From contig CP049016.1 in assembly GCA_004376055.2 (NCBI GenBank), positions 124,001-188,000 of the forward strand: DNA of 64,000 nucleotides. Reading direction: 5' to 3'. Origin of the DNA: Nitrospirales bacterium LBB_01 (GTDB lineage Bacteria > Nitrospirota > Thermodesulfovibrionia > Thermodesulfovibrionales > Magnetobacteriaceae). Made by a program: the position numbers and the translations under genes. Under the pieces are notes generated by a model that was not told the DNA's origin, did no database searches, and was given only the letters and a program-made list of their open reading frames with translations. Within the stretch, counting starts at the first letter, position 1, and each line of letters starts with the position of its first letter. This document shows, piece after piece, positions 1 through 64,000 of this stretch.

Positions 1-1
1 T

Positions 2-1294
2 ATCTCCCTTGAAGATGGTAACATAGAGAGATTTTTTACGGGTAATGATACCGGCGTAGGCATTCGGGTGATAAGCCGCAACAAAAGCTGCTACGCTTAC
101 ACAAATGAGCTTACATCCGGCGCTCTTTTAGATGCGGCAAGCGGGTTAGCTCTGGCTGTAATCGGGAGAAAGCCAAAGGATATTACGCTTAACCTTGTGC
201 GCTCAAAACCTGCCATAGATTTTGCAATACTAAAACCTCCCGTCTCAATCAAAGCTGAGGAAAAGACGGATTTAGTAATGCGGGCAGACAGAGCGGCAAG
301 AGCATTGGCAGATAAAATCAGACAGGTGTCGGTTAGCTATCATGACTACATTCAGCGTGTGATGATAGTTAACTCGGAGGGACTTTTGTGTGAGGATGAG
401 CGTGTGCAGAGTCTTTTTACTGTGACTGTTGTGGCATCTGATGAGGGCATAACACAGAGCGCTTATGAGTCTGCTGGAGGATTTACCGGCTTTGAACTTT
501 TTGATTCCATTAATGTTGAGGAGCTTTCAATTAAGGCTGCAAAACGAGCGCTTATGATGCTAAGAGCAGATCGGATTCAAGGCGGACGAATGCCTGTGGT
601 AATTTCCTCAGAGGCTGGAGGAACAATGATTCATGAGGCGATAGGACACGGACTTGAAGCGGACTTAACCGGTCAGGGGCTTTCCGTCTATGCCGGTAAA
701 CTCGGAGAGCGTGTTGCCTCAGATGCTGTCACAGTAATTGATGACGGGACAATGCCGGGCAAACGCGGCTCCTACCGGTTTGATGACGAGGGAACACACT
801 CAGGCAGAAATGTGTTGGTAGAAAACGGCATTTTGGTAAAATATATGAATGACCGCCTATGGGCTATGAAAGACGGAGCCGCTCCAACCGGAAACGGGCG
901 TCGAGAATCATATAAGTATAGACCGATACCGAGAATGACAAACACTTACCTTGCCGCAGGCTCTGATAAAGCTGAGGACGCCTTCAAGGGAATCAAAGAG
1001 GGACTTTTCGTAAAGAAAATGGGAGGCGGTCAGGTCAATACGGTTACCGGTGATTTTGTGTTTGACGTTCAGGAGGGATTTTTAATTAAAGACAGCTGCA
1101 ACACGGGGCAGCTTGTACGGGGAGCAACACTCTGTGGAAACGGCCCTGAGGTGCTAAGGTCAATAGATTTCATATCATCTGATTTAGGGTTTGCCATTGG
1201 CACATGCGGCAAAGACGGTCAGGGAGTGCCTGTTACGGATGCTCTGCCGACAATACGAATACCAGAGATTGTAGTAGGAGGCGCTTCACGGTGA
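2..1294 (+). CDS. tldD: TldD-family metalloprotease, 5' truncated by window edge
   Basis: The reading frame is open from base 2, so the true start lies outside the window; the GTG at 68 is internal. The protein carries the HExxxH metal site of the TldD/PmbA family (HEAIGH, bases 632-649) and the Gly-rich stretches and C-terminal end expected of TldD. TldD normally works with TldE/PmbA in the cytosol to degrade or mature peptides; no partner gene is visible here, though it could lie upstream. The stop codon overlaps the GTG start of the next gene by four bases, so the two are probably cotranscribed. Family assignment is firm; substrate is unknown. Confidence 0.93.
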   Translation: MSLEDGNIERFFTGNDTGVGIRVISRNKSCYAYTNELTSGALLDAASGLALAVIGRKPKDITLNLVRSKPAIDFAILKPPVSIKAEEKTDLVMRADRAARALADKIRQVSVSYHDYIQRVMIVNSEGLLCEDERVQSLFTVTVVASDEGITQSAYESAGGFTGFELFDSINVEELSIKAAKRALMMLRADRIQGGRMPVVISSEAGGTMIHEAIGHGLEADLTGQGLSVYAGKLGERVASDAVTVIDDGTMPGKRGSYRFDDEGTHSGRNVLVENGILVKYMNDRLWAMKDGAAPTGNGRRESYKYRPIPRMTNTYLAAGSDKAEDAFKGIKEGLFVKKMGGGQVNTVTGDFVFDVQEGFLIKDSCNTGQLVRGATLCGNGPEVLRSIDFISSDLGFAIGTCGKDGQGVPVTDALPTIRIPEIVVGGASR

Positions 1295-2598
1295 TTGATA
1301 TGGTGAAGTATTTTACTAAAGCGCTTTTTGCCGCATTTGTGATGTTTTTTTTTCACAGTACTCTCTTACATGCTGAGTTAGACACGATAGCGCCGGGCTC
1401 TTTGCTTACAGTAGAGTCCTGTGTTGAGACAGCCGTAAAACATCACCCTGAACTTCTTAGTTACTACTATGCTATAAAAGCAAAAGAGGCACAGGTTGGA
1501 CAGGTGAGGGCAGGATTTTTACCGCGCCTTGATTTTACGTATTCATACACGAGAATTCAGTTGGTAAACGATTTCCCTGCCACATCCCAAAAGGTTTATA
1601 ATAACTCCGATTTCTATACAGCCCTTGGGCTTACTCAAACCATCTACGATTTTGGAAAAATCAGCACTAATCTTGAAATTTCTAACCTTAAACTTGACGC
1701 TTCACATTTTGATTACATCACTAAACTTGACTCAATAACCTTTGAGGTTAAGAAAGCATACTTTGGCGTACTTAAAGCGTTAAAATCCCGCGATGTTGAT
1801 ACTGTAACAGTTAAGCAGTTTACGGAGCATCTTGAGCAAGCTAAGAACTTCTACAAAGCCGGCACAAAGTCCAGATATGATGTGACTAAAGCAGAAGTTG
1901 ATTTAAGTAACGCAAAGCTCACACTCCTAAAGGGTGAAAACGCTCTCAAACAGGCTTGGGTATCTTTTAATAACGCTATGGGTATTTACTCAACATCGGA
2001 GTATAAACTTACCGAGACACTTTCTTTTGTGCCGTTTGATATAACTTTTAAAGATGCTATGGAGCGCGCCATGAAAAACCGACCTGATTTAAAATCTCTG
2101 ACAGCGCTAAAGGATGCCGCAAAGAAATCTATCCAATACGCCAGGACTGACTATTATCCCACAGTCTCAGGCACAGCCGCCTACATGTTTGACGGCAGCA
2201 GGTATCCGGCAGATAACGGCTGGAGCGCTGGAGTTACACTTAGCTGGAATATTTTTAAGGGGCTTGAGACAAAACACAAGGTGGCTGAGGCTGCAGCAGA
2301 TTTTGAATCGTCTGATTCTAAAATTAATGCTCTCAAACTTGAAATTCAAAGCGCAATCCAAAAAGCATACCTTGATCTTACGCTTGCCAAAGAAAGCATC
2401 GCTAACGCACAAATACAGTTGCAGCAGGCAGAGGAAAATCTGGAGATTGTTAAACTCAGGTACGAATCCGGTCTCAGCGGGCCTGTTGAGCTGACCGATG
2501 CGTTGATTACCCGTCAAAACGCAAACCTGACCTACATAAATGCCCTGTACGATTACAAAATTGCCGTAGCGGCTATAGAAAAGACGATGGGAAGATAA
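1291..2598 (+). CDS. TolC-like outer membrane efflux channel
   Basis: This is an outer membrane factor of the TolC/OEP family, which forms the trimeric exit duct of tripartite efflux pumps or type I secretion. An N-terminal signal peptide (KALFAAFVMFFF) is followed by two homologous OEP halves rich in long amphipathic helices, and the length (435 aa) is typical. The frame extends upstream to 1204, but AGGAGG at 1276-1281 lies nine bases before GTG 1291, which also gives a GTGA overlap with tldD; an ATG at 1300 is the alternative. No inner-membrane pump or membrane-fusion protein gene follows, since the next 600 bases are repeat elements. The transported substrate cannot be inferred. Confidence 0.88.
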   Translation: MIDMVKYFTKALFAAFVMFFFHSTLLHAELDTIAPGSLLTVESCVETAVKHHPELLSYYYAIKAKEAQVGQVRAGFLPRLDFTYSYTRIQLVNDFPATSQKVYNNSDFYTALGLTQTIYDFGKISTNLEISNLKLDASHFDYITKLDSITFEVKKAYFGVLKALKSRDVDTVTVKQFTEHLEQAKNFYKAGTKSRYDVTKAEVDLSNAKLTLLKGENALKQAWVSFNNAMGIYSTSEYKLTETLSFVPFDITFKDAMERAMKNRPDLKSLTALKDAAKKSIQYARTDYYPTVSGTAAYMFDGSRYPADNGWSAGVTLSWNIFKGLETKHKVAEAAADFESSDSKINALKLEIQSAIQKAYLDLTLAKESIANAQIQLQQAEENLEIVKLRYESGLSGPVELTDALITRQNANLTYINALYDYKIAVAAIEKTMGR

Positions 2599-2682
2599 CA
2601 GATTTACCCGCACATATAGTAACTTTACAACAGTTTATTGAATATATCCAACTGACATGATAAACTCTATACTAAAAAAATA

Positions 2683-2874
2683 ATTGCCTATGCAGTTAGC
2701 TCCGCAAACAAAAAAATGGATTCCTGCCTTCGCAGGAATGACAAGAAAAAAAGGAATGACAAGAAAAAGAAATGACCCCCCTTTGTCATTCCCGCCTACG
2801 AGCGGGAATCCAGTCCTTTTAACTGTATCATTTGCTGAATGAAAAAATTTACAGGAGTTAACTCAATAAGCATT
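2683..2874 (+). mobile_element. MITE-like element, family A, copy 1
   Basis: A 192-bp non-coding palindromic element. It begins ATTGCCTATGCAGTTAGCTCC and ends with an imperfect inverted copy (reverse complement AATGCTTATTGAGTTAACTCC). The interior has two strong hairpins, ATTCCTGC-cttc-GCAGGAAT and ATTCCCGC-ctacga-GCGGGAAT. The element is flanked on both sides by AAAAAATA (2675-2682 and 2875-2882), an 8-bp target-site duplication. It contains no transposase, so mobility would need a transposase in trans. Being 85 bp past the TolC-like gene, its hairpins might also end transcription. Confidence 0.85.
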
Positions 2875-2940
2875 AAAAAATATTTAGCATGGGTATAGCA
2901 TCTGAATTTATCTTTGTTCATCTGTGGTTAAAATTCTTTT

Positions 2941-3114
2941 ATTGCATATGCAGTTAGCTCCGCAAACAAAGAACTGGATTCCTGCTTTCGCAGGAATGAC
3001 AAAAAAAAGAATTGCTCCCCTTTGTCATTCCCGCCTACGAGCGGGAATCCAGTCCTTTAAAATATATCATCTGCTGACAGAAAACCCTCAGTCGGAGTTA
3101 ACTCAATAACCATT
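2941..3114 (+). mobile_element. MITE-like element, family A, copy 2
   Basis: A 174-bp copy in the same orientation as copy 1, with the same terminal inverted repeats and both internal hairpins, flanked by ATTCTTTT at 2933-2940 and again at 3115-3122 (8-bp target duplication). The 66 bases between copies 1 and 2 hold no gene; they include a short CATCTGTGGTTAAA stretch resembling the palindrome near 27.5 kb. The frame across 2924-3109 is repeat-derived and not a gene. Confidence 0.85.
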
Positions 3115-3214
3115 ATTCTTTTTCTAAATCTTTGGTTTATGATTTAACTCATATATGAAAACATGGCTGATTTGCTATGATTAGATAAAGCAGATTAAAC
3201 AGGAGGTGTTGCAA

Positions 3215-3538
3215 ATGATAGAAGTATTGGATCTAAAAAAATTGATAAAGTTTAGTTCGGAGAAGTTTACAAGACAGATGCTTTCAGATAAGCCTGAGAT
3301 GAGGGTGGCACTGATGTGTTTGGAGCCGGGGCAGGAGATAACTCCGCATAAGGCGCCGCTTAGGCTTATGATGTTTTGTGTGGAGGGCAGCGGGGTTTTC
3401 ATTGTCGGGGATGAGGAAATAGAGGCGGATGCTAAAACCGCAATTCTTTGCGACCCTCAGGTGCCGCACGGTTTTAAGGCTTCAAAAGGGGAAAGACTTG
3501 TCGTCATGGCTGTTGTCACACCGGCTGACACTGAGTAG
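3215..3538 (+). CDS. Small cupin-domain protein
   Basis: A 107-aa single-domain cupin, a small beta-barrel that usually binds a metal or small ligand. The start ATG 3215 follows AGGAGG (3201-3206) with good spacing; upstream GTG and TTG codons overlap the Shine-Dalgarno sequence. Cupin motif 1 is partial (PGQEITPHKAP, then EGSG: only one histidine of the usual HxH), while motif 2 keeps its histidine (DPQVPHGFKA). Metal binding is therefore uncertain. It stands alone between a MITE and an inverted repeat, so its partner pathway is unknown; a sensory or protective role is only a guess. Confidence 0.8.
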   Translation: MIEVLDLKKLIKFSSEKFTRQMLSDKPEMRVALMCLEPGQEITPHKAPLRLMMFCVEGSGVFIVGDEEIEADAKTAILCDPQVPHGFKASKGERLVVMAVVTPADTE

Positions 3539-3599
3539 CGGCAGTTGCTTAGCTAAAACAGCACATGTAAAACGTAGTTTCAGGAAAAGAAATAACAGA

Positions 3600-3645
3600 G
3601 ACCCTGCTAAGGTGAACATCTTGATGAGCTTACCTTAGCAGGGTC
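3600..3645. repeat. 14-bp perfect inverted repeat, possible bidirectional terminator
   Basis: GACCCTGCTAAGGT at 3600-3613 is repeated in inverse at 3632-3645, with an 18-base spacer. It lies 60 bases after the cupin stop and before the next start. There is no T-run after the stem, so it is not a textbook rho-independent terminator. Confidence 0.5.
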
Positions 3646-3681
3646 GTTGACATTCAAGCAGGTTTTAGGTAAAATTGCCCA

Positions 3682-5184
3682 ATGTCTTTTAAAGAAATGA
3701 GAATGCAAAACTACTCGAATTTTCTCATAAAATCCTCATATATTTACATAATAATACCGTATTTCATATTTTTTTTTGGTTGGCTAAAGCCTCTCTATGC
3801 TCTCATAATGACGGTGGTCATAGTGTACGCTTTATTGGTAATATTTCGTGAATTAACACTTTCTGGCACTGAAGACGTTACAGCAAGCACAGAGGATGTA
3901 CAGTCACCGTTACAGAATAAAAAAATCGTGCTAATCCTTGTTATTCTCATTCTTTGGGCGGCGTGCACAGGTATGGGAGGTTTTGGTTATCAAAATGGTG
4001 ACTACCATCAGAGAAATGCGTTGCTTAAGAATCTTATAGATCAGCCATACCCAGTGATTTACGCTCCCGAGTACGTCTCTAACAACAGTATACAAAATAT
4101 ACGGAAGGACTTTCATGGGAGTTTAGCGCTGGTATATTACTTCGCCTTTTATCTGCTGCCAGCGCTATTTGGTAAGTTCCTCGGCTGGAGGGCAGCAAAC
4201 ACTATATCATTTGGGTATGGACTTATTGGTGTGTTGATTGCTGCCGCTTGGATATTTAAGTTAGCCGGCAGATTGTCTGTGAGGTTAACGCTACTGTTAG
4301 TGTTTTTTTCCGGGATGGATTTTGTAGGATATATTATTTTAAAATTGAAAATCCCTGCGTGGACTGAACACATTGAGTGGTGGGCTGTGTTTTGGCAGTA
4401 CTCATCAAACACAACGCTTTTGTTCTGGGTGCCGCATCAGGGCATCTCAGCCTGGATTCTAACCTCGTTACTAATGAATGAAGCGCTTATCAGAAGGTCA
4501 AACCGTCATGTTGCTTTTATAACGGCAATAGGAGCCTTTTGGTCAGTGTGGGTATGTGTCGGTCTGTTACCGTTTATGATTTCCTCCATACTCATAAACA
4601 GAAAGAAACTCGGAGAAGTTTTTACTTTTCAAAACGTCATAGCTGCGTCGTTGATTGTGCTTCTTTTTGCTTTGTTTTATATGTCGCAGATTGGTGGAAT
4701 ACAAAAGATGTGGCTGTGGCAGTACATTAACATCTATGAAGCGCGGCAAAGTTTCTTGTTGTTTTATCTGCTTGAGTTTGTACTGCTTTCTGCCGTGTGC
4801 TTTGACAAAACAAGAAACTTGTGGTGGTGGACGGCTGTGGTCAGCCTCATGCTCCTGCCTCTTTATAGGATTGGTGTAATTAACGATTTTGTTATGAGGG
4901 TGTCAATCCCTTCACTATTTGTTATAATGTTTTATGCAGGGAACAGCCTGATTAACCCGTCCTGTAACAAGTTAAAAAAGGTCGCTATTTTTGTAATAAT
5001 AGCACTTGGAGCACTGACTCCCACGACAGAGATTTACAGGTCTTTGACTCGCTACAAGATAACACCGCTAAGACTTGAGAGAGTGCAAGAGTTAGCATCC
5101 GTTCCAAACAGCTACAATTATTTCGGATATACTGACAGTGTGTTTTTTGAGTACATAGCAAAAAGGAACAAATATAATAAATAG
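3682..5184 (+). CDS. Polytopic membrane protein, possibly GT-C-like
   Basis: A 500-aa integral membrane protein with about ten to twelve hydrophobic segments. After the first two helices and a short polar linker there is a loop with the sequence NGDYHQRNALL, which resembles the acidic first-loop motif of GT-C polyprenyl-sugar glycosyltransferases. I do not recognise the specific family; GT-C enzyme is inference. Its TAG stop lies inside the 8-bp sequence duplicated by the following MITE (copy 3), so the element landed exactly at the gene end without changing the protein. Confidence 0.7.
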   Translation: MSFKEMRMQNYSNFLIKSSYIYIIIPYFIFFFGWLKPLYALIMTVVIVYALLVIFRELTLSGTEDVTASTEDVQSPLQNKKIVLILVILILWAACTGMGGFGYQNGDYHQRNALLKNLIDQPYPVIYAPEYVSNNSIQNIRKDFHGSLALVYYFAFYLLPALFGKFLGWRAANTISFGYGLIGVLIAAAWIFKLAGRLSVRLTLLLVFFSGMDFVGYIILKLKIPAWTEHIEWWAVFWQYSSNTTLLFWVPHQGISAWILTSLLMNEALIRRSNRHVAFITAIGAFWSVWVCVGLLPFMISSILINRKKLGEVFTFQNVIAASLIVLLFALFYMSQIGGIQKMWLWQYINIYEARQSFLLFYLLEFVLLSAVCFDKTRNLWWWTAVVSLMLLPLYRIGVINDFVMRVSIPSLFVIMFYAGNSLINPSCNKLKKVAIFVIIALGALTPTTEIYRSLTRYKITPLRLERVQELASVPNSYNYFGYTDSVFFEYIAKRNKYNK

Positions 5185-5189
5185 AAATA

Positions 5190-5406
5190 AATGCTTATTG
5201 AGTTAACTCCTGTAGATTTTTTTCAGTCAGCAAATGATACAGTTAAAAGGACTGGATTCCCGCTCGTAGGCGGGAATGACAAAGTGAAAAAGGCGGGAAT
5301 GACAAAGGGGGGCCATTTCTTTTTTTTTGTCATTCCTTTTTTTCTTGTCATTCCTGCGAAGGCAGGAATCCATTTTTTTGTTTGCGGAGCTAACTGCATA
5401 GGCAAT
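5190..5406 (-). mobile_element. MITE-like element, family A, copy 3
   Basis: A 217-bp copy inverted relative to copies 1 and 2: it starts AATGCTTATTGAGTTAACTCC and ends GGAGCTAACTGCATAGGCAAT. TAGAAATA flanks it at 5182-5189 and 5407-5414, an 8-bp target duplication that includes the stop codon of the upstream gene. The interior has an extra GGCGGGAATGAC unit, making this copy longer. Reading frames across it encode repeat-derived peptides and are not genes. Confidence 0.87.
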
Positions 5407-5439
5407 TAGAAATATTATATAAACGCTTACCGTATAATT

Positions 5440-6441
5440 TTATCTTTTAGAAGGAGAATTGGCGCTTAGTGCAAGCATTCTGTCAAGCGCTTTTTTAGCT
5501 CTTGTTCTTATTTCCTCCGGAACTTTTACGATGTTTCTCATATCTCTCAGTGTCTCATATAGAAGCGTTAGAGTAGTTTTTTTCATATTCGGGCAGACCA
5601 TGTCCTTACGCAGCGGGTAAAAAGTCTTATCCGGGTTTTCTTTTCTCAGTCTGTAAAGAAGCCCTATCTCTGTGCCCACTATGAACTCTGAGGCCGATGA
5701 CGCTTTGGCATATTTCAACATCCCTGAGGTGCTTGTTACGTGGTCAGATATTTCAAGAACCTCTATCCTGCACTCAGGATGTGCCATAACAAGAGCATTG
5801 GGGTGCAGCTGTCTTGCAGCTGAAACATCCGCTACTGTCACTCTGTCATGGACATGACAATAGCCATCCCATGCGATTACCTCTTTTTTAGTGTTTTTCT
5901 GCGCCCACATGGAAAGATTTTTGTCAGGAATACATATCACTCGCTCACCCGGCAATGACTCTATCACCGCAACCACATTTGCCGATGTGCAGCAGATATC
6001 AGATTCGGCCTTAACATCTGCCGTTGTGTTTACATAGGCAACTACAGGTACGCCCGGGTATTTGGCTTTTATGTCCCTAAGTGAAAACTTTGACGGATAC
6101 ACGTACCCAGGTGGCTCCGAATAACCCGGAAAGGACTGATACACCCCTCGTCCAGAGTCAACCGCTATCATCTCTGCCATAGGACACATTGCGTCCATTG
6201 CCGGCATCAGCACGGTCTTATCTGGAGAAAGCACAGAGGCGCTTTCTGCCATAAAATTCACCCCGCAAAACACTATTACCTCAGCGTCCGTCTCAGCGGC
6301 TTTTCTTGAAAGCTCAAGGGAATCCCCTGTAAGGTCTGCAATTGCCTGTATCTCATCCCTTTGATAATTATGCGCTATGATGAGAGCTTTGCGCTTGTTC
6401 TTTAGCTCCATTATTTGCTCTACTATCTGTTGGTCTTTCAA
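5440..6441 (-). CDS. nadA: Quinolinate synthase NadA
   Basis: NadA condenses iminoaspartate with dihydroxyacetone phosphate to quinolinate, a step of de novo NAD synthesis, using an oxygen-sensitive [4Fe-4S] cluster. The 333-aa protein shows the family N-terminus (IIAHNYQRDEIQ) and the three conserved cysteine regions in order (MCPMAEM, CCTSANV, VCPNMKKTT). The start is TTG at 6441 after GGGGAAG. nadB and nadC are not in this window, so nadA stands apart from the rest of the pathway. It may share a transcript with the lytic transglycosylase gene 14 bases upstream. Confidence 0.96.
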   Translation of the reverse strand: MKDQQIVEQIMELKNKRKALIIAHNYQRDEIQAIADLTGDSLELSRKAAETDAEVIVFCGVNFMAESASVLSPDKTVLMPAMDAMCPMAEMIAVDSGRGVYQSFPGYSEPPGYVYPSKFSLRDIKAKYPGVPVVAYVNTTADVKAESDICCTSANVVAVIESLPGERVICIPDKNLSMWAQKNTKKEVIAWDGYCHVHDRVTVADVSAARQLHPNALVMAHPECRIEVLEISDHVTSTSGMLKYAKASSASEFIVGTEIGLLYRLRKENPDKTFYPLRKDMVCPNMKKTTLTLLYETLRDMRNIVKVPEEIRTRAKKALDRMLALSANSPSKR

Positions 6442-6455
6442 AATAACTTCCCCAC

Positions 6456-7241
6456 TTACTGTAAAGTCCCAGGCTGGATGTTTGTATATAGAATAGAACC
6501 ATCTGAGGTCACCACCTTAAATATCCGTCTGGAAGCGGCAAAACTTATCGCTGTTTTTCCAGCAGTGTCTGAGGTGATTGTGTGCGGAGAATATGTCATT
6601 ACCCCGTTATATGTATTTAGCACCTTCTGTACATAGTCCTGGGTTTCAGCATATGGGGGAATGTTATCACCATATCGGGACACAGCATTGGGCCCGGCAT
6701 TATAACCGGCAAGTGCAAGCGAAACATTTCCGTTAAATCTGTTAAGCAGGTATTTTAGATACCGTATGCCGCCGTCTATGTTTTCAACAGGATCGTAGGG
6801 GTTTACCACTGAGAGGAAATTAGCGGTACCCGGCATTAACTGCATGAGCCCCATTGCGCCCTTTGACGATAAGGCCACGTTGTTCCAGTTAGATTCTGTT
6901 TTAATCACCGCTTTTACCAACGTGGGGTCAAGAGAGTACTCTGCGGATTTCTTATGGACAATGTCCTCGTAGTCTTTATATGCAGACAAGTCGGGATTGA
7001 CTCCGGCAGGTACAGGGGACTCTGTTGTCTTCTGAGAAGAAACAACAGCAGCTGAGCGTCGTGTCCGCTTCTTAGAAATGTTCTCTTTCACAATATGAGT
7101 TTTGTACCCGGCTCTTTTTATATTAGAGTAATACACCAGCCCTCCGCCTTTGTCATACATATATATGTCTGCCAAAAGATGGGTTGGATACATAATCATA
7201 ACAGCAAAGAGAAAATACCCTATGCCGGCCTTTCTTGTCAT
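6456..7241 (-). CDS. Lytic transglycosylase (SLT domain)
   Basis: A secreted or membrane-bound murein lytic transglycosylase. The C-terminal half has the Slt/MltC-type catalytic domain: the Glu in AVIKTESNWN, then SSKGAMGLMQLMPGTA and LALAGYNAGPNAV. The N-terminus has a signal segment (GIGYFLFAVMIMYP), a short DUF4124-like start and a basic linker. The frame reaches 7313, but ATG 7241 places the signal peptide right at the N-terminus; ATG at 7262 or 7259 is possible. The enzyme cleaves the beta-1,4 bond between MurNAc and GlcNAc, releasing anhydro-muropeptides in the periplasm. Confidence 0.9.
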   Translation of the reverse strand: MTRKAGIGYFLFAVMIMYPTHLLADIYMYDKGGGLVYYSNIKRAGYKTHIVKENISKKRTRRSAAVVSSQKTTESPVPAGVNPDLSAYKDYEDIVHKKSAEYSLDPTLVKAVIKTESNWNNVALSSKGAMGLMQLMPGTANFLSVVNPYDPVENIDGGIRYLKYLLNRFNGNVSLALAGYNAGPNAVSRYGDNIPPYAETQDYVQKVLNTYNGVMTYSPHTITSDTAGKTAISFAASRRIFKVVTSDGSILYTNIQPGTLQ

Positions 7242-7391
7242 TGAAAACCCCACATTCATCATACGAGTAAAAAAAATAGCCACAATATCAGGATAGCCTG
7301 ACACCCTGGCCATTTTCTCACCTTATACACATCAGAAGCCCACACAGTAACTAATCGGCAGACTTCACGAAAAAGTTTATAACCCTCTGTG

Positions 7392-7628
7392 TTATGCCTT
7401 CTTAATAAAAAATGAAATAACGTTACCGTTTTCTTTTGTCTCCAGCAACTCATGCCCAAGTCTGCTTAAAAGAGCCGGGATGTCAGATTTTGAACCGGCA
7501 TCCGTTGATATTACCTCAAGCACTTTACCTGAGTCAATTCCATCCAGAGCCTTTTTAGTCTTTAACACCGGCATTGGGCAGTTTAACCCCTTCGTATCCA
7601 ATACCTGATCTGCTTTAATGTCAGCCAT
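7392..7628 (-). CDS. TusA/SirA-like sulfur carrier
   Basis: A 78-aa TusA-family protein with the signature LDTKGLNCPMPVLKTKKAL, where the Cys of the CPxP motif carries persulfide sulfur. Length and the C-terminal beta strand (VISFFIKKA) match the family. AGGAGG precedes ATG 7628. Such proteins relay sulfur for tRNA thiolation, molybdenum cofactor or dissimilatory sulfur metabolism. No dsr, sox or tus partner is next to it, so its pathway is open. Confidence 0.9.
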   Translation of the reverse strand: MADIKADQVLDTKGLNCPMPVLKTKKALDGIDSGKVLEVISTDAGSKSDIPALLSRLGHELLETKENGNVISFFIKKA

Positions 7629-7730
7629 ATTATCCTCCTAAACATCGTATCTGGTTATATCGGCCACTCAACCTCCGACCGTAGGTTTATTAAACAAAAA
7701 ATGGACAGATAATGTCAAGACTCCGTTAAA

Positions 7731-8561
7731 TTATATTTTGCAGTCTGTCCATGTTAAACTATCCTGATTAACCAGCATCATATCTGATTTGTCACCGGGA
7801 AAGTGCAAAAAATAGCCGTTATGGTAAGCAGTGTTAACACATACGGTTGACAGTGCTTTTTTTCTCTCCTCTTCAAGTGTGCTTTCTAACATCAGAAAAG
7901 GGTAGAGCAAGCATTTATAGATAGGCCAGCTCATGTTGTACCTGATATCTATCCAGTGTACTTTTGACGCCTTTTGCAGCTCATAAGAGAGCGGTCTCAT
8001 CTCATAATTCCACTCTGAGCCTCCCTTTTCCTCGTACTCATAGTAAGTTTTTTCAAGGATGTCTCTGTGTTTAGGAGAAAGAACGAGCACACCTGTTTGT
8101 ACAACCTTATCAAAGGTATCCGGCAAACCGTACTTTTTATAATACATTGAAACGTTTTGGCTAAAAGTATCGCCTTTAGGCGTTATATCTATAAGTCTTT
8201 GCAAAGCTACTGGAAACCACCCCGATGTCGGAGACGACCAAACATCTATAGCGCCAACCATGTTCTCCGGTACCTCCTCCACAATTGAGGGAGCATTGTC
8301 GGCATTAATTAAAATATCGCTGTCAATCCACACTATCCGGTCGTATTTTTTTGAGAAATCCTGGCTTAAAATCAGACACTTCTGCCATGCCGGACTGCGG
8401 TTAGCTGCCCTCTCTGAATCATCTATTGGGCTGTCTATGCAGATTATATCAAATCCGTGCTTTTGTGCATACCTCTCCCACCCGGATTTACATAAGCCAT
8501 GCCACAAACTGCCGTATATATCGCCTATTGCCATTGTCACTATGGCTTTGTTATTTCCCAT
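7731..8561 (-). CDS. GT-A-fold glycosyltransferase-like protein, duplicate B
   Basis: A 276-aa cytosolic protein with a GT-A nucleotide-sugar transferase pattern: N-terminal Rossmann-like strand, then YDRIVWIDSDILIN with the DxD motif expected to bind a metal-UDP-sugar. It recalls galactosyl- or mannosyltransferases of the GMA12/MNN10 type, an inference from the DxD context and length. About four in five residues match the neighbouring gene at 8607-9437 with no gaps, so the pair is a tandem duplication. It starts with ATG and has no strong ribosome site, unlike its twin, so it may depend on translation of the upstream gene. The sugar and acceptor are unknown. Confidence 0.75.
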   Translation of the reverse strand: MGNNKAIVTMAIGDIYGSLWHGLCKSGWERYAQKHGFDIICIDSPIDDSERAANRSPAWQKCLILSQDFSKKYDRIVWIDSDILINADNAPSIVEEVPENMVGAIDVWSSPTSGWFPVALQRLIDITPKGDTFSQNVSMYYKKYGLPDTFDKVVQTGVLVLSPKHRDILEKTYYEYEEKGGSEWNYEMRPLSYELQKASKVHWIDIRYNMSWPIYKCLLYPFLMLESTLEEERKKALSTVCVNTAYHNGYFLHFPGDKSDMMLVNQDSLTWTDCKI

Positions 8562-8606
8562 TGTCAGCCGCTATCTGCTGGATAATGCCATGGAGACGCA
8601 GATAGA

Positions 8607-9437
8607 TTATATTTTGCAGTCTGTCCATGTTGAACTTTCCTGATTAACCAGAAGCATATCCGATTTATCGCCGGCAAAGTGTAAGAAATACCCATTATGG
8701 TAAGCCGCATTGACACATGCCGCCGACAGTGCTTTTTTTCTCTCTTTTTCAAGTGTGCTTTCCAACAACAGAAAAGGGTAAAACAAGCATTTATAAATAG
8801 ACCAGTTCATGTTGTACCTGACGTCTAACCATTGTACTTTTGAGGCCTTTTGCAACTCAAAAGAGAGTGGTCTCATCTCATAATTCCACTCAGCTCCGCC
8901 CTTTTGTTCGTACTCGTAGTAGGTTTTTTCAAGTGTGTCTCTGTGTTGTGGTGAAAAAACGATCACACCCCCCTGTACAACCTTATCAAAAGTGTCCGGC
9001 AAGCCGAATTTTTTGTAGTACATGGAAACGTTTGGACTAAAGGTATCGCTTCCAGTCGTAATATCCATATATCTTTGTAACGCAACTGGAAACCATCCTG
9101 GAGTTGGAGACGAAAAAACATCTATGGCGCCCACCATACCCTCCGGCACCTCATCTACAATTGAGGGCGCATTGTTGGCATTTATTAAAATATCGGCATC
9201 TACCCATACTATACGGTCGTATTTTTTTGAAAAATCCTGGCTTAAAATCAAGCACTTCTGCCAATTCATATGACGCGCCATGGCACGCTCTGAGACATCT
9301 ATCAGGCTGTCTATGCAGATAATATCATAGCCATGTTTATGAGCATATTTTTCCCAGCCAGGTTTACAAAAAGTCCTCCACAGTTCCTGAAACGTCTCCC
9401 CTATAGTCATTGTCACTATGGCTTTGTTATTACCCAA
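8607..9437 (-). CDS. GT-A-fold glycosyltransferase-like protein, duplicate A
   Basis: The first gene of the tandem pair, also 276 aa, with YDRIVWVDADILIN as its DxD region. It starts with TTG at 9437, six bases after AGGAGA, where the twin has ATG. Differences from the twin cluster in the N-terminal 60 residues and around the substrate-side loop after the DxD motif, while the catalytic core and C-terminus (TWTDCKI) are kept. That pattern suggests divergence of acceptor or donor preference rather than decay. A promoter-like sequence lies 60-90 bases upstream. No other surface polysaccharide genes are adjacent. Confidence 0.75.
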   Translation of the reverse strand: MGNNKAIVTMTIGETFQELWRTFCKPGWEKYAHKHGYDIICIDSLIDVSERAMARHMNWQKCLILSQDFSKKYDRIVWVDADILINANNAPSIVDEVPEGMVGAIDVFSSPTPGWFPVALQRYMDITTGSDTFSPNVSMYYKKFGLPDTFDKVVQGGVIVFSPQHRDTLEKTYYEYEQKGGAEWNYEMRPLSFELQKASKVQWLDVRYNMNWSIYKCLFYPFLLLESTLEKERKKALSAACVNAAYHNGYFLHFAGDKSDMLLVNQESSTWTDCKI

Positions 9438-9496
9438 TGTAAGTCTCCTTCAAGCGTCTTTCTCTGCAGATACATGCTCTATGCTAAGCGTGTTGT

Positions 9497-9526
9497 ATTA
9501 TACTTTCACTATGACGCCTTTTACAA
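9497..9526 (-). promoter_or_regulatory. Probable sigma-70 promoter for the glycosyltransferase pair
   Basis: On the minus strand TTGTAA (9526-9521) and TATAAT (9502-9497) are 18 bases apart, about 60 bases before the TTG start of the first glycosyltransferase. Confidence 0.45.
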
Positions 9527-9583
9527 GAGTACAGCAGATTGACCTTAGAGATTAGAGTTTTTCCATTTAAGCAGCTAACTTTA

Positions 9584-9592
9584 TGGTATAAT
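9584..9592 (+). promoter_or_regulatory. Extended -10 promoter element for the Crp/Fnr gene
   Basis: TGGTATAAT at 9584-9592 is an extended -10 box. Transcription would start near 9599, only a few bases before ATG 9604, so either the mRNA is nearly leaderless or translation begins at ATG 9658. Confidence 0.45.
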
Positions 9593-9603
9593 AGGGCTAC
9601 GAC

Positions 9604-10305
9604 ATGGAGGGTGGCAATATTAAATATCCGCTAAGAAATAAGTCTGGGAAAACCGTTATGTTTGAAATGCACCCTCTGTTTTCATCTGTAATAAGCGGAG
9701 AGCTTATCTCTTTACGCAAGCAATCCAAACCGTTCAATTTAAAAAAAGAACAGACCCTGTATATGCAGGGTTTGGAGTCAAAATCGCTGTTTTTTTTAGA
9801 GAGTGGATATGTAAAACTTTCAAAGATAAATCATGACGGAAGAGTGTTTATTCTTGACGTGGTAGAGCCCGGGGAGTTTTTTGGAGAACTAACGCTTGCA
9901 GCGGAAAAAGAAAGAAGTACAGGAGCTGACGCTATGGAGGATTGCTCAGGAATTGAGATACGAAAAGAGATTTTTGAGGCTTTTTTAAAATCCAGACCTG
10001 ATCTTGCAATTAAACTTATTCAGATGATAGGCGACAAAAGGCTCAGCATGGAAAGTATGCTGCAAAATATGATTTTTATGGACATAGAGACTCGCATTGC
10101 CTCTTTGCTGCTAAAGTATGCCGATGGCGATATGTTAAAAATCGCACTGACTCACCAGGAGATAGCCGATATGACCGGAGCTACAAGAGTTTCTGTCTCC
10201 CGAACCATTATAAAATTCAGAAACACTGGACTAATAGAGACAACAGGCGAGCGTATAAAGCTGAAAAATCTTAAGAAACTAAGCGAATATCTGGAAAGGT
10301 ATTAA
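9604..10305 (+). CDS. Crp/Fnr-family transcriptional regulator
   Basis: A 233-aa regulator with an N-terminal cyclic-nucleotide-binding-like beta-roll (GYVKLSKINHDGRVFILDVVEPGEFFGEL) and a C-terminal Crp-type winged helix whose recognition helix reads TGATRVSVSRTII. The N-terminus lacks the cysteine cluster of oxygen-sensing Fnr proteins; the only cysteine is in EDCSG, so a [4Fe-4S] sensor is unlikely. The effector could be a nucleotide, haem-bound gas or none. It sits divergently from the glycosyltransferase pair and convergently with the alcohol dehydrogenase, so its targets are not evident. Confidence 0.9.
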   Translation: MEGGNIKYPLRNKSGKTVMFEMHPLFSSVISGELISLRKQSKPFNLKKEQTLYMQGLESKSLFFLESGYVKLSKINHDGRVFILDVVEPGEFFGELTLAAEKERSTGADAMEDCSGIEIRKEIFEAFLKSRPDLAIKLIQMIGDKRLSMESMLQNMIFMDIETRIASLLLKYADGDMLKIALTHQEIADMTGATRVSVSRTIIKFRNTGLIETTGERIKLKNLKKLSEYLERY

Positions 10306-10342
10306 CAGCTCAATTATCCCCTAAAGAACTACGGGCTGATTG

Positions 10343-11524
10343 CTATAACCGTTCACTAAGTATTTCTATCAGGTCATTTTTGGACAGCGTGACCGGATTT
10401 TCTTTAATACCTGTTTCTGAGGCTATCTTTTCTAAATCGGTTAATTTTACGCCATAAGCAGATAGTTTTGGAATTTTAAGCAATTCAGTCCATTCGTCAA
10501 TTTTGCCGGTGAGAGCATTTAGCTCATGTGATGTGGAGTTTGTAAGAGCGGCTGTGGCTTGTGAATATTTGTGGAGAGCGGCATTGGCAGAGGGTATATC
10601 TTTAGCAATCTCTTTTAGGCGGGCAATATTTTTTCTTGTGCATGCGCCCACAAGAGTTCCACATACAACACCGTGAGGTATGTCAAAATAACTCCCAATA
10701 GACGATGCAAAGCCATGCACTACGCCAAGACCGGCATTCGCTAGTGTCACTCCTGAGATAAAAGCGGCATAGGCCATAGACGCCCGCACCTCTGGGTCAC
10801 CTGCATGGGTTGTAGCAGATAGTACAATATTTTTACGGCAGAGATGGATAGCATCAAAAGATAGCGCATCTGTAACCGGAGATGCTTTTGTAGAGAGAAA
10901 TGATTCCAAAAGCTGCGTAAAGGCATCCATAGCGCAAGCTGCGGTAACGTTTGACGGACATGACAAATGAAGGAGTGGATCAATAACCGCAATATCGGGC
11001 ACAAAGTTGTCGTGTCTCAGTGAGCGTTTAAAGCCGTCTTTACCGACACGGCTAAGTACGGCGTTTTTGGTGGCCTCAGAGCCGGTACCTGCAGTCGTTG
11101 AAACAGCAATAAAGGGCAGCTTTTTACCGCTATGGTTTAATCCCTTACCCACGCCCTCAAGGTAGTCAAACACGGAGCCATCAATTGGTATCATCGCAGA
11201 TACCGCCTTACCGGCATCAACAACACTGCCCCCGCCAATAGCCACAACAGCTGCAATGTTATAATTTCGGTATTTATCCGATATTTTGTCAATTAGCTCA
11301 GGGGTGGGTTCAGTCGTTATGGTTTCATGGTGAAAGGTAATGGCGTGTTTTTTAAAATCGTCAGAGAGCGCTTCAAGTTTACCTGAATCAGACAGCGATT
11401 TGCCGCCTGTTAACAAAATTATAGTGTTAGCGGTATTAGCTACAATCTTACCAAGTGATTGAAACTTATCTGCGCCAAAGTGGACAAACGGAGTTTTAGC
11501 AAAAGTAAACGGGTTAATCACCAC
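10343..11524 (-). CDS. Iron-containing alcohol dehydrogenase
   Basis: A group III (Fe-ADH) NAD(P)-dependent alcohol dehydrogenase. It shows the nucleotide-binding GGGSVVDAGKAV motif, the TTAGTGSEAT signature, and the metal ligands in MDAFTQLLESF and in the paired histidines of VVHGFASSIGSYFDIPHGV. The frame extends to 11587, but GTG 11524 (or 11521) follows GAAAGG and overlaps the upstream stop, giving the usual family N-terminus. The overlap indicates cotranscription with the ABM-domain gene. The substrate may be a short-chain alcohol or aldehyde; specificity cannot be read from sequence. Confidence 0.9.
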   Translation of the reverse strand: MVINPFTFAKTPFVHFGADKFQSLGKIVANTANTIILLTGGKSLSDSGKLEALSDDFKKHAITFHHETITTEPTPELIDKISDKYRNYNIAAVVAIGGGSVVDAGKAVSAMIPIDGSVFDYLEGVGKGLNHSGKKLPFIAVSTTAGTGSEATKNAVLSRVGKDGFKRSLRHDNFVPDIAVIDPLLHLSCPSNVTAACAMDAFTQLLESFLSTKASPVTDALSFDAIHLCRKNIVLSATTHAGDPEVRASMAYAAFISGVTLANAGLGVVHGFASSIGSYFDIPHGVVCGTLVGACTRKNIARLKEIAKDIPSANAALHKYSQATAALTNSTSHELNALTGKIDEWTELLKIPKLSAYGVKLTDLEKIASETGIKENPVTLSKNDLIEILSERL

Positions 11525-11835
11525 ATAGACCTTTCTGTGGGATAGACTACAGAGTGAGCGACCCCTTGTCTGGGCCGAGTCATCCACGGTTCTACAGTTT
11601 CACGCCACAGGAGGTAGTGGCTGGTATCCTTATGGGCTTTTGATGCCGCCTCAGATTCATACGCCTCATAGAGAAGAAATCTGCCCGGCTCATCCTTACA
11701 CTGCAGAACATCAAAGCGCATATTGCCTGGTTCTTTTACGGATGCCTCATGGTTTTTTCTGGTTGCCTCTATAAAATCTTTAATATGCTCTACTTTAACA
11801 TATACTGTCACTGCTGTTACAATCATAATACTCAT
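11518..11835 (-). CDS. ABM-domain (antibiotic biosynthesis monooxygenase-like) protein
   Basis: A small ferredoxin-like alpha-beta barrel protein of the ABM family, similar in layout to LsrG-type isomerases and quinol monooxygenases (AVTVYVKVEHIKDFIEATRKN; RFLLYEAYESEAASKAHKDTSHY). I place the start at ATG 11835 after GGTGG; ATG 11826 is also possible. It overlaps the alcohol dehydrogenase start, so the pair likely handles one small aldehyde or quinone-like compound. The actual reaction is not inferable. Confidence 0.82.
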   Translation of the reverse strand: MSIMIVTAVTVYVKVEHIKDFIEATRKNHEASVKEPGNMRFDVLQCKDEPGRFLLYEAYESEAASKAHKDTSHYLLWRETVEPWMTRPRQGVAHSVVYPTERSMW

Positions 11836-11912
11836 CCACCCTTTCATTAAATGTGCCTGTAGTTAAGCATAGTGTAAACAAATCAAACAGGCAAAGTCAA
11901 ATTTGCGTTGTA

Positions 11913-12857
11913 CTACAACGAAAGAAGTTTCACAATAACAGGAAGAGTAAACAGTGAGCAGGCAGTGGTGGAGACAATCATGAAAGCGGCCAGAGTGACG
12001 TCAAGGTTAAATCTTGCGGCGATAAGAAGGGACAAGACCATTGACGGCATAGCGCCCTCAACTGTGCATGCATTTAGAGCAACGCCGTCAAGTCCAAGCT
12101 TTTTTGCCGCAAAATATGCTAATAGCGGAGAGACGATTAGTTTGATTCCCCCAGAAATTGCGGCACAGTACACGTGGCTAATCTTTGGTACGGTTATGGC
12201 AAGCCCAATACTGAAAATCATAAGCGGCACAACAAGAGAACCCAAGAGCGACAGCGCTTTAAACACAGGCTCAGGGAGCGGAATCCCGGCGCTTTGGATA
12301 ATCCCGCCAAGAATGACTCCATGTATTGGAGGGAGCATGAGCACTGTTTTCACAGAGGAATACAGCATTTGTTTTTTAGAGATTTTTTCAGTCAGCCCAC
12401 CATATCTTGCCGCTACCTGAGCGCCGATAAGCCATAGAATCGGGGTGGCAGTCATTAGATCAAAATAGAGAACGTATTTTTGAGCGCTCTGCCCGTAAAG
12501 CTCGGTAATCACAGGAAGTCCAAGATAGGTGGTGTTACCAAAAGAGGCGCAAATTATAAGCGCTCCAACTTCAGGCATGGAGATGTTTTTAAATCGAACG
12601 ATTACTTTAAATACAAAATGAGTGAGCGCCATAAGTGTGCATATAGTGAGTGCCGCAGTCATTGGCACTAGTACCGCTTCAATATCAATCCGTGTTTCAG
12701 AGAATATTTTTATGCACAAAGCCGGTAGGAAGATATTTAAAACAGTAGCATTTATAGCATTTCGTACCGTGTCGGCATCAAGCCCTCCGGGCTTAAGTCG
12801 CCGAAAGGCAACGCCTGTCAGCACTATCAGGGTAAATGATAAAAGTGTAGCATACAT
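11913..12857 (-). CDS. AEC-family transporter (auxin efflux carrier-like)
   Basis: A 314-aa membrane protein with about ten transmembrane segments in two five-helix halves, as in the AEC/MdcF family. The family-typical regions RRLKPGGLDADTVRNAINATV, FGNTTYLGLPV near residues 105-115 and CTVEGAMPSMVLS near residue 265 are present. Members export or import small carboxylates such as malonate or malate. No ribosome site is obvious before ATG 12857. It is 65 bases upstream of the ABM-alcohol dehydrogenase pair on the same strand and could move a substrate or product of that pair. Confidence 0.85.
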   Translation of the reverse strand: MYATLLSFTLIVLTGVAFRRLKPGGLDADTVRNAINATVLNIFLPALCIKIFSETRIDIEAVLVPMTAALTICTLMALTHFVFKVIVRFKNISMPEVGALIICASFGNTTYLGLPVITELYGQSAQKYVLYFDLMTATPILWLIGAQVAARYGGLTEKISKKQMLYSSVKTVLMLPPIHGVILGGIIQSAGIPLPEPVFKALSLLGSLVVPLMIFSIGLAITVPKISHVYCAAISGGIKLIVSPLLAYFAAKKLGLDGVALNACTVEGAMPSMVLSLLIAARFNLDVTLAAFMIVSTTACSLFTLPVIVKLLSL

Positions 12858-12895
12858 AAAGGTTTATACTTTGAACCTTACACTATATAAGTATC

Positions 12896-15800
12896 TCATA
12901 TAACCATCTGCTCAATAATTTTCATTGTCTCAACACTGACAGTGCAAACCCGCTGAAGGAGTTCTATCACCTGCTCTTTGTAATCCGAAAAGCGATAGGT
13001 ATTAAACTTCTCGGCAATTGTGGCATCGTTTGGCTTTGACTCCTTGTATTGGTCAAGCACCCATTCCAATGCGCTCCTGTTGCCAAGTTTGTAATCCCAT
13101 GCGGATTTTGGAATGCCTCTAAGGGTTGTCTGCTCATCAATAATAATTGAGCCGCCGTCTTTGTCCGCCTTTAATTTCACCTTAGGCAATTCAACACTCT
13201 CATCAAATCGCTTTAATGGATATTGCTCTGCGGTCTCATAATTGATATGGAGTTCCATAAGCGCCTTACCCCATTGTGCCCATTTAAAGAAATCCTCATA
13301 AAAAGGTATGCGGGGAAAATCACGCTTCAAATTCAGTTCGTATTTCTTACGATATGACGGGTTATGAAGAACTGCATAGACATAATTAAAAATATTTTCC
13401 TTGGTGATTTCATGATTGCTGTATTGCCCAACAAATTGTTTCAATCCCCAATCTGTAATATTATAAAATCGGTTGCCGCTTTTGCCATAATGGTAGAGTG
13501 GTAAACACTGGGTTTTTTCTAAAAAATCAAAGCCACACAATTTATCTACTGCTAAGCATTGAAAAGGTTTTGATGATGAAAGACCAGAAAATGCGATTAC
13601 CGTATTATTAAAACTTGTTCCAAATATTGAATCCTGTTGATATTGCATTTCGTTCAATTTTTTGCTGTAATATAATTTCTTCTTACGAAAAGGTCTATAC
13701 ATGCTTTCTATAATAAGTCTTTCGCTGAATTTATACTTTTTTTGTTTAACTAAATCGTTCTTTACTGCACGGGTCCATTTAATTGAATAGTTTAATAGGT
13801 TGTTAATTTCATCTTTAGATTTGCCTTTTAAATTTTTTAAGTCATCATTATAAGTGTTGATTAGATAATTGATTTTATCTTTAAGATACTTCACATCATC
13901 ATCGTAAACCCATGCGTCTCTCGCAGTAACAACACCATTTGAAAACAACTTAAAAACAGCATTTCCATTTCGTCCGAGTTTCACATCCTTATTAATCAAT
14001 GGCAATAATTCATTAAAATCTGTATCCGCAATATTAATCCAATTATGTTTATTATCTGGTTGAATATGTTTAAAGGGAATACCTTGTATGTTAGTAGTGT
14101 GAAACCAATCCAATTTCTCTTCTTTTCTCTGTTCGTCGTGTAGGGTGAAATATTGGATTTGACAACTATTGTCCTTTTGCTCCTTTCTCACAAGAAACAT
14201 TACAGCGACTCCGGTTTGAATACCAAAAACATTATGCGTGGTTCCGGCAATTTTGGGGTTCACTCTGACATCGCTTCTTGTATCAATTATATAACAATAA
14301 GCAAATTCATCTTCTATGCACTTACGAAATCCATCAAAGGAACGTGAATTAATGAAGGAATTATTTGTTACAAAAGCTATAATGCCATTCTTATCTATCC
14401 TGTCTGAAGCCCACCTAAAGAACCTTGAATACATATCGTAAAGTTTTGTCTTCTGAGCAGTGCTTGCCTTGATATAAGTGTCTTTTATCCTTTTATCTAC
14501 ATCTTTATACTCTCTATTCTTATTATTATCATTTTCATTCATCTGATTAGCGTTATATGGGGGATTGCCGATAACGACCGATATTTTCTTCTTATTTTGG
14601 GATATAATTCTTTCTGCGTTTTCACTGCTGAAACCAAACAGCTTGGTTTGTTGATTTGAATAGTGTAAACCTCCGATATTATCTAACGTATCTACGAAAC
14701 AAACATTCTTAAACTCCTCATAGTAACCCATTTTTTGTTTAAAAGTGTACTCGATATTAAGGTTTGCAATATAATAAGGAAGTATGGAAACTTCATTAGC
14801 ATGGATTTCATTCTTGTATTTGTAATCAAGCAAATGCTTTGGAAGAAACTCAATCAAATCGCAAACAAAAGAACCTGTGCCTGTTGCCGGATCAAGGATT
14901 TCAACATTCTCATCCGCAAGCGTCTTATTGAAATGCTTATGAAGCAGAAAATCCGTGCTTTCAATCATGAAGGTTACAATCTCATTAGGCGTGTAAACTA
15001 TACCTAACTTATCGGCTCCTTTGGGGTTATATGCTTTATAAAAGTTCTCGTAGATTATCTTAAGAAACTTCTGTTTTTCGTGGTGGCTTACAATGCTTGT
15101 GGCATGAGCTTTTATTATCTCATAATAATTCTTTATGCTGTCAAGAGTCTGTCGTTTAGTCTTTCCAATAAAAAAAGTCTCTTCCAACTTATTTAACTCT
15201 TTTGCAATATTATTCTCGTGATGAAATTGAGAATCACTAAAAATACTGATAAAAATTTCTTCTGTTAAGATATGCTGTATAAGCATCTCATGTATGTCGT
15301 CAAGAGTAATATTAGGATTGATAACTACTTTGCACATCTCAAAAAAAGCATTAATAGATTCCTTGAAAGATTTATTGGTATCGTTCTGTTCATTTATCAT
15401 CTCATGCAGAGTTTGTGCTATTGTCGGAATATCTTGTTTAAAATGATCGATAGCCTCGTTAAAAGACCTTACATCAGGATGTTCAAAGGAGACAAATGCG
15501 ATGAGGATTTTATCCAGTTCCGCGCTGTCTCTCATGTTTACACGTAGAACTTCCGCGTTTTGCTGAAAGAGTACTGCAGTAGAACCGTCTTCAAAAATAA
15601 TATTACTTGCAGGATACCCCTTCTTAAACTTTTTATTTATCTCCTCATCAAGATCATCAGAGTCGTCTTTGCTTTCCCAGTAACCACAATCTAAGCGAAG
15701 TACATTTTTAAGAATGCCGTCAGGTACCACGCTTTTACCATTTGTTCCCATAACAGGGATTTCAGTAACAAGTTCAAGTTTTTTCTTATTAGCATATTCA

Positions 15801-15910
15801 TTTAGGAGATTATAAAAAGCGTTTCTTACAGATGTTTCATTTCTTGAACCACCATATTGTATTATCCGGTCAAGTTTTGAGTAATATTGATTAATTAGAG
15901 GTATGGACAT
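12896..15910 (-). CDS. Single-chain restriction-modification enzyme (type IIG / ISP-like)
   Basis: A 1004-aa protein combining nuclease, adenine methyltransferase and specificity functions. The N-terminus has a PD-(D/E)xK pattern (D64, then E79-x-K81 in GYWESKDD). A helical connector leads to the methyltransferase core: LDPATGTGSFVCD near residue 340 (AdoMet site) and NPPYNAN at residue 449 (N6-adenine motif IV). The C-terminal third resembles the Type_ISP_C specificity domain (AVLHNPSYRKKYELNLKRDF). No helicase motifs are present, so it fits type IIG rather than true ISP. No separate specificity gene is adjacent. AT-rich sequence and isolation suggest horizontal transfer. The frame looks intact, so it may be active. 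Confidence 0.88.
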   Translation of the reverse strand: MSIPLINQYYSKLDRIIQYGGSRNETSVRNAFYNLLNEYANKKKLELVTEIPVMGTNGKSVVPDGILKNVLRLDCGYWESKDDSDDLDEEINKKFKKGYPASNIIFEDGSTAVLFQQNAEVLRVNMRDSAELDKILIAFVSFEHPDVRSFNEAIDHFKQDIPTIAQTLHEMINEQNDTNKSFKESINAFFEMCKVVINPNITLDDIHEMLIQHILTEEIFISIFSDSQFHHENNIAKELNKLEETFFIGKTKRQTLDSIKNYYEIIKAHATSIVSHHEKQKFLKIIYENFYKAYNPKGADKLGIVYTPNEIVTFMIESTDFLLHKHFNKTLADENVEILDPATGTGSFVCDLIEFLPKHLLDYKYKNEIHANEVSILPYYIANLNIEYTFKQKMGYYEEFKNVCFVDTLDNIGGLHYSNQQTKLFGFSSENAERIISQNKKKISVVIGNPPYNANQMNENDNNKNREYKDVDKRIKDTYIKASTAQKTKLYDMYSRFFRWASDRIDKNGIIAFVTNNSFINSRSFDGFRKCIEDEFAYCYIIDTRSDVRVNPKIAGTTHNVFGIQTGVAVMFLVRKEQKDNSCQIQYFTLHDEQRKEEKLDWFHTTNIQGIPFKHIQPDNKHNWINIADTDFNELLPLINKDVKLGRNGNAVFKLFSNGVVTARDAWVYDDDVKYLKDKINYLINTYNDDLKNLKGKSKDEINNLLNYSIKWTRAVKNDLVKQKKYKFSERLIIESMYRPFRKKKLYYSKKLNEMQYQQDSIFGTSFNNTVIAFSGLSSSKPFQCLAVDKLCGFDFLEKTQCLPLYHYGKSGNRFYNITDWGLKQFVGQYSNHEITKENIFNYVYAVLHNPSYRKKYELNLKRDFPRIPFYEDFFKWAQWGKALMELHINYETAEQYPLKRFDESVELPKVKLKADKDGGSIIIDEQTTLRGIPKSAWDYKLGNRSALEWVLDQYKESKPNDATIAEKFNTYRFSDYKEQVIELLQRVCTVSVETMKIIEQMVI

Positions 15911-15959
15911 CTTTTGTCTTTATATCTCCCGTTCCATTTTACAGATAGACATAGTAACA

Positions 15960-15985
15960 GAATCCTTGCTTTTTGACAAGGATTC
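15960..15985. repeat. 9-bp perfect inverted repeat in the divergent intergenic region
   Basis: GAATCCTTG (15960-15968) and CAAGGATTC (15977-15985) flank an 8-base spacer, 50 bases upstream of the type IIG start. Its place between divergent genes suits an operator better than a terminator, but no function is shown. Confidence 0.4.
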
Positions 15986-16076
15986 AATTTCATTTTACTT
16001 TGGCAACTATATAATTACGAAAAAGTTTATTAAATCTTTTTATCACAATAATTTCTCAACAGATTGTTTGTGATTT

Positions 16077-16085
16077 TGTTATAAT
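16077..16085 (+). promoter_or_regulatory. Extended -10 promoter element of the antitoxin gene
   Basis: TGTTATAAT at 16077-16085 is an extended -10 box, 66 bases upstream of the antitoxin ATG. I see no clear -35 box. Confidence 0.45.
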
Positions 16086-16151
16086 ATAAACTGCTGTAAT
16101 GTAAGCTTTTTATTCGTAATAACGGCATGTTGCGATTATGTGGAGGATAAA

Positions 16152-16355
16152 ATGAGCGTCTTAACTGAACAATTCATTGTAAATGATAAAGGAAAGCGAA
16201 CAGGTGTAATTCTTTCAATAAAAGAGTACAAGAAAATACTTGAGGAATTGGAGGAATTAGAATCTATCAGGGCCTACGATATGGCAAAAGCGTCAGAAGA
16301 TGAGGCTGTAACTTTAGATCAGGCTATCAGAGAAATTGAAGCAAACCAGAAGTGA
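16152..16355 (+). CDS. Orphan type II antitoxin (Phd/YefM-like)
   Basis: A 67-aa protein with the layout of small type II antitoxins: an N-terminal beta-rich part (TEQFIVNDKGKRTGVILSIKEY) followed by an acidic helical tail (EELEELESIRAYD) that would wrap a RelE/ParE-type toxin. GGAGG at 16142-16146 precedes ATG 16152. Its TGA stop overlaps a GTG that looks like a toxin start, but only about six toxin codons remain before MITE copy 4. It is thus an antitoxin without its toxin. Autoregulation at its own promoter is usual for the family; the exact family is inferred from pattern. Confidence 0.78.
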   Translation: MSVLTEQFIVNDKGKRTGVILSIKEYKKILEELEELESIRAYDMAKASEDEAVTLDQAIREIEANQK

Positions 16356-16370
16356 GCTATAATGTTCTTA
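16352..16370 (+). pseudogene. Remnant start of a RelE/ParE-type toxin gene
   Basis: GTG at 16352 overlaps the antitoxin stop in the GTGA arrangement typical of antitoxin-toxin pairs and reads V-S-Y-N-V-L, a plausible toxin N-terminus, before the sequence turns into MITE copy 4. Nothing resembling the rest of a toxin lies beyond the element, where coaE ends. The toxin family is inferred from context only. Confidence 0.5.
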
Positions 16371-16623
16371 ATTGCCTATGCAGTTAGCTCCGCAAACAAA
16401 AAAATGGATTCCTGCCTTCGCAGGAATGACAAGAAAAAAAGGAATGACCTCCCCTAAAGGGGATTCCCCTGTAAAATTGCCCCCCTTTGTCATTCCCGCC
16501 CCTTCCCTTTGTCATTCCCGCCCCTTCCCTTTGTCATTCCCGCCTACGAGCGGGAATCCAGTCCTTTTAACTGTGTCATTTGCTGACTGAAAAAAATTTA
16601 CAGGAGTTAACTCAATAAGCATT
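16371..16623 (+). mobile_element. MITE-like element, family A, copy 4 (longest)
   Basis: A 253-bp copy with both terminal inverted repeats intact. The interior is enlarged by a unit of about 21 bp beginning TTTGTCATTCCCGCCCCTTCC, present twice in tandem before the standard right hairpin. The flanks differ (TGTTCTTA left, TAAGTTTT right), so unlike copies 1-3 there is no target duplication. It cuts off the toxin gene on the left and supplies the last codons and stop of coaE on the right. Confidence 0.85.
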
Positions 16624-17188
16624 TAAGTTTTTTATATACGTCTGCCACCTGAGATTTTGTCTCTTCATGATTACCGGAATTGTTTATAACGAAATCTGAC
16701 ATCGCAGCTTTTTTCTCCTGCGGCAATTGGGCAGATAGTCTGCTCTTTATATCCGCCGTTCTAAATCCCTTTAGCTTTAGCCGTTCCTCAACTACATCTC
16801 TGTCGCTTATTACCGTTATTATCTTATCAACATCATTGGTAAAGTTGCCCTCAAAAAGAAGCGGGATTTCGGCTACGACCACCCTGTCTGTGTTTGCAGA
16901 GGCAGCGCGTTTTATCTCCGCCATCACTAATGGATGAAGTAACGCCTCAAGCGCTCTGCGTAACTCAGGATTATTAAACACAATCGCCGCAGTCTTTGGT
17001 TTGTCAATGTTACCGGTACTGTCAAACACATCGCCCAAAAGCTCCCCAATCCTGCGCTTTATGTCGGTTTCTGACAAAAGTCTGTGAACTATCTCATCGG
17101 AGCTTACAGTCAGTGCTCCGTGTGCTTTAAACATGCTTAGAACAGTTGATTTGCCAGAGCCGAGGTTGCCCGTTAACCCTGCTAACAC
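16607..17188 (-). CDS. coaE: Dephospho-CoA kinase
   Basis: CoaE phosphorylates the 3'-hydroxyl of dephospho-CoA in the last step of coenzyme A synthesis. The P-loop GNLGSGKST is at the N-terminus, followed by the SSDEIVHRLL and LHPLVMAEI segments typical of the family; 193 aa is normal length. The last codons (Cys-Leu-Leu-Ser) and the TAA stop come from the terminal repeat of MITE copy 4, so the native C-terminus was replaced by a few residues. The change is beyond the catalytic core and probably tolerated. Confidence 0.95.
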   Translation of the reverse strand: MLAGLTGNLGSGKSTVLSMFKAHGALTVSSDEIVHRLLSETDIKRRIGELLGDVFDSTGNIDKPKTAAIVFNNPELRRALEALLHPLVMAEIKRAASANTDRVVVAEIPLLFEGNFTNDVDKIITVISDRDVVEERLKLKGFRTADIKSRLSAQLPQEKKAAMSDFVINNSGNHEETKSQVADVYKKLKCLLS

Positions 17189-17205
17189 ACCGAAGCCTGT
17201 ACCTT

Positions 17206-17330
17206 ATACCAAGTCGCAGTCAGAAGTATAACAAGGCGGCAAGGAGAAAGCGACGCAGGCGTACTTTTAGTACGTTGAGGAGCATTTTGACGATGCCAAC
17301 GAAGTTTGACGATTGAATGCAACTTGGTAT
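17206..17330. repeat. Family B terminal-inverted-repeat element, copy 1
   Basis: A 125-bp non-coding element with ends TACCAAGTCGCAGTCA and, inverted, TACCAAGTTGCATTCA (two mismatches in 16). It fills the gap between coaE and nrdJ and touches the nrdJ stop codon. A TA on each side could be a target duplication as in IS630/Tc1-type elements. A related copy lies at 45889-46007. Confidence 0.7.
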
Positions 17331-19588
17331 TACATACACTTAGTGTAGCCGCAGTCGTGGCACACCGCACAGCCGCTTTCGTGTTCAACCACCCCGCCGC
17401 ACTCAGGACATGCCCCCATAGACATGTTGACCCCGGATTTTGGCTTATCGTCAGAGTTTTTGCTGTGGCTGCAGTAATTTTCCACAGCCTTTGCTATTGC
17501 ATCGGCACAGGAGGAGATTTTGCCTCCGTTTGCCCATATAGGTTGATGACAGGATATTCCCTTTAGTTGAGTTATAAGCTCATCAGGAGCTATGTTACAT
17601 CTGAGCGCAAGTGACACAAGCCGTCCTATCGCCTCCGACTGGCTTGACGCACATCCGCCTGCTTTTCCGATGTGGTTAAACACCTCAAACGGCAAGCCGT
17701 TTTCGTCTTCATTTATCGTAACATAGAGGTTTCCGCAGCCGGTTAGTATTGACTCAGTTGAGCCTTTAATCAGCTTAGGGCGCTTACGCGGCGTCAGCTT
17801 ATGATGAGGGGTGTCAATAACAGCGGCACTGAGCGCTGATGTCGGTTCATGATGTGATGAGGTGGAAAGCACCTGCCCCTCACGTGAGCCGTCTCTGTAA
17901 ACCGTCACACCCTTACAGCCCAATTTAAACGCCTGCATGTACGCTTTTTTAACATCATCGGTTGTCGCCGATGATGAGAAATTAACTGTTTTTGACACCG
18001 CATTATCCACATACTTCTGAAAAGCTCCCTGCATTTTTATGTGATACTCAGGCGATATATCATGCGCTGTGACAAACACTTTCCTTACGTCTGCCGGTAT
18101 ATCGGAGACATCCAATATTGACGGCCTTAGCGAAATATCCTCCATAAGGTCTAATGAATAAAAACCGCGCTCTTTTGATACTTTTTCAAACCACGAATTA
18201 ACCTCGTAGAGCCTTGTACCGTCCATCACCGTTTTTACATAAGACACGGCAAATATCGGCTCTATGCCCGATGAGCACCCGGCTATTATGGAAAGCGTAC
18301 CAGTTGGCGCTATCGTTGTAATTGTAGCGTTTCTTTGTTTCCTCTTTCCGTCGTGAATGCTCCCTTCAAAGTTAGGGAACACTCCTCTTCCTTCAGCAAG
18401 AGCTTCTGAGGCGTTTCGTCCCTCATCTCTTATATGTTTCATAACGGACTCCGCCGCCGTTAACGCCTCCTCGGAGTTATACGGAATACCCAATTGCGTC
18501 AGCATATCAGCCCAGCCCATTACTCCAAGCCCGATTTTTCTATTTCCCTTTGTCATCTCCTCTATTTTTTTAAGAGGATACTTGTTTAAATCTATAACGT
18601 TATCAAGAAAATGGACAGCCTTGTGGGTTATGTCTTTGATACGGTTGTAGTCAATTTCCATCGTGCCGGAGGGTAACTTTTTAAGCATTCTGGAGAGATT
18701 TAAAGAGCCAAGGTTACAGGACTCAAAGGGAAGAAGAGGCTGCTCTCCACAAGGATTGGTGGATTCAATCAACCCCAAGTGCGGGGTCGGGTTTGTCTCA
18801 TTTATCCTGTCAAGGAACACGATACCTGGCTCGCCGTTTTGCCATGCGTGCTTTACAATGAGATCAAACACATATCCTGCGCTTACAGTTTTAACCGCTT
18901 TGCCGCTTCTTGGGTTAAGAAGTTCATATTCACCGTCTTCTGAGACTGAATTCATAAATTTTTCAGTTAGTCCCACCGATATATTGAAATTATTAAGCCT
19001 GTGGCTGTTTTCTTTACACGTTATAAAGTCAATGATGTCAGGGTGATCAACCCTCAAAATAGCCATATTAGCGCCTCTGCGGGTGCCGCCCTGTTTAACC
19101 GCTTCTGTTGCCGTATCAAACACCGTCATAAATGAAATAGGCCCTGAAGACACTCCTTTGGTTGAACCTACAACGTCTCCCGATGGTCTGAGACGAGAGA
19201 AACTAAACCCAGTGCCGCCCCCGGACTTATGAATTAAAGCTGCGTTTTTGACCGCCTCAAATATGCTCTCCATTGAGTCTTCAACCGGAATGACAAAACA
19301 TGCGCTCAACTGCCCAAGCCGGCGGCCGGCGTTCATTAATGTAGGAGAGTTTGGAAGAAAAGCCATATCTGCCATCATCTCATAAAATTCCCTTTCCAAC
19401 TGCTCCATGTCGGAAAAGCTCTTCCCATAGTTTAAATCGTTTGAAGCTATTGCATGAGCCACCCGAGTAAACATATCATGTGGAGTTTCAACCGGCTCAC
19501 CGTTTTCACCCTTTTTTAAGTACCGTTTTTGAAGCACCTTTAGTGCGTTTTGCGTTAGAGTCATTTCCTCTGTTGTTTCCAAAACCAT
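17330..19588 (-). CDS. nrdJ: Adenosylcobalamin-dependent ribonucleotide reductase
   Basis: A class II ribonucleotide reductase that reduces ribonucleotides using adenosylcobalamin, so it works with or without oxygen. Visible family blocks are FLPNSPTLMNAG, LSACFVIPVEDS with a catalytic cysteine, IHKSGGGTGFSFSRLRP, the NPCGEQPLLPFESCNLGS block and PTGTLSIIAGCSSGIEP. The C-terminus ends in a Cys-rich zinc-ribbon-like tail (CPECGGVVEHESGC ... CHDCGYTKC) usual for this subgroup. Start is ATG 19588 after GGGGGA, with ATG 19564 as an alternative. The cobO gene at 42.8 kb would supply the cofactor. Confidence 0.97.
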   Translation of the reverse strand: MVLETTEEMTLTQNALKVLQKRYLKKGENGEPVETPHDMFTRVAHAIASNDLNYGKSFSDMEQLEREFYEMMADMAFLPNSPTLMNAGRRLGQLSACFVIPVEDSMESIFEAVKNAALIHKSGGGTGFSFSRLRPSGDVVGSTKGVSSGPISFMTVFDTATEAVKQGGTRRGANMAILRVDHPDIIDFITCKENSHRLNNFNISVGLTEKFMNSVSEDGEYELLNPRSGKAVKTVSAGYVFDLIVKHAWQNGEPGIVFLDRINETNPTPHLGLIESTNPCGEQPLLPFESCNLGSLNLSRMLKKLPSGTMEIDYNRIKDITHKAVHFLDNVIDLNKYPLKKIEEMTKGNRKIGLGVMGWADMLTQLGIPYNSEEALTAAESVMKHIRDEGRNASEALAEGRGVFPNFEGSIHDGKRKQRNATITTIAPTGTLSIIAGCSSGIEPIFAVSYVKTVMDGTRLYEVNSWFEKVSKERGFYSLDLMEDISLRPSILDVSDIPADVRKVFVTAHDISPEYHIKMQGAFQKYVDNAVSKTVNFSSSATTDDVKKAYMQAFKLGCKGVTVYRDGSREGQVLSTSSHHEPTSALSAAVIDTPHHKLTPRKRPKLIKGSTESILTGCGNLYVTINEDENGLPFEVFNHIGKAGGCASSQSEAIGRLVSLALRCNIAPDELITQLKGISCHQPIWANGGKISSCADAIAKAVENYCSHSKNSDDKPKSGVNMSMGACPECGGVVEHESGCAVCHDCGYTKCM

Positions 19589-19680
19589 AATCCCCCAAAT
19601 GTATTACTTTTATATATATCAAGCAGGTATGGGCATAATTATAAAAAAAACACCAAGACAATTTCAAGTACTAAAAAAAA

Positions 19681-20799
19681 TTATGCAAAGTTATTTAAAT
19701 ATTTTTTGTTCTTGTTTCTGCCAAGAGCCGTGACAATCTCGTAGGGGATGGTGCCTGAGAGTGCGGCAAGGTCGCATGGTGTGATTTTACAGTTACCATC
19801 GGAGCCGATTAGTGTGACCTCGTCAGTTTCATTAATATCGGAAATATCGGTTAAATCCACCATCGTTAAATCCATACAAACCCGTCCAACTATTGGAGCA
19901 TATCGTCCATTTACAATAACCCTGCCAATGTTTGACAGTGAGCGCGGATAACCGTCAGCATATCCTACAGAAAGAACCCCGATAAGACTATTGCGTTGGG
20001 TGGTAAACGTGCGGCCATAACTTATGGATTTCCCCTTAGATACTTTTCTAATATCAATAAGCCGGCTTTTGACTGTCATCACAGGTTTCAAAAAGTCGTC
20101 ACAATTTATATCGGACTTACAGGCCATAGGGTTAGCTCCATAAAGCATAAGCCCAGGACGCACAGCATCAAGATGAGATGCCGGATAGGAAAGCACAGCG
20201 GCACTGTTAGCAAAATGCCACAGAGCGCTTTTGTAATACGGGGAAACTATTTTGCGTATTTCAAGAAACCTGTCCAGTTGATGTTCTGCAAATGCCCTGC
20301 TGTGAAGATCTGCCTCTGAAAAATGACTCATAAATCCGGTAACCTCTATGCCCTTATAATCGGTAAGATTTATCAGTTTGTCAACACACTCATCATAAGC
20401 AAAGCCAAGCCTGCCCATACCGGTATCAATATTAACGTGAATTTTGATTCTTGTATTGTTACTTAAAGCATAATCACTAAGAGCTTGGCAGTCGGTTTCG
20501 TTTCTGGCAATGGGGATAAGCGAATATCTGACAATTTCCTCAGGTTTAGGACTGTCAAAAAGAATAAGTATCGGTTTTTTAACACCTGCCTGTCTTAACT
20601 CAACGGCTTCAGACAAAAAGGCCGCTCCAAAGGAATGAACTCCCGCAGCTTCAAGCGCTAATGCCACAGCAACTGCACCGTGACCGTAAGCATCGGCCTT
20701 AACTACGGCAATCACAGGGCGTCCTTGACATCGCTCAACTAAGACTCCGTAATTATGCACCAGGGCAGTTAAATCTATCTCTACTACAGGGCCTCTCAC
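19681..20799 (-). CDS. alr: Alanine racemase
   Basis: Alr interconverts L- and D-alanine for peptidoglycan synthesis, using pyridoxal phosphate. The PLP-lysine motif VIAVVKADAYGHG is near residue 30, the HVNIDTGMGRLGF strand follows, and the C-terminal beta-domain has GRVCMDLTMVDLTD. The 372-aa length is typical. GTG 20799 starts directly after the tatA stop, so the two genes are translationally linked. Confidence 0.95.
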   Translation of the reverse strand: MRGPVVEIDLTALVHNYGVLVERCQGRPVIAVVKADAYGHGAVAVALALEAAGVHSFGAAFLSEAVELRQAGVKKPILILFDSPKPEEIVRYSLIPIARNETDCQALSDYALSNNTRIKIHVNIDTGMGRLGFAYDECVDKLINLTDYKGIEVTGFMSHFSEADLHSRAFAEHQLDRFLEIRKIVSPYYKSALWHFANSAAVLSYPASHLDAVRPGLMLYGANPMACKSDINCDDFLKPVMTVKSRLIDIRKVSKGKSISYGRTFTTQRNSLIGVLSVGYADGYPRSLSNIGRVIVNGRYAPIVGRVCMDLTMVDLTDISDINETDEVTLIGSDGNCKITPCDLAALSGTIPYEIVTALGRNKNKKYLNNFA

Positions 20800-21003
20800 C
20801 TACGCTGGCTTCTCAGATTTCTCCTTCGATGCCTCTTCTTTTTTTGGTGTTACGTCAATCTCATCGTGATCTGACATGCTCTTTTTCAGGTTTTTAATGA
20901 ACGACCCCATTCCTTTGCCAAGCTCAGGCAGTTTTGAAGCTCCAAACAGCACCACTACTATTACTAAAATCAACATCAACTCCGGTGTTCCCAATCCAAA
21001 CAT
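20800..21003 (-). CDS. tatA: Twin-arginine translocase subunit TatA/TatE
   Basis: A 67-aa TatA-family protein: one N-terminal transmembrane helix (ELMLILVIVVVLFGASKLPELG) with the conserved FG-x-x-KLPELG hinge, an amphipathic helix and a charged Lys/Glu tail. It forms the pore component for export of folded proteins. GGAGG precedes ATG 21003. tatC is not in the window. Confidence 0.94.
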   Translation of the reverse strand: MFGLGTPELMLILVIVVVLFGASKLPELGKGMGSFIKNLKKSMSDHDEIDVTPKKEEASKEKSEKPA

Positions 21004-21044
21004 TCTAACCTCCTTTTTTTACTTATTCCCTATGATACTCTATT

Positions 21045-21656
21045 TCAGTGGGAATCTTCAATTTCTTTCAAATTTTCTAATGTATTTATATTTATAAAAC
21101 TACGGCTGTTAATCGCCGTAAATTCCGCCTCATCAATATATTTCGTATTTATCTCCTTGAGTAAAAATTTCATGGATTTCCGACCGTCCTTAAGCGCTCT
21201 TTCCATAACTGGCAAAACAGATTTATTGTATATGGCAAAAAGCGGCTCAGGCACTCCCTTATGCACGGGGACAATAGCGTCATAGTCAGGATTGTCATTG
21301 GCAAAACATACCAATAGTTCAACCGCCTCTTTCTCGACAAACGGCATATCGCAGGCTGCGACAAACATTTTGTCGCAGCTTGAGTTTAAAAGACATGAAA
21401 AAATGCCGGTCATGGGGCCCCTTATGTCATACACGTCTCCAATCAGAGCAACGGGCTTGTGTTCAAAAAGCGGTGCAATTGAAAAATATATCTCTGGAGC
21501 GTTTGTGCTTAACAATACCTCTGTGAAACAGTTGTTAAACAACCTAAGTGTTTTTCCCATGATGGTGGTGCCGCCGATTTTTATTAGTCCCTTTGGGTAG
21601 GGAAATCGGGTGTTTTCACCGCCACTTAGAAGCGCTCCAGTCATATTGAAACTCAC
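21045..21656 (-). CDS. mobA: Molybdenum cofactor guanylyltransferase-like MobA
   Basis: A nucleotidyltransferase of the MobA type, which attaches GMP to molybdopterin. It has the N-terminal GALLSGGENTRFPYPKGL signature, a central DIRGPMTGIFSCL segment and AACDMPFVEKEAV, where the Asp coordinates magnesium. Start choice is uncertain: the frame begins at GTG 21674, whose bases form part of GGAGG; GTG 21656 is eleven bases after that site and ATG 21644 also fits. It lies just upstream of tatA, and molybdenum enzymes are common Tat substrates, which gives the neighbourhood some logic. Confidence 0.88.
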   Translation of the reverse strand: MSFNMTGALLSGGENTRFPYPKGLIKIGGTTIMGKTLRLFNNCFTEVLLSTNAPEIYFSIAPLFEHKPVALIGDVYDIRGPMTGIFSCLLNSSCDKMFVAACDMPFVEKEAVELLVCFANDNPDYDAIVPVHKGVPEPLFAIYNKSVLPVMERALKDGRKSMKFLLKEINTKYIDEAEFTAINSRSFININTLENLKEIEDSH

Positions 21657-21683
21657 TGGGTTATAAACCTCCACTGTTAATAA

Positions 21684-23735
21684 TCATCTAAGCAGCCCAA
21701 GGTTATATGCGGCCTCCTCGTAATTGGGTTTTAATTTGAGCGCCTCTTCATATTGTTGTCTTGCCTCAGCAACTCTGCCAACTCGTGCAAAGGCTGTCCC
21801 CAGATTATTATGAGCCTCGGCAAAGTCGGGTCTTAGTCTAACTGCAATAGTGTATTGTGTTATTGCATCGCTGAGGTTTCCCGTCTCATCGTAGCAATTT
21901 CCAAGGTTATTATGAGCTTCGGCAAAATCAGGCTTTAGTGCAATCGCCCTCTGATAGTGCCTTATGGCATCAGGAAAACGTCTCAGTTTAAAGTATAAAT
22001 TCCCCAGATTATTATAGGTTGCCTCATACGAGGGGTCTATGCTTAGCGCTCTTTGGTAGTGCTGCATAGCTATGTCAAGTTTCCGATTAGATTCATACAT
22101 CAAGCCGATATTGTTAAGAGCCTCAGGAAAATCAGGCTTTAAGGTAACAGCCTTTGAGTAATATGAAAAGGCAAGCTGTTTGTCGCCTCTTTTTTCGTAA
22201 ATACCGGCAAGATTGTTAAATGCCTCGGCAAAATCAGGCTTTAACCTTATGGCCTCAACATATTCTTTTTCTGCCAATACAGGGTTTTTTAGTTTTTCGT
22301 GAGCTTTTCCTAAATTGTACCATGCCTCGTAGTATTGGGGTTTTAGTCTTACGGCTTCAAGGTACTCTTTTAGGGCGGCTTCAATCTGTCCATTTGCAAA
22401 CAAGGCGTTTCCATAATTATTGTGAGGACGGGCTTTACCAGGGCTTTTTAATGCCGTATCTTGCCATAGAGTTACACTATTGCCCCATACTGAATTTCTT
22501 TGATACGTTAACACCGCAAGCGTTATTGTTAGCAGCGCTGCCGGTATGATGAAATATCTTTGATTCAGTCTTGTTGTTACGTATAAAACCCCTATAAGCA
22601 CCGATAGAAAAAATCCTACAGAGGGTAAATACAGTCTGTGCTCAAAGATTACATCAGCTATAGGTATGACTGAGGATTCAACCGAAAGAGCCAGAAAAAA
22701 CCATAAAATACCAAACCCTGCCAATTTTGCTATCGGATGAGATTTTGAGATTTTATACAAATAGACGGCAAATAAGAAAATCCCCAAAAGCAGCAAAAAC
22801 GAAAACATGACTCTAACGTCAAAGAAATTCTTAAAAACAGGAAAGTCATAATCAAGGTTTTGCCCAATCGGTAAAAACAAGAGTTTTAGATACTGGACAA
22901 TTACAGGAAATTGTGTGCGGAGATAGTCCCAGCGTGAGATTTCATCATAACTTACAACCGATAAGCTCTCAGCTAATGCTCCGCCTGTTTTAGCTGAGCC
23001 TCCAAATATGGTTAACGGAATTATTACAAGCGTTAAATAAAATGAGGAAAGATTTTCCAGTTTCTTTTTGAAATTGTCCGTAAAGAACGAAAACTCTATG
23101 AGTGTAAGCATAAATGGCAGGGTAAATGCGGTTTCTTTTGTTTTCATAGCAAGCACTGTGGAAATGATTGAAAGCGCATAATAAAAGACCCGTTTCTTAG
23201 ATGTACAGAGTCTCGCCATAAGGTAGAAAACCACTGCTGCAAGATAGAAAAGTGCACAGAGGGATGTAAGCCTCTGGACAATATAGGTAACGGCCTGCGT
23301 TTGAATCGGATGCAGGGCAAAGACCATTGCTGTCAGAAACGGTAAATATTCAGACCTGTTCAAATCTTTATAGTACGGCGTTTTAAGTAATAACTTTACC
23401 AAAATAAGTACAAGGATTGAATTAAACAGATGCACTGTAATGTTAAACAGGTGATAGCTAAAGACATTAGCGCCCAAAATCCAATAGTTAACGGCTAAGG
23501 TGAAATATCCGACAAATCGTGATTTAAACCCATACTCCATAGTCCCAGCCCCTACAGCAAACGGGTTAATGAAATTCCTGTAGTCTTTAATCAGGGCATT
23601 GTTTATAATGTTTCCGGCGTCATCCAACTGAAAAGGCACATTGAGTGTGTTTGAGTAGGCTGCTAAGGTTATAATCAATATGGTTGCTGCTTGAAGCAAG
23701 CTATTTCTAAGCAGTTTATCTGAGATGTTTTTCAT
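21684..23735 (-). CDS. Membrane protein with C-terminal TPR array (TMTC-like)
   Basis: A 683-aa protein with two halves. The N-terminal 400 residues have about ten to twelve transmembrane segments and an early lumenal loop reading FQLDDAGNIINNALI, similar to the acidic loop of GT-C mannosyltransferases. The C-terminal half has about seven tetratricopeptide repeats of 34 residues (for example YNNLGNLYFKLRRFPDAIRHY). This layout resembles TMTC-type or PMT-related proteins that glycosylate extracytoplasmic targets. Enzyme activity is inference; TPRs are clear. Two family 2 glycosyltransferases follow upstream on the same strand, supporting a glycan-related role. Confidence 0.82.
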   Translation of the reverse strand: MKNISDKLLRNSLLQAATILIITLAAYSNTLNVPFQLDDAGNIINNALIKDYRNFINPFAVGAGTMEYGFKSRFVGYFTLAVNYWILGANVFSYHLFNITVHLFNSILVLILVKLLLKTPYYKDLNRSEYLPFLTAMVFALHPIQTQAVTYIVQRLTSLCALFYLAAVVFYLMARLCTSKKRVFYYALSIISTVLAMKTKETAFTLPFMLTLIEFSFFTDNFKKKLENLSSFYLTLVIIPLTIFGGSAKTGGALAESLSVVSYDEISRWDYLRTQFPVIVQYLKLLFLPIGQNLDYDFPVFKNFFDVRVMFSFLLLLGIFLFAVYLYKISKSHPIAKLAGFGILWFFLALSVESSVIPIADVIFEHRLYLPSVGFFLSVLIGVLYVTTRLNQRYFIIPAALLTITLAVLTYQRNSVWGNSVTLWQDTALKSPGKARPHNNYGNALFANGQIEAALKEYLEAVRLKPQYYEAWYNLGKAHEKLKNPVLAEKEYVEAIRLKPDFAEAFNNLAGIYEKRGDKQLAFSYYSKAVTLKPDFPEALNNIGLMYESNRKLDIAMQHYQRALSIDPSYEATYNNLGNLYFKLRRFPDAIRHYQRAIALKPDFAEAHNNLGNCYDETGNLSDAITQYTIAVRLRPDFAEAHNNLGTAFARVGRVAEARQQYEEALKLKPNYEEAAYNLGLLR

Positions 23736-23809
23736 ACCGCCTATATTTTATACCAAATTCACGTTCAAAAAGTTAAATTAATTCAATAGCGTACGTATCT
23801 CATAGTTTA

Positions 23810-23983
23810 TCAAAACAAAGCGTTTACTATATAATACACGGCAGTTGAAACAACGCTGCCCGCAGTGGATGACAGAAACATAGCAAGCCCACGTCCCATC
23901 CCATTTCTTACAAAAACTACGTTAAGCCATATAAACGATATAGCGCCGGTTATGAAAGACAATATCACTGCCGTTGTAGACAT
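23810..23983 (-). CDS. Small two-helix membrane protein (57 aa)
   Basis: A short frame from ATG 23983 to TGA 23810 with a strong ribosome site (AGGGGGG two bases before ATG). The product has two hydrophobic stretches, VILSFITGAISFIWLNVVF and a Gly/Ser/Ala-rich FLSSTAGSVVSTAVYYIV, separated by a basic turn RNGMGRG. That is what a real small membrane protein looks like. It lies between the glycosyltransferases and the TPR membrane protein on the same strand. I do not recognise it. Confidence 0.6.
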   Translation of the reverse strand: MSTTAVILSFITGAISFIWLNVVFVRNGMGRGLAMFLSSTAGSVVSTAVYYIVNALF

Positions 23984-24023
23984 AACCCCCCTAAATCATT
24001 ATATACGTGTTAAATTTTAAATA

Positions 24024-25031
24024 TCAATCCTTCAAAATCAGCTCTGACGCTGACACCTCATGTTTTTTTAAAAGCCGTGAAAACTCCGATGTTGAAATTC
24101 TTTTCTTTATAAAAAACCTTTTGGCAAGCATTGAAGGGATTTTAAATATTGCTGCTACATACGCCCTCAAAAAAACTCCAGCTATCGCTGAGACACTCAC
24201 TCCCTCGGCAAACCTTGCAGTGCTTCCTCTATTGGTTATAATGGAATATGCCTGATATAAATATCGTTTAAACGTGTAAAGAGGCATTCTTAGTAAAAAT
24301 TTCATTGGGAAATTTTTAACCGCTACCCCAATTCTGTTTCTTTCAACAAGGAAAGCCTTAAAAAGAGAATACTTGCCTCCGGTTTCGGAATACTTGTGAT
24401 ACACAACGGCATCAGGGCTATAAACAGCGCTCCAGCCGGCACGAATGCCCCGTAGTCCTAAATCCACATCTTCGCAGTAGGCAAAGAAATCCTCATCAAA
24501 CAGGCCTATGTCGTCAAGCATTTTCCGTCTTATGAGACAAGCACAGCCGCTTGGGTAAAGAGTTTCGGTTCCGTCGTCATACTGCCCGGAGTCGGTCTCT
24601 CCTCTGCCACGCTGCCGTCCAATACCATCAGGATAAATTAACATTCCAGTTGAGTCAATCGTGGTTTTATTAAGTAAAATTTTAGATGCCGCCATGCCTA
24701 TGTCCTCATCGGTTTTCATTGCTTCAAAAAGTGCAGCAAGCCATTGAGGTGTAACCTCCGTGTCGTTATTTAAAAGGGCAAGAAAGTGGCTCTCTGAGGC
24801 TTTAATTGCCTCATTACAGGCATGTGCAAACCCAGTGTTTTTATCAAATGCAATCAATCTTACTTCTGGGAAATTTGCCTTAATAAAATCAACTGAGCCA
24901 TCCATTGAGCCGTTATCGACAACTATAGTCTCAAAATTTTTGAAAGTCTGATTTCTAAGGGAGTTAAGACAATCACCGAGATGAATAAGCCCATTATAGT
25001 TAGGAACTATTACAGTGATGTCTTTCAACAT
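24024..25031 (-). CDS. Family 2 glycosyltransferase (rhamnosyltransferase-like)
   Basis: A 335-aa GT2 enzyme. It opens with ITVIVPNYNGLIHLGDCL, has the donor-site VVDNGSMDGSVDFI and LLNNDTEVTPQWL (DxD-equivalent NDT), and the acceptor-side EDVDLGLRGIRAGW. This order is typical of GT2 enzymes acting on lipopolysaccharide or other surface glycans. The start overlaps the previous gene by seven bases, so the pair is one operon. Confidence 0.9.
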   Translation of the reverse strand: MLKDITVIVPNYNGLIHLGDCLNSLRNQTFKNFETIVVDNGSMDGSVDFIKANFPEVRLIAFDKNTGFAHACNEAIKASESHFLALLNNDTEVTPQWLAALFEAMKTDEDIGMAASKILLNKTTIDSTGMLIYPDGIGRQRGRGETDSGQYDDGTETLYPSGCACLIRRKMLDDIGLFDEDFFAYCEDVDLGLRGIRAGWSAVYSPDAVVYHKYSETGGKYSLFKAFLVERNRIGVAVKNFPMKFLLRMPLYTFKRYLYQAYSIITNRGSTARFAEGVSVSAIAGVFLRAYVAAIFKIPSMLAKRFFIKKRISTSEFSRLLKKHEVSASELILKD

Positions 25032-25993
25032 CGTCTTTTTGGCACTGATAAGATGTCAATGTTTATGGCTTGAAGGAGCATCTGAAATGATACGATAATT
25101 GGAAGCGCTGCAAGCATAATTGTGCCGGGAGACCTGATTAGCCCGGTAAGAGACGACTGCACCCACTCATAAAGCCCCAAAGACACGCCAAACAAAAACA
25201 TCGGAATCCCCAAAAGCATATAGACTGATGCCATGTTGAAATCATAGAGAAAATATTTAAGTAAAATCCTCCTTAATAGACCTGACAAGAGCTTAGACGG
25301 AAAGCTAATGAGTGTTTTGGGGATATTGAGTGAGCTGTTTTCATCCCCATACTTTGCTGGAATGTCAACGTCGGCAGCAACTGCGTTTATGATGTTTAAA
25401 TTAATCAGCATATCGGATTCAAAAAAGTATCCGGCAGATATTTTATCAAAATCAAGTCTTCTAAGCGTTTGTGAGGATATGGCAGTGTAGCCGTTTGTGG
25501 GGTCAGAAAGATTCCAGTACCCGGAGGTTAACTTAAGAACAAAAGACAGAGCGCTGTTACCAAAAAGACGAATAAAGGGCATAGCTTTAAGCGCTCTGAA
25601 ATTGAAAAATCTGTTACCTTTCGCGTAATCAGCAGAGCAATCAATTATGGGAGCAATCAAATCTTTCAGATACGCAGGGTCCATCTGACCATCGCCGTCC
25701 ATTTTAACGACAACCGTGCAATTAAGCTCTAACGCCCTCTTGTACCCCTCAATGACGGCGCCGCCAACACCCTTGTTTTTATAGTTATAAATTACGCTGA
25801 CTCTATGGTCGGCCTCATACTCGGCAGCTTTACCAGAATACTCAGGGCAGCCGTCATCCACTACGATAATCTCAGACACGTCGGCCGGTATAGCTTGTAT
25901 CACATCGCCAATATAGTGATAGACCTTGTAGGCCGGAATCACAACGGCAAGTCTGTGTGCCATGTCATCGTGTACTTTTTTCATATTGTACAT
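25025..25993 (-). CDS. Family 2 glycosyltransferase, polyprenyl-phosphate type
   Basis: A 322-aa DPM1/GtrB-like GT2 enzyme that would load a sugar on polyprenyl phosphate. The catalytic domain shows VVIPAYKVYHYIGDVI, IIVVDDGCPEYSG and VVKMDGDGQMDP (DxD). Two C-terminal transmembrane helices follow near residues 255-315. Such enzymes feed GT-C transferases, and the TPR membrane protein downstream could be the user of the lipid-linked sugar; that link is inference. No clear ribosome site precedes ATG 25993; ATG 25984 or 25963 may be the start. Confidence 0.88.
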   Translation of the reverse strand: MYNMKKVHDDMAHRLAVVIPAYKVYHYIGDVIQAIPADVSEIIVVDDGCPEYSGKAAEYEADHRVSVIYNYKNKGVGGAVIEGYKRALELNCTVVVKMDGDGQMDPAYLKDLIAPIIDCSADYAKGNRFFNFRALKAMPFIRLFGNSALSFVLKLTSGYWNLSDPTNGYTAISSQTLRRLDFDKISAGYFFESDMLINLNIINAVAADVDIPAKYGDENSSLNIPKTLISFPSKLLSGLLRRILLKYFLYDFNMASVYMLLGIPMFLFGVSLGLYEWVQSSLTGLIRSPGTIMLAALPIIVSFQMLLQAINIDILSVPKRRC

Positions 25994-26189
25994 ATTTTAC
26001 ATTTAAGCTCCAATTTTTGCCATTAGTTTGTTTATAAAAACTGATTAATTCAATCTTTTAAAATCTTATTGACAACACACAAAAAATAATGTTACCCTGT
26101 GAGATAGGTAGCTAATATTTGCATGAGAGGACGTCCGTGATTGAGTGGGAAATGTCGGGGTTTAAAATCTGTAAAAGCGGAGGGTAGTT

Positions 26190-26492
26190 ATGGGTACACA
26201 TGAGGTGGGGGTTGGGCATAACGTAAAAAGATATGTGTTTTTGGGTTCGTTTCTGGGGGGGCTTATTGGGGCAACGGCAGCTCTCTTACTTGTGCCGCAA
26301 AGTCCAGAGGACAGAAAAAAGACCCTTACCGATATTCAGAGAGACTTGTTTAATCCGGTAAAAAACAAGTTTCAAGAGCTGGTTGAACACGTAGGTGACT
26401 CTCTAATAAAGGCAATTGACGATGCCGCTAAGAATGCCGTTGAAAATGTATCTGAAAGCATGGTTGAAACTATCGATGATGTTGATGACTAA
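26190..26492 (+). CDS. YtxH-domain protein, first copy
   Basis: A 100-aa protein with a Gly-rich N-terminal transmembrane helix (FLGSFLGGLIGATAALLLVPQSPEDRKKTL) typical of YtxH proteins, then an amphipathic helical tail. GGAGGG precedes ATG 26190. YtxH proteins are associated with general stress in Firmicutes, but no biochemical role is settled. Together with the next two genes it forms an operon; a TTGACA lies about 120 bases upstream without a good matching -10. Confidence 0.8.
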   Translation: MGTHEVGVGHNVKRYVFLGSFLGGLIGATAALLLVPQSPEDRKKTLTDIQRDLFNPVKNKFQELVEHVGDSLIKAIDDAAKNAVENVSESMVETIDDVDD

Positions 26493-26518
26493 AATAGCGT
26501 CAGGTAAGGGGTGTCTGT

Positions 26519-26932
26519 ATGGATACTAAGCTCTTTTTGTTGCTGTCTTTTGTGTTGCTTGCCGTGTTAGTACCGTTTCTTGTGCATATACTTATCCAGG
26601 TAAGCCGTATGATTGGTTCACTGACAGGATTAATAAAAACCACGGATACATCCCTTTCTAACCTCATGTCGGAGGTCACAGTAACGGTTAAGACCGCAAA
26701 CAATATAGTTAAAACAATAGATGAGGTCATAGCCGGATTCAGAGAGTTTCTTGGCGCTCTGAAGGAATTAGGAGAAGGCGCAAAGAAGCTATCCAGCGCA
26801 CTTAAGGACTCGGTCGGATACTTTGTCAATCTGATGTCGCAAACGTCCGGCTTACTCGGTTTATTAAAAAAAGCGATAGAAATGCTAATGAAAGGTATAA
26901 AGAAAAAAGGAGGTCAAAATGAGCAAGAATGA
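26519..26932 (+). CDS. DUF948-like membrane protein
   Basis: A 137-aa protein with one N-terminal transmembrane helix (FLLLSFVLLAVLVPFLVHILIQV) and a long helical region with heptad-like Ser/Thr/Val spacing, the layout of DUF948 proteins. It starts 26 bases after the first YtxH gene and overlaps the second YtxH gene by 14 bases. The C-terminus is Lys/Gly rich (GIKKKGGQNEQE). Function is unknown; it probably sits in the inner membrane with its helix in the cytosol. Confidence 0.72.
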   Translation: MDTKLFLLLSFVLLAVLVPFLVHILIQVSRMIGSLTGLIKTTDTSLSNLMSEVTVTVKTANNIVKTIDEVIAGFREFLGALKELGEGAKKLSSALKDSVGYFVNLMSQTSGLLGLLKKAIEMLMKGIKKKGGQNEQE

Positions 26933-27344
26933 GGAAAAAAAGGGTGTTTCATCTGCTTTTATAGCAGTGGCAACGGTGCTTGGCAGTATGGCCGGGGCTT
27001 TGATAGGTCTTGTAATTGCCCCTCAGTCAGGTAAACAGACAAGAGAAAAGATAAAAGAAACCTACAGTGGATTGGTTGACAACGTCAACTCTGTTGTAAA
27101 GAAAGTTGACGGTACACTGCCCGGCGTTCTGGAGAAATTTAAAACAGAGCTTAAAGAAGTCCCCGAACATTTTAAAAGCGACTTCTTAACACTGTCTAAG
27201 GAAACTGAGGGGAAATTTAGCCAGGCTGTTGAAAAGGGCAATACAATAATAAGCGGATTTAGAAACACTCTTTCCTCTACTTTGGATGATGGGAAAAAGG
27301 TGATAGCCGCCAAATTTGACAGTGACGAAAAAAAAAAGAAATAG
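26919..27344 (+). CDS. YtxH-domain protein, second copy
   Basis: A 141-aa paralogue of the gene at 26190, again with a Gly/Ala-rich helix (VATVLGSMAGALIGLVIAPQSGKQTREKI) and a longer amphipathic tail that may coil or bind membranes. GGAGGT precedes ATG 26919. Together with the DUF948-like protein it may form a membrane-surface complex; this rests only on the operon and shared layout. Confidence 0.8.
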   Translation: MSKNEEKKGVSSAFIAVATVLGSMAGALIGLVIAPQSGKQTREKIKETYSGLVDNVNSVVKKVDGTLPGVLEKFKTELKEVPEHFKSDFLTLSKETEGKFSQAVEKGNTIISGFRNTLSSTLDDGKKVIAAKFDSDEKKKK

Positions 27345-27452
27345 CCTCTGAAGCCATAAGCACAGAAAAACATCAAAAGGCGAAAAGAGGCCGCAAGTCA
27401 CGTATAGTAAACCCAGCTTTGGTTTTGCATTCACAGTCAGAAAAGAAAATTT

Positions 27453-27529
27453 AACCACAGATGGACACAGACATACACAGATAAAAATGAATATTCCCAA
27501 TCTGTGTTAATCCGTGTGTATCTGTGGTT
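27453..27529. repeat. 30-bp imperfect palindrome (CACAGAT-type)
   Basis: AACCACAGAT...ACACAGAT at 27453-27482 is inverted at 27500-27529 with about 24 of 30 positions matching and a 17-base spacer. It ends 15 bases before the queA start. CACAGAT/ATCTGTG palindromes of this kind recur in many bacterial genomes as dispersed repeats. Confidence 0.65.
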
Positions 27530-27544
27530 TATTCTGTGGTATTA

Positions 27545-28558
27545 ATGTTAAACACATCTGATTTCAACTACGACTTACCGGCGGAACTGATAGCCATGAG
27601 GCCGGCTGAAAAAAGGCAGAGGGCGCGCCTCATGGTGTTAAAAAGAGACGGTTCCACAGTGCAGAGCGTATTTGAAAACTTACCGGAGTATTTAAATTCC
27701 GGCGATATGCTGATTCTTAATGAAACAAAAGTAGTTCCGGCAAGACTTATCGGTAAAACTCAGGGCGGCAAACCTTTGGACATTCTGATAACCGGAAAGA
27801 CGGCTGAGGGCCGCCATAGCATACTATCACGCGGGAAATACAGCGGTATACTGTACTTTGACGGCGGCTTTAGCTGCCGGGTTTATGAGGGCAAAGAGGC
27901 CGAGTTTCAAAGCTCTGAAAACTTTACCAAATTGATTTTTAAAAACGGACTTATGCCCCTTCCGCCCTATATCACCCGCCATCCTGAGGACTCAGACAAG
28001 GAGCGCTACCAATGTGTTTACGCTAAATATGAGGGATCAATAGCGGCTCCAACTGCGGGGCTTCATTTCACAGAGGACTTACTTGCACAAATCAAAACTA
28101 AAGGGGTTACAATCCGTGCCGTAACACATCACGTGGGAACCGGTACTTTTAGACCTGTGAAAACCAAGTTTGTAGAAGAACACAGAATGGATGAGGAGCG
28201 CTTTGAGATGAACTCCTCCCTAGTTCATGACATAGCCTCTGTGAGAGCCAACGGAGGCAGAGTTATCTATGTGGGAACCACAGTAACCAGAGCAGTTGAA
28301 AGCGTACTGTCGGGGGTTGCTGTAATTGATGACTCAACAGATGGAAAACTCAGAGGAAGAACGTCTTTTTTCATTTACCCGGGATATGTATTTAAGGGAG
28401 CTGATGCAATTATTACGAATTTTCATCTGCCGCGCTCCACACCGCTTTTTCTTGTCAGCGCTTTCATTGGCAGAGATAACGTGTTAAGCGCTTATAAAGA
28501 GGCAATCAAGGGAGGGTATAGATTTTTCTCATATGGTGATGCTATGCTATTAATATGA
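27545..28558 (+). CDS. queA: tRNA S-adenosylmethionine ribosyltransferase-isomerase
   Basis: QueA transfers the ribosyl part of AdoMet to preQ1 in tRNA during queuosine synthesis. The N-terminus FNYDLPAELIAMRPAEKRQRARLMVL, the block GDMLILNETKVVPARL, the APTAGLHFTEDLL motif and the C-terminal ITNFHLPRSTPLFLVSA are all present. The frame begins at 27524, but ATG 27545 matches the family N-terminus. The stop overlaps the next ATG by four bases. No other queuosine genes are in the window. Confidence 0.96.
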   Translation: MLNTSDFNYDLPAELIAMRPAEKRQRARLMVLKRDGSTVQSVFENLPEYLNSGDMLILNETKVVPARLIGKTQGGKPLDILITGKTAEGRHSILSRGKYSGILYFDGGFSCRVYEGKEAEFQSSENFTKLIFKNGLMPLPPYITRHPEDSDKERYQCVYAKYEGSIAAPTAGLHFTEDLLAQIKTKGVTIRAVTHHVGTGTFRPVKTKFVEEHRMDEERFEMNSSLVHDIASVRANGGRVIYVGTTVTRAVESVLSGVAVIDDSTDGKLRGRTSFFIYPGYVFKGADAIITNFHLPRSTPLFLVSAFIGRDNVLSAYKEAIKGGYRFFSYGDAMLLI

Positions 28559-29304
28559 AGTTAGGTTTTTTTGGCAAGTTTGATTACAACTTCATAGAGG
28601 GAAAGGGGCTATTGATAGCTGTAATTATTTCTTTTTCGTCAATTAGTTTTATAATCGGTTTTTTTGCCGGCAAGAAGTTCTCCTCTGGTGAGATACCGCA
28701 ATCGGCTAAGAAGATAGGCGGTTATGTAGTTACAGAGGTTAAGACGCTTAAAGAGGAAACATCGCACGCTGTAACACCCGAGCCAGCTACAACTGTCAAT
28801 GTTAAACAACAGGAATACACAGCGCCTGAGGCAACGCCGCAACAAGCGCAAAAGCCTGCCGCAGCTGACACTCCGCAAGCAAGCGAGAAACCTGCTGCAG
28901 AGCCTATGTTAGAAGTGCAAGAGCCTGTGTCAAAACCTCCACAGCAAGTCAAAGAACATCAGGCGGCTAAGACTCCTGAGCCAAAAGCGGCAGTAAAAAA
29001 ACCTGTGCAGCCAAAAGTGAAACCAGCCCAGGAAAAGCAGTCAAAGCAGCCTGAGACACCACACGGGCAGATGTATTATATCCAGGTGGGGGCTTTTAAA
29101 AATGTGGAGGAGGCTGAAAAAATCCAAGAGGATCTAAGGAGAAAGGGATTTAGTGCAAATATTTTAAAAACTCCGATAAAAGACGGCGTCACTTTGTTTA
29201 AGGTACGGGTTGGCGATTACAGTTCACAGGCGGAGGCAAATGCCATCTTAGGACGGCTTAGCAAAAAAGGCTTTAAGGGCTTTACAAGAGGTGAACCACG
29301 TTAA
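28555..29304 (+). CDS. SPOR-domain inner membrane protein
   Basis: A 249-aa protein with one N-terminal transmembrane helix (LLIAVIISFSSISFIIGFFAG), a Pro/Ala/Lys/Gln-rich periplasmic linker (about residues 60-165) and a C-terminal SPOR domain (MYYIQVGAFKNVEEAEKIQEDL ... FKVRVGDYSS). SPOR domains bind denuded glycan strands at the division septum. It overlaps queA by ATGA. It resembles FtsN-like or DedD-like proteins in layout, but orthology is not claimed. Confidence 0.9.
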   Translation: MKLGFFGKFDYNFIEGKGLLIAVIISFSSISFIIGFFAGKKFSSGEIPQSAKKIGGYVVTEVKTLKEETSHAVTPEPATTVNVKQQEYTAPEATPQQAQKPAAADTPQASEKPAAEPMLEVQEPVSKPPQQVKEHQAAKTPEPKAAVKKPVQPKVKPAQEKQSKQPETPHGQMYYIQVGAFKNVEEAEKIQEDLRRKGFSANILKTPIKDGVTLFKVRVGDYSSQAEANAILGRLSKKGFKGFTRGEPR

Positions 29305-29336
29305 CCGTACAACTAAGCGCAGAATCGGAAAAAGAA

Positions 29337-30242
29337 ATGAATATCCTAAATGGGTCAGTATCGGGAGCTTTCAAGCTGATACAAGACTCTCTTGGGGTTG
29401 TGATAAGCCTCAGAGGCGACAAGGTCATTATTGATGGCACTGATGATGAGAAAGTAAAAATGGCTGAAAAACTTGTCCATGATATTTATGATCTCAAGCG
29501 TGAAGGGCCGCATCTGAAGACAAATGATATAATAGAGGCCGTTATGAATTTAAATGCAAATGGCAGCAGCCTGAAAGACATGATTATTCCAGTGCCATCG
29601 AAAATAAAATATGTTATTCCGAAAACTGAAACTCAGAGAAAGTACGTGGAGGCTATCAAACACAACGATATAGTGGTTGGAATAGGTCCGGCGGGGACCG
29701 GTAAGACGTACCTTGCCGTTGCTATGGCTGTAACAGCGTATATGAAAAAAGAGGTCAGCAGAATAATTCTTGCAAGACCTGCTGTTGAGGCTGGAGAGAG
29801 GCTGGGTTTTCTTCCCGGTGATATACACGAAAAAATTAATCCCTATCTTAGACCCCTCTACGACGCCCTTTTTGACATGATGGACGCCGATAGGGTATCA
29901 TTGCTGGTTGAACGCGGAGTGCTTGAAATAGCGCCGCTAGCGTATATGAGAGGAAGAACTCTGCGGGATGCTTTTGTTATACTTGATGAGGCACAGAATA
30001 CGACATCTGAACAGATGAAAATGTATCTGACAAGACTGGGTCCTGAGTCAAGGACGGTTATAACTGGAGATGTGACTCAGGTGGATTTACCCCATGAGAG
30101 GGTCTCAGGCCTGGTTGAGATAGAAACTGTCTTAAGAGGAATTGACGGTATAAAGTTTGTATATTTCAGTGAAAAGGATGTTGTCAGGCATCGTCTGGTA
30201 AAGGAAATCATTAAGGCTTATGAAAAGCATGAAAATCATTAA
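29337..30242 (+). CDS. phoH: PhoH-family ATPase
   Basis: A 301-aa cytosolic P-loop protein: IGPAGTGKTYLAVAMA is the Walker A region, VILDEAQNTT the Walker B region, and VITGDVTQVDLP follows, all typical of PhoH/PhoL. The first 65 residues are KH-like. The frame is open about 40 bases upstream of ATG 29337 and those codons look protein-like (V-Q-L-S-A-E-S-E-K-E), but contain no standard start. PhoH-like proteins next to YbeY take part in RNA metabolism and ribosome maturation. Confidence 0.93.
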   Translation: MNILNGSVSGAFKLIQDSLGVVISLRGDKVIIDGTDDEKVKMAEKLVHDIYDLKREGPHLKTNDIIEAVMNLNANGSSLKDMIIPVPSKIKYVIPKTETQRKYVEAIKHNDIVVGIGPAGTGKTYLAVAMAVTAYMKKEVSRIILARPAVEAGERLGFLPGDIHEKINPYLRPLYDALFDMMDADRVSLLVERGVLEIAPLAYMRGRTLRDAFVILDEAQNTTSEQMKMYLTRLGPESRTVITGDVTQVDLPHERVSGLVEIETVLRGIDGIKFVYFSEKDVVRHRLVKEIIKAYEKHENH

Positions 30243-31788
30243 CATTAAACATAAAAAATTGGATTTTAACAAAACCAATATTATTAATTTGGTTTTTGTA
30301 ATTTTGCTTTCCACTTTAATTTCTCTTGCAATCAGTAAAACACTGGTACTTGAGCATTTTATCGGTGTCTTTTTCATATCTGCAATCAGCCTCTCTATAA
30401 TGTTTATGGATATTTTCCGCTATAAGCCATCTTATTTAAAGCAGCGTAAGATGCTTATTCTTCTGGGAATAATGTTTTTTACGACTGTAGTTTTTAGCAG
30501 AATAACCGAGTATGTGCTTTTTACCTTCGTCAAAGGCTTTGGCATACTTGAGCTTAAATCTCTGACCTATGGAATACCCGTGCACTCTGGAGCTATGCTG
30601 GTTGCTTTACTCTTTGATTCGCACACGGCTATAATTTTTGCCTTTATAATGAGTATCATCTCAGGGATATGGCAGCAAGACCCGTACTACACGTTCTACG
30701 TGTTTGCAGGAAGCATTGTGGCCGCTTTCAGCGTTATACGGTGTAAGAGGCGCACTGATTTATTACGCGGCGGGTTATACGTAAGCGCTGTAAATGTTGT
30801 CTCAGCAGCAATCATAGCTTTCCTTGGCAATGGTCAGGACATGTTTCAGTCCCTTCACTCTCTGATTTTTGCTGCCACAACGGGTATTACAATATCTGCA
30901 TACGTTTCGATTGTCTTACCGACTTTTGAGTATCTGTTTAAGATTACCACAGATATATCTTTGATAGAGCTTCTGGATTTAAACCAGCCTCTGATGAAAA
31001 ACCTGATGATAAATGCCCCCGGCACGTACCACCATAGCGTGATTGTGGGAAACCTTGTTGAGGCTGCCTCAGAGCAAATCGGGGTCAATCCGCTTTTGGC
31101 AAGAGTTACGGCTTACTACCATGACATAGGGAAGATAAAGATGCCGGACTACTTTATTGAAAACCAGTCAAGCGCCATAAATAAACACGAAAAGCTGACT
31201 CCGCATATGAGCAGCATGATACTTATTTCACATGTCAAGGAGGGGCTTGAGCTGGCCGATGAGTATAAGCTGCCGGAGCCTGTCAAAGACATCATAACTC
31301 AGCACCATGGTACTCATCTCATAACGTACTTTTATCAGAAAGCGAAAGAGGAGCAGGCAGACCCACCGGATGAGGAGGATTACAGATACCCCGGGCCTAA
31401 GCCGCAAACCAGAGTGGCAGCCCTTGTAATGATAGCGGACGCCGTAGAGGCAGCCTCAAGAGTTATCAAAGATCCAACTCCTGCAAGGGTCTCGGGGCTT
31501 GTTGAAAAAATCATCAACAACGTCCTTCTGGATGGTCAGTTGAGCGAGTGTGATCTGACTCTTAAAAATATAAATGTCATAAAGGAGCGCTTTACGTATA
31601 TCCTGCTTGGTATTTTACATAAGAGGATAGAGTATCCTGGGTTTGATTTCAATAAACCTACATCAGGGGAAGGTGAAAAAGATAAGAGTCTCGATAAGGA
31701 ATCTCAGCAAAAAGATAAAGACAGACACAGTGGCGATAAAACTCCGCCTCAAACTGGCGCTAAGGTACTTGAATTTAAAAAGGGCTGA
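30220..31788 (+). CDS. Membrane HD-domain phosphohydrolase (PgpH-like, no extracellular domain)
   Basis: A 522-aa protein with about seven transmembrane segments and a cytosolic HD domain: TYHHSVIVGNLVEAASEQI, the metal site AYYHDIGKIKMPDYF, ILISHVKEG and IITQHHGTHL. This is the core of PgpH/YqfF enzymes that hydrolyse cyclic di-AMP. The large extracytoplasmic 7TMR-HDED domain usual in PgpH is absent: there is only about one helix before the helical bundle, hence the shorter length. The start overlaps phoH by 23 bases (ATG 30229 is an alternative). The C-terminal tail is highly charged and overlaps ybeY. Confidence 0.85.
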   Translation: MKSMKIINIKHKKLDFNKTNIINLVFVILLSTLISLAISKTLVLEHFIGVFFISAISLSIMFMDIFRYKPSYLKQRKMLILLGIMFFTTVVFSRITEYVLFTFVKGFGILELKSLTYGIPVHSGAMLVALLFDSHTAIIFAFIMSIISGIWQQDPYYTFYVFAGSIVAAFSVIRCKRRTDLLRGGLYVSAVNVVSAAIIAFLGNGQDMFQSLHSLIFAATTGITISAYVSIVLPTFEYLFKITTDISLIELLDLNQPLMKNLMINAPGTYHHSVIVGNLVEAASEQIGVNPLLARVTAYYHDIGKIKMPDYFIENQSSAINKHEKLTPHMSSMILISHVKEGLELADEYKLPEPVKDIITQHHGTHLITYFYQKAKEEQADPPDEEDYRYPGPKPQTRVAALVMIADAVEAASRVIKDPTPARVSGLVEKIINNVLLDGQLSECDLTLKNINVIKERFTYILLGILHKRIEYPGFDFNKPTSGEGEKDKSLDKESQQKDKDRHSGDKTPPQTGAKVLEFKKG

Positions 31789-32122
31789 GCTTGACGTATT
31801 GTTTGTCGGCAGCCGCAAAATGAAAATCATGAACAATCGGTATAGGGCTGAAAATACTGCTACCGATGTGTTGTCCTTTCCACAGTATAATTCACTAAAA
31901 GAGCTGCCAAAGGATATGGATTATCTGCTGGGAGATATTGTTGTAAACATTGAACATCCCTCGCTGGATGCATCGTTTGACCACATAGACCGGCTTTTAA
32001 TTCACGGGCTTTTACATCTTACAGGGTATGATCATGAAAAAAGCCCCCGTATGGCTGCAAAGATGTTTAAAAAAGAAGAGGAACTGCTTAGTGCCATTAA
32101 GAAGATGGGCGGAGAGTGCTAA
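31673..32122 (+). CDS. ybeY: Endoribonuclease YbeY
   Basis: YbeY is a zinc-dependent ribonuclease for 16S rRNA 3'-end processing and ribosome quality control. The metal motif HGLLHLTGYDHEK is complete, and TDVLSFPQY and LLGDIVVNIEH match the family. The frame opens at 31643, but GTG 31673 after GGGGAAGG gives a sensible N-terminus (K-K-I-R-V-S-I). With that start the gene overlaps the HD-protein gene by 116 bases in another frame, a long overlap. It also overlaps the next gene. Confidence 0.93.
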   Translation: MKKIRVSIRNLSKKIKTDTVAIKLRLKLALRYLNLKRAELDVLFVGSRKMKIMNNRYRAENTATDVLSFPQYNSLKELPKDMDYLLGDIVVNIEHPSLDASFDHIDRLLIHGLLHLTGYDHEKSPRMAAKMFKKEEELLSAIKKMGGEC

Positions 32123-32789
32123 TAATGCCATAGAGGGTATATTAGGTGCGGCAAGGTCTCAGCGGCACCTTCGCTATCACCTGTATGCCGCCGCAATTGT
32201 GCTGCTATTTTGCTACGTTGTTGGTATTACTAAAACAGAGTTTCTAATTATTTCTGTAACGATAATGCTCATCATAGCGCTTGAGCTGCTTAATACAAGT
32301 ATAGAGGCTGTCGTGAATCTGCTGTCACCGGAGATAAATGAATTTGCAAGGATTGCAAAGGACGTTGCTGCAGGGGCAGTGCTAACCACAGCAGTAGGTG
32401 CAGTGGTTATCGGCTATATAATTTTGTTTCCATATCTTGTCACGTTTTTTAACAACGGGCTTACTGTTGCCACACACGGCGGTAATGATATTGCAGTGCT
32501 TGCCTTGTTAATTGTTATCATTTTAGTGGTAATTATTAAAGCCTTAAGTAAGAGGGGGCATCCACTGAGGGGCGGTATGCCAAGCGGTCACGCTGCTGTT
32601 GCGTTTTCCATATGGGTATCCATTACGCTTATCACTAAAAATTTGCTTGCCTCCGTGTTTGCCTTTGCTGCGGCTCTTTTGATAGCACAAAGCAGGGTTG
32701 CTATAAGAGTACATACTAAGTGGGAGGTTTTAATAGGCTCAGTCATTGGCTCTTTGCTGACCTATGCGCTTTTTAGGTTTTTTGCTTAG
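32091..32789 (+). CDS. dgkA: Fused diacylglycerol/undecaprenol kinase and PAP2 phosphatase
   Basis: The N-terminal 110 residues are a DgkA-type small membrane kinase (ELLNTSIEAVVNLL, RIAKDVAAGAVL). The C-terminal half is a PAP2 acid phosphatase-like domain (GGMPSGHAAVAFS, then SRVAIRVHTKWEVLIG). DgkA of Gram-positives phosphorylates undecaprenol, and PAP2 enzymes dephosphorylate undecaprenyl pyrophosphate, so one chain could handle lipid-carrier recycling. The PAP2 third motif has Glu where Asp is usual. The frame opens at 32028, but GTG 32091 fits best, overlapping ybeY by 32 bases. Confidence 0.86.
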   Translation: MPLRRWAESANNAIEGILGAARSQRHLRYHLYAAAIVLLFCYVVGITKTEFLIISVTIMLIIALELLNTSIEAVVNLLSPEINEFARIAKDVAAGAVLTTAVGAVVIGYIILFPYLVTFFNNGLTVATHGGNDIAVLALLIVIILVVIIKALSKRGHPLRGGMPSGHAAVAFSIWVSITLITKNLLASVFAFAAALLIAQSRVAIRVHTKWEVLIGSVIGSLLTYALFRFFA

Positions 32790-32799
32790 ACATCTACTA

Positions 32800-32829
32800 T
32801 TGCCTTTTACATTGACATTGAGTTATAAT
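32800..32829 (+). promoter_or_regulatory. Possible promoter of the EEP-Fic-PLD cassette
   Basis: TTGCCT (32800-32805) and TATAAT (32824-32829) are 18 bases apart and lie 46 bases before the EEP gene's ATG, giving the three-gene unit its own possible start. The nearby TTGACA at 32812 is too close to the TATAAT box to be its -35. Confidence 0.45.
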
Positions 32830-32874
32830 GCGTCATCTACGGGTTGCTAAAAACACTATTAAGGAACTTATAAC

Positions 32875-34404
32875 ATGGAAATTAAGGCTCTGCTATACGG
32901 AATAACGAGTTTTCTGCTTCCGCACTTACCCAAACTGACATCACTGAAAAAAGAAGATGCGGCAGCGGAGGCGGCTGTTGATAAGGACTCAGCACATGAT
33001 GCACAGGCACTCAAATGGGCAAAGAAAATATGGGATAAAGTTAAAAATGCGCCCAAGACAAGGCTTTCCTTTAAAGAGGCACTAAATGACATTATTGAAT
33101 CCCCATCCGATCCTGATGCGCTTGCCGCTTTCAGGTATCAGTTGAGAAAGTATGTGGAGACTGACCCTGCTATCGGAGAAAGTCTAAAACAACTGTGGTT
33201 AGAGATGTCATCACAAGGGGTTGGAGTGGATTTAAGCTCCTCACTGACTGCTGCAAAGTGGATTGATATTTTAAATCAAAATGATGATGTTCTAAAACGG
33301 CTTGAAATGGTGAGACTCTTAAGGACAGGCGTGCCCCCAGAGACTGTGGCAGCACAGTTTCACACAGATTTGAACTATTTATTCAGAGTGCATTCGGCTT
33401 TTTCACTTAACGGAGTGTATGGCATTCTCTCAGGCTCCAATATTTTGCACTGGCTTGATAAGTTAAACAAAGAGGATCCCATCCTTAGGCGTCTTGAAAT
33501 GATCCGCCTTCTTAGGTCAGGCTCCCCTGTTGAGACCATCGCAAATGAGTACCGCGCGGTTAAGGAGTACATATATAGGCTCAACAATAGATTTAGCGCT
33601 AACGGCGTTGTCGCTATTATGGATGAAAATGATTTCCAAAAATACCGCTCACTCTATCCCCCGTACATAAAGGTGTGTTCGTTTAACCTCCACGGCGTTC
33701 ACGATGAAGACCCAACACGGCTTAAACGGATTGCTAACGAGCTTTGCGTGTATGACCCTGATTTGTGCGCTTATCAGGAGGTGATAAAAGGGGCCGGAAT
33801 AGAGGAGACCTCGCTTCAAATAGCCGATATGATGTCAGGCATTACCGGTATGTACTACAGAACCCAGTATGGATACTGTCACATGTATATGAATAAGTAC
33901 CCGGAGGGAATAGCAATTTCAGGGCGTTATAACTTAAAAAATCCTCAGATTATTGACTTAAATAAGGGGCTGGTTGAGGAGCTGCACCCTCTTATGGACA
34001 GATACGCTGCCGCCGCTCAATTTGAAATATACGGTCACAAGGTGATATTTGCATCGGTTCACCTTGACCACAGTGAAAACCCGCGGATTCGTTATGCTCA
34101 GCTGGAAAAACTCGTTAAAGTGCTTGAGTCAACTTATGGAACAGACTACCACGCTTCAATTATAGCAGGGGATTTTAACGACACCGAGGACTCCGTCACC
34201 ATTGAGTATATGACCGACATTGGTTATAAGGATGCTTACAGGCACTGTCACCGCACAGGCGGAAACACCTTTAACTCAACTAATCCATTTACAAGAATTG
34301 ACTACATTATGGTCAAGGGAAAGGTGAAAATCCACAGCGCTGAGCTGATTCTAAATGATCCAAAGTTAAGCGACCACATAGGCGTCTATGCGGTTATTGA
34401 GTAG
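32875..34404 (+). CDS. EEP-family nuclease/phosphatase with N-terminal helical and tandem HTH-like repeats
   Basis: A 509-aa protein, first of a three-gene unit. Residues 268-509 form an endonuclease/exonuclease/phosphatase domain with every catalytic block: CSFNLHG (N271), AYQEV (E302), SVHLDHS, AGDFND (D433, N435), RIDYIM (D476) and LSDH (D500, H501). Residues 129-185 and 192-249 are two near-identical repeats (RLEMVRLLRTG / RLEMIRLLRSG, then ETVAAQF / ETIANEY), helix-turn-helix-like. Residues 1-110 are a helical segment that recalls small N-terminal adaptor modules of bacterial conflict proteins; that comparison is from memory and unproven. No signal peptide, so probably cytosolic. AAGGA precedes ATG 32875. 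Confidence 0.85.
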   Translation: MEIKALLYGITSFLLPHLPKLTSLKKEDAAAEAAVDKDSAHDAQALKWAKKIWDKVKNAPKTRLSFKEALNDIIESPSDPDALAAFRYQLRKYVETDPAIGESLKQLWLEMSSQGVGVDLSSSLTAAKWIDILNQNDDVLKRLEMVRLLRTGVPPETVAAQFHTDLNYLFRVHSAFSLNGVYGILSGSNILHWLDKLNKEDPILRRLEMIRLLRSGSPVETIANEYRAVKEYIYRLNNRFSANGVVAIMDENDFQKYRSLYPPYIKVCSFNLHGVHDEDPTRLKRIANELCVYDPDLCAYQEVIKGAGIEETSLQIADMMSGITGMYYRTQYGYCHMYMNKYPEGIAISGRYNLKNPQIIDLNKGLVEELHPLMDRYAAAAQFEIYGHKVIFASVHLDHSENPRIRYAQLEKLVKVLESTYGTDYHASIIAGDFNDTEDSVTIEYMTDIGYKDAYRHCHRTGGNTFNSTNPFTRIDYIMVKGKVKIHSAELILNDPKLSDHIGVYAVIE

Positions 34405-34474
34405 AGATGTGTTAAGTAATTTAAAAAAAATGAACTTTAACTAATAAGTTTTCATAAGAGAGGGGAGAGACACT

Positions 34475-36103
34475 ATGCCTCACAGAGCGGGATATTTCGT
34501 ATTGGCTTACCAGTGGGATCACCACTGCAAAAGGTTGTACGATTCCCTTATGGGACGGATTAACCACATGCTCAAAGAGCTTGGCGAGCTTGAGCAGGAC
34601 AGCCCGCTTGACCTTACGCAAATTCTCTATTATTATAAAAAATGGCACTATAACAAGGACTTATATAACCACACTTTTGGTGAAATAGAAAAAAGACAGT
34701 TTGTCATAAACTCTCTTGGCTATAGAGGGTACGGAGTAAACATTGATTTGCTTAATGCGCTTGGTGCTCTGAGAAAAGACTATGCAGGGCATATCACATG
34801 GCTTTTAAGTGAAAACTTTAATAAACTTATCCCACACTTAAGGACAATCATACCGCTTGAGCAAAGCCAGATACAGGCTATGGACTCAAGCTACGTGATA
34901 GATGAAATCTGTAAGCGTCTGAACTGGAACACAGAGGAAAACACTCCGGCTGCCGCCCATACGATCCACCTTGAGCTATCCAGCTACTTTAAGATAATGA
35001 GTGAGGAGACCCCGTGGAATGTTAACACCGCTATATTTCAAAAACTGTTCCTCCACCTTGGGACGTCGTCCATGACCATAATGAAGGGGACTGTAGGGCA
35101 CACGGATCAGTTAAGCGCTGCGGATTTAAAAGTTATAGCCAATAGAAACTTCAGAGTGATGTACAGGGAGACTTTTTCAAATCTCCACACCTTTACAGAG
35201 CTTGGGATAGATTTTCTGAAAAAAATCCACCTAAATCTCTCAAAGGGCCTTGTGCCTAATGCTGGAGAGTTCCGAGCGTTTGATTTCCCCGATAAAAACG
35301 GGGTTACGTATGACTGTGAGAATTTCGATAAGGAAATAAAAAGCTTTGCCCATGTCCTTTGGGAGACGTCGCAAAGTTTCCACAATCTTGACGCCTTTGT
35401 TTATGACCTCTGCCGCTCCTACTACATGTTTATCGGGATTCATCCGTTTTGGGATTCTAACGGTCGTGTTGGAAAGTGTTTCTTAAACTACATGCTCCTA
35501 AAAAAAGGGTTGCCTCCGGTGAGTTTTGACGACGATGAGGAGGTGCTGTCCCTTCCCCGATATGGTGGCTCAATGGAGGACGTGTATCATTACATAAAAA
35601 AACGAATACTTGTCGCCATAGACGCCTACTACTATGAAAGATGGAAAATCGAGCACCTTGGCAATATTAACAAACAGATTTACAATGTCGCATTTGACTC
35701 AGGGTTTTACTTTTGGCAGATAGACGATAAAGCACAAAAACTTGAGGTTCATTTCCTTGCGTTTGCCGTTGCCTCAGGCGATCCGCTCTTTAGCAGACTT
35801 CAAGACCAGTGCCGAGTGGTGTTTACCGATGAACTTGCGCTTAACAATATGAGCATACACTGTGGTTTCACTAAAAAAGAACACGCTGCTTGGGAACAGA
35901 CTTTCAGCTTAAAAGGGAATTTCTTCATAAAAGAGGTCGAAATGGATATTAAAGGAGTCAGGACGTTTGACATTGATTTTACAATAGAGCTTCTTAAGCA
36001 TCACTACGACTACAACTACTTCAGTGTCTCGGTCTCTTCTGCCGATGGTGCGCTCATTCATAACAACAAGGGTTTAAACTATACATATAAAATACAGAGG
36101 TGA
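34475..36103 (+). CDS. Fic-domain protein with variant active-site motif
   Basis: A 542-aa protein. The Fic core is at about residues 230-385: LVPNAGEFRAFDF, then HPFWDSNGRVGK at 323-334. The family consensus is HxFx(D/E)GNGRxxR; here the His, Phe, Asp, Asn, Gly and first Arg are kept, but the first Gly is Ser328 and the last Arg is Lys334. AMP transfer is the usual Fic reaction; the changes could alter activity or the nucleotide used. The N-terminal 220 residues are helical, and residues 400-542 look like a beta-rich domain I do not recognise. It starts 70 bases after the EEP gene and is followed two bases later by the PLD gene. Confidence 0.83.
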   Translation: MPHRAGYFVLAYQWDHHCKRLYDSLMGRINHMLKELGELEQDSPLDLTQILYYYKKWHYNKDLYNHTFGEIEKRQFVINSLGYRGYGVNIDLLNALGALRKDYAGHITWLLSENFNKLIPHLRTIIPLEQSQIQAMDSSYVIDEICKRLNWNTEENTPAAAHTIHLELSSYFKIMSEETPWNVNTAIFQKLFLHLGTSSMTIMKGTVGHTDQLSAADLKVIANRNFRVMYRETFSNLHTFTELGIDFLKKIHLNLSKGLVPNAGEFRAFDFPDKNGVTYDCENFDKEIKSFAHVLWETSQSFHNLDAFVYDLCRSYYMFIGIHPFWDSNGRVGKCFLNYMLLKKGLPPVSFDDDEEVLSLPRYGGSMEDVYHYIKKRILVAIDAYYYERWKIEHLGNINKQIYNVAFDSGFYFWQIDDKAQKLEVHFLAFAVASGDPLFSRLQDQCRVVFTDELALNNMSIHCGFTKKEHAAWEQTFSLKGNFFIKEVEMDIKGVRTFDIDFTIELLKHHYDYNYFSVSVSSADGALIHNNKGLNYTYKIQR

Positions 36104-36104
36104 T

Positions 36105-37760
36105 ATGACAAAGAAAACTGCTGATAAAGAAGAGAAAACTGCTGAGACGTCAGGCAAGTATGCTGAGGAATTTTGCCATCCGTCATACAAATGGATAGGG
36201 CACAGACGGTTTGTAACTAATGTTCAAAATTGGAATATATCAAATTTCCCTGGTGGTATTGGGTTTGCCTTTTATAACTACTCTGACGCTAAAGCTCTGA
36301 GAGTTGTCCTAAAGCTCCACAGAGAGGACGGGGTTAAGGAGTACTACATTGTAAATGCTTACCGCTGCGGGGATTTTGGCGAAAATTGGGAAAAATGGCA
36401 GGTTCATCAGTTGCCGCTCTTTCCTTATGAGAGCTTACACGGGCGGATTACTCACATTACGTTTTCATATATAATTCACAAAGATGGCAAATCCATAGGC
36501 TCAGAGTATGACTACAAGTTTGCCCACCTTGACGATTTCCACAATGGGCGCGTTAGCCCTGATGATTTTGAGCACGCATATAAAACGGAAAACACATACC
36601 GCACATATGAGGTAGGCTATGAGGAGGTTCAAAGAGCCTACAACAAAGTAAACAGAGAGTATGCTGATCTTCCTATAAGACCGTTTTTTACACGCGGCAA
36701 CACATGGGACCCTGGGCACCCTATACACGAACTTCACATACACATCGACTGGGTGATTGAAAGAAAAGAAAAAGATCCTGATGGCAGACACTACATTCAG
36801 ATGGCTATCTTTGATTTTGACAACTACCACGTTGCCGAACACCTGATTCATGCCAAAAACAAGGGGGTGGATGTTGAGTGTTTTGGTGAGTGGTCAACCG
36901 TGAGTTCTATGAATGCCGTGCAGAATTTGGCTAAGATGCGTCGGGCTGGAATTCCAATCTATGGGATAGTAAGAAACACGCCCTGTGACTCAAAACACGG
37001 CATAGCAAGTATGCACACCAAGTTTATTATATTTGACGGCGAGGTGGTTCATTCAAGCTCGTATAATCTTCATTTTCACCTGTGGGGCGGAAACTGGGAA
37101 AATGGACTTGTTTATTATTCACAAGACTTTGCCACAATTTATGCAAATATATATCATGCTCTAAGGGGCGGTGTGATTCAGCGTATTGAGGTACAGCCTG
37201 AGGGCAGGTACAATCTGTACTATACGTTTGGAAGCTACTACACGCCGTTTAGGGATTACTACAGGGCGCAGGATGCTATTGTAACGGAAATCAACAATGC
37301 TCGGGAATCTATAATTGTCTCTATGTTTGACATTGGGTGGATGACAGGGGTGACCTCACATGGACACCATGAGGAGGATGTCGTACATGCCCTAATTCAT
37401 GCCAGAAACAGAGGAGTCAGGGTAAAAATAATTCTAAACGGGATGATAGTTCACACGGGAGCTTTACCAGCCTCATGGGATACGCACAGATGGCGTCCTC
37501 TTAAAGAGCCAGTTCAATACCTTAAGAACAACTGGATGGAATGCGTCTTTGTCTATTACCACGAAAGCATATACTCGCCGCTTCATCATAAGTTTGCCGT
37601 ATTTGACAACTACACAGTAATCACGGAGTCTTTCAACTGGTATCCGGCCAGCGTTCATTCAGACGAGGTGCTGTCGGTTATTCGGGATGGCAGAGTGGCA
37701 TGGGAGTTTATATGCGAAGCAGATAAGATTTGTGAGTCTTTCCGGCTTGGCTGGGAATAG
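36105..37760 (+). CDS. Phospholipase D-superfamily protein with two HKD motifs
   Basis: A 551-aa protein with two complete HxKxxxxD motifs: SMHTKFIIFDG (H304, K306, D311) and LHHKFAVFDN (H494, K496, D501). Both are followed by the Ser/Asn-rich strand typical of the fold (HSSSYNLHF; TESFNWYPA). The two halves form one active site in this family, whose members include lipases and nucleases. Residues 29-145 look like a beta-sandwich or carbohydrate-binding-like domain with many aromatic residues. There is no signal peptide, so a cytosolic nuclease or phosphodiesterase is more likely than a secreted lipase. The gene begins one base after the Fic stop, so the two are translationally coupled. Confidence 0.86.
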   Translation: MTKKTADKEEKTAETSGKYAEEFCHPSYKWIGHRRFVTNVQNWNISNFPGGIGFAFYNYSDAKALRVVLKLHREDGVKEYYIVNAYRCGDFGENWEKWQVHQLPLFPYESLHGRITHITFSYIIHKDGKSIGSEYDYKFAHLDDFHNGRVSPDDFEHAYKTENTYRTYEVGYEEVQRAYNKVNREYADLPIRPFFTRGNTWDPGHPIHELHIHIDWVIERKEKDPDGRHYIQMAIFDFDNYHVAEHLIHAKNKGVDVECFGEWSTVSSMNAVQNLAKMRRAGIPIYGIVRNTPCDSKHGIASMHTKFIIFDGEVVHSSSYNLHFHLWGGNWENGLVYYSQDFATIYANIYHALRGGVIQRIEVQPEGRYNLYYTFGSYYTPFRDYYRAQDAIVTEINNARESIIVSMFDIGWMTGVTSHGHHEEDVVHALIHARNRGVRVKIILNGMIVHTGALPASWDTHRWRPLKEPVQYLKNNWMECVFVYYHESIYSPLHHKFAVFDNYTVITESFNWYPASVHSDEVLSVIRDGRVAWEFICEADKICESFRLGWE

Positions 37761-37789
37761 CGTTATAAACATAATATAATTGTAGAGAA

Positions 37790-37926
37790 AAAGGACTGGA
37801 TTCCCGCTCGTAGGCGGGAATGACAAAGGAGGAGATGCTTTTTGCTATCATTCCTTTTCCTTTTTTGTCATTCCTGCGAAGGCAGGAATCCAGTTTTTTA
37901 TTAGCGGTATTAGCTACAAAGGCAAT
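37790..37926 (-). repeat. Family A element, copy 5 (degenerate)
   Basis: An inverted copy with both hairpins (GGATTCCCGC-tcgtag-GCGGGAATGAC; GTCATTCCTGC-gaag-GCAGGAATCC) and a diverged right terminal repeat ending AAAGGCAAT. The left terminal repeat is not recognisable and I see no target duplication. It separates the PLD gene from pbpC. Confidence 0.75.
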
Positions 37927-37941
37927 AATAGTTATATAAAC

Positions 37942-40074
37942 ATGCTCAAAAAAATCCTAAAATATATATTTCTAATGTCATTACCCCTTATTCCAATGGT
38001 TTTAATTATCTCGCTTTTTATTCCGAATTTTAACTGGATGCCGCCAGAGTTTAAAGATATAAAAAAATCATATAAAAAAAGCGATGTGCTGTTACTTGAT
38101 AGACATGGGCTGCCTATTGAGGAGATTCGCACCGATCAAAAAGGCAGACGCCTTAACTGGACTGCCGTTACCGACATTTCCAGCGCCTTTCTAAAAATCG
38201 TGGTGTTTTCCGAGGACAGGCATTTTTATACGCACTCAGGAGTTGACTACAAAGCGCTGATAAAGGCCGTAATTGATACATTTACAAAGAAAAAACGGCG
38301 CGGCGCCTCCACAATTACAATGCAGCTGGCTGTTGTGTTAAAAAAAGACATTAAGGGTTCTAAGAAAACATTTGCAAGAAAGTTGGCCCAAATCCTTGCA
38401 GCCCGCCAAATTGAAAAACTCTGGTCAAAAACTGAAATCCTTGAGGCATACCTTAATCTGATAACTTTCCGTGGAGAACTTCAGGGAATAAGCGCCGCCT
38501 CTTATGGGCTCTTTGGAAAATCACCCGCTGGCCTAAACGAAACAGAGTCTGTTATATTAGCTTCATTAATAGTCTCCCCAAATGCCGATCCGCAGATTAC
38601 CGCAAGACGCGCCTGTGCCCTAAGTAAATCTATGGGCAACAATTCCGAATGCACTCAAATTGAAACTATGACCAAAGAAAGGCTAAGCATACCTTATAGG
38701 ATTACTCCTGCTGTTTCGTTAGCTCCTCATTTTGCCAGAAAGTTTTTGAAAGTGAGCGCTGATAACCTTACTACATCACTTGACGCTAACCTTCAGAGAT
38801 ACCTCATTGAAACGCTCAACAACAGTATCTATCGGCTCAGGCAAAGAAACGTTAAAGACGGAGCTATCCTTGTTGTAGAAAACAAAACAGGTCAGATATT
38901 AGGCTATGTCGGCAACTCCGGTTTAAGTTCCAGTGCCCGTCATGTTGACGGTATTACGGCAAAACGCCAGGCAGGGTCAACTCTTAAGCCGTTTCTTTAT
39001 GAACTGGCGATAGAGAAAAAATATCTTACAGCCGCCTCATTAATAGAGGACACTCCTGTACAATTGCAAACTATATCGGGACTCTACGTGCCGGAAAACT
39101 ATGATAACACCTATAGGGGCGCTGTGTCTTTACGCACTGCGCTTTCATCATCCATTAACATTCCAGCCGTCAAAACGATACTTCTGACCGGTGTGGAGCC
39201 GTTTTACAACCGCCTTAAACAGCTTGGCTTTGATAGTCTAACAGAGGGAGCTGACTACTACGGAGCCTCACTTGCCCTTGGTTCAGCCGATATAACCCTA
39301 ATGGAACTGGTTAATGCCTACCGTACCTTGGCAAACAAGGGCATATACAGTAAGTTGACGATGACAATTGATAATACATCTGTTACAGGCAAAAAAATAA
39401 TGAATGAGCGGGCGGTTTTTATAATCTCCTCGATACTTTCAGACAGAGAGGCAAGAAGCACAACGTTTGGATTAGAAAACCCGCTTTCTACAAAATTCTG
39501 GAGTGCCGCCAAAACAGGCACAAGTAAGGACATGCGGGATAACTGGTGCGTTGGTTACTCAGACACATACACGGTTGGGGTGTGGATAGGAAACTTTTCA
39601 GGTGAGCCAATGCGGGATGTTACAGGAATTACAGGAGCAGCCCCCTTGTGGCTTGAGACTATGACATATCTACACAGAAACAATCCGTCAAAGCCTCCGG
39701 CTGCTGTCTCTGAACTAATACAAAGGCAGGTATCATTTTCTGGCACATCCGAGTCTCCGCTCCTTGAGTGGTTCATTAAAGGTACTGAGCCAAACACTGT
39801 TATTGCAGCAGTTAAATCCGACAGTACTACTCAAATAACATACCCCATTGATGGTGCTATCTTTGCCATTGACCTGGATATTCCAAAGGATGCCCAGCGC
39901 ATCCCATTTAATTACAAACCATCCGGCTATAATTTCCAATGGGTAATAGACAGGAAAAACACCGGCGTCTTTAAGGACGTCTTTCTCTGGAAACCCACTC
40001 ACGGTAAACATATTGTCTCTATTGCAAACAAAACCGGCGTTGTTGTTGATAGTGTTAGGTTTGTGGTTAGGTGA
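37942..40074 (+). CDS. pbpC: Penicillin-binding protein 1C
   Basis: A bifunctional class A PBP (710 aa) with an N-terminal membrane helix (YIFLMSLPLIPMVLIISLF). The transglycosylase has EDRHFYTHSGVDYKA with the catalytic Glu and GASTITMQLA. The transpeptidase has the SxxK site in GSTLKPFLYEL, the SSSIN motif and KTGTSKDM. The C-terminal 90 residues resemble the BiPBP_C domain of PBP1C. The alpha-2-macroglobulin gene that often accompanies pbpC is not here. MITE copy 5 lies just upstream, so the promoter may be in or near the element. Confidence 0.94.
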   Translation: MLKKILKYIFLMSLPLIPMVLIISLFIPNFNWMPPEFKDIKKSYKKSDVLLLDRHGLPIEEIRTDQKGRRLNWTAVTDISSAFLKIVVFSEDRHFYTHSGVDYKALIKAVIDTFTKKKRRGASTITMQLAVVLKKDIKGSKKTFARKLAQILAARQIEKLWSKTEILEAYLNLITFRGELQGISAASYGLFGKSPAGLNETESVILASLIVSPNADPQITARRACALSKSMGNNSECTQIETMTKERLSIPYRITPAVSLAPHFARKFLKVSADNLTTSLDANLQRYLIETLNNSIYRLRQRNVKDGAILVVENKTGQILGYVGNSGLSSSARHVDGITAKRQAGSTLKPFLYELAIEKKYLTAASLIEDTPVQLQTISGLYVPENYDNTYRGAVSLRTALSSSINIPAVKTILLTGVEPFYNRLKQLGFDSLTEGADYYGASLALGSADITLMELVNAYRTLANKGIYSKLTMTIDNTSVTGKKIMNERAVFIISSILSDREARSTTFGLENPLSTKFWSAAKTGTSKDMRDNWCVGYSDTYTVGVWIGNFSGEPMRDVTGITGAAPLWLETMTYLHRNNPSKPPAAVSELIQRQVSFSGTSESPLLEWFIKGTEPNTVIAAVKSDSTTQITYPIDGAIFAIDLDIPKDAQRIPFNYKPSGYNFQWVIDRKNTGVFKDVFLWKPTHGKHIVSIANKTGVVVDSVRFVVR

Positions 40075-40136
40075 AAAGTGATAAGGGAAATTACGTATGA
40101 CTTGTTAAGAAAACTCCAATGTTGTTAGAATAGTTC

Positions 40137-40661
40137 ATGAGTTATGAAAGGGAAATTGTGTTTAGAGAATCTGCGATAAATGATACGGTTGAACATGTTA
40201 TCTCTATGGACGCCCAAAAAACTGATGAGATGGTTTTTACTTTGGGGTATGAAGGCAGGAGTCTCGAGGATTACCTTAACCGTTTAGTTAAGAATAATGT
40301 TCAAATACTTTTTGATGTCCGTAAAAATGCAATAAGCAGAAAATATGGATTTTCTAAAAGCAGATTAGAAAAGTCGGTAAACAATCTCAATATACAGTAC
40401 ATACACCTGCCCGAACTGGGAATTGATTCGTCCCAGAGAAAGTCTCTCAATACTCAGGACGATTATGACGCTTTATTGGCTAATTATGGAAATCTTATTT
40501 TGCCCAATCATTTAGATTCTGTAGAAAAGATATATAGGCTTATCAAAATTAATAAAAGAATTGCAATTACGTGTTTTGAAGCAATGTTTTATCAATGTCA
40601 CAGAAGTGTTATAGCAAAAATTTTATCAACAAATTATGGTTTTCAAGTAAAACACATATAG
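40137..40661 (+). CDS. DUF488-domain protein
   Basis: A 174-aa protein with the DUF488 pattern: FTLGYEGRSLEDYLNRL, ILFDVRKNAISRKYGFSKSRL, IQYIHLPELGI, and the Cys-containing ITCFEAMFYQCHRSVIA near the C-terminus. DUF488 proteins have no settled function; a thiol or nucleic-acid role has been suggested from the conserved Cys/His. It is followed six bases later by a second uncharacterised gene, and I recall such pairs recurring, which suggests a joint function. Confidence 0.83.
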   Translation: MSYEREIVFRESAINDTVEHVISMDAQKTDEMVFTLGYEGRSLEDYLNRLVKNNVQILFDVRKNAISRKYGFSKSRLEKSVNNLNIQYIHLPELGIDSSQRKSLNTQDDYDALLANYGNLILPNHLDSVEKIYRLIKINKRIAITCFEAMFYQCHRSVIAKILSTNYGFQVKHI

Positions 40662-40667
40662 TCTGTA

Positions 40668-41477
40668 ATGTTTATGAAAACCAAAATTTTGATAACCGTA
40701 AAAACGTATCCTACATTGTCTGCAAAATATGATGAGATTGTATGTACGGCAGGCTTCAGAGAAGATGGCACATGGGTGAGACTATATCCGATTCCTTTTA
40801 GAAAGTTGGATTATGAAAAACAATATAAAAAGTATCAGTGGATAGAGTTAAAGATAGAACGTAATAGCAGTGACCCGCGCAAGGAAAGCTATCGTCCGGT
40901 CAATATAAATGACATCGTAACTGGAGTTTGGATTGAACCTACTAATTACTGGAGGGAGCGAAAAGAAATAGTATTAAAAAAGGTCTATACCAACATGGAA
41001 ATTTTAATAGAAGAGGCGAAAAATCCTGATAAATGTACTTCTCTGGCAGTGTTTAAACCCTCCGAAATAATAGACTTCAAATTTACGAAAACAGTGAGAG
41101 AATGGGACAAGGTTAAACTGGCTCAACTAGACCAATTAAAACTATATGAGAAAAATGACAATCCTTTTAAGGTGGTAAAGAAACTACCATACAAGTTTTC
41201 ATATATATTCATGGAGGATTCTTCAGTAGAAAGAACTTTAATGATAGAAGATTGGGAAATTGGACAACTTTTTTGGAACTGTTGCAAAAAGCATAATGGA
41301 GATGAAATTAAAGCATGCAACGATGTAAAGAAGAAGTACTTTGATGATTTTGCAAAAACTAAAGATTTGTACTTTTATCTGGGTACCACCAGAGAGTTTC
41401 ATTTCCATGCAAAAAATCCTTTTATCATTATAGGAACATTTCACCCTATGATTGAGCCGCAAGATGGATTATTTTAG
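40668..41477 (+). CDS. Conserved hypothetical protein paired with DUF488
   Basis: A 269-aa cytosolic protein I recognise as conserved but without a named function. The N-terminus reads KILITVKTYPTLSAKYDEIVCTAGF and is followed by WVRLYPIPFRKLDYEKQYKKYQW; the C-terminus ends FIIIGTFHPMIEP. It begins with ATG 40668 (ATG 40674 possible), directly after the DUF488 stop. It has no transmembrane segment. The high Lys/Tyr content and AT-rich DNA resemble defence-type genes, but this is weak evidence. Confidence 0.72.
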   Translation: MFMKTKILITVKTYPTLSAKYDEIVCTAGFREDGTWVRLYPIPFRKLDYEKQYKKYQWIELKIERNSSDPRKESYRPVNINDIVTGVWIEPTNYWRERKEIVLKKVYTNMEILIEEAKNPDKCTSLAVFKPSEIIDFKFTKTVREWDKVKLAQLDQLKLYEKNDNPFKVVKKLPYKFSYIFMEDSSVERTLMIEDWEIGQLFWNCCKKHNGDEIKACNDVKKKYFDDFAKTKDLYFYLGTTREFHFHAKNPFIIIGTFHPMIEPQDGLF

Positions 41478-41513
41478 CTGACTAAAGTTACTCCTCTTTG
41501 GTACAATACACCT

Positions 41514-42341
41514 ATGAAGGGCAGGCTGCTGTGGCTGTTAAATCAGTTGGGTATATCTCACAATGTTCAAAAATTGTTGTATGCCGAATATTTGAAACTC
41601 TATAATTTACTTAAGTATAGCGATCCAAATTTTATAAGAAGCCTCACCATTGAAACCTCCACATACTGTAACCGTAAGTGCTATTACTGCCCTAACAGCC
41701 TTGAGACAACGCCTAAACTTTTCATGACTGAGGATTGTTTTAATCGTGTGGTTGAAAGACTTTGTGAGATTAATTTTACCGGTACGATTAATTTTGCATT
41801 TTATAATGAGCCGCTTTTAGATACAAGGCTTCCTTCTTTTATAAGTCTTTTAAAAAGTAAACGACCCGGATGTCTGGTTTTTATAAATACAAACGGCGAC
41901 TTCCTTACAGATGAGCTTGCAGAGACACTGATACAAAGCGGAGTTAACCTCTTTATAATTACAAACCACGATATTGACGGAACTTCTTATATGGATGCAA
42001 AAAGAGAGCTTTTTGAAAAATACAGTTCCCATATAAAGCTGCAAAACATACACGGCGATGCCCTATTAAACCGCGGAGGCATCATAAAAGTTAAACGCAA
42101 TGTGATGGTTGAGCAGAGGAAATCAATCTGTGATGAAATGTGCGATATGCCAATTATTGATTACACCGGTAACGTGCTTCTGTGCTGTAACGACTACCAC
42201 CGCAAACACGTGATTGGCAATATTTATCAGAGTGATTTATCCAAAATATGGAAACAAGAACCCTACAGAACAATAAGAGGTAAACTCAGAAGAGGAATTG
42301 CAACTATGGAGATATGCAAAAAGTGTCTTAGTAGAGTATAA
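41514..42341 (+). CDS. Radical SAM / SPASM-like protein
   Basis: A 275-aa radical SAM enzyme. The [4Fe-4S] motif CNRKCYYC follows the beta-strand LTIETSTY, and the barrel continues with AFYNEPLLDTRLPSFI and VFINTNGDFLTDELA. The C-terminus has a SPASM-like set of cysteines (CDEMCDMP, LLCCND, ICKKCL) for extra clusters, with the typical GNVLLCCNDYH ... GNIYQSDLSKIW. Substrates of such enzymes are often peptides or sugars; nothing adjacent identifies this one. The stop at 42341 is 22 bases before the next start. Confidence 0.88.
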   Translation: MKGRLLWLLNQLGISHNVQKLLYAEYLKLYNLLKYSDPNFIRSLTIETSTYCNRKCYYCPNSLETTPKLFMTEDCFNRVVERLCEINFTGTINFAFYNEPLLDTRLPSFISLLKSKRPGCLVFINTNGDFLTDELAETLIQSGVNLFIITNHDIDGTSYMDAKRELFEKYSSHIKLQNIHGDALLNRGGIIKVKRNVMVEQRKSICDEMCDMPIIDYTGNVLLCCNDYHRKHVIGNIYQSDLSKIWKQEPYRTIRGKLRRGIATMEICKKCLSRV

Positions 42342-42363
42342 TACAGAAGTGCAGCAGGAATCT

Positions 42364-42741
42364 ATGAGTGAGCCAGAGGACAGAAGTTTTTATCCCGATT
42401 ACCTTATTGAGGTGCTGACTGTGCTTACGGTTGTGGTTTTGTGTACAATTGCTGCGGCTCTTATGTTTCCCAAGGAGCTTGGCAGGGAGATAAATTTCAC
42501 TACCCCTTTTAAACCAACGGCTGAATGGTACTTTTACTGGCTGTTTGAGCTTCTGAAATACTTTCCCGGGCGCAGCGCTTTTTTTGGCGCTGTCGTGTTG
42601 CCGTCAGCGTTTGCAGGTACTCTTATAATGGTGCCGTTTATCTCCAAACTAAAAAACGGACGCCGCAAGGCTGTGGCAGCTATTGGTATCCTTTACGGCT
42701 CATTTATACTTTTTACATCACTTTCCATACTAACACGTTGA
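42364..42741 (+). CDS. Orphan cytochrome b C-terminal domain (subunit IV-like)
   Basis: A 125-aa membrane protein with three helices and the sequence NFTTPFKPTAEWYFYWLFELLKYFPG, matching the quinol-site (Qo) region of the C-terminal cytochrome b domain or b6f subunit IV. The conserved PEWY motif reads AEWY here. The frame opens at 42298, but ATG 42364 after CAGGAAT removes the overlap with the radical SAM gene. Neither a haem-binding cytochrome b half nor a Rieske protein is adjacent, so partners must be elsewhere or it has been repurposed. Confidence 0.75.
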   Translation: MSEPEDRSFYPDYLIEVLTVLTVVVLCTIAAALMFPKELGREINFTTPFKPTAEWYFYWLFELLKYFPGRSAFFGAVVLPSAFAGTLIMVPFISKLKNGRRKAVAAIGILYGSFILFTSLSILTR

Positions 42742-42757
42742 ATTGATTAGGGAGCAA

Positions 42758-43273
42758 ATGTTTAGAGGTTACGTTCAGATATATACAGGTAACGGCAAGG
42801 GCAAGACTACTGCGGCTGTGGGTCAGGCGGTAAGAGCCATTGGCAGGGGATTTCGGGTGTTTTTTGCACAGTTTATAAAATCAAAAGAAACCGGGGAGTT
42901 GATTGCTTTCAAATCATTTGGGGATTTAATCGTGTTTAAGCAGTACGGCAAGGGGTTTGTCTTTGGAAAACCAACAACCGAGGACATTAAAGCGGCAAGA
43001 GAGGGGTTTGATGAGGTAACGGCTGCGGTATTATCTGGAGAGTATCAGATAGTGGTCTTAGATGAGATAAATGCTGCAGTGTCTTCAAGGCTCATAGAAA
43101 GCGCCGCCCTTATAGCGCTAATCCGCAATAAACCGGCTAACGTTGAACTGATTCTAACCGGCAGGGCAGCCGCAGATGAGGTGATTGCTGCTGCTGACTT
43201 GGTTACAGAGTGCAAAGAAATAAAACACTACTATAACAGCGCAGTAGCGGCAAGGGAGGGAATAGAATTTTAA
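42758..43273 (+). CDS. cobO: Cob(I)alamin adenosyltransferase (CobO/BtuR)
   Basis: A 171-aa CobA/CobO-type ATP:corrinoid adenosyltransferase. The P-loop YTGNGKGKTTAAVGQAVRA is at the N-terminus and VVLDEINAAV the Walker B-like region, with LILTGRAA in the last third. It makes adenosylcobalamin, the cofactor of the class II ribonucleotide reductase at 17-19.6 kb. GGGAG precedes ATG 42758; the frame opens at 42743. Confidence 0.93.
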   Translation: MFRGYVQIYTGNGKGKTTAAVGQAVRAIGRGFRVFFAQFIKSKETGELIAFKSFGDLIVFKQYGKGFVFGKPTTEDIKAAREGFDEVTAAVLSGEYQIVVLDEINAAVSSRLIESAALIALIRNKPANVELILTGRAAADEVIAAADLVTECKEIKHYYNSAVAAREGIEF

Positions 43274-43278
43274 CTATT

Positions 43279-44085
43279 ATGAACTCTGAGACACTGTTGC
43301 AATATAAGACATGGTTTTCAAGCTATGTCAGATCGTTTTATTACACAAACGAAAAAGATCAAAAAAACATTGAGCTTAAGGAGATCCACTCAGGGAATGT
43401 TTATAAAAATATGACAGATATAGCGCAAGGGTTTTTTAGCTCTGAGGATGAGGTTAACACAGCCTCTGCCGTGGGGCTTCTGCACGATGTCGGAAGGTTT
43501 CCTCAGTACGCAAAATATAAGACCTTTAAGGACGCCGTGTCGGTTAATCATGGAGCGCTTGGAGCAGAGGTGTTAGCGCAAGAGGGAATTTTCAAAGAAC
43601 TTTCTCCAGCTCTCAAAGACATAATACTTAACGCTGTAAAGTACCACAACGCATACAAGCTGCCCTCAGTGCTCACACCTAAAACGCTTGTTTATCTTAA
43701 GATGATAAGAGACGCTGATAAACTGGATATATGGCGGGTTTTCACCGAAGAAATCTTTATGCAAAACAAAACTGAGAGACCCTCTGCTGTAATGCTGGGA
43801 TTTCCTGTTACAGATGACTATTCAGAAAAAATTCTCAAAGCGGTTTACTCAAAGCAACTGGCAAAGCTTGCCGATGTTAAGTGTGAAAATGACTTCAAAC
43901 TCTTACAGCTTACATGGATTTTTGATCTTAATTTCAAGAGATCATTTTCTCTTTTGGTGGAAAGAAACTACATAGATAAAATGGTGGATACACTGCCTGA
44001 CACTCTTGAGATAAACGGACTAAGGCAAGTTCTAAAAGATTACTGCAGTTTACAGATTAACAGAGACAGTGGTATTTCTGAATAA
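43279..44085 (+). CDS. HD-domain phosphohydrolase
   Basis: A 268-aa cytosolic protein with the HD metal motif GLLHDVGRFPQYAKY, the histidines in VSVNHGALGAEVL and VKYHNAYKLP, and RDADKLDIWRVF. The substrate may be a nucleotide or phosphorylated metabolite. It begins six bases after cobO, so they are likely cotranscribed, although no ribosome site is clear. A link to cobalamin metabolism is only positional. Confidence 0.85.
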   Translation: MNSETLLQYKTWFSSYVRSFYYTNEKDQKNIELKEIHSGNVYKNMTDIAQGFFSSEDEVNTASAVGLLHDVGRFPQYAKYKTFKDAVSVNHGALGAEVLAQEGIFKELSPALKDIILNAVKYHNAYKLPSVLTPKTLVYLKMIRDADKLDIWRVFTEEIFMQNKTERPSAVMLGFPVTDDYSEKILKAVYSKQLAKLADVKCENDFKLLQLTWIFDLNFKRSFSLLVERNYIDKMVDTLPDTLEINGLRQVLKDYCSLQINRDSGISE

Positions 44086-44107
44086 TACTTAAGGAGGAGT
44101 GAAGACA

Positions 44108-44695
44108 ATGAAAATATTATTGGTTTATAGCCACCCAAATCCCGGCAGTTTTAATCATGCCATAAAAGAAACGATAGCATCGGAGTTAACTGTTTGCGGT
44201 CATGACGTTAAAGTCAGGGACCTATATGCAATAGGGTTTGACCCGGTGCTTAAGTCAACGGATTTTCTTTTGGCACAACAGGGAAAAGTCGCTGATGACG
44301 TTAAACTTGAACAGGATTTCATAGTGTGGTCAGATATGGTTGTCTTTGTTCATCCTGTATGGTGGGCATCAATGCCAGCCATATTAAAGGGCTACATTGA
44401 CAGGGTATTTACCCATGGATTTGCGTATGCGATAGATGAAAACGGATTAAGAGGACTGCTTAGCGGCAAAAAAGCTATTATTTTATCCACAACCGGAGCC
44501 GATGAGAAAACATACACCGACACAGGCATGTTTAAGAGTATTAAGCTTGCCATAGACGGCGGCATCTTTGCTTTTTGCGGCTTTGAAGTGATAGAGCATA
44601 AGTTTTTAACCTCCGTGCCATACGTTTCAGGCGAGGAAAGAAAGAAAATGCTTGAACAGGTTGTAGCTGTTGCACGCACACTTGCCGTTAATTGA
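44108..44695 (+). CDS. NAD(P)H:quinone oxidoreductase-like flavoprotein
   Basis: A 195-aa flavodoxin-fold reductase of the NQO1/KefF/MdaB type: LLVYSHPNPGSFNHAIKE binds FMN or FAD phosphate, FVHPVWWASMPAILKGYIDRVFTHGFAY is the signature block, and STTGADEKTYT follows. It would reduce quinones or act as a redox regulator of a transporter. GGAGG at 44092-44096 precedes ATG 44108; the GTG at 44099 is too close to that site. Confidence 0.9.
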   Translation: MKILLVYSHPNPGSFNHAIKETIASELTVCGHDVKVRDLYAIGFDPVLKSTDFLLAQQGKVADDVKLEQDFIVWSDMVVFVHPVWWASMPAILKGYIDRVFTHGFAYAIDENGLRGLLSGKKAIILSTTGADEKTYTDTGMFKSIKLAIDGGIFAFCGFEVIEHKFLTSVPYVSGEERKKMLEQVVAVARTLAVN

Positions 44696-44770
44696 CTTAT
44701 GAGTCCATGTTTTTATACACTATCGTATCAATGTTAACACACTCAAACATACGTTAAAGGCAAAATATAA

Positions 44771-45709
44771 TTGACATCTGGAACAAAGAAAATTCTTCTG
44801 GTTTTAGTGAAGATGGTGATTAGCGGAGGGCTGCTTTGGTACCTGTTAAGAAAAGCTGGAGTTAGAGAGGTAGTAACTCTTTTTAAGAACATTAATGTGT
44901 TCTATTACTGCATGGCCTGCCTGATAAGTCTTTTGCCCACACTTATCGCCTCTTTTAGATGGCGGATGTTTATCGGTAATGAGATACCCGTAAGTCTCCT
45001 GTTTGCCCTGTACATGATAGGGCAGTTTTTTAACATACTGCTCCCTGGCACTACAGGCGGAGACGCCGTTAGATTGTACTATGTGTATAAGCAGATTAAA
45101 GACGGTGTGAGATCGGCAGGTTCTATTTTTATAGACCGGTATATGGGTTTTGTCTCAATCATTACACTTGGGTTTGCAGCTTCACTTATAGGGCTTAGCA
45201 AGATAAAAGGCACTGGGATTGAGTATTTTATGCCGGTAGTTGTAGTCTCCTTTTTTTTGGGAAGCGCTGTGGTGTTTGGTTTCAAGCTTGGCAAGAGATT
45301 TTCAATTGTTAACAGACTGCACGAGTATTTCAGTATTTATGTTAATAAAAAGAAAGTGCTTGTAAATGCTTTAATAATATCGTTGTGCGGACAGTTTGTC
45401 TGTATTTTTGTCATATACCTTATATGTTTAAGCCTAAGCGTCAATGTCAGTTTTGCAAATTTAATCATCTTTGTTCCTATAATAATAACAATAACGGCTG
45501 TTCCCATCTCAATATCCGGAATAGGTTTAAGAGAGGGGGCGTTTGTTTTTCTCTTTCAGGTCATTGGAGTCCACCATGACGGGGCAATAGCCGTATCATT
45601 TGCGTACTTTATATCGGTGATTATATCAAGTCTGCCGGGGCTGTTTTTTTATCTGACATTTAAAGCCAGAGCTAAAGACCACGAGATCACTGCTGCTGTT
45701 GAACCCTGA
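44771..45709 (+). CDS. Flippase-like membrane protein (UPF0104/AglD family)
   Basis: A 312-aa protein with about eight transmembrane helices of the lysylphosphatidylglycerol synthase-type TM domain (FNILLPGTTGGDAVRLYYVYK, RYMGFVSI, ISISGIGLREGAFVFLF). It lacks the cytosolic aminoacyltransferase domain of MprF, so it fits the stand-alone flippase-like group. It starts with TTG 44771. The 3' end overlaps the ferredoxin gene on the other strand by 23 bases. Function is inferred from family only. Confidence 0.83.
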   Translation: MTSGTKKILLVLVKMVISGGLLWYLLRKAGVREVVTLFKNINVFYYCMACLISLLPTLIASFRWRMFIGNEIPVSLLFALYMIGQFFNILLPGTTGGDAVRLYYVYKQIKDGVRSAGSIFIDRYMGFVSIITLGFAASLIGLSKIKGTGIEYFMPVVVVSFFLGSAVVFGFKLGKRFSIVNRLHEYFSIYVNKKKVLVNALIISLCGQFVCIFVIYLICLSLSVNVSFANLIIFVPIIITITAVPISISGIGLREGAFVFLFQVIGVHHDGAIAVSFAYFISVIISSLPGLFFYLTFKARAKDHEITAAVEP

Positions 45710-45887
45710 TACAGCCGTATGGGCAGGCTGCCTCACAACTGGCGCACCCTGCACAATTGCCGGCGTCAAAATGAACCGGCCTGCCATCTACCATCTTAAA
45801 CACAACCTTTGGACATACGGCTGCACACTTGCCGCAGCCATCGCAGTTGTCATAGGTTATCGTTACCGTGTATTTGGATCTTTTCAT
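45687..45887 (-). CDS. 2[4Fe-4S] ferredoxin
   Basis: A 66-aa bacterial-type ferredoxin with two full CxxCxxCxxxC cluster motifs: CDGCGKCAAVCP near residue 16 and CAGCASCEAACP near residue 45. It probably carries low-potential electrons. The C-terminus ends in a run of glutamines and overlaps the convergent flippase gene. The start sits two bases from a family B repeat, so its promoter lies within or beyond that repeat. Confidence 0.92.
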   Translation of the reverse strand: MKRSKYTVTITYDNCDGCGKCAAVCPKVVFKMVDGRPVHFDAGNCAGCASCEAACPYGCIRVQQQQ

Positions 45888-45888
45888 C

Positions 45889-46007
45889 CCAAGTAGCCTT
45901 CAATCGTCTAACTTTGTTGGCATCGTCAAAAGCTCCTCAACGTACGAAAAAGTACGCCTGCGTCGCTTTCTCCTTGCCGCCTTGTTATACTTCTGATTGC
46001 TACTTGG
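45889..46007. repeat. Family B terminal-inverted-repeat element, copy 2
   Basis: About 119 bp, largely the reverse complement of the element at 17206-17330, with ends CCAAGTAGC and GCTACTTGG. The shared core includes the CAACGTAC and AAGCGACGCAGGCGTAC stretches. A further end-like sequence, AATGCGGCTTGGTAT, lies at 46041-46055 against the histidine kinase stop, matching the AATGCAACTTGGTAT end of copy 1 and hinting at a second, partial or nested copy. Confidence 0.65.
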
Positions 46008-46054
46008 ATAGAAAGTATTCAAACGGACGTTAGGCAATAGAATGCGGCTTGGTA

Positions 46055-47695
46055 TCATAGCTTTATTTTAAACTCAGCTCCACCGTCTATGTTTTTGCAT
46101 GAAATACTGCCGCCCATGCTTTCAACTATTGTTTTGCTCATATGCAGCCCTATACCTGTCCCTTCCTCATCTGATTTGGTTGAAAAGTAGGGCTCGAATA
46201 CCTTGTCAATAATCTCATCAGGAATTCCGCCGCCATTGTCTCTGACTGACACTCTAACCCTGCCGTCGCCATTTGAAAGACAAATCTTTATCTCTCCTTT
46301 TTTCGTCCTGTCCAACATATTATTTTCCCACATTGAAACTATGGCATCACGGGAGTTGTTGATCAAATTCAAAATTACGTGTTTAAATTCGTTTTCGTGT
46401 CCATTTATTACGTAACTGTCAGAGGGTTTACCCTTGTCAAGTGTGACAAATATATTTGATCTGCTTAGCATATCGCCAAACATAAATAGTACATCTTCTA
46501 TTGAATCTATCATATCAAAATCGGCCGTAAGCTTTGAGGGTTTTAGAAAATACCTGAAATCGTAAATGGTTTTTGACATAAAATCTATTCGTTCCAAAAT
46601 AACGTCAACAGTTTTATCAAGCGCCTCCTTAGTTAACTCCTCATATTTATATGAATCCTTTATTCCCTGCACCAGCAAGGAAATACCGGTTAGGGGTTGT
46701 TTCCACTGATGAGCTATGGCGCCAATCATCTCGCCAATTGCCGCCAGTTTTGATTGTTGCACTAAGAGCCGTCCCTCCTGCTCTCTTAAAGATACCTCCT
46801 CCTGAATCTTTTGCTCCAGAGCCTTATTAAGAGAGCGTATTTCCTCCTCTTTGGCTACTCTTTCAGTTATGTCTTTAGATACGTGAACAAACTTATCCAC
46901 TTCTCCAAACGCATTTGCAATAGGATACACCACAACCTCAACATAAATCTCTTTGCCGCTTACACTGTCATAATGAATGTGAGTAACCGGCGTCGGTTTC
47001 CCTTGCCTGTAATATTCCCTTACAGGGCATGGAGTATTAGGTAATTGGCAGGGTGTTTCCCGAAGATGTGTCAGCTTATAACAACGCATTCCTATTGGCG
47101 TGTTCTTTGTTTCTTTTTGCACGGTTTTATTTGCCCATAATATCTTATAATCTTTTGTAATAAGGAGTATCTCATCTGTAATGCCGTTTGCAACCGTTTC
47201 CAGCAGCAGCTTTGTCTGTTTCAGATCATTTAAAGAGCTCTGTAGTTGTGTTTGAAGGTTCTTGCTTACAGCTGCCTCATCCTCTAACTTTTTATTTAAC
47301 TCTTTCAGTTTCTTTTCCGTACTGTGCCTATATAGCGCTATCTCAATGTTAGAGTGCAGTTCTTTACTGTTAAACGGCTTTATTATGTAGCCAAATGGTT
47401 GTGTAACTTTAGCCCGCTCTACCACTGCCATATCCGAGTGAGCGGTAAGATACACGATAGGAATATCTGCATGAGTCCCTATCTCATAAGCTGTTTCAAT
47501 GCCGTCCAGTTTCCCATGCAGTCTTATATCCATAAGAATCAGGTCAGGTTTATCCAGGAGCGCTCGTTCTATGGCCCCATCTCCTGTCATCTCGTGTGAG
47601 GTTACCGTATAGCCTAAATTTTCCAGCATATCCATAATGTATGACCCGGTTATTCCATCATCCTCAACTACCATTATCCGTGCACTGCGCTTCAA
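46055..47695 (-). CDS. Response regulator-PAS-histidine kinase hybrid
   Basis: A 546-aa cytosolic protein. Residues 1-120 are a receiver domain (MVVEDDGITGSYI, phosphoacceptor Asp in DLILMDIRL). A coiled-coil and a PAS/PAC domain (about 165-280, with Cys-rich CYKLTHLRETPCQLPNTPC) come next. The kinase has the H-box GEMIGAIAHQWKQPL and an ATPase domain (LNLINNSRDAI, DNGGGIPDEI, GTGIGLHMSK). The N-terminal receiver suggests it takes phosphate or a signal from the two upstream kinases. It starts with TTG 47695, 27 bases after the previous gene. No DNA-binding output domain is present. Confidence 0.9.
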   Translation of the reverse strand: MKRSARIMVVEDDGITGSYIMDMLENLGYTVTSHEMTGDGAIERALLDKPDLILMDIRLHGKLDGIETAYEIGTHADIPIVYLTAHSDMAVVERAKVTQPFGYIIKPFNSKELHSNIEIALYRHSTEKKLKELNKKLEDEAAVSKNLQTQLQSSLNDLKQTKLLLETVANGITDEILLITKDYKILWANKTVQKETKNTPIGMRCYKLTHLRETPCQLPNTPCPVREYYRQGKPTPVTHIHYDSVSGKEIYVEVVVYPIANAFGEVDKFVHVSKDITERVAKEEEIRSLNKALEQKIQEEVSLREQEGRLLVQQSKLAAIGEMIGAIAHQWKQPLTGISLLVQGIKDSYKYEELTKEALDKTVDVILERIDFMSKTIYDFRYFLKPSKLTADFDMIDSIEDVLFMFGDMLSRSNIFVTLDKGKPSDSYVINGHENEFKHVILNLINNSRDAIVSMWENNMLDRTKKGEIKICLSNGDGRVRVSVRDNGGGIPDEIIDKVFEPYFSTKSDEEGTGIGLHMSKTIVESMGGSISCKNIDGGAEFKIKL

Positions 47696-47721
47696 GTTGT
47701 CCTCACTTGCTGATACTTATA

Positions 47722-49935
47722 TCAGCTAATCACATCTTCTGATTTCCTAAATATAATTGTAACCTTTGTCCCGTTTGTTCTGTCAAACTCTATTGTGCCT
47801 CTTAGTTGTCTGACAAGCACTGAGACTATTTGCAGTCCCACACTTTTGGTTTTCCCAATGTCTAAGTCTTTAGCAATCCCGTTGCCGTTATCAGATATGG
47901 TTAATACAAACTTATCTTCAAACACTCTAAGCGATATGCTTATTTCACAGTCGTATCTGCCATCTTTAAAAGCATGTTTTAAAGCATTCGTAAGGAGTTC
48001 ATTTATTATTAACCCGCATGGGGTTGCAATATCTACGCCAACTGTGACATTTTTAACAATATCCAGTTTTAAGTTAATTGTGCTTGTATCGGCGCTTAAC
48101 GAGGTGATAATATCAGAGGCGAGAGTTGATATATAGTTATTGAAATCAATCTCAGCAAGATTTTCTGAGTTATATAGTTTTTCATGAATTAAAGAGATAG
48201 AGTGTACCCTGTTTTGGCTTTCTATAAACATTTCTCTATATGTTTCATCCGTAACATGTTTAAGCTGAAGACCAATAAGAGCGGCAATCAACTGTAGATT
48301 GTTTTTTACCCTGTGATGCAGTTCCCTTAGCAGAAGCTTTTTTTCTAAAAAGGATATTTTCAGCGCTTCGTCAGCCTCTTTGCGTTTAGTGATGTCTGTT
48401 ACAACAGCAAAAGACCCTTGGATGTCTCCATTTTGATCCATAGCCGGCACAGCAGAAACAAATACATGAATTGTTCTTCCATCTTTGTGTATGTGTGTGT
48501 TCTCTACTTTTTTTGTTGTCCCGTTGTGTACAAAATCAACGTTTACTTTAGTCCTCTCAATAGCTGCTTCATCCATAAAATCAAACAGCGGCTTTCCTAA
48601 CATCTCCTCCACAGTAAACCCAAGCATCTGTGCCATTGCAGGATTAACAAATGTGGTAATAGCGTTTTTATCAAGAGACCATATACCCTCAGAAGAAAGC
48701 TCTACAAGCTGACGATATTTTTGCTCGCTGAGTTGTAATTCGTTAAACAGTTTTTCTCTTTCAACAATAGCTGCTTTTACAGCATCCTCGGCAGCTTTAC
48801 GTTCAGTTATCTCATTTTGAAGCTGTAGATTATAGTCTTTAAGCTCAATAGTTCTTTCTTTAACTTTATTCTCCAGTGCTTCATTTATTTTCTTTATTTC
48901 AATTTCATGTCTATTACGCCTCATTATATTAAGCGACTGCATAAACATAATTACTCCGATAAGAAATACAACAGTCATAGCTAAAAATACATATAAACAA
49001 TTTCTTAAGATTATGCTGTTTACCTCAGAAAGTCCGACAAGTAAATGTATGTGCCAATCGTCCTTGTCACTGTGTGCTGACTCAAAAAGGTATTCAGCAT
49101 CAACATCTTTATTTTTTATGGCATCTCTTTTGCGAATTGTTAATATTATCAGATTATCCTTTTTGGTTGTTTTTATTATCGGAATGGGAGGCAGTGGCTC
49201 TGTGCCATACTGCTTAGCGACCTTTATTTTTTGTATAACTTCGTCAGATAGTTGCTTAACCGTGTGGAACCTGTAGCTGTTATCATTGCTGAGGAAAACT
49301 ACATCATTTTCATCTACCAGAAGCAATATCCCATTGATTTGGTCAATCTCGGGCTCAAATACATTCAAGTCGTATTTAATCACAACAACGCCGACTATTG
49401 TTTTACCGTTTATGACAGGATATGCGGAGTAGTAGCCTGGAGCTTTTGACGTAGTGCCGATAGCGATATATCTATCCGGCTGCCCTTTAACAGCACTTTG
49501 GAAATATTCCCTGAAGTTATAATTTTTACCGATAAAACTTTGCGGTGATTTATAATTGCTTGAGGAAACTGTGCGCCCGTCTGTATTCATTATATAGGCT
49601 ACGGCGCCACCAACTGAGTCATTAAACCTTGATAAGTATTCATTCATTACCGCAGCGTCAGTTGGATGCTTGCAAAATTCTATGACCATTTGATTTCCTG
49701 CTAATATTTCTGCCTGTACAATGTAATTTCTCATTTTATCCGTCAAGTATTTATCATATACATTTAAGCTATCCATAGCATTAACGTGTAGATTCTGTAG
49801 CGTTGTTTCTTTTGTCCAGTTTATGGTAATTCCAATTGATGTCAGACAAATAATTATATACGCAAAAACAAGAGGACGGTATTTTATACGCTTCTTTAAC
49901 AGTCCCTGAGCGTGTCTCAGTAGGTTTATCATCAT
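47722..49935 (-). CDS. dCache-PAS sensor histidine kinase, HisKA_2 type
   Basis: A 737-aa membrane kinase. Two transmembrane helices (near residues 20-40 and 310-335) flank a periplasmic double-Cache-like sensor region (GGAVAYIMNTDGRTVSSSNY). A cytosolic coiled coil, a PAS domain (about residues 405-530) and a HisKA_2 phosphoacceptor (LLRELHHRVKNNLQLIAALI) follow, then the ATPase domain (NELLTNALKHAF, SDNGNGIAKD). The start overlaps the previous gene's stop by ATGA, so the three kinases form one operon. The ligand is unknown; Cache domains often bind amino or organic acids. Confidence 0.9.
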   Translation of the reverse strand: MMINLLRHAQGLLKKRIKYRPLVFAYIIICLTSIGITINWTKETTLQNLHVNAMDSLNVYDKYLTDKMRNYIVQAEILAGNQMVIEFCKHPTDAAVMNEYLSRFNDSVGGAVAYIMNTDGRTVSSSNYKSPQSFIGKNYNFREYFQSAVKGQPDRYIAIGTTSKAPGYYSAYPVINGKTIVGVVVIKYDLNVFEPEIDQINGILLLVDENDVVFLSNDNSYRFHTVKQLSDEVIQKIKVAKQYGTEPLPPIPIIKTTKKDNLIILTIRKRDAIKNKDVDAEYLFESAHSDKDDWHIHLLVGLSEVNSIILRNCLYVFLAMTVVFLIGVIMFMQSLNIMRRNRHEIEIKKINEALENKVKERTIELKDYNLQLQNEITERKAAEDAVKAAIVEREKLFNELQLSEQKYRQLVELSSEGIWSLDKNAITTFVNPAMAQMLGFTVEEMLGKPLFDFMDEAAIERTKVNVDFVHNGTTKKVENTHIHKDGRTIHVFVSAVPAMDQNGDIQGSFAVVTDITKRKEADEALKISFLEKKLLLRELHHRVKNNLQLIAALIGLQLKHVTDETYREMFIESQNRVHSISLIHEKLYNSENLAEIDFNNYISTLASDIITSLSADTSTINLKLDIVKNVTVGVDIATPCGLIINELLTNALKHAFKDGRYDCEISISLRVFEDKFVLTISDNGNGIAKDLDIGKTKSVGLQIVSVLVRQLRGTIEFDRTNGTKVTIIFRKSEDVIS

Positions 49936-52406
49936 AATTCTATTTTAAACTCACAGCCGCCGTCTATGTTTCTTACCGTAAGCGCGCCTTTCATACTTTT
50001 TTCAACATAGATTTTTGAAATATACAATCCAAGTCCGGTTCCGCTTGTTTTTTCTTTGGTTGTAAAGTATGGATCAAAGATTTTGCCGATTATCTCTTTT
50101 GGTATCTCGTTGCCATTGTTTGTAACGGTTACTATTATTTTGCCTGATACATCGTATGCCTTGATATGCACCGTAGGCTCTGTTATGTCACAGGCATCAA
50201 ACGCATCCTTAGCGTTGGTTAAAAGATTAAGGATAACCTGAGCAAATTCATTTGGATAAAGACAAATTGTCAAACCCTCTTGTAACTCCTTTACGATAGC
50301 AATGCCTTTCAGTTTAAAATACGCCTCGATAAGCGACAGCGTGTTATTTACACAATCGGCAATGTCAAACTCCTTTAGCTCATGTTCAGTCTTATAAAAG
50401 TTTCTGAAACCATTTATCGTGTTTGACAGTTTTGTAAGCTCAGTCATCACGGTTGAAACGCTGTTGCTTAAATAGCTGCCATCTAATTCATTGTGAAGGT
50501 ATGCGTCCTCTATGTCTTGCACCACGTTACCAATGCCGCTAAGCGGCTGCCGCCAGTGGTGAGAGATATTAACCAGAAGCTCACCCATTGCAATATGCCG
50601 AGATTGCTCATACATCAGCTGGTCTTTCACACGGTTTTTTTCAACCTCATCCGCTACCCGTTTTTCAAGACATACCATTAATTCTTTTAACGTCTCTTCT
50701 GTCTTTATTCGCTCTGTAATATCCCTTGCCACAGAACAGAGCACATCACGCCCGTTAGCACTAAAGCGCCCGACACTCATTTCAACTGAAAACGTTGAAC
50801 CGTCCTTTCGCTTATGAACCCTGTGAGTTACCCTTACGCTTGCCGTACTTTCTAATAATTTTGCCAATTTCCTACATCTTTCAGTTTCTTTACATCTTAC
50901 AGGTTCTGCACAGAAATTGCATATTAATTGCCCCTTCATCTCCTCTTTGCTATAGCCATACAGATTGCACCATGCGTCATTTGCGTCAATGTATTCAAAT
51001 GTCTCGTAATCAAAAAGAAATATGGCGTCGTCGGCATGAGTAAAAAATAGTCTATATTTTTCTTCACTTTCCTTAATTATGTTTTCCAAATTCTTTCGTC
51101 CGGTAATATCAGTCAGTATTGCAGCAAAATATCCTTTTTGTGGACAATAAACATTGTTATGGATCCATATTTTCAGCTGCGTTGAATATAACTCATATTG
51201 TACTGAAATTCCGGCTGTTGCAACACTGCCAAAAACGCTTATTAAATCCGGGTTATCATATTTTGCATTGGGAAATATTTCACTGATTTTTTTGCCGATA
51301 ACATCCTTTTTCTTTAACCAGGTTAGTCTTTCAAAAGCTGAGTTGACGTCTAAATGCACAAAGTCAACCGGATTACCATTTTTATCGTAAATCATCTTAC
51401 AGTAAGCATATCCTACGCTCATATTTTCGAATAATTTTTCAATCTTTTTTACTGAGGTGTTAATTGAGCGGGATGCAAAATAAGAAATGATTATTACTAT
51501 TAGAGCGATAAATAATGTAATGACGATATACTTATTACGCAAATCAATGAGATCGGAAAATACCTCATCAGAGTCTATCTTAACGACTAATCCCCAATCA
51601 GTTTCTTTGATATACCGGGTTGCAGATAATACGTGTTTTCCTCTGTAATCCACTGAATTGTAAAGTGTCAACTCATTGCCAAGCAGTGCCTGTGTAACGG
51701 GTAGTTCTGTTCTACCTCTGGATATTATTTTTCTTAATGCAGCCTCTTTATCAAACCGCAGTGGCACCAAATATAGCGCATCGCCATTTTTATCTTTCTT
51801 TGCAATCAACGTCTCGCCTGTTGTTCTAAGTCCTTCATAATCATCTGTAATTTCCAGGAAAGGATTAAATGAGGACTCTACCACTAACACACCCACTATC
51901 CTGTCCCCATGTATCAGAGGGCAGGATAGATAATGAACGACTTCACCTTTATCAGAGGAAAACACATCCATTGAATACCCGCGCCTGCCCCTGATAAAAT
52001 AGTCTTCACTTGAAAGGTCCCTGCCGTTATACGATGCGTTAGTTGAGGCAGCCACTTTGCCATCTGTGTTTAATATTGATATATCTCTGACGTCGGCAAG
52101 AACTGACTTTGCTTCAGAGAGGACTTCTGTAACAATCTCCTGCTGTGATTTTTCGCCAGTTTTCATATAACGAACTAAAGCCGTACACATTGGCGGCCTG
52201 CTTGCTATGAGATTTAGAATATCCCTGCTACGGTCTAACTTACTTTCAATCCTGTGTTTTTGGATATTGGCTATGGAGTTTAATTTATTATAAACATGAT
52301 CTGTAATAGCAGTCTTTGTGGTATTGTACGAGATAACACTTGTTACAATAAGCGGCACCACTGATATTGAGAGCAATATACTGATTGTCTTTGGAAACGT
52401 CTTCAT
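49932..52406 (-). CDS. dCache-PAS sensor histidine kinase
   Basis: The first gene of the kinase operon (824 aa from ATG 52406, after AAGGCG; the frame opens at 52448). It has an N-terminal transmembrane helix, a periplasmic double-Cache sensor (VRDISILNTDGKVAASTNASYNG), a second transmembrane helix (YIVITLFIALIVIIISYFA), two PAS domains, an H-box (GELLVNISHHWRQPLSGIGNV) and an ATPase domain (LNLLTNAKDAFDA, GTGLGLYISK). The C-terminal ends of this protein and of the hybrid at 46055 are alike (RNIDGGCEFKIEL / KNIDGGAEFKIKL), which suggests a shared origin. Confidence 0.9.
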   Translation of the reverse strand: MKTFPKTISILLSISVVPLIVTSVISYNTTKTAITDHVYNKLNSIANIQKHRIESKLDRSRDILNLIASRPPMCTALVRYMKTGEKSQQEIVTEVLSEAKSVLADVRDISILNTDGKVAASTNASYNGRDLSSEDYFIRGRRGYSMDVFSSDKGEVVHYLSCPLIHGDRIVGVLVVESSFNPFLEITDDYEGLRTTGETLIAKKDKNGDALYLVPLRFDKEAALRKIISRGRTELPVTQALLGNELTLYNSVDYRGKHVLSATRYIKETDWGLVVKIDSDEVFSDLIDLRNKYIVITLFIALIVIIISYFASRSINTSVKKIEKLFENMSVGYAYCKMIYDKNGNPVDFVHLDVNSAFERLTWLKKKDVIGKKISEIFPNAKYDNPDLISVFGSVATAGISVQYELYSTQLKIWIHNNVYCPQKGYFAAILTDITGRKNLENIIKESEEKYRLFFTHADDAIFLFDYETFEYIDANDAWCNLYGYSKEEMKGQLICNFCAEPVRCKETERCRKLAKLLESTASVRVTHRVHKRKDGSTFSVEMSVGRFSANGRDVLCSVARDITERIKTEETLKELMVCLEKRVADEVEKNRVKDQLMYEQSRHIAMGELLVNISHHWRQPLSGIGNVVQDIEDAYLHNELDGSYLSNSVSTVMTELTKLSNTINGFRNFYKTEHELKEFDIADCVNNTLSLIEAYFKLKGIAIVKELQEGLTICLYPNEFAQVILNLLTNAKDAFDACDITEPTVHIKAYDVSGKIIVTVTNNGNEIPKEIIGKIFDPYFTTKEKTSGTGLGLYISKIYVEKSMKGALTVRNIDGGCEFKIEL

Positions 52407-52704
52407 TGCTTCGCCTTCTTTCAGGTTTAACCTGATTTTCCCCTGCACAACTAATGAGCTGTTGAAAACTCATCGGCACTCAGAAACTGTCCTAGTGTTT
52501 CAAACGCCTGCTTCTATGGTATGTGTACCGTACTGCAGATAGTATATACACATTTATTTAAAAAGTCAGTGTTCCAAACTACATATTGAGATAGATTTGA
52601 GTTTTGTTTATCTTTCTTTGTTATATATGCGAAAAATAAAACGAAATAAATGTGATCATCCAATCCACATATGAGTTAGTTTATAAGCCGGTTGTAAACA
52701 TTGA
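52407..52704. other. Intergenic region between divergent units
   Basis: About 300 bases between the kinase operon and the methyltransferase. It is AT-rich and must hold both divergent promoters, but I cannot pick out a convincing -35/-10 pair. No RNA gene, repeat or small reading frame is evident. Confidence 0.4.
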
Positions 52705-54378
52705 TTGAATTACGCTAAAATCAAATATCAGAGAACATATGAGCGAATGAAAACGGAAAACATAATGAGCTTAGAATCGGTTAATGAAATCACAGAAGAA
52801 AATGAATTATTAACCATTAGAGAGGCCAGTGGGTGGGCAACTAAACATTTGGGTAAAACAGTAACAACCTCTAATATCTCCTATCTCATTCAATATGGAC
52901 GGATAAAGAAATTTGGAAACAATGGCTCAACTTGCGTTTCTAAGCAGGAATTAAAGCGCTACTATAACTCATACAATGGCAGCAGAGAGCTTTCATGGAA
53001 AGAGCAGCTTGGTCGTGATTTAAACTGGGCATTATCGTTTGATAAATACACAGAAAGCGAAACTACAAAGCACGTTCACAGACTGCATCCTTATAAAGGC
53101 AAGTTTATACCTCAACTTGTAGAATATTTTCTTGACAGCCACACTGACCATTTTAAGAAAGAGACCTGTTTTAAACAAGGCGACATCATTTTAGACCCGT
53201 TTTCAGGCAGCGGAACAACTATGGTACAGTCTTGCGAGCTTGGTATGCACGCTATAGGAATAGACGTTTCAGCCTTTAATGCTTTAATCGGAAACGTCAA
53301 GGTAGTCAAATACGATATGGCGGATGTTCAAACTGAAATACATAGAATTACCAAAGCGCTTAAAGGATTTCTTTTAAACTCCAGAACAATTGAGTTTGAA
53401 GAAAAACTTTTGCAGGTGCTCTATACATTTAATACTGAGTATTTTCCTGTTCCTGAATATAAGTACAAGGTAAAGCTTGGAGAGATAGATGAAGACAAGT
53501 ATGGCTCTGAAAAAGAAAAAGAGTTTTTGCCAACGTTTAATAAACTCGTAGAAGATTACAATATTAAGTTAAGACAGGACAAGGCTGATACATTTCTTGA
53601 TAAATGGTATTCTCAGCACATTAGGGATGAAATCAACTTTGTACTTGACGAAATTAGATGCATACCGAATTATGTTACAAAAAACATAATGAGCGTAATA
53701 TTAAGCAGAACAATTCGTTCATGCAGAGCAACTACTCACGCCGACCTTGCCACCCTCTACGAACCTATAGTATCAACATATTATTGCGCCAAACATGGGA
53801 AAATATGTAAACCTGTCTTTTCAATTTTAAAGTGGTGGGAGACATATACAAAGGACACGATTAAACGCTTGTCACAGTTTGATAAATTAAGAACTCAGAC
53901 TTTTCAGGCTTGTTTAACAGGGGACAGCAAAACGATAGATATTTTTGAAGAACTTCGGAAAATAAACTCTGATTTTGCCGATTTAGTAAAAAAGCAAAAA
54001 ATTAAAGGAATTTTTTCCAGCCCGCCATACGTTGGGTTAATCAATTACCATGAACAACATGCCTATGCTTACGATTTATTTGAATTTGAAAGAAAAGATA
54101 CGCTGGAAATAGGTCCGCTTTACAAAGGGCAAAGCAAGGCGGCAAAAGAAAGCTATATAATTGGTATCACAGATGTATTGAATAATTGCAAGAGGTTTTT
54201 AGCCGAGGATTACGATATTTTCCTTGTTGCAAATGATAAATACAATATGTATCCCATAATAGCTGAAAAAAGTGGGATGCACATCGTTAATCAATACAAA
54301 CGCCCGGTATTAAACCGCACGGAAAAAGACAAAGGCGCGTACTCTGAAACCATATTCCATTTTAAGAGCAGACGTTGA
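52705..54378 (+). CDS. DNA methyltransferase with N-terminal HTH, intact member of an MvaI/BcnI-like system
   Basis: A 557-aa methyltransferase, likely N4-cytosine given its context. A helix-turn-helix-like domain fills residues 36-90 (LTIREASGWATKHLGKTVTTSNI). The AdoMet motif DPFSGSGTTMVQ starts at residue 164 and the catalytic SSPPYVG at 438, separated by about 270 residues that probably hold the recognition domain. Start is uncertain: TTG 52705, ATG 52747 or ATG 52765. Followed by a second, broken methyltransferase and an endonuclease remnant. As the only intact member it can still methylate; the AT-rich block suggests acquisition by transfer. Confidence 0.82.
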   Translation: MNYAKIKYQRTYERMKTENIMSLESVNEITEENELLTIREASGWATKHLGKTVTTSNISYLIQYGRIKKFGNNGSTCVSKQELKRYYNSYNGSRELSWKEQLGRDLNWALSFDKYTESETTKHVHRLHPYKGKFIPQLVEYFLDSHTDHFKKETCFKQGDIILDPFSGSGTTMVQSCELGMHAIGIDVSAFNALIGNVKVVKYDMADVQTEIHRITKALKGFLLNSRTIEFEEKLLQVLYTFNTEYFPVPEYKYKVKLGEIDEDKYGSEKEKEFLPTFNKLVEDYNIKLRQDKADTFLDKWYSQHIRDEINFVLDEIRCIPNYVTKNIMSVILSRTIRSCRATTHADLATLYEPIVSTYYCAKHGKICKPVFSILKWWETYTKDTIKRLSQFDKLRTQTFQACLTGDSKTIDIFEELRKINSDFADLVKKQKIKGIFSSPPYVGLINYHEQHAYAYDLFEFERKDTLEIGPLYKGQSKAAKESYIIGITDVLNNCKRFLAEDYDIFLVANDKYNMYPIIAEKSGMHIVNQYKRPVLNRTEKDKGAYSETIFHFKSRR

Positions 54379-54451
54379 TGCTATCTCAGAAACAAATCAT
54401 TAACGTTGAAGACGTGCTGCGTAATGCGTATTGAAGAAATCGCTTAATTGT

Positions 54452-54460
54452 TGCTATAAT
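54452..54460 (+). promoter_or_regulatory. Extended -10 element before the second methyltransferase
   Basis: TGCTATAAT at 54452-54460 forms an extended -10 box at the very start of the second methyltransferase frame, so that gene may have had its own promoter. No -35 is clear. Confidence 0.35.
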
Positions 54461-55347
54461 TGCCTGTGGGAGTTGCGATTAACAAAGAAACATTGTTAGA
54501 TATTAGTTATGGGCGGCTCTGTCAATGTAAACCCTCCAATATTAATTGTCTTACGGCAAAAGAGTGGCTTAGAAACCAGCTTGGCGTTTGGCAATTCACC
54601 TATGAAAAAAGGGATGTAAGGGATAAAAGCACACACCCTGCAACGTTCCCAATATCGCTTGCTAAAAAAGTTATTGAGTTATTTACTCATATGGGAGAAT
54701 TAGTGGTTGATCCTTTTGTTGGGAGCGGAACGACACTTGTCGCTGCTATGGACACAAATAGAAATGCAGTTGGATTTGACCTGCAATCAAGTTATATAGA
54801 GCTTTGCAAAACCCGGCTTTCTAATGGACATCTTCATAATACGACAAAACAGATTCCAATTGAAAACGATGCAAGAAATATTCATGAGTACTTTAAAGAA
54901 GAGACTGTATCCCTTATCTGGACATCGCCACCTTATGCAAATCTATTAAATCGCCAAAGAAAAAATAAATCAAGACGGAACAGAAAAAACGAACAACTCG
55001 ATAAAGTGGAATAATATTCCCAGGACTAAAGAGACTTGGGCATAATGTCAATAGATGATTACACTATAGCTATGGGGGATATTTTTGAATATATGCTGCC
55101 GCTATTAAAACCAAAGGCTCATTGCGTTATTAATGTTCCCGATATGTGGTGGGAAAATGAGAGGATTACTATACATATCTCCTTAGTACAGGAATTAAGA
55201 CGCAGGGGATATGAGCTTAGAAATATTATTATTTGGGATAGAACCAATATTGTAAATAAAATTGGTATTTTTGGCTGGCCAAGTAACTACATTACTATGG
55301 GAGTCACCTTTGAATATCTGTTAGACTTCTGGAGACCGCCCAAATGA
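54460..55347 (+). pseudogene. Second DNA methyltransferase, broken by two in-frame stops
   Basis: The frame reads VVDPFVGSGTTLVAA (motif I, from residue 83), then IWTSPPYANLLNRQRKNKSRRNRK (motif IV, around residue 156), then stops at TAA 55012-55014. Four codons later a second TAA (55027-55029) occurs, after which the same frame continues as a normal methyltransferase C-terminus (GHIM-type strand replaced by HCVINVPDMWW, WDRTNIVNKIGIFGWPSNYI) to 55347. No frame change is involved, so two nonsense changes explain it. The start is also unclear (TTG 54460, GTG 54466 or ATT 54478). The motif order differs in spacing from the first enzyme, as in systems with two permuted methyltransferases such as BcnI. 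Confidence 0.8.
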
Positions 55348-55492
55348 AGACGTACACAAAAGAAGAACTTATAGATAAACTCATTGAAATAAAAAACGGA
55401 GGATGGATAAGGAATGCCAGAGTTGGTAATGCTGGTGGTATAGGAAACACACTTGAGGACTTACTTCACAAAGCTGGGACTAAGTTATTTAA
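55344..55492 (+). pseudogene. Truncated MvaI/BcnI-family restriction endonuclease
   Basis: ATG 55344 overlaps the methyltransferase stop. The first 40 residues, with LIDKLIEIKNGGWIRNARVG then GGIGNTLEDLL, match the N-terminus of MvaI-type endonucleases (compare GGW...KGNTGIGKTFEDLL of MvaI, from memory). At 55493 the sequence becomes a family A element, and the frame's remaining codons to 55667 are repeat-derived (ending LRKQESSF). The catalytic domain is missing, so no cutting activity is expected. This leaves the first methyltransferase as an orphan. Confidence 0.72.
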
Positions 55493-55651
55493 AATGCTTA
55501 TCAAGTTAACTCTGGCAGACTGTTTTCTAAATTATAAGTATGTAGGGTTATATGTTTTTGAATTGAAAAAAAGGATGGATTCCCGCTCGGAGGCGGGAAT
55601 GACAAGGAGGATAGTTATTTTTTTGTCATTCCTGCGAAAGCAGGAATCCAG
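55493..55651 (-). mobile_element. Family A element, copy 6
   Basis: The left end AATGCTTATCAAGTTAACTC is a clear terminal repeat of family A, in the orientation of copy 3. Both hairpins follow (GGATTCCCGCTCGGAGGCGGGAATGAC region and CATTCCTGC-gaaa-GCAGGAATCC). The expected right terminal repeat is not recognisable, and no target duplication is visible, so the copy is incomplete. It sits at the broken end of the endonuclease gene and 30 bases before the next gene. Confidence 0.75.
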
Positions 55652-55680
55652 TTTTTTATTGGCATAGTGTCACTAAACAG

Positions 55681-57813
55681 ATGAAACAACTAACACAAAA
55701 CTTAAAAAACGGAGTGATTTCCCTCACTGAGTCACCGGTGCCGCAGGTTGGCAGGGAGTCTATTGTTGTACAGAGTTCGCTTAGCTTAATATCAACCGGC
55801 ACGGAGCGTATGCTTTTAGAGTTTGGCAGAGGCTCTTTGATAGAAAAGGTTAAAAGTCAGCCTGAGAAAGTAAATCAGGTTATCAATAAGATTAAAACAG
55901 ACGGCCTTATGCCCACACTGGACGCCGTAAAGGCTAAACTTGACGACGCCATTGTGCCCGGGTACTCGCTTGTCGGCGAGGTGTTTAGCGTTGGCAGAAA
56001 TGTTGATGGATTTTATAGCGGCGACAGAGTGGTCTGTAACGGCGGGCATGCCGAGTTTGTCCGTGTCTCAAAAAACCTTGCCGCAAAAATTCCCGATAAC
56101 GTCTCCGATGAGACGGCTGTCTTTACAGTAGTTGGCGCTATAGCTCTTCAGGGGATACGTCTGCTTAATCCTGCTCTTGGAGAGAGCATCTGCGTAATCG
56201 GTCTTGGTTTGGTTGGTCAGCTTACAGTCCAACTCCTTACCGCCTCCGGATGTCGTGTTTTTGGAATTGATATAAACGAGGATAAGGTAAAACTTGTGGA
56301 GAGTTTCGGAGCCGTTGGGTTTACGCTGCAAGAAAAGGAATCTCCAGTAGATGCGGCTATGGCTTTTAGCCGCGGAATGGGAATGGATGGCGTCATAGTG
56401 GCAGCCTCTACTAAAAGCACTGAGCCTATTGACTATGCCGCTGAGATGAGTAAAAAGCGCGGGAAAATCGTTCTAACCGGTGTAACCGGACTTGAACTTA
56501 AAAGAAGAACGTTTTACGACAAGGAACTGACCTTTCAGGTGTCGTGTTCTTACGGCCCTGGCAGGTATGACAGAGCGTATGAGGAGCTTGGTAACGATTA
56601 TCCCTTTGGATACGTAAGGTGGACTCTTAAGAGAAATTTTGAAGCGGTACTGGACATGATGACAGCCGGTAAAATTGATGTGAAACCATTAATTAGCCGC
56701 TCGTTTCCATTTGCTGATGCCGATAAAGCATACGATCTTCTAATGTTGGAAAATCCACTTGGCATAGTTTTACAGTATGATAAGGGGGCTGCAAGACGAG
56801 ACTTTAGTATTGAGCTTACCAGCAAACCGGTAAGCGGGAGATCTGAAAAACCCGTTATAGGATACATCGGGGTTGGAAATTTTGCTAAACAGGTGCTTTT
56901 GCCTGCTTTAAAAAACTCCGGTGCTGTTCTTAAAACAATAGCAAGTGCAAGCGGAGGCAATGTGTCCGCTTTAGGACAGAAATTTGGTTTTGCACTTGCT
57001 ACATCGGAATATTCACAGGTATTTGAAGACAGCAGTATTAACACTCTGTTCATTTCAACCCGGCATGGCAGCCATGCAGAACTTGTAATCAGAGCACTTA
57101 AGAGCGGCAAAAATGTATTTGTTGAAAAACCACTTGCGCTAAATAAGACCGAACTAAAAGACGTCATTGACGCTCACAGTAACTCAAACGGGATTTTACT
57201 TGTAGGTTTTAACAGGAGATTTTCCGTATTTAGCAGAAAACTCAAAGAGTCGTTAAGTTCAAAATCTGACCCGCTGTGTATCAACATAATGGTAAATGCA
57301 GGTGCGATAGAGGGCAGCCACTGGGTGCATGACACTGAGTGCGGAGGCGGCAGAATAATCGGCGAGGCCTGTCATTTTATAGATTTAATCAGATATTTTA
57401 CAGGCTCTCAAATCACAGAGGTTTACGCCGTAAGCACTCACGGCCACAGCGTCACCGATTCTGACAAAATGTGTATAACCATAAAAAGCAAAGACGGTTC
57501 AATCGGCACGATTAATTATTTTTCAAACGGCAGCAAATCCTACCCTAAAGAACGCATAGAGGTGTTTTCAGAAGGCCGGGTGTATGTGATAGATAATTTC
57601 AAATCTCTGACCTGCTTTGGTAAAGGCAAAAGTCACAACCAGTTTGCCCAGGACAAAGGACACGGCAGAGAGATCACAGAGTTTTTGCAAGCAGTAGAGA
57701 CAGGGGGCAAATCCCCGATACCATTTGAAGAGCTGATTGAGTCCACACTGTCCTCATTTGCTGCAGTAGAGTCTTCAAAGACCGGAAAACCCTTAATAGT
57801 GGAAATAGCTTGA
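55681..57813 (+). CDS. Bi-domain oxidoreductase: Zn-type alcohol dehydrogenase fused to Gfo/Idh/MocA
   Basis: A 710-aa cytosolic fusion. Residues 1-360 are a medium-chain dehydrogenase/reductase: GYSLVGEVFSVGRNVDGF, then the NAD(P) site CVIGLGLVGQLTVQLL. From residue 393 a second Rossmann domain begins (IGYIGVGNFAKQVLLPALKNSG) with the Gfo/Idh/MocA EKP motif near residue 481 (FVEKPLALNK). This fusion is known from surface polysaccharide and heparinase-like clusters, where it likely acts on sugar intermediates. Here it stands alone after the decayed restriction locus. No clear ribosome site precedes ATG 55681. Confidence 0.88.
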   Translation: MKQLTQNLKNGVISLTESPVPQVGRESIVVQSSLSLISTGTERMLLEFGRGSLIEKVKSQPEKVNQVINKIKTDGLMPTLDAVKAKLDDAIVPGYSLVGEVFSVGRNVDGFYSGDRVVCNGGHAEFVRVSKNLAAKIPDNVSDETAVFTVVGAIALQGIRLLNPALGESICVIGLGLVGQLTVQLLTASGCRVFGIDINEDKVKLVESFGAVGFTLQEKESPVDAAMAFSRGMGMDGVIVAASTKSTEPIDYAAEMSKKRGKIVLTGVTGLELKRRTFYDKELTFQVSCSYGPGRYDRAYEELGNDYPFGYVRWTLKRNFEAVLDMMTAGKIDVKPLISRSFPFADADKAYDLLMLENPLGIVLQYDKGAARRDFSIELTSKPVSGRSEKPVIGYIGVGNFAKQVLLPALKNSGAVLKTIASASGGNVSALGQKFGFALATSEYSQVFEDSSINTLFISTRHGSHAELVIRALKSGKNVFVEKPLALNKTELKDVIDAHSNSNGILLVGFNRRFSVFSRKLKESLSSKSDPLCINIMVNAGAIEGSHWVHDTECGGGRIIGEACHFIDLIRYFTGSQITEVYAVSTHGHSVTDSDKMCITIKSKDGSIGTINYFSNGSKSYPKERIEVFSEGRVYVIDNFKSLTCFGKGKSHNQFAQDKGHGREITEFLQAVETGGKSPIPFEELIESTLSSFAAVESSKTGKPLIVEIA

Positions 57814-57827
57814 AAATGCAGCGAGGA

Positions 57828-58541
57828 TTATGCCAGAACGTCTATTTCAGCAAGCCCTATGTCAATGCCTGCCATGAGGATTATTCTTGCGTCCTCGGTT
57901 TGTCCCTCATCATCAAGTAGTTTTTCGTAAACAATAAACAGATATTCCTGAAGTGTCTCAGTGATTTCTCTGGCATAAATCATCCCAAGGTTTTCCGTTT
58001 TCATACCGGTTAGCCCATAGGAATCGGTTGATATGACGCTTCTGAAAAATATCGGTTTAACGTATCTCTCATCGCCTCCCCATAGCCTGTGATACAACGT
58101 GTCAGTGCTGTCCTCCTCTATTATTCTAAAGTACTTGGAGCCGATACTGCCAGTCCGTTCATTAAGCCAAAAATCCCATTCCCTCTCATCCTGTGGGTAT
58201 ATTTCCTCTATAATTCTAAAAAGTACAATACCCTCAATTTCCTCATTTGACACAGGGATTTGCAACACAGACTGCTCTTTAGTCTCATTTTCCTCAAGAT
58301 AGAAGCGATAAATTTTCATACTTCCAATCATAAACTTCTCGGCTGCTGCCACAGTGTGAATTCCACCGCCGGGGGATTGCGCTTTTAAAACGTCAGAGTT
58401 TATTACAAACTTTGACTCATCAAACCGGACCATACCATTTATTCGTATTCCAAGAGGAAGGTTTGCATCAACACGCTGGGGCTTCTTTCTTAGAAATCCG
58501 GTCGGTTTTTGCTTGCTTTTTTCGTATATATGTTTAAATAT
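57828..58541 (-). CDS. DUF2491-like protein, apparent ATA start
   Basis: The protein from the first ATG (58433) is 201 aa, but the same frame stays open upstream and encodes residues that look native (P-Q-R-V-D-A-N-L-P-L-G-I-R-I-N-G before that Met). There is no ATG, GTG or TTG in frame upstream. GGGAGGG at 58555-58549 lies seven bases before ATA 58541, giving a 237-aa product starting (I/M)FKHIYEKSK. The body (MIGSMKIYRFYLEE, YPQDEREWDFWLNERTGSIGSKYFRI) resembles DUF2491/YjfK proteins. Family assignment is moderate and function unknown. The start is inference from spacing and frame conservation. Confidence 0.65.
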   Translation of the reverse strand: MFKHIYEKSKQKPTGFLRKKPQRVDANLPLGIRINGMVRFDESKFVINSDVLKAQSPGGGIHTVAAAEKFMIGSMKIYRFYLEENETKEQSVLQIPVSNEEIEGIVLFRIIEEIYPQDEREWDFWLNERTGSIGSKYFRIIEEDSTDTLYHRLWGGDERYVKPIFFRSVISTDSYGLTGMKTENLGMIYAREITETLQEYLFIVYEKLLDDEGQTEDARIILMAGIDIGLAEIDVLA

Positions 58542-58548
58542 CGTAGCA

Positions 58549-58555
58549 CCCTCCC
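58549..58555 (-). promoter_or_regulatory. Strong ribosome site before the ATA start
   Basis: GGGAGGG on the minus strand, seven bases upstream of ATA 58541 and just after the OsmC stop. The first in-frame ATG is more than 110 bases further, too far to use this site. Confidence 0.6.
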
Positions 58556-58563
58556 AAAAGAGT

Positions 58564-59040
58564 TTATTCCACGTTATTGATCTGATATTTTATATCCAGT
58601 TTAACGTCTTTTCTAAGGGAATGATATATTCCACAGTACTTGTCAACAGAGAGGTTAATGGCTCGTTGCACTTTCTTCTCAGTTATGTTTTTAGCCGTAA
58701 TGTTTAACATAACGTCAAACCCTGAAAAATACTGTGGAGGTGTTTCAGGCTTAACGCCAGTAATGTCAACCTTAAATGCTACAATTTCAACCTTCATTTT
58801 CTGTAGAAACATCACGCAATCAGTGGCAATACAAGCGCCAAGACTCATCATAAACGGCTCAGAGGGCTGACAGCCCCACTGAACATTAGCATCATACTCT
58901 ATCTCGTAGCCGCGCTGGGTGCGTCCAACAAATATAAACTCTCTTTCCCAGTTAAGCGTGGCCTTAAACACTGTTGAAACCTTAGACTTATACCCCTCGA
59001 CCTCTTTCTCAAGGCCCTGAATTTCCTGTTCCTCAGACAT
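58564..59040 (-). CDS. OsmC-family peroxiredoxin-like protein
   Basis: A 158-aa OsmC/YhfA-type protein. The two reactive cysteines occur in SLGACIATDCVMFLQK and VDKYCGIYHSLRK, and the family beta-strand SGFDVMLNITAKN lies between. OsmC proteins reduce organic hydroperoxides; the YhfA-like group may have other substrates. GGAGG precedes ATG 59040. The DUF2491-like gene follows closely on the same strand. Confidence 0.9.
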   Translation of the reverse strand: MSEEQEIQGLEKEVEGYKSKVSTVFKATLNWEREFIFVGRTQRGYEIEYDANVQWGCQPSEPFMMSLGACIATDCVMFLQKMKVEIVAFKVDITGVKPETPPQYFSGFDVMLNITAKNITEKKVQRAINLSVDKYCGIYHSLRKDVKLDIKYQINNVE

Positions 59041-59057
59041 CTGTCCTCCTCAGCGTG

Positions 59058-59543
59058 TTACCACTTAATTCCAATACTTTTCAAATAATCCTGAGCAAGT
59101 TTTAATCCCATTTGTGCAGCTTTTATCTGGTCAGCCGTAGCCCTCTCACGATTCCCCATATTGAAGTGGCAATAGCCGCGCACATAGTAAGCATCGGCGT
59201 CATTTGGGTCTATCTCAATGGCCTTTGTAAAATCTGCGGCTGCTCGGAAATAATCTCCCTTTTTACCATACGTAATTCCACGGTTAAAGCAAGCGTCAGC
59301 ATCCTCAGTGTTCATCTCTATGGTTTTATTGAGATACGTCAGTGCCTTATCATAATTTCCCTTTGCAGAGAGTGAAGTTCCGGTGTTGTAATGTGCGTCA
59401 ATGTTTTCAGGGTCTATCTCCAGAGCTTTGGTAAACTCCTTGAGCGCCTTGTCATGTTGGAATCTTCTTGCATAGGCATACCCGCTGTTAACATACATGC
59501 CAGCCTCTTTGAGGTTCAGCTCTCCATCCCTTGCATCAATCAC
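59058..59543 (-). CDS. Small TPR protein
   Basis: A 161-aa cytosolic protein made of about three to four tetratricopeptide repeats (DKALKEFTKALEIDPENIDAHYN is one unit). GTG 59543 follows AGGAGG. TPRs mediate protein contacts; the partner is unknown. It lies divergently from the TPR-SGNH lipoprotein, whose repeats have the same DYTKAIEIDP style, so the two may be related. Confidence 0.87.
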   Translation of the reverse strand: MIDARDGELNLKEAGMYVNSGYAYARRFQHDKALKEFTKALEIDPENIDAHYNTGTSLSAKGNYDKALTYLNKTIEMNTEDADACFNRGITYGKKGDYFRAAADFTKAIEIDPNDADAYYVRGYCHFNMGNRERATADQIKAAQMGLKLAQDYLKSIGIKW

Positions 59544-59736
59544 ATATACCTCCTAAATGTTTACCCGACGACTAGTGTTTTTAAGATAACCTTAAGCGGT
59601 TACCATACAACTACACCGATTATGCTAACAATATTTTGTTCATTTTTGCAATAATTACTCTAACTTTTTGTTTTGATAAAATTTTTAATGCTTGCTGTAG
59701 TTGACAGCTTTTTGTTATAAAACAGGGGGGTAATAT

Positions 59737-61395
59737 ATGAAAAGGATAATTTGTGTTTTGTGTTTGGTACCATTGTTTTTGCTATTTTCTTGTCATACCG
59801 CCGACACAGGTCCAAAGACCGCAATTGACTATGTAAAACGCGGTAATGCCTTTAAGAAGGGCGACATTAATATGGCTATTGCTGATTATACCAAAGCTAT
59901 TGAGACAGACCCAAAGAGCGGCATTGCGTATTATACTCGTGCGACAGCCTATGAAGAAATTGGAGATTATAAAAGAGCTGTTGCCGATTATTCTAAAGCT
60001 ATTGGGATAAATCCTAAAAATCCTCTGGGGTACTATAAGCGGTGTAATTTATATGAAAAAATAGGAGACTATGACAACACAACAAAGGGTTATACGAAGC
60101 TTCTTGAAATGGATCCCAAAGATGTTCTTGCGTACTATAAGCGCGGAGCTTTATATGATACAATGGGAAAGTATGATAACGCTGTCACTGATTACACCAA
60201 AGCGATTGAAATAAGCCCGAGGTACCCGCAAGCATATATACTGCGTGGTACAGCCTATATGAAAAATGGAGATTACGACAAGGCGTTTGCTGATTTTAAT
60301 AAGGTCATTGAACTTGATCCAAAACATCCTGATGTTTATACGGTTCGGGCGGAATTATATTCTAAAAAGGGGGATTATGACAGGGCTTTTCCCGACTATA
60401 ACAAAGCCGTCTCAGGTTATGTTGAACTTCATGACACACCAAAGCTTATTAAGCTATATTCAACTCGTGGTTTTCTCTATGAGCAAAAGGGATATTACGA
60501 TAAAGCAATCGCTGATTACTCCAACGCTATAGATATAAATCAACAGGATGCAGAGATGTACTACAAACGCGCTAATCTATACCTTAAAACCGGAGAGGAC
60601 GCTAATGCACTGGCTGATTTAAACAGTGTTATCGATATAAGCCCTATGACATACGTTAGTGCATATATTTATCTTGGCGATTTATATAAGAAAAAGGGGA
60701 ACCTCGACAAAGCCATTGCTAACTACATAGAGGCGGCACGGCTTGGTGATAAGAATTCACAAAGATACTTAGACGATAACGGTTATAAGTGGAATGTGGT
60801 GTTACCGAAGGGTAGTTCTGACACCATAATGTTTCTCGGTAACAGCGTAACAACCCAGGGAAATTGGGCTATGCATTTTCCCGGCAACAATGTCATAATT
60901 GCAAAACTAGTCCTTTGGGAAAAAAATATAGAGAACGACTTGGCATTTTTAGTCAACAATACAAAAAATAATGCAGAATCACGACCAACAAAAATATTCA
61001 TTATGACCGGTATTGCAATATTGCGTGCAGGAGTTGAAACAAGAGTTTTTATAAATGAATACATGAAAGCTTTAAGCATTCTCTCAAGCAATCTGCCTGA
61101 CACGAAAATATATGTTCAAAGCGTTTTGCCTGTAATTCTGAAAGACCCTGCAGAAAATACCATAGTTAATAGAAAAATCATTGAAGCAAACAGAGAATTG
61201 AAAATTGTGGTTTCAAAACTCAACAATGCAAACATACAGTATGTGGACTTATATAAAGGTTTTGTAGAACACGAGGGTGAGCACCTTAAGAGCGAGTATG
61301 CAGTTGAGGACGGCATCCACCTCAACAGGAGCGGATATGACCTTTGGGAATCGCTGATAAAAGATTATGTCTATAGCTCGCAGCGAAGGTATTAA
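59737..61395 (+). CDS. Lipoprotein with TPR array and degenerate SGNH hydrolase domain
   Basis: A 552-aa protein. The N-terminus is a lipoprotein signal (VPLFLLFSC, Cys19). Residues 30-345 hold about nine TPRs (AIADYTKAIETDPKSGIAYY). Residues 360-552 look like an SGNH/GDSL hydrolase: block I reads FLGNSVT, with Asn in place of the Asp before Ser; block III lacks the usual GxND; block V is complete (DGIHLNRSGY). The Ser-His parts of the site remain, so activity is possible but uncertain. AGGGGGG precedes ATG 59737. It would be anchored in the envelope and act on an acylated glycan or lipid. Confidence 0.82.
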   Translation: MKRIICVLCLVPLFLLFSCHTADTGPKTAIDYVKRGNAFKKGDINMAIADYTKAIETDPKSGIAYYTRATAYEEIGDYKRAVADYSKAIGINPKNPLGYYKRCNLYEKIGDYDNTTKGYTKLLEMDPKDVLAYYKRGALYDTMGKYDNAVTDYTKAIEISPRYPQAYILRGTAYMKNGDYDKAFADFNKVIELDPKHPDVYTVRAELYSKKGDYDRAFPDYNKAVSGYVELHDTPKLIKLYSTRGFLYEQKGYYDKAIADYSNAIDINQQDAEMYYKRANLYLKTGEDANALADLNSVIDISPMTYVSAYIYLGDLYKKKGNLDKAIANYIEAARLGDKNSQRYLDDNGYKWNVVLPKGSSDTIMFLGNSVTTQGNWAMHFPGNNVIIAKLVLWEKNIENDLAFLVNNTKNNAESRPTKIFIMTGIAILRAGVETRVFINEYMKALSILSSNLPDTKIYVQSVLPVILKDPAENTIVNRKIIEANRELKIVVSKLNNANIQYVDLYKGFVEHEGEHLKSEYAVEDGIHLNRSGYDLWESLIKDYVYSSQRRY

Positions 61396-61419
61396 CTATT
61401 GACGATTTTATAGCAGCGC

Positions 61420-61980
61420 TTACTTCGTTTTTTCTATTGATTTTCTGCCGCTCTCTGCCATGTTTATTTCCCATATAAGAGTTTTGGAGACACAGTCACC
61501 CGATACATCCGGAGGAATTACTTTTGACAGTTCATTGTATATTCGAGACGGTTTAAACTTACTCTTTCCTTCAACTACAACTAAAGCACCCTGCTTCTTA
61601 TAACTTGTAAACTCTGCACTTAGCACTCCTAATACAACATTCAAGGCAATGGTCTTATACTGCATATCTTGAACAGCCTGTATAACATCCTGGTTGTTTT
61701 CTCTGGGTATCAGCAAGGTCTTGATATCTTTCCTTTCAAAACGGATCTCTCCTTTTTTTTCCAATGCTTTGGCAGCTTTCATATATTCATCATTTTTTCT
61801 GGCAGAAGCATTTGCTGCGGGTAACTGAGCTGGAATTGAATATAAAACAACCCTCGGATAATCAAGTTCTTTTTCTATGATTTTTTTGTAAACTGCCATA
61901 TCATCTGCACACGCATAATTAATAAATAACAGGACAATTAGCTGTACTAATGCCATGTTGATAAACAGCCGCTTCAACAC
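61420..61980 (-). CDS. Secreted protein of unknown function
   Basis: A 186-aa protein with an N-terminal signal peptide (FINMALVQLIVLLFINYACADD) and a mixed alpha/beta body. I do not recognise the family. Notable segments are QDMQYKTIALNVVLGVLSAEFTSYKKQGALVVVEGKSKF and VSGDCVSKTLIWEI (split here by position). It starts with TTG 61980. It is convergent with the TPR-SGNH lipoprotein gene, 25 bases apart, and divergent from nothing informative. Confidence 0.6.
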   Translation of the reverse strand: MLKRLFINMALVQLIVLLFINYACADDMAVYKKIIEKELDYPRVVLYSIPAQLPAANASARKNDEYMKAAKALEKKGEIRFERKDIKTLLIPRENNQDVIQAVQDMQYKTIALNVVLGVLSAEFTSYKKQGALVVVEGKSKFKPSRIYNELSKVIPPDVSGDCVSKTLIWEINMAESGRKSIEKTK

Positions 61981-62115
61981 ATCTTACCCCTCATACTTGG
62001 TCATTTTTAAAATTAGCCGGTCTTTATATATTTTCAGAGCTATAGATTAACCGTAAGATATCTTTTATGTCAACACGCAATCGCTTATACAAAATTAAGG
62101 AAAGACTACTTGTAT

Positions 62116-64000
62116 TTACAACTTCTTATATGAAAACATCAACTCTGGAATATCCAGTGACGAGACTTGCATGAGGCGCTGTTTTAGGCGGCTGTAGCGC
62201 TTTCTTTCCTTGTCATTGTTTACTGCCATATAAAGAGCTTGCTTTGTGCCCACTAAAACCACAAGGCGCTTGCCACGGGTTACCGCCGTATATATCAGAT
62301 TTCGCTGAAGCATTATATAGTGCTGCGTGTGTATCGGGATTATAACTGCCGGATATTCACTCCCCTGTGATTTATGAATTGAAATAGCATAGGCTAAATA
62401 CACCTCATCCAGTTCCTTGTAGTCATAAGTAACGAGGCGGCCGTAGAAATTGATTTTCAACTCCTGAAGCTCCTCGTTTATGTCGTTAATTCTGCCAATA
62501 TCTCCATTGAAGACCTCTTTGTCGTAGTTATTTACGACCTGCATCACCTTATCACCGATCCGGAGAGTCTTACCCATACGCTGGATTCCGGCGGCTTCAG
62601 GATTTAGTGCGTTTTGAAGCTCCGCATTAAGGTTTGTAGTTCCCAGAAGTCCCTTGTTCATTGCGGTAAGGATTTGTATATCGCTATGCGTATCAAGATC
62701 AAAACGCTCCGGCAAAATTGTCTTATTCAGTTGCAGTATGATTTCAAGTATTTTTTCCGGATCCTTTTCCTCAAGGAAATAGAAACCTCCGGCTTTGTCA
62801 AGGTCTTTGACCAGAATCGGCCCCTCGCCTTTGTTTATCTTATGAGCGTTTGTCACTATGAGACTTGTCTGAGACTGACGGAATATTTCGTTAAGCATCA
62901 CCGTGTGCACAACTTTTGACTCTATAATATCTTTCAAAACCGTTCCCGCTCCAACCGACGGCAGCTGATCTACATCCCCTACAAGAATAAGCGTTATCCC
63001 CACAGGAAGTGCCCGCAAAAGCTGATACATCAGCATTGTATCGACCATAGAGGCCTCATCAACGACAAGTAAATCCGCTACCAATGGGTTTTTTTCGTTT
63101 CTCTTAAATGCGCCCTCCTTAGGGCTAAAGTCAAGCATTCGGTGAATTGTCTTAGCCTCTGAGCGGGTAACCTCAGACATCCGTTTTGAAGCGCGTCCGG
63201 TTGGCGCACACAGCGATATTTTAAGCCCAAGCTGTTTATACACCCGCAGTATTGAATTGATTATTGTGGTTTTACCTGTGCCTGGGCCACCTGTTATTAT
63301 TAACACCTTTTCAGTAAATGAGCCTCTGACCGCCTCCTTTTGCGCCGCCGCCAATTTAATGTGAAGCTCCTTTTGCACCCAGTCTATCGCCTTAATGTCA
63401 TCAAAGTCATTTATCGTTACAGGAGCAGATTTTAGATTTGCTATCATTTTAGTTATGCCAAGCTCTGCCGTATAGTATTTGTTAAGATACACCATACTTG
63501 AGTTAACTCCGGTCTTGCCCTCAAGGGAATCTTCTAAAACCAGACTACCGGCATCCACCTGAGCCGATATTGCGCGCACCACGTTTTCTTTTGGTATCTC
63601 AAGCACCTTAACACACTCATCTATAAAGGAGTCAAAAGGAAAACAGACATTTCCGGCATTAGTCAACTCAGTTAAAACAAACAAAACTCCAGCCTCAGCT
63701 CTTATCGGTGAGTTTTTCTCTACCCCCAGTTTAGCGGCAATCTTATCTGCTATCACAAACCCAATGCCCCATATCTCCATTGCAAGCCGATACGGATTTT
63801 CAGATACCACCCGCACAGAGTCGTTTCCGTAGCGCTTGTAAATTTTAGCGGCATACGCTGTGCTTACTCCGTAGCTTTGAAGAAACAACATCACACCCCG
63901 AATCTCACGTTGTTCGTCCCATGCGCTCTTTATCTGCTCAAGACGCTTATCCCCAATCCCTTCAACCTGTCGCAGCATTTCTATATCGTTCTCTATTATA
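62116..64000 (-). CDS. recD2: RecD2-type DNA helicase, 5' truncated by window edge
   Basis: An SF1B helicase of the RecD2 type. The frame is open to the end of the window, so ATG 63978 is internal and the first 100 or so residues are outside. Helix-hairpin-helix-like repeats (QVEGIGDKRLEQI; VSTAYAAKIYKRYG) come first, then Walker A ITGGPGTGKTTIINSI, Walker B LLVVDEASMVDTMLMYQLL, and motifs GDVDQLPSVGAGTVLKDI, LNEIFRQSQTSLIV and YAISIHKSQGSEYPAV. RecD2 unwinds 5'-3' in DNA repair independently of RecBC. Confidence 0.94.
   Translation of the reverse strand, partial: IIENDIEMLRQVEGIGDKRLEQIKSAWDEQREIRGVMLFLQSYGVSTAYAAKIYKRYGNDSVRVVSENPYRLAMEIWGIGFVIADKIAAKLGVEKNSPIRAEAGVLFVLTELTNAGNVCFPFDSFIDECVKVLEIPKENVVRAISAQVDAGSLVLEDSLEGKTGVNSSMVYLNKYYTAELGITKMIANLKSAPVTINDFDDIKAIDWVQKELHIKLAAAQKEAVRGSFTEKVLIITGGPGTGKTTIINSILRVYKQLGLKISLCAPTGRASKRMSEVTRSEAKTIHRMLDFSPKEGAFKRNEKNPLVADLLVVDEASMVDTMLMYQLLRALPVGITLILVGDVDQLPSVGAGTVLKDIIESKVVHTVMLNEIFRQSQTSLIVTNAHKINKGEGPILVKDLDKAGGFYFLEEKDPEKILEIILQLNKTILPERFDLDTHSDIQILTAMNKGLLGTTNLNAELQNALNPEAAGIQRMGKTLRIGDKVMQVVNNYDKEVFNGDIGRINDINEELQELKINFYGRLVTYDYKELDEVYLAYAISIHKSQGSEYPAVIIPIHTQHYIMLQRNLIYTAVTRGKRLVVLVGTKQALYMAVNNDKERKRYSRLKQRLMQVSSLDIPELMFSYKKL

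Follow-up and report, generated by a model that had tools for sequence, protein, structure and literature searches.

A MITE family enclosing REP hairpin dimers, with the ends of an IS1595-family element from sister genera

The window (the whole 64-kb stretch of DNA analysed here, bases 124001-188000 of a single-contig host genome of 3,273,455 bp) contains several copies of a short palindromic repeat with paired hairpins inside. What moved these repeats, and why do hairpins of the REP type lie between their ends?

Copies in the window and across the host genome

The best-preserved copies carry the marks of transposition. Copies 1-3 (Table 1) are bounded by imperfect terminal inverted repeats of 21-22 bp, somewhat shorter than the approximately 25 bp given in the initial annotation, and the 8-bp target duplications described there proved exact in all three upon re-reading. 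No open reading frame (ORF) of at least 100 amino acids lies inside these copies. The three further copies proposed at 16.4, 37.8, and 55.5 kb are present; only the one at 16.4 kb is full length, and it has additional partial hairpin arms in its interior, while the other two each lack one recognisable end. An Rfam search of the window gave no matches.

Table 1. Positions of the MITE copies, their REP hairpins and target duplications in the window, as read from the sequence
Feature	Position	Strand	Details
Target duplication, copy 1, left	2675..2682		AAAAAATA
MITE copy 1	2683..2874	+	192 bp; L end ATTGCCTATGCAGTTAGCTCC, R end AATGCTTATTGAGTTAACTCC
REP hairpin 1, copy 1	2718..2742	+	GGATTCCTGC-CTTC-GCAGGAAT-GAC; head (GACA/TGTC) inward
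REP hairpin 2, copy 1	2785..2811	-	GTC-ATTCCCGC-CTACGA-GCGGGAAT-CC; head inward
Target duplication, copy 1, right	2875..2882		AAAAAATA
Target duplication, copy 2, left	2933..2940		ATTCTTTT
MITE copy 2	2941..3114	+	174 bp; two REP hairpins
Target duplication, copy 2, right	3115..3122		ATTCTTTT
Target duplication, copy 3, left	5182..5189		TAGAAATA
MITE copy 3	5190..5406	-	217 bp; two REP hairpins
Target duplication, copy 3, right	5407..5414		TAGAAATA
MITE copy 4	16371..16623	+	253 bp; both ends intact; without 8-bp duplication
Degraded copy 5	37785..37926	-	L end ATTGCCTTTGTAGCTAATACC and both hairpins present; R end unrecognisable
Degraded copy 6	55493..55661	-	R end AATGCTTATCAAGTTAACTCT and both hairpins present; L end unrecognisable

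The family consists of short non-coding transposons, with about 80 well-preserved copies in the Nitrospirota host genome, which we sampled both by searches and by stretches. Allowing up to three mismatches, the left end occurs 120 times and the right end 113 times genome-wide, and reversed-pattern controls gave 0. Pairing drew on the 200 matches listed out of these 233, and all counts of paired elements are among the matches listed. These gave 78 close end pairs and, after their flanks were fetched, 81 elements, which measure 93-270 bp and occur in either orientation. Exact 8-bp duplications border 42 of the 81 elements (54 with up to one mismatch), against 0.7 expected from re-paired flanks. 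This excludes chance AT-rich matches as the source of the duplications and bears out the earlier suggestion that the copies moved by transposition. For 27 of the 81, no 8-bp duplication was seen even when one mismatch was tolerated. Eight elements have exact matches of 7 or 9 bp, and lengths of 5, 6, and 10 bp showed no excess comparable to that at 8 bp. The target profile is symmetric: the base before the duplication (position -1) is A in 37 of 42 cases and the base following it is T in 40 of 42, while within the duplicated 8 bp the two outermost positions at either end are A/T in nearly all cases. Part of the spread is recent, since the median nearest-neighbour divergence among elements is 1.9%.

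Empty sites are found in congeners. We compared the joined flanks of 16 elements with the congeneric genomes. At the insertion at 3054996, G001 aligns across the junction with 84% identity and has one AAGTTATA, with the adjoining bases identical on both sides. At the insertion at 563339, a single TAATGATA is present in both G002 and G003, with a weaker alignment on one side. Thus, the single target copy that the initial annotation had proposed to look for in related strains is present in three congeners. Candidate empty sites at the insertions at 3040139, 1118181, 2154508, and 381275 were set aside, as their junctions are too diverged to count. Copy 5 and a G002 copy, which have the adjacent 8-mer AATAGTTA in common, were not counted as orthologous because their flanks show no further homology.

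An IS1595 element with the same ends in sister genera

The same ends enclose a transposase gene in sister genera. In sister genus g2 (Nitrospirae MYbinv3, PEAB01000027.1), a 977-bp element (G004:C36:1626-2602) has these ends and an exact duplication, TAATGTAA. Its transposase contains the Pfam domains Zn_ribbon_IS1595 and DDE_Tnp_IS1595, and the ORF is broken by one stop codon. A 978-bp element in genus g3 (G016:C1:1093-2070; Nitrospirae nDJH8bin13, JADFYL010000177.1) has the same 22-bp ends and an intact 303-amino-acid transposase, which matches NCBIfam NF033547 (transpos_IS1595) at 6e-57 together with both IS1595 Pfam domains; this element is without a target duplication. Of the candidate parents named at the outset (IS256, IS1595, and ISL3), IS1595 is therefore the right one.

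Similarity between the MITE and the insertion sequence is confined to the ends. The two ends of copy 1 are identical to those of the G004 element at 20 of 22 and 18 of 22 positions, respectively. Beyond them, identity falls to 6 of 23 and 8 of 23, neither significant, and homology stops after 22 bp. An origin of the MITE as an internal deletion derivative of the insertion sequence was rejected on this absence of homology past the ends. G004 also harbors a hairpin-less MITE of 153 bp with the same ends and the duplication TTTTATTA.

The recommended search for a transposase gene between such ends thus succeeded in sister genera and failed in the host genome. Neither the host nor three congeners showed an IS1595 transposase in searches by protein and by family model, and no full-length parent was found in the host by both ends (among the matches listed), by protein, or by Pfam model. 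The family-model search makes a diverged full-length copy among the unlisted end matches unlikely. A 3.1-kb L-to-L pair at 979552-982684 was considered as a parent and rejected, since the ORFs that it spans are, by eye, unlike transposases. No relatives of the transposase were found in viral contigs. Because the host and three congeners yielded no such transposase, the family looks orphaned in the host genus, and we infer its active source from the sister genera.

REP dimers between different transposon ends

Nearly every element holds two hairpins arranged head-to-head. Each has the layout TGTC-ATTCCNGC-loop-GCNGGAAT-CCA, that is, a TGTC tag, an 8-bp stem beginning with AT, and a CCA tail. 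The loop is 4 nt in one partner and 6 nt in the other. As defined in the source paper, CGTC-type REPs have a CGTC or TGTC tag, a stem of 8-9 bp that begins with AT, a loop of 4 or 5 nt and a CCA tail, and they occur mainly as head-to-head pairs (PMC3733652). The interior is thus a head-to-head pair of TGTC-tagged palindromes that fits the written definition of a CGTC-type REP dimer, except for a 6-nt loop outside the usual 4-5 nt; the earlier description of the interiors as REP-like is sustained. We found 443 perfect hairpins of this type in the host genome and 0 in the control. We sampled 464 kb, made up of the window and a further contiguous stretch of 400 kb. Of the 44 hairpin clusters there, 41 are head-to-head pairs, and IS1595-type ends could be recognised on either side of 27 of 43 hairpin pairs, compared with a rate of 2.6% per end at random positions. 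Covariation is seen at one stem position (T-A 94, C-G 86, A-T 6, mispaired 3), and copy 1 folds far better than its shuffles (z -5).

The same kind of dimer also occurs between other ends. At the tested stringency, the hairpins are present in 36 of 60 related genomes and the IS1595-type ends in 10. In G010, from a sister genus, we sampled 20 hairpin loci (L228-L247). Twelve of these lie between GTATCCTCTTTA ends (e.g., L230 and L247), with exact 8-bp duplications in seven where none were expected. Four more lie between CTATACTTTCGCACTTT-type (CTATACTTTCGCAC) ends (e.g., L231 and L237), all four with exact 6- or 7-bp duplications. The GTATCCTCTTTA ends number 159-180 per genome in G010 and G004. 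An end of this type is also found beside a gene truncated at a contig boundary, and the C-terminal product of that gene matches the IS66 transposase (Pfam 1e-5, above the cut-off; NCBIfam 5e-17, below the full-length cut-off). IS66 elements make 8-bp duplications. Since sister-genus MITEs with other ends hold the same kind of dimer, REP dimers look like recurrent MITE cargo.

In the host, a few hairpin pairs are framed by TAATACCRAGTTGC ends, and hybrids with IS1595-type ends have also formed. These class B ends are a possible further, fourth frame for REP dimers; no clear duplication was seen at them in the host. The window also contains a second inverted-repeat family (17205-17331 and 45886-46056), with ends ATACCAAGTTGCATTCA and CCAAGTCGCAGTCAG and more copies elsewhere in the host. 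Ends similar to these frame some REP dimers and hybridise with IS1595-type ends.

Mechanism, alternatives and relation to known systems

We propose, with a probability of about 0.9 on the sequence comparisons made here, that an IS1595-family DDE transposase acting in trans has moved the MITE family, whose interior would be a captured REP pair amplified as a passenger. The transposase would recognise the 22-bp ends (L ATTGCCTATGCAGTTAGCTCCG, R AATGCTTATTGAGTTAACTCC) and insert the element into A/T-rich targets that follow the pattern A-WWNNNNWW-T, and host repair would then duplicate the central 8 bp. A head-to-head pair of TGTC-tagged hairpins would have been captured and afterwards amplified with the element. 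An IS1595 transposase probably moved the host copies and was later lost from the lineage, and the hairpins would ride as cargo, taking no part in the transposition chemistry. As speculation, pairing between the two hairpins might draw the ends of the transposon close to each other, or it might protect the element against read-through transcription.

Another transposase resident in the host could accept these ends and move the MITE, and the recent, near-identical host copies would suit this, as no IS1595 gene was found there. We regard it as improbable, given that the ends match the IS1595 element over the full 22 bp, that the duplication length agrees, and that no different transposase turned up between ends of this kind. 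Very improbable, in our judgement, is the reading in which a RAYT (a Y1 tyrosine transposase) moves the hairpin pairs as independent REPINs, with the outer ends as incidental flanks. The head-to-head arrangement is indeed that of REPINs, some host pairs have no recognisable outer ends, and the hairpins occur in more relatives than the ends do, including relatives without such ends at the tested stringency. However, the duplications begin exactly at the outer ends and not at the hairpins, a hairpin-less element with the same ends has transposed too, and sister-genus hairpins lie inside other frames of terminal inverted repeats and duplications. Furthermore, the host has only three Y1 transposases, all plain IS200 TnpA-like, with no hairpin within 1.5 kb; no RAYT flanked by REPs was found in the host, and a RAYT origin was rejected.

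Spread by recombination or segmental duplication in place of transposition is refuted for the family as a whole, and we give it next to no weight as a general account, although it does hold for a few copies. An inverted duplication, exact over at least 688 bp (1079894-1080581 / 1083986-1084673), has a MITE end as its inner boundary, and the left flank of the second MITE there is homologous to the left flank of the MITE at 3054996. This mixed origin of flanks, together with the inverted duplication, indicates recombination between MITE copies, after which a minority of elements without duplications is to be expected. Against a wider role, more than half of the copies have unique flanks and their own exact 8-bp duplication, and empty sites exist.

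IS1595 MITEs, REP dimers, and REP dimers in longer palindromes without a mechanism are already known separately. The MITE of ISHwa6 (IS1595 family) in Haloquadratum walsbyi is 165 bp long, with seven copies, 25-bp ends, and an 8-bp duplication (PMC3852290). The family described here is likewise non-coding, with IS1595 ends and 8-bp duplications, but it numbers about 80 or more copies in a bacterial rather than an archaeal host. Like REPINs, it has inverted REP pairs dispersed between genes (PMC3116915); unlike them, it has DDE-type ends and 8-bp duplications, and no RAYT was found here. The closest likeness of the hairpins is to CGTC-1 REPs, which include dRS3 of Neisseria: both have the TGTC tag, an 8-bp stem from AT, a 4-nt loop in one hairpin, a CCA tail, and head-to-head heterodimers (PMC3733652). 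They differ in the 6-nt loop of the second hairpin and in the location of the dimers inside a transposon. According to the same paper, no transposase is associated with CGTC-type REPs, and Di Nocera et al. (2013) left their movement open, suggesting that many kinds of transposase, a broad range, might move them (PMC3733652). The paper also describes REP dimers nested in longer palindromes, CGTC-1 in H. neapolitanus (palindromes of 41 bp) and GTAG-15 in A. variabilis, with no transposase or target duplication assigned to these frames in the sections consulted (PMC3733652). There too an outer inverted repeat frames the REP dimer, whereas here a transposase family and target duplications are assigned to the frame.

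We found no report of this MITE family in the literature. Two points are new: the dimer is nested in a MITE whose parent is identified, and within one bacterial family dimers of this kind are carried by three or more MITEs that differ in their ends. A dimer between transposon ends, with duplications, empty sites, and an identified parent, is a likely answer for one lineage to how CGTC-type REPs move. The question of their mobility is now open to direct testing, with a search recipe for other REP-rich genomes. More tentatively, and at less than even odds, CGTC-type REP dimers may lack a transposase of their own because unrelated DDE transposons repeatedly carry and spread them as cargo (IS1595-type, IS66-type, a third with 6-7-bp duplications, and a possible fourth frame in one Nitrospirota family), which could explain their dispersal in other phyla.

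Several genes in the window adjoin MITE copies. The stop codon TAG of ORF 3682-5184 is part of the left duplication of copy 3 and is preserved by that duplication. The coaE ORF (16607-17188, minus strand) has its final codons and stop inside the end of copy 4 (16607-16623). ORF 55344-55667, which enters degraded copy 6, weakly matches the MvaI/BcnI restriction endonuclease model over its first 31 positions and is possibly a truncated gene. Elsewhere, the window encodes a 1004-amino-acid Type ISP restriction-modification enzyme (12896-15910) and tandem paralogous ORFs of 276 amino acids (7731-8561 and 8607-9437), which have in common a 300-bp stretch that is 86% identical.

Follow-up and report, generated by a model that had tools for sequence, protein, structure and literature searches.

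A relocating EEP-Fic-PLD gene cassette of magnetotactic Nitrospirota, possibly an endogenous Fic-controlled phosphodiesterase module

Three neighbouring genes in the window (the whole stretch of 64,000 nucleotides that was analyzed) encode an EEP-family protein, a Fic-domain protein and a PLD-superfamily protein. They form a self-contained cassette that occasionally moves, or passes to another lineage, in one piece, and the trio is under strong purifying selection. We propose that it is an endogenous intracellular module, relocating yet conserved, in which the Fic protein controls two phosphodiesterases. This reading is tentative, with a probability of roughly 0.4. The trio is concentrated in one family of magnetotactic bacteria, where it is found reproducibly and with an unusual Fic protein. 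It is real and apparently undescribed; an earlier note on this DNA knew of no described system with this gene set, and none was found in databases or open-licence full texts. If the Fic protein does control both phosphodiesterases, the trio would represent a type of Fic partnership that is new and differs from FicTA.

The source genome of the window is a single contig of 3.27 Mb. The host organism belongs to the Magnetobacteriaceae, which are magnetotactic Nitrospirota, and its nearest named relatives are metagenome-assembled genomes of this family, for example nDJH6bin1 and Candidatus Magnetominusculus xianensis. nDJH6bin1 and LBB01 form one clade inside the Magnetobacteriaceae, a family of magnetotactic bacteria (PMC9376291). 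The features of the locus are collected in Table 1. All three genes are on the same strand, EEP being separated from Fic by 70 bp and Fic from PLD by 1 bp; the open reading frames agree with the order and spacing described in the earlier note. A dgkA-PAP2 pair ends 85 bp upstream of EEP.

Table 1. Features of the EEP-Fic-PLD locus (positions in the window)
Feature	Position	Strand	Basis
Conserved leader at the left edge of the homologous unit, 6 bp past the dgkA stop	32795-32862	+	68 bp conserved
Promoter TTGCCT-N18-TATAAT	32800-32829	+	same 18-nt spacing in G001 and G002
EEP-family protein, 509 aa, EEP domain aa 268-501 (33676-34377)	32875-34404	+	ORF and Pfam
Conserved N-terminal hydrophobic segment of EEP, aa 3-21	32881-32937	+	Kyte-Doolittle
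Two tandem HTH_23-type repeats of EEP, aa 138-183 and 206-250	33286-33624	+	Pfam
Fic-domain protein (542 aa) with a helical N-part, the Fic core (aa 245-341) and a C-terminal beta domain	34475-36103	+	ORF and Pfam
Fic active-site motif HPFWDSNGRVGK, aa 323-334, non-canonical G->S and R2->K	35441-35476	+	homologue comparison
C-terminal beta domain of Fic, aa 400-542, weak CBM21 fold match	35672-36100	+	Foldseek
PLD-superfamily protein, 551 aa: N-terminal beta domain (aa 24-141) and two PLD repeats	36105-37760	+	ORF and Pfam
HKD motif 1 (HTKFIIFD)	37014-37037	+	motif conserved
HKD motif 2 (HHKFAVFD)	37584-37607	+	motif conserved
Paired REP-like palindromes just 3' of PLD, outside the mobile unit	37798-37891		genome-wide pattern hits

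The earlier suggestion that the cassette has a promoter of its own is borne out by conservation ahead of relocated cassettes, not by pattern count. By count alone, TTGCCT-N18-TATAAT is no more frequent than expected by chance. The same element is kept ahead of the cassette at other genomic sites, and the upstream 68 bp that include it go with the cassette. This leader is 87% identical to that of G002 and 81% identical to that of G003, and both of these cassettes lie at other genomic sites; the G003 leader is interrupted by an insert. At the other end, the palindromes just beyond PLD are probably the transcription end of the cassette, and there is a terminator-like site at 37870-37889. The paired palindromes GGATTCCCGCTCGTAGGCGGGAATGAC / GGATTCCTGCCTTCGCAGGAATGAC give 12 pattern hits in the window and 456 exact hits in the genome, with 0 in the control; they are a very abundant REP/BIME-like element, and we rejected them as a cassette-specific feature on the basis of these 456 hits. 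Other sites in the window are at 2718-3050, 5254-5371, 16406-16559 and 55577-55649.

The gene order recurs widely in the family. Fic and PLD are each present in 16/20 Magnetobacteriaceae genomes and EEP in 14/20, the difference being due to contig ends in G014 and G017. Each of the 14 family genomes in which the locus is complete has EEP-Fic-PLD in this arrangement and on one strand, and so does G050, which belongs to another family of the same taxonomic order. Recurrence in 15 genomes is far above chance. Four family genomes are without the trio (G009, 99% complete; G012, 88%; G006, 79%; G019, 64%), and only G009 is a firm absence. Across the phylum, PLD occurs in 15 of 396 genomes. It stands without EEP and Fic in G244 and G260, both of the same family as G050, and in G234, from a more distant family, a short contig ends with EEP followed by PLD, and no Fic is visible. 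The trio is thus not strictly obligate. Occurrence of each gene by itself, which the earlier note had set against its own proposal, is seen in part, namely for PLD in G244 and G260. Outside Nitrospirota the search used exact short peptide patterns of Fic, and distant relatives may exist elsewhere. The locus of G007 (L066:11296-14558) contains additional genes: a 77-aa ORF between EEP and Fic that looks HicA-like by eye, and genes of 168 aa and 188 aa between Fic and PLD, the latter with a weak HEPN match (E 0.08).

Almost every lineage has other genes around the cassette. G002 has conserved copies of both blocks that flank the window cassette, with no cassette between them. General rearrangement may contribute to this relocation signal. 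The clearest case is G050, in which a 4.9-kb insert between glgB and aroC holds only the trio. The region is otherwise collinear with its congeners G030 and G041, where the site is empty and glgB and aroC are a few tens of bases apart. Beside the PLD end of the insert, the native sequence AATATTCTATCACAT persists, and neither a recombinase nor a target-site duplication was seen. The comparison with the empty site is clean, and it makes movement as a unit visible: the trio moves together and without a recombinase of its own. The G050 PLD is 73% identical to that of the window, against 57% for the PLD of G244 and G260, which fits transfer from a Magnetobacteriaceae line. In G155 (L126:5381-9569), other genes, about 4 kb in all, occupy the glgB-aroC gap, which suggests that insertions are readily accepted here. 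A possible pair of terminal inverted repeats around the window cassette (25 nt, 80%, 32783-32807 / 37918-37942) was treated as chance; its right arm lies beyond the REP element.

Within the family, the trio is old and vertically kept. Its dN/dS is 0.03-0.07 between the window and three congeners, mostly lower than the 0.04-0.13 that PhoH, DgkA and PBP1C show for these genome pairs, at a dS comparable to or somewhat above theirs. The gene trees of the trio recover genera, with support that differs from tree to tree.

The Fic protein departs from described members of its family. The Fic domain (PF02661) is detected at E 3e-7, above the Pfam cut-off, and FICD is the best PDB match both by structure (Foldseek) and by sequence. 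The predicted AlphaFold model is poor in part, with pLDDT below 50 for aa 197-284. The fold and catalytic histidine of a Fic AMP-transferase are present (PF02661, FICD fold match, His323), and His323 is invariant among homologues. The adenylylation (AMPylator) consensus of Fic is HxFx[D/E]GNGRxxR (PMC5033356, PMC5651007). All 17 of 17 homologues carry a variant, HPFxDSNGRxxK (given also as HPFxDSNGRVGK), in place of it. The Fic domain read by the earlier note, which described Fic proteins as AMP-transferring toxins or regulators, is confirmed; the motif departs from the AMPylator consensus. An inhibitory [S/T]xxxE[G/N] motif is not conserved across the 17 Fic sequences. In EcFicTA and VbhTA, the inhibitory glutamate bridges to the second arginine of the motif (PMC5033356), and the joint change of the glutamate and this arginine is suggestive for that reason. 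No small FicA-like partner gene was seen in the cassette, a result that concerns separate genes; EEP itself could still harbour an inhibitor in disguise. About 120 residues ahead of the catalytic histidine there is an invariant TIMKG segment. We take its position to be about that of the class II helix in FICD, a placement by position and not by alignment. The cassette protein thus has the Fic fold and the HPFxDxNGR motif in common with FICD/HYPE, SoFic (class II) and FicTA. Unlike them, it has the G->S and R2->K changes, no inhibitory glutamate, no FicA gene, an extra helical N-part of about 200 aa and a C-terminal beta domain. Its partners are EEP and PLD genes, unlike those of FicTA.

The EEP domain (PF03372, E 9e-11) is C-terminal to two HTH_23 stretches (E 5e-7). 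Its catalytic motifs N, QEV, GDFN, RIDY and SDH are kept in 16/16 homologues, and both HKD motifs of PLD are likewise kept, as the earlier note had read them. The complete EEP catalytic set is shared with the PRK05421-like endonuclease/exonuclease/phosphatase family. Unlike that family, EEP here has the tandem HTH_23 repeats and a hydrophobic N-terminus, and it scores 23 against the PRK05421-like NCBIfam model, where the cut-off is 144. The Kyte-Doolittle mean of the N-terminal segment is 1.0 in the window and up to 1.9 in relatives. From this composition, contact of the EEP N-terminus with the membrane is possible. No obviously cleavable signal peptide is seen in EEP, in line with the earlier note, although the conserved hydrophobic segment qualifies its statement.

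PLD contains two stretches of PLDc_2 (PF13091, E 1e-33), and HxKxxxxD is found twice in every full-length homologue. The predicted model has a mean pLDDT of 81 and matches both phospholipase D and the PLD3/PLD4 exonucleases, and these model-based matches do not settle lipid versus nucleic acid as the substrate. PLD is closest to nuclease-type members, namely DrmC (43 bits), NucT, mitoPLD/Zucchini and Nuc. Two PLD repeats and intact HKD motifs are common to PLD, DISARM DrmC, NucT-type nucleases and PLD3/PLD4. The DrmC score is under the cut-off of 133, the other DISARM genes are absent, the neighbours in the cassette are other genes and PLD here has an N-terminal beta domain; the cassette was not recognized as a DISARM system.

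In the module that we favor, the three products would act in a single intracellular pathway. Fic would covalently modify a partner protein, most simply EEP, PLD or a client common to both, and this modification would set the activity of the two phosphodiester-cleaving enzymes. EEP could be positioned on DNA by its HTH repeats or at the membrane by its hydrophobic N-terminus; for PLD and Fic, beta-sandwich domains would do this. The role would be a regularly needed endogenous function, rather than that of a toxin-antitoxin pair or a fast-turnover anti-phage system. Action on alpha-glucan, a storage polymer, is the leading hint as to site, and a weak one.

An alternative is an anti-phage or conflict system in which Fic senses or disables and EEP and PLD degrade nucleic acid. 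We consider it rather unlikely. Mobility of the unit without conserved neighbours is also typical of defence cassettes, the cassette has been transferred to another family (G050), and the relatives of PLD are nuclease-type. Candidate defence genes lie nearby: an AbiLi/AbiLii-like pair directly downstream of the G010 cassette on the same strand (L068:6060-7938), a PDC-S03 gene adjoining the cassette in G001, and the gene with the weak HEPN match inside the G007 cassette. However, AbiL adjoins the cassette at one site of about 14, and such proximity of candidate defence genes may be general background in these genomes. The trio gives no specific defence-family match, only superfamily-level ones in PADLOC and NCBIfam scores far under the cut-offs. 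It is near-fixed in the family rather than patchy, and its evolution is slower than that of core genes nearby. Searches of phages, plasmids and viral contigs found no homologue of Fic or PLD; a CBM21-EEP query on plasmids returned only generic EEP domains. Near-fixation, slow evolution and the lack of phage, plasmid or viral carriers favor an endogenous function over defence. The regulated toxin or anti-phage unit of the earlier note thus stands as a conserved, mobile unit with its own promoter, but its defence role is possible and unsupported.

Alternatively, the trio may be a module of the alpha-glucan (glycogen) granule, to which carbohydrate-binding domains bring it to regulate or edit branching or phosphate. 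We regard this as unlikely. The EEP homologue of G234, which adjoins the PLD homologue, carries two CBM_21 domains (E 2e-19), and CBM_21 is rare, being found in 2 of 395 phylum genomes. The C-terminal domain of the window Fic gives weak Foldseek matches to CBM21 (2eef and 7qf7; prob 0.69 and 0.54, E 0.16 and 0.28), but CBM21 at this end was rejected by sequence, with no match in Magnetobacteriaceae Fic. A GH57 branching enzyme lies 72 bp upstream of the G008 cassette and GlgB about 100 bp downstream of the G050 cassette, both on the same strand. Two such neighbours have a chance probability of about 1e-4 before correction for the after-the-fact choice of category. This hint is weakened because the category was chosen afterwards and because the G050 site is a clean insertion beside a pre-existing glgB, so that the position may be random. 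At the other cassette sites, which are partly annotated, no adjoining glucan gene was recognized, and in G000 the cassette is separated by about 0.8 Mb from glgB and by about 1.2 Mb from the GH57 gene. The CBM21 glycogen-targeting subunits (PPP1R3) are matched here by CBM21 on a distant EEP homologue and by the weak Fic fold match. Unlike PPP1R3, the window's own proteins have no CBM21 sequence match, and glucan binding is only conjectured. The complete 4.7-Mb genome G222 also encodes a protein of 267 aa (L123:9814-10617) that has two CBM21-type domains but lacks any enzyme domain.

More speculative, and quite improbable, is a new mobile system in which an uninhibited non-canonical Fic switches the two phosphodiesterases through covalent modification. 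Storage glucan or foreign nucleic acid would be the site of recruitment, and the bare cassette would spread without its own recombinase. A phospholipid or phosphate metabolism cassette linked to dgkA-PAP2, the alternative in the earlier note, is very unlikely. The pair is directly upstream in the window, and the EEP and PLD folds include lipid-active enzymes. However, among the 10 other cassette genomes with an identified dgkA, this gene is either about 41 kb from the cassette (G007) or on a different contig. Conserved dgkA-PAP2 adjacency was rejected as particular to the window strain, and the context of a single window proved misleading. Magnetosome-associated genes outside the magnetosome cluster are a hardly tenable reading, as the phylum-wide co-occurrence with the magnetochrome domain (12/15 PLD genomes, Fisher p 5e-15) is driven by one family (p = 0.08 outside it), PLD occurs without magnetochrome in G050, G260 and G234 and the reverse holds in nine genomes, so that strict linkage was rejected.

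Elsewhere in the window, a DUF488 gene and its partner (40137-41477) strongly match the PADLOC candidate defence pair PDC-M19A/M19B, with 214 and 401 bits. They lie in a low-GC stretch (0.34 vs 0.43), and the block of this pair with PBP1C is conserved in G002.

Follow-up and report, generated by a model that had tools for sequence, protein, structure and literature searches.

The pcnB gene of E. coli begins with AUU, and genes that do not serve translation uncommonly have a conserved AUA start. In S. aureus, excerpts of a report describe AUA starts for infC, ccpN and citZ, with expression at approximately 10% of that obtained from AUG in poor medium and, for ccpN, at up to 30% in rich medium (PMC13009471). 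In Streptomyces, the sigR gene begins with GTC and its repression by IF3 was established by experiment, and infC of E. coli begins with AUU, again according to an excerpted account (PMC5472188). The ATA start predicted here for a gene of the DUF2491 family joins this already known class of AUH-initiated bacterial genes (that is, genes that begin with AUA, AUU or AUC). With infC and pcnB of E. coli it would share a start codon that is disfavoured by IF3, as well as low or autoregulated expression, and it differs from them in the codon (AUA rather than AUU) and in the identity of the gene. As in the S. aureus cases described in those excerpts, its AUA follows a strong or extended Shine-Dalgarno (SD) sequence, and infC also begins with AUA in the bacterial order considered here; unlike those cases, which involve other genes and were documented by ribosome profiling or luciferase, its start is predicted from comparison (PMC13009471). 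Like sigR, as that gene appears in the excerpted account, it presents a non-canonical start outside infC that is conserved within a lineage and overlooked by gene finders; unlike sigR, with its GTC codon and its experimental IF3 repression, the codon is ATA and the role of IF3 is a predicted one (PMC5472188).

The DNA under study (the window) is a stretch of 64,000 nucleotides from Nitrospirales bacterium LBB_01 (contig CP049016.1, positions 124,001 to 188,000), the genome of which is a single contig of 3,273,455 bases. An earlier note on this DNA had proposed that a DUF2491-like gene appears to start at ATA, and that proposal was supported by the SD sequence, by the lack of an in-frame canonical codon and by the homologues. 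In the list of features that follows, and throughout, G000 denotes the window's genome, G001 to G003 its congeners, and G005, G011, G013, G015 and G017 the members of a second genus (g3).

57828..58541, minus strand: gene of a DUF2491 (PF10679) protein, 237 codons plus stop when read from ATA, assigned by Pfam and by relatives
58539..58541, minus strand: putative ATA start codon, common to G000, G002 and G003, and an internal isoleucine codon (codon 6) in the six relatives whose gene begins with ATG or GTG
58549..58555, minus strand: Shine-Dalgarno sequence GGGAGGG, separated from ATA by a 7-nt spacer (58548-58542), identical in G002 and G003 and matched by the anti-SD of the 16S rRNA
58431..58433, minus strand: ATG, the first in-frame canonical codon, 36 codons in, inside the conserved domain and judged not to be the start
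58564..59040, minus strand: OsmC-like gene (PF02566), immediate upstream neighbour (22 nt ahead of ATA), also found upstream of DUF2491 in the three congeners
59058..59543, minus strand: TPR protein gene, likely the first gene of a TPR-OsmC-DUF2491 unit

Read along the minus strand, the start region is CTCTTTT-GGGAGGG-TGCTACG-ATA TTT AAA CAT, in which GGGAGGG can be seen directly at the distance that the earlier note had given, seven bases before the ATA at 58541. The upstream in-frame stop is a TAA (58592-58590), and the 16 open codons between it and ATA are AAT ATC AGA TCA ATA ACG TGG AAT AAA CTC TTT TGG GAG GGT GCT ACG; from that stop down to the ATG at 58433 there is no ATG, GTG or TTG in frame, and the assertion that none precedes ATA thereby holds back to the TAA. 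GGATCACCTCCTT at the 3′ terminus of the 16S rRNA is complementary to GGGAGGG. The protein matches PF10679 with an E value of 4.6e-26 and a score of 91.7 bits (gathering cut-off 25), and the match, which aligns residues 14-233 with positions 10-209 of the 210 in the profile, begins 23 residues before ATG 58433. The conserved-looking segment described ahead of that codon, NLPLGIRINGMVRF, is real. Predicted RNA folding around ATA is unremarkable (z of -0.02 in the window, and of 0.93 and 0.62 in two relatives), and an AlphaFold prediction from a two-sequence alignment, aimed at the question of whether the core of the fold includes residues 1-36, gave a mean pLDDT of 33.6 and was set aside for that reason.

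A search of 149 genomes of relatives identified nine (the window's own included) that hold the DUF2491 gene, and all nine starts were compared; a contig scan for DUF2491 returned one match, which is the G003 locus already found and was counted once. A survey of the phylum matched the family in only 6 of 245 genomes (five above the cut-off), so that no further relatives with informative starts were to be had. G003 very probably corresponds to a bin that a published list places among magnetotactic Nitrospirae (PMC8353452), and on that basis the genus very probably belongs there too. The sister species G002 and G003 (88% identical) display the same SD and ATA as G000 and have no in-frame canonical codon upstream. 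The block formed by the SD and spacer, GGGAGGGTGCT, is unchanged in all three genomes together with the ATA; synonymous divergence downstream is approximately 0.63-0.67 between G000 and the sister species, yet this block is constant. The interval between the OsmC stop and ATA has meanwhile expanded (22 nt in G000, 58 nt in G002 and G003). ATA is the putative start in two of the three congeners, and the third, G001 (73% identical), together with the five relatives in the second genus, uses an upstream ATG or GTG. In G001 the gene begins ATG AGT GGT GCC GGA ATA, five codons upstream of the ATA, and in the second genus (43-45% identical) an ATG, or a GTG in G017, stands at that same distance, in most cases with an extra ATG two codons before the isoleucine. 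Because ATG or GTG in six relatives lies exactly five codons upstream, codons 1-36 are ancestral coding sequence, and the putative ATA start of DUF2491, which is known from three species (G002 and G003 being closely related to each other), arose inside the genus.

Residues 37-237 give a dN/dS of 0.09 between G000 and either G002 or G003. For residues 2-36 the ratio is 0.41 or 0.32 against these two species, on about ten changes, and 0.15 against G001, which indicates weaker constraint on the first segment than on the rest (0.32-0.41 versus 0.09), albeit from few changes. Over the first 36 codons, 4 of 24 synonymous sites have changed, fewer than the roughly 53 of 125 further downstream (p 0.021 by Fisher's test); lowered synonymous change is often met near translation starts.

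These observations argue that the DUF2491 gene is very probably translated from AUA at 58541, positioned by a strong SD helix between GGGAGGG and the 16S 3′ end. That the protein might instead begin at the internal ATG 58433, the open frame ahead of it being an untranslated leftover, is suggested by its being the first canonical start in frame, which gene finders limited to ATG, GTG and TTG would choose. No SD is seen ahead of that codon, however, and the Pfam domain starts 23 residues further upstream; in addition, the upstream ATG or GTG of six relatives places the entire segment within their translated protein, the methionine itself is replaced by isoleucine or valine in the second genus, and both the upstream reading frame and its protein sequence are retained in all nine genomes. 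The comparison of homologue starts for which the earlier note had called found no relative using the internal ATG, and two sister species sharing the SD and ATA; initiation at ATG 58433 is accordingly a very improbable account. A start at the adjacent ACG (58544), which is in frame and lies 4 nt after GGGAGGG, is scarcely credible: this codon reads GCA in both G002 and G003, such that ATA is kept and ACG is not, and the spacer would be short. The homologue starts likewise speak against a sequencing or assembly error that conceals a true ATG at 58541, and this explanation, or that of a decaying pseudogene, carries an almost negligible probability. The assembly is perhaps flawed elsewhere, in that a dnaK copy contains a frame-breaking 55-bp tandem duplication, but ATA and its SD appear in the assemblies of two other species, which makes a base-calling error at 58541 very unlikely, and the dN/dS of the region beyond residue 36 is not that of a decaying gene.

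An out-of-frame mini-ORF of seven codons (58534-58557, minus strand) runs across the SD, with its end 5 nt beyond ATA. It is present in all three genomes that have the ATA start, and its own start (TTG in G000, ATG in G002 and G003) is located directly before GGAGGG; the ATG of G002 and G003 stands at the place of the old start, one base out of frame, and is possibly a relic of it. When one inserted base is allowed, the G002 leader aligns with the ATG leader of G001 such that 0.86% of shuffles score as well, whereas the same alignment of the G000 leader with G001 was no better than shuffles and second-genus leaders aligned with that of G002 no better than 14-49% of shuffles. It is a reasonable but unproven proposal that a one-base insertion turned the old leader into an SD. 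The presence of the mini-ORF in each ATA genome, its end just beyond ATA and the fit of the G002 leader also lend something to a different account, in which translation starts out of frame at the relic and shifts by +1 near ATT-TAG/TAA into the frame of DUF2491, or in which the mini-ORF couples reinitiation at ATA. The relic start is without an SD of its own, though, and is TTG in the window's genome, the leader of which shows no such alignment, and this account is very improbable.

The best reading is that DUF2491 is a genuine gene with AUA initiation, which a strong SD rescues; its translation would be weak and is probably sensitive to IF3. The ancestral protein would have begun with AUG five codons upstream, and one branch of the genus lost that AUG (a loss demonstrated by comparison, for which the exact mutation is a matter of reconstruction). 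The G-rich former leader, or its SD, would then have come to lie 7 nt before codon 6, an AUA, which in turn became the start. Initiator tRNA should place methionine at position 1 in spite of the AUA, and AUA pairs imperfectly with the CAU anticodon. Owing to that imperfect pairing, IF3 should destabilise the initiation complex, and the output of DUF2491 should be low and should increase as the supply of IF3 falls relative to that of 30S subunits, by the same logic that underlies infC autoregulation (and infC itself begins with ATA here). Initiation with fMet at AUA, reduced output and discrimination by IF3 would together follow, and the link that the earlier note had drawn between an ATA start and low or autoregulated expression is plausible.

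The decoding system gives no indication of having changed. The 16S 3′ end contains CCTCC, an ordinary anti-SD, and the anticodon arm of the initiator tRNA is the usual GGGCTCATAACCC (stem GGG/CCC), this tRNA being a single copy in each of the seven genomes searched; an altered initiator tRNA was rejected as a candidate on the basis of that usual arm, found in 7/7. The AUH starts of infC, hflX and thrS further indicate that the machinery of the order accepts such codons. In the window's genome these genes are located as follows.

G000:C1:1193807-1194298 (L011), minus strand: infC, with ATA, not ATT, after an SD
G000:C1:1194316-1196202 (L051:14316-16202), minus strand: thrS, directly upstream of infC, with ATT after an SD
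G000:C1, from 1740753 down (L094:9113-10753), minus strand: hflX, seen in the genome sample

The earlier note's statement that ATA starts are very rare needs to be narrowed for this order of the Nitrospirota, in which ATA, ATT and ATC recur (in infC, hflX and thrS, and probably in a radical-SAM gene and bioA). A search of 28 genomes of the order gave 26 infC loci in 25 of them, and at 24 of these loci ATA follows GGAGG at a normal distance; 18 of the 24 have no in-frame canonical codon either at ATA or ahead of it. The exceptions among the 26 are ATG in G008 and TTG in G022. For thrS, all four members of the genus and G006 have ATT, and G025 has ATA; canonical alternatives exist in several of the 18 genomes. 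For hflX, 34 loci were checked (30 of 60 matches, plus four others), and the aligned start is AUH in 31 of them (ATA in 23, ATC in six and ATT in two), mostly after an SD, the other three having an adjoining ATG; up to position +4, 27 of the 34 lack any in-frame canonical codon, and the ATA of G027 and of G032 comes straight after a stop in the same frame. This order-wide AUH start of hflX is more surprising than the ATA start of DUF2491. A literature search for AUH or other non-canonical starts in Nitrospirota found no paper, and hflX went unmentioned in the 10 papers listed out of 146 matches.

In a comparison of five genomes, a radical-SAM/B12-type gene shows ATA in four and GTG in the fifth, G010. 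Three of four genus members have ATC or ATT at bioA, and G001 has ATG there (the two genes were noted at loci L113 and L125); non-canonical starts on these two genes are less certain, with partial support from relatives. An ORF at L099:17465 (plus strand), which from its sequence we take to be cdaA-like, has no canonical start before a conserved-looking N-terminus and possibly starts at ATA or ATT, with no obvious SD.

The frequency of such starts was estimated from 864 kb of the window's genome (the window and 40 further stretches), using coding-like ORFs of at least 120 codons. In 24 of 468 ORFs the first canonical codon lies at least 22 codons into the frame, and six of these 24 (DUF2491, infC, thrS, hflX, the radical-SAM gene and bioA) are AUH candidates by their homologues; DUF2491 was preset and the infC/thrS stretch picked deliberately, which leaves three candidates in 39 stretches (427 such ORFs) as the unbiased part. 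In a control genome of the same order (G022, 20 stretches), 32 of 274 coding-like ORFs were flagged, many because of masked N, so that this is not a clean rate, and inspection by eye left only hflX with an SD and ATA at a conserved N-terminus. After GGAGG, AUH codons occupy five of 23 SD-preceded positions as against 210 of 2498 eligible ones (p 0.039), and the same test gave p 0.51 for AGGAG and p 0.006 for GAGGT; it is a weak and motif-dependent test that leans towards AUH, and one in which motif hits overlap and include the DUF2491 gene.

Several translation-related genes appear to have ATA-type starts, which hints that their expression is held down by a common brake. Ribosomes are split by HflX, and the 30S subunits set free are bound by IF3, so that non-AUG starts on both would make a feedback loop. 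It is a tentative and on balance doubtful idea that AUA, AUU and AUC single out a few genes (infC, hflX and thrS, joined within this genus by DUF2491 and perhaps by the radical-SAM gene and bioA) the translation of which is jointly tuned by how much IF3 there is for each free 30S subunit, with the starts of hflX and infC forming a loop that balances the subunits and with DUF2491 as a recent addition. The repeated AUH starts, above all that of hflX across the order, make testable the long-standing idea that IF3 discrimination serves as a regulatory channel beyond infC. In practical terms, gene finders restricted to ATG, GTG and TTG will cut 36 residues from the DUF2491 protein, and in many genomes of the order they will likewise put the starts of HflX, ThrRS and IF3 in the wrong place.

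The E. coli protein YjfK is a member of the DUF2491 family. In the excerpted description of PspA/polyamine (envelope-stress) operons, DUF2491 is a predicted enzyme, and the window gene belongs to that same Pfam family; unlike the gene in those operons, it follows TPR and OsmC genes (PMC11237479). Beside it in the window there are no pspA, DUF350, DUF1190, ATP-grasp or polyamine genes, its immediate neighbours being OsmC and TPR, and of the two genes that flank DUF2491 in a genome of the second genus (L006), one is unmatched in Pfam and the other has a single match below the cut-off. A role in envelope or redox stress, as its neighbours might hint, is only a guess. The disrupted dnaK copy noted above (L097:11882-11991) has its duplication near the 5′ end, and reflects either an assembly error or a genuinely disrupted copy.
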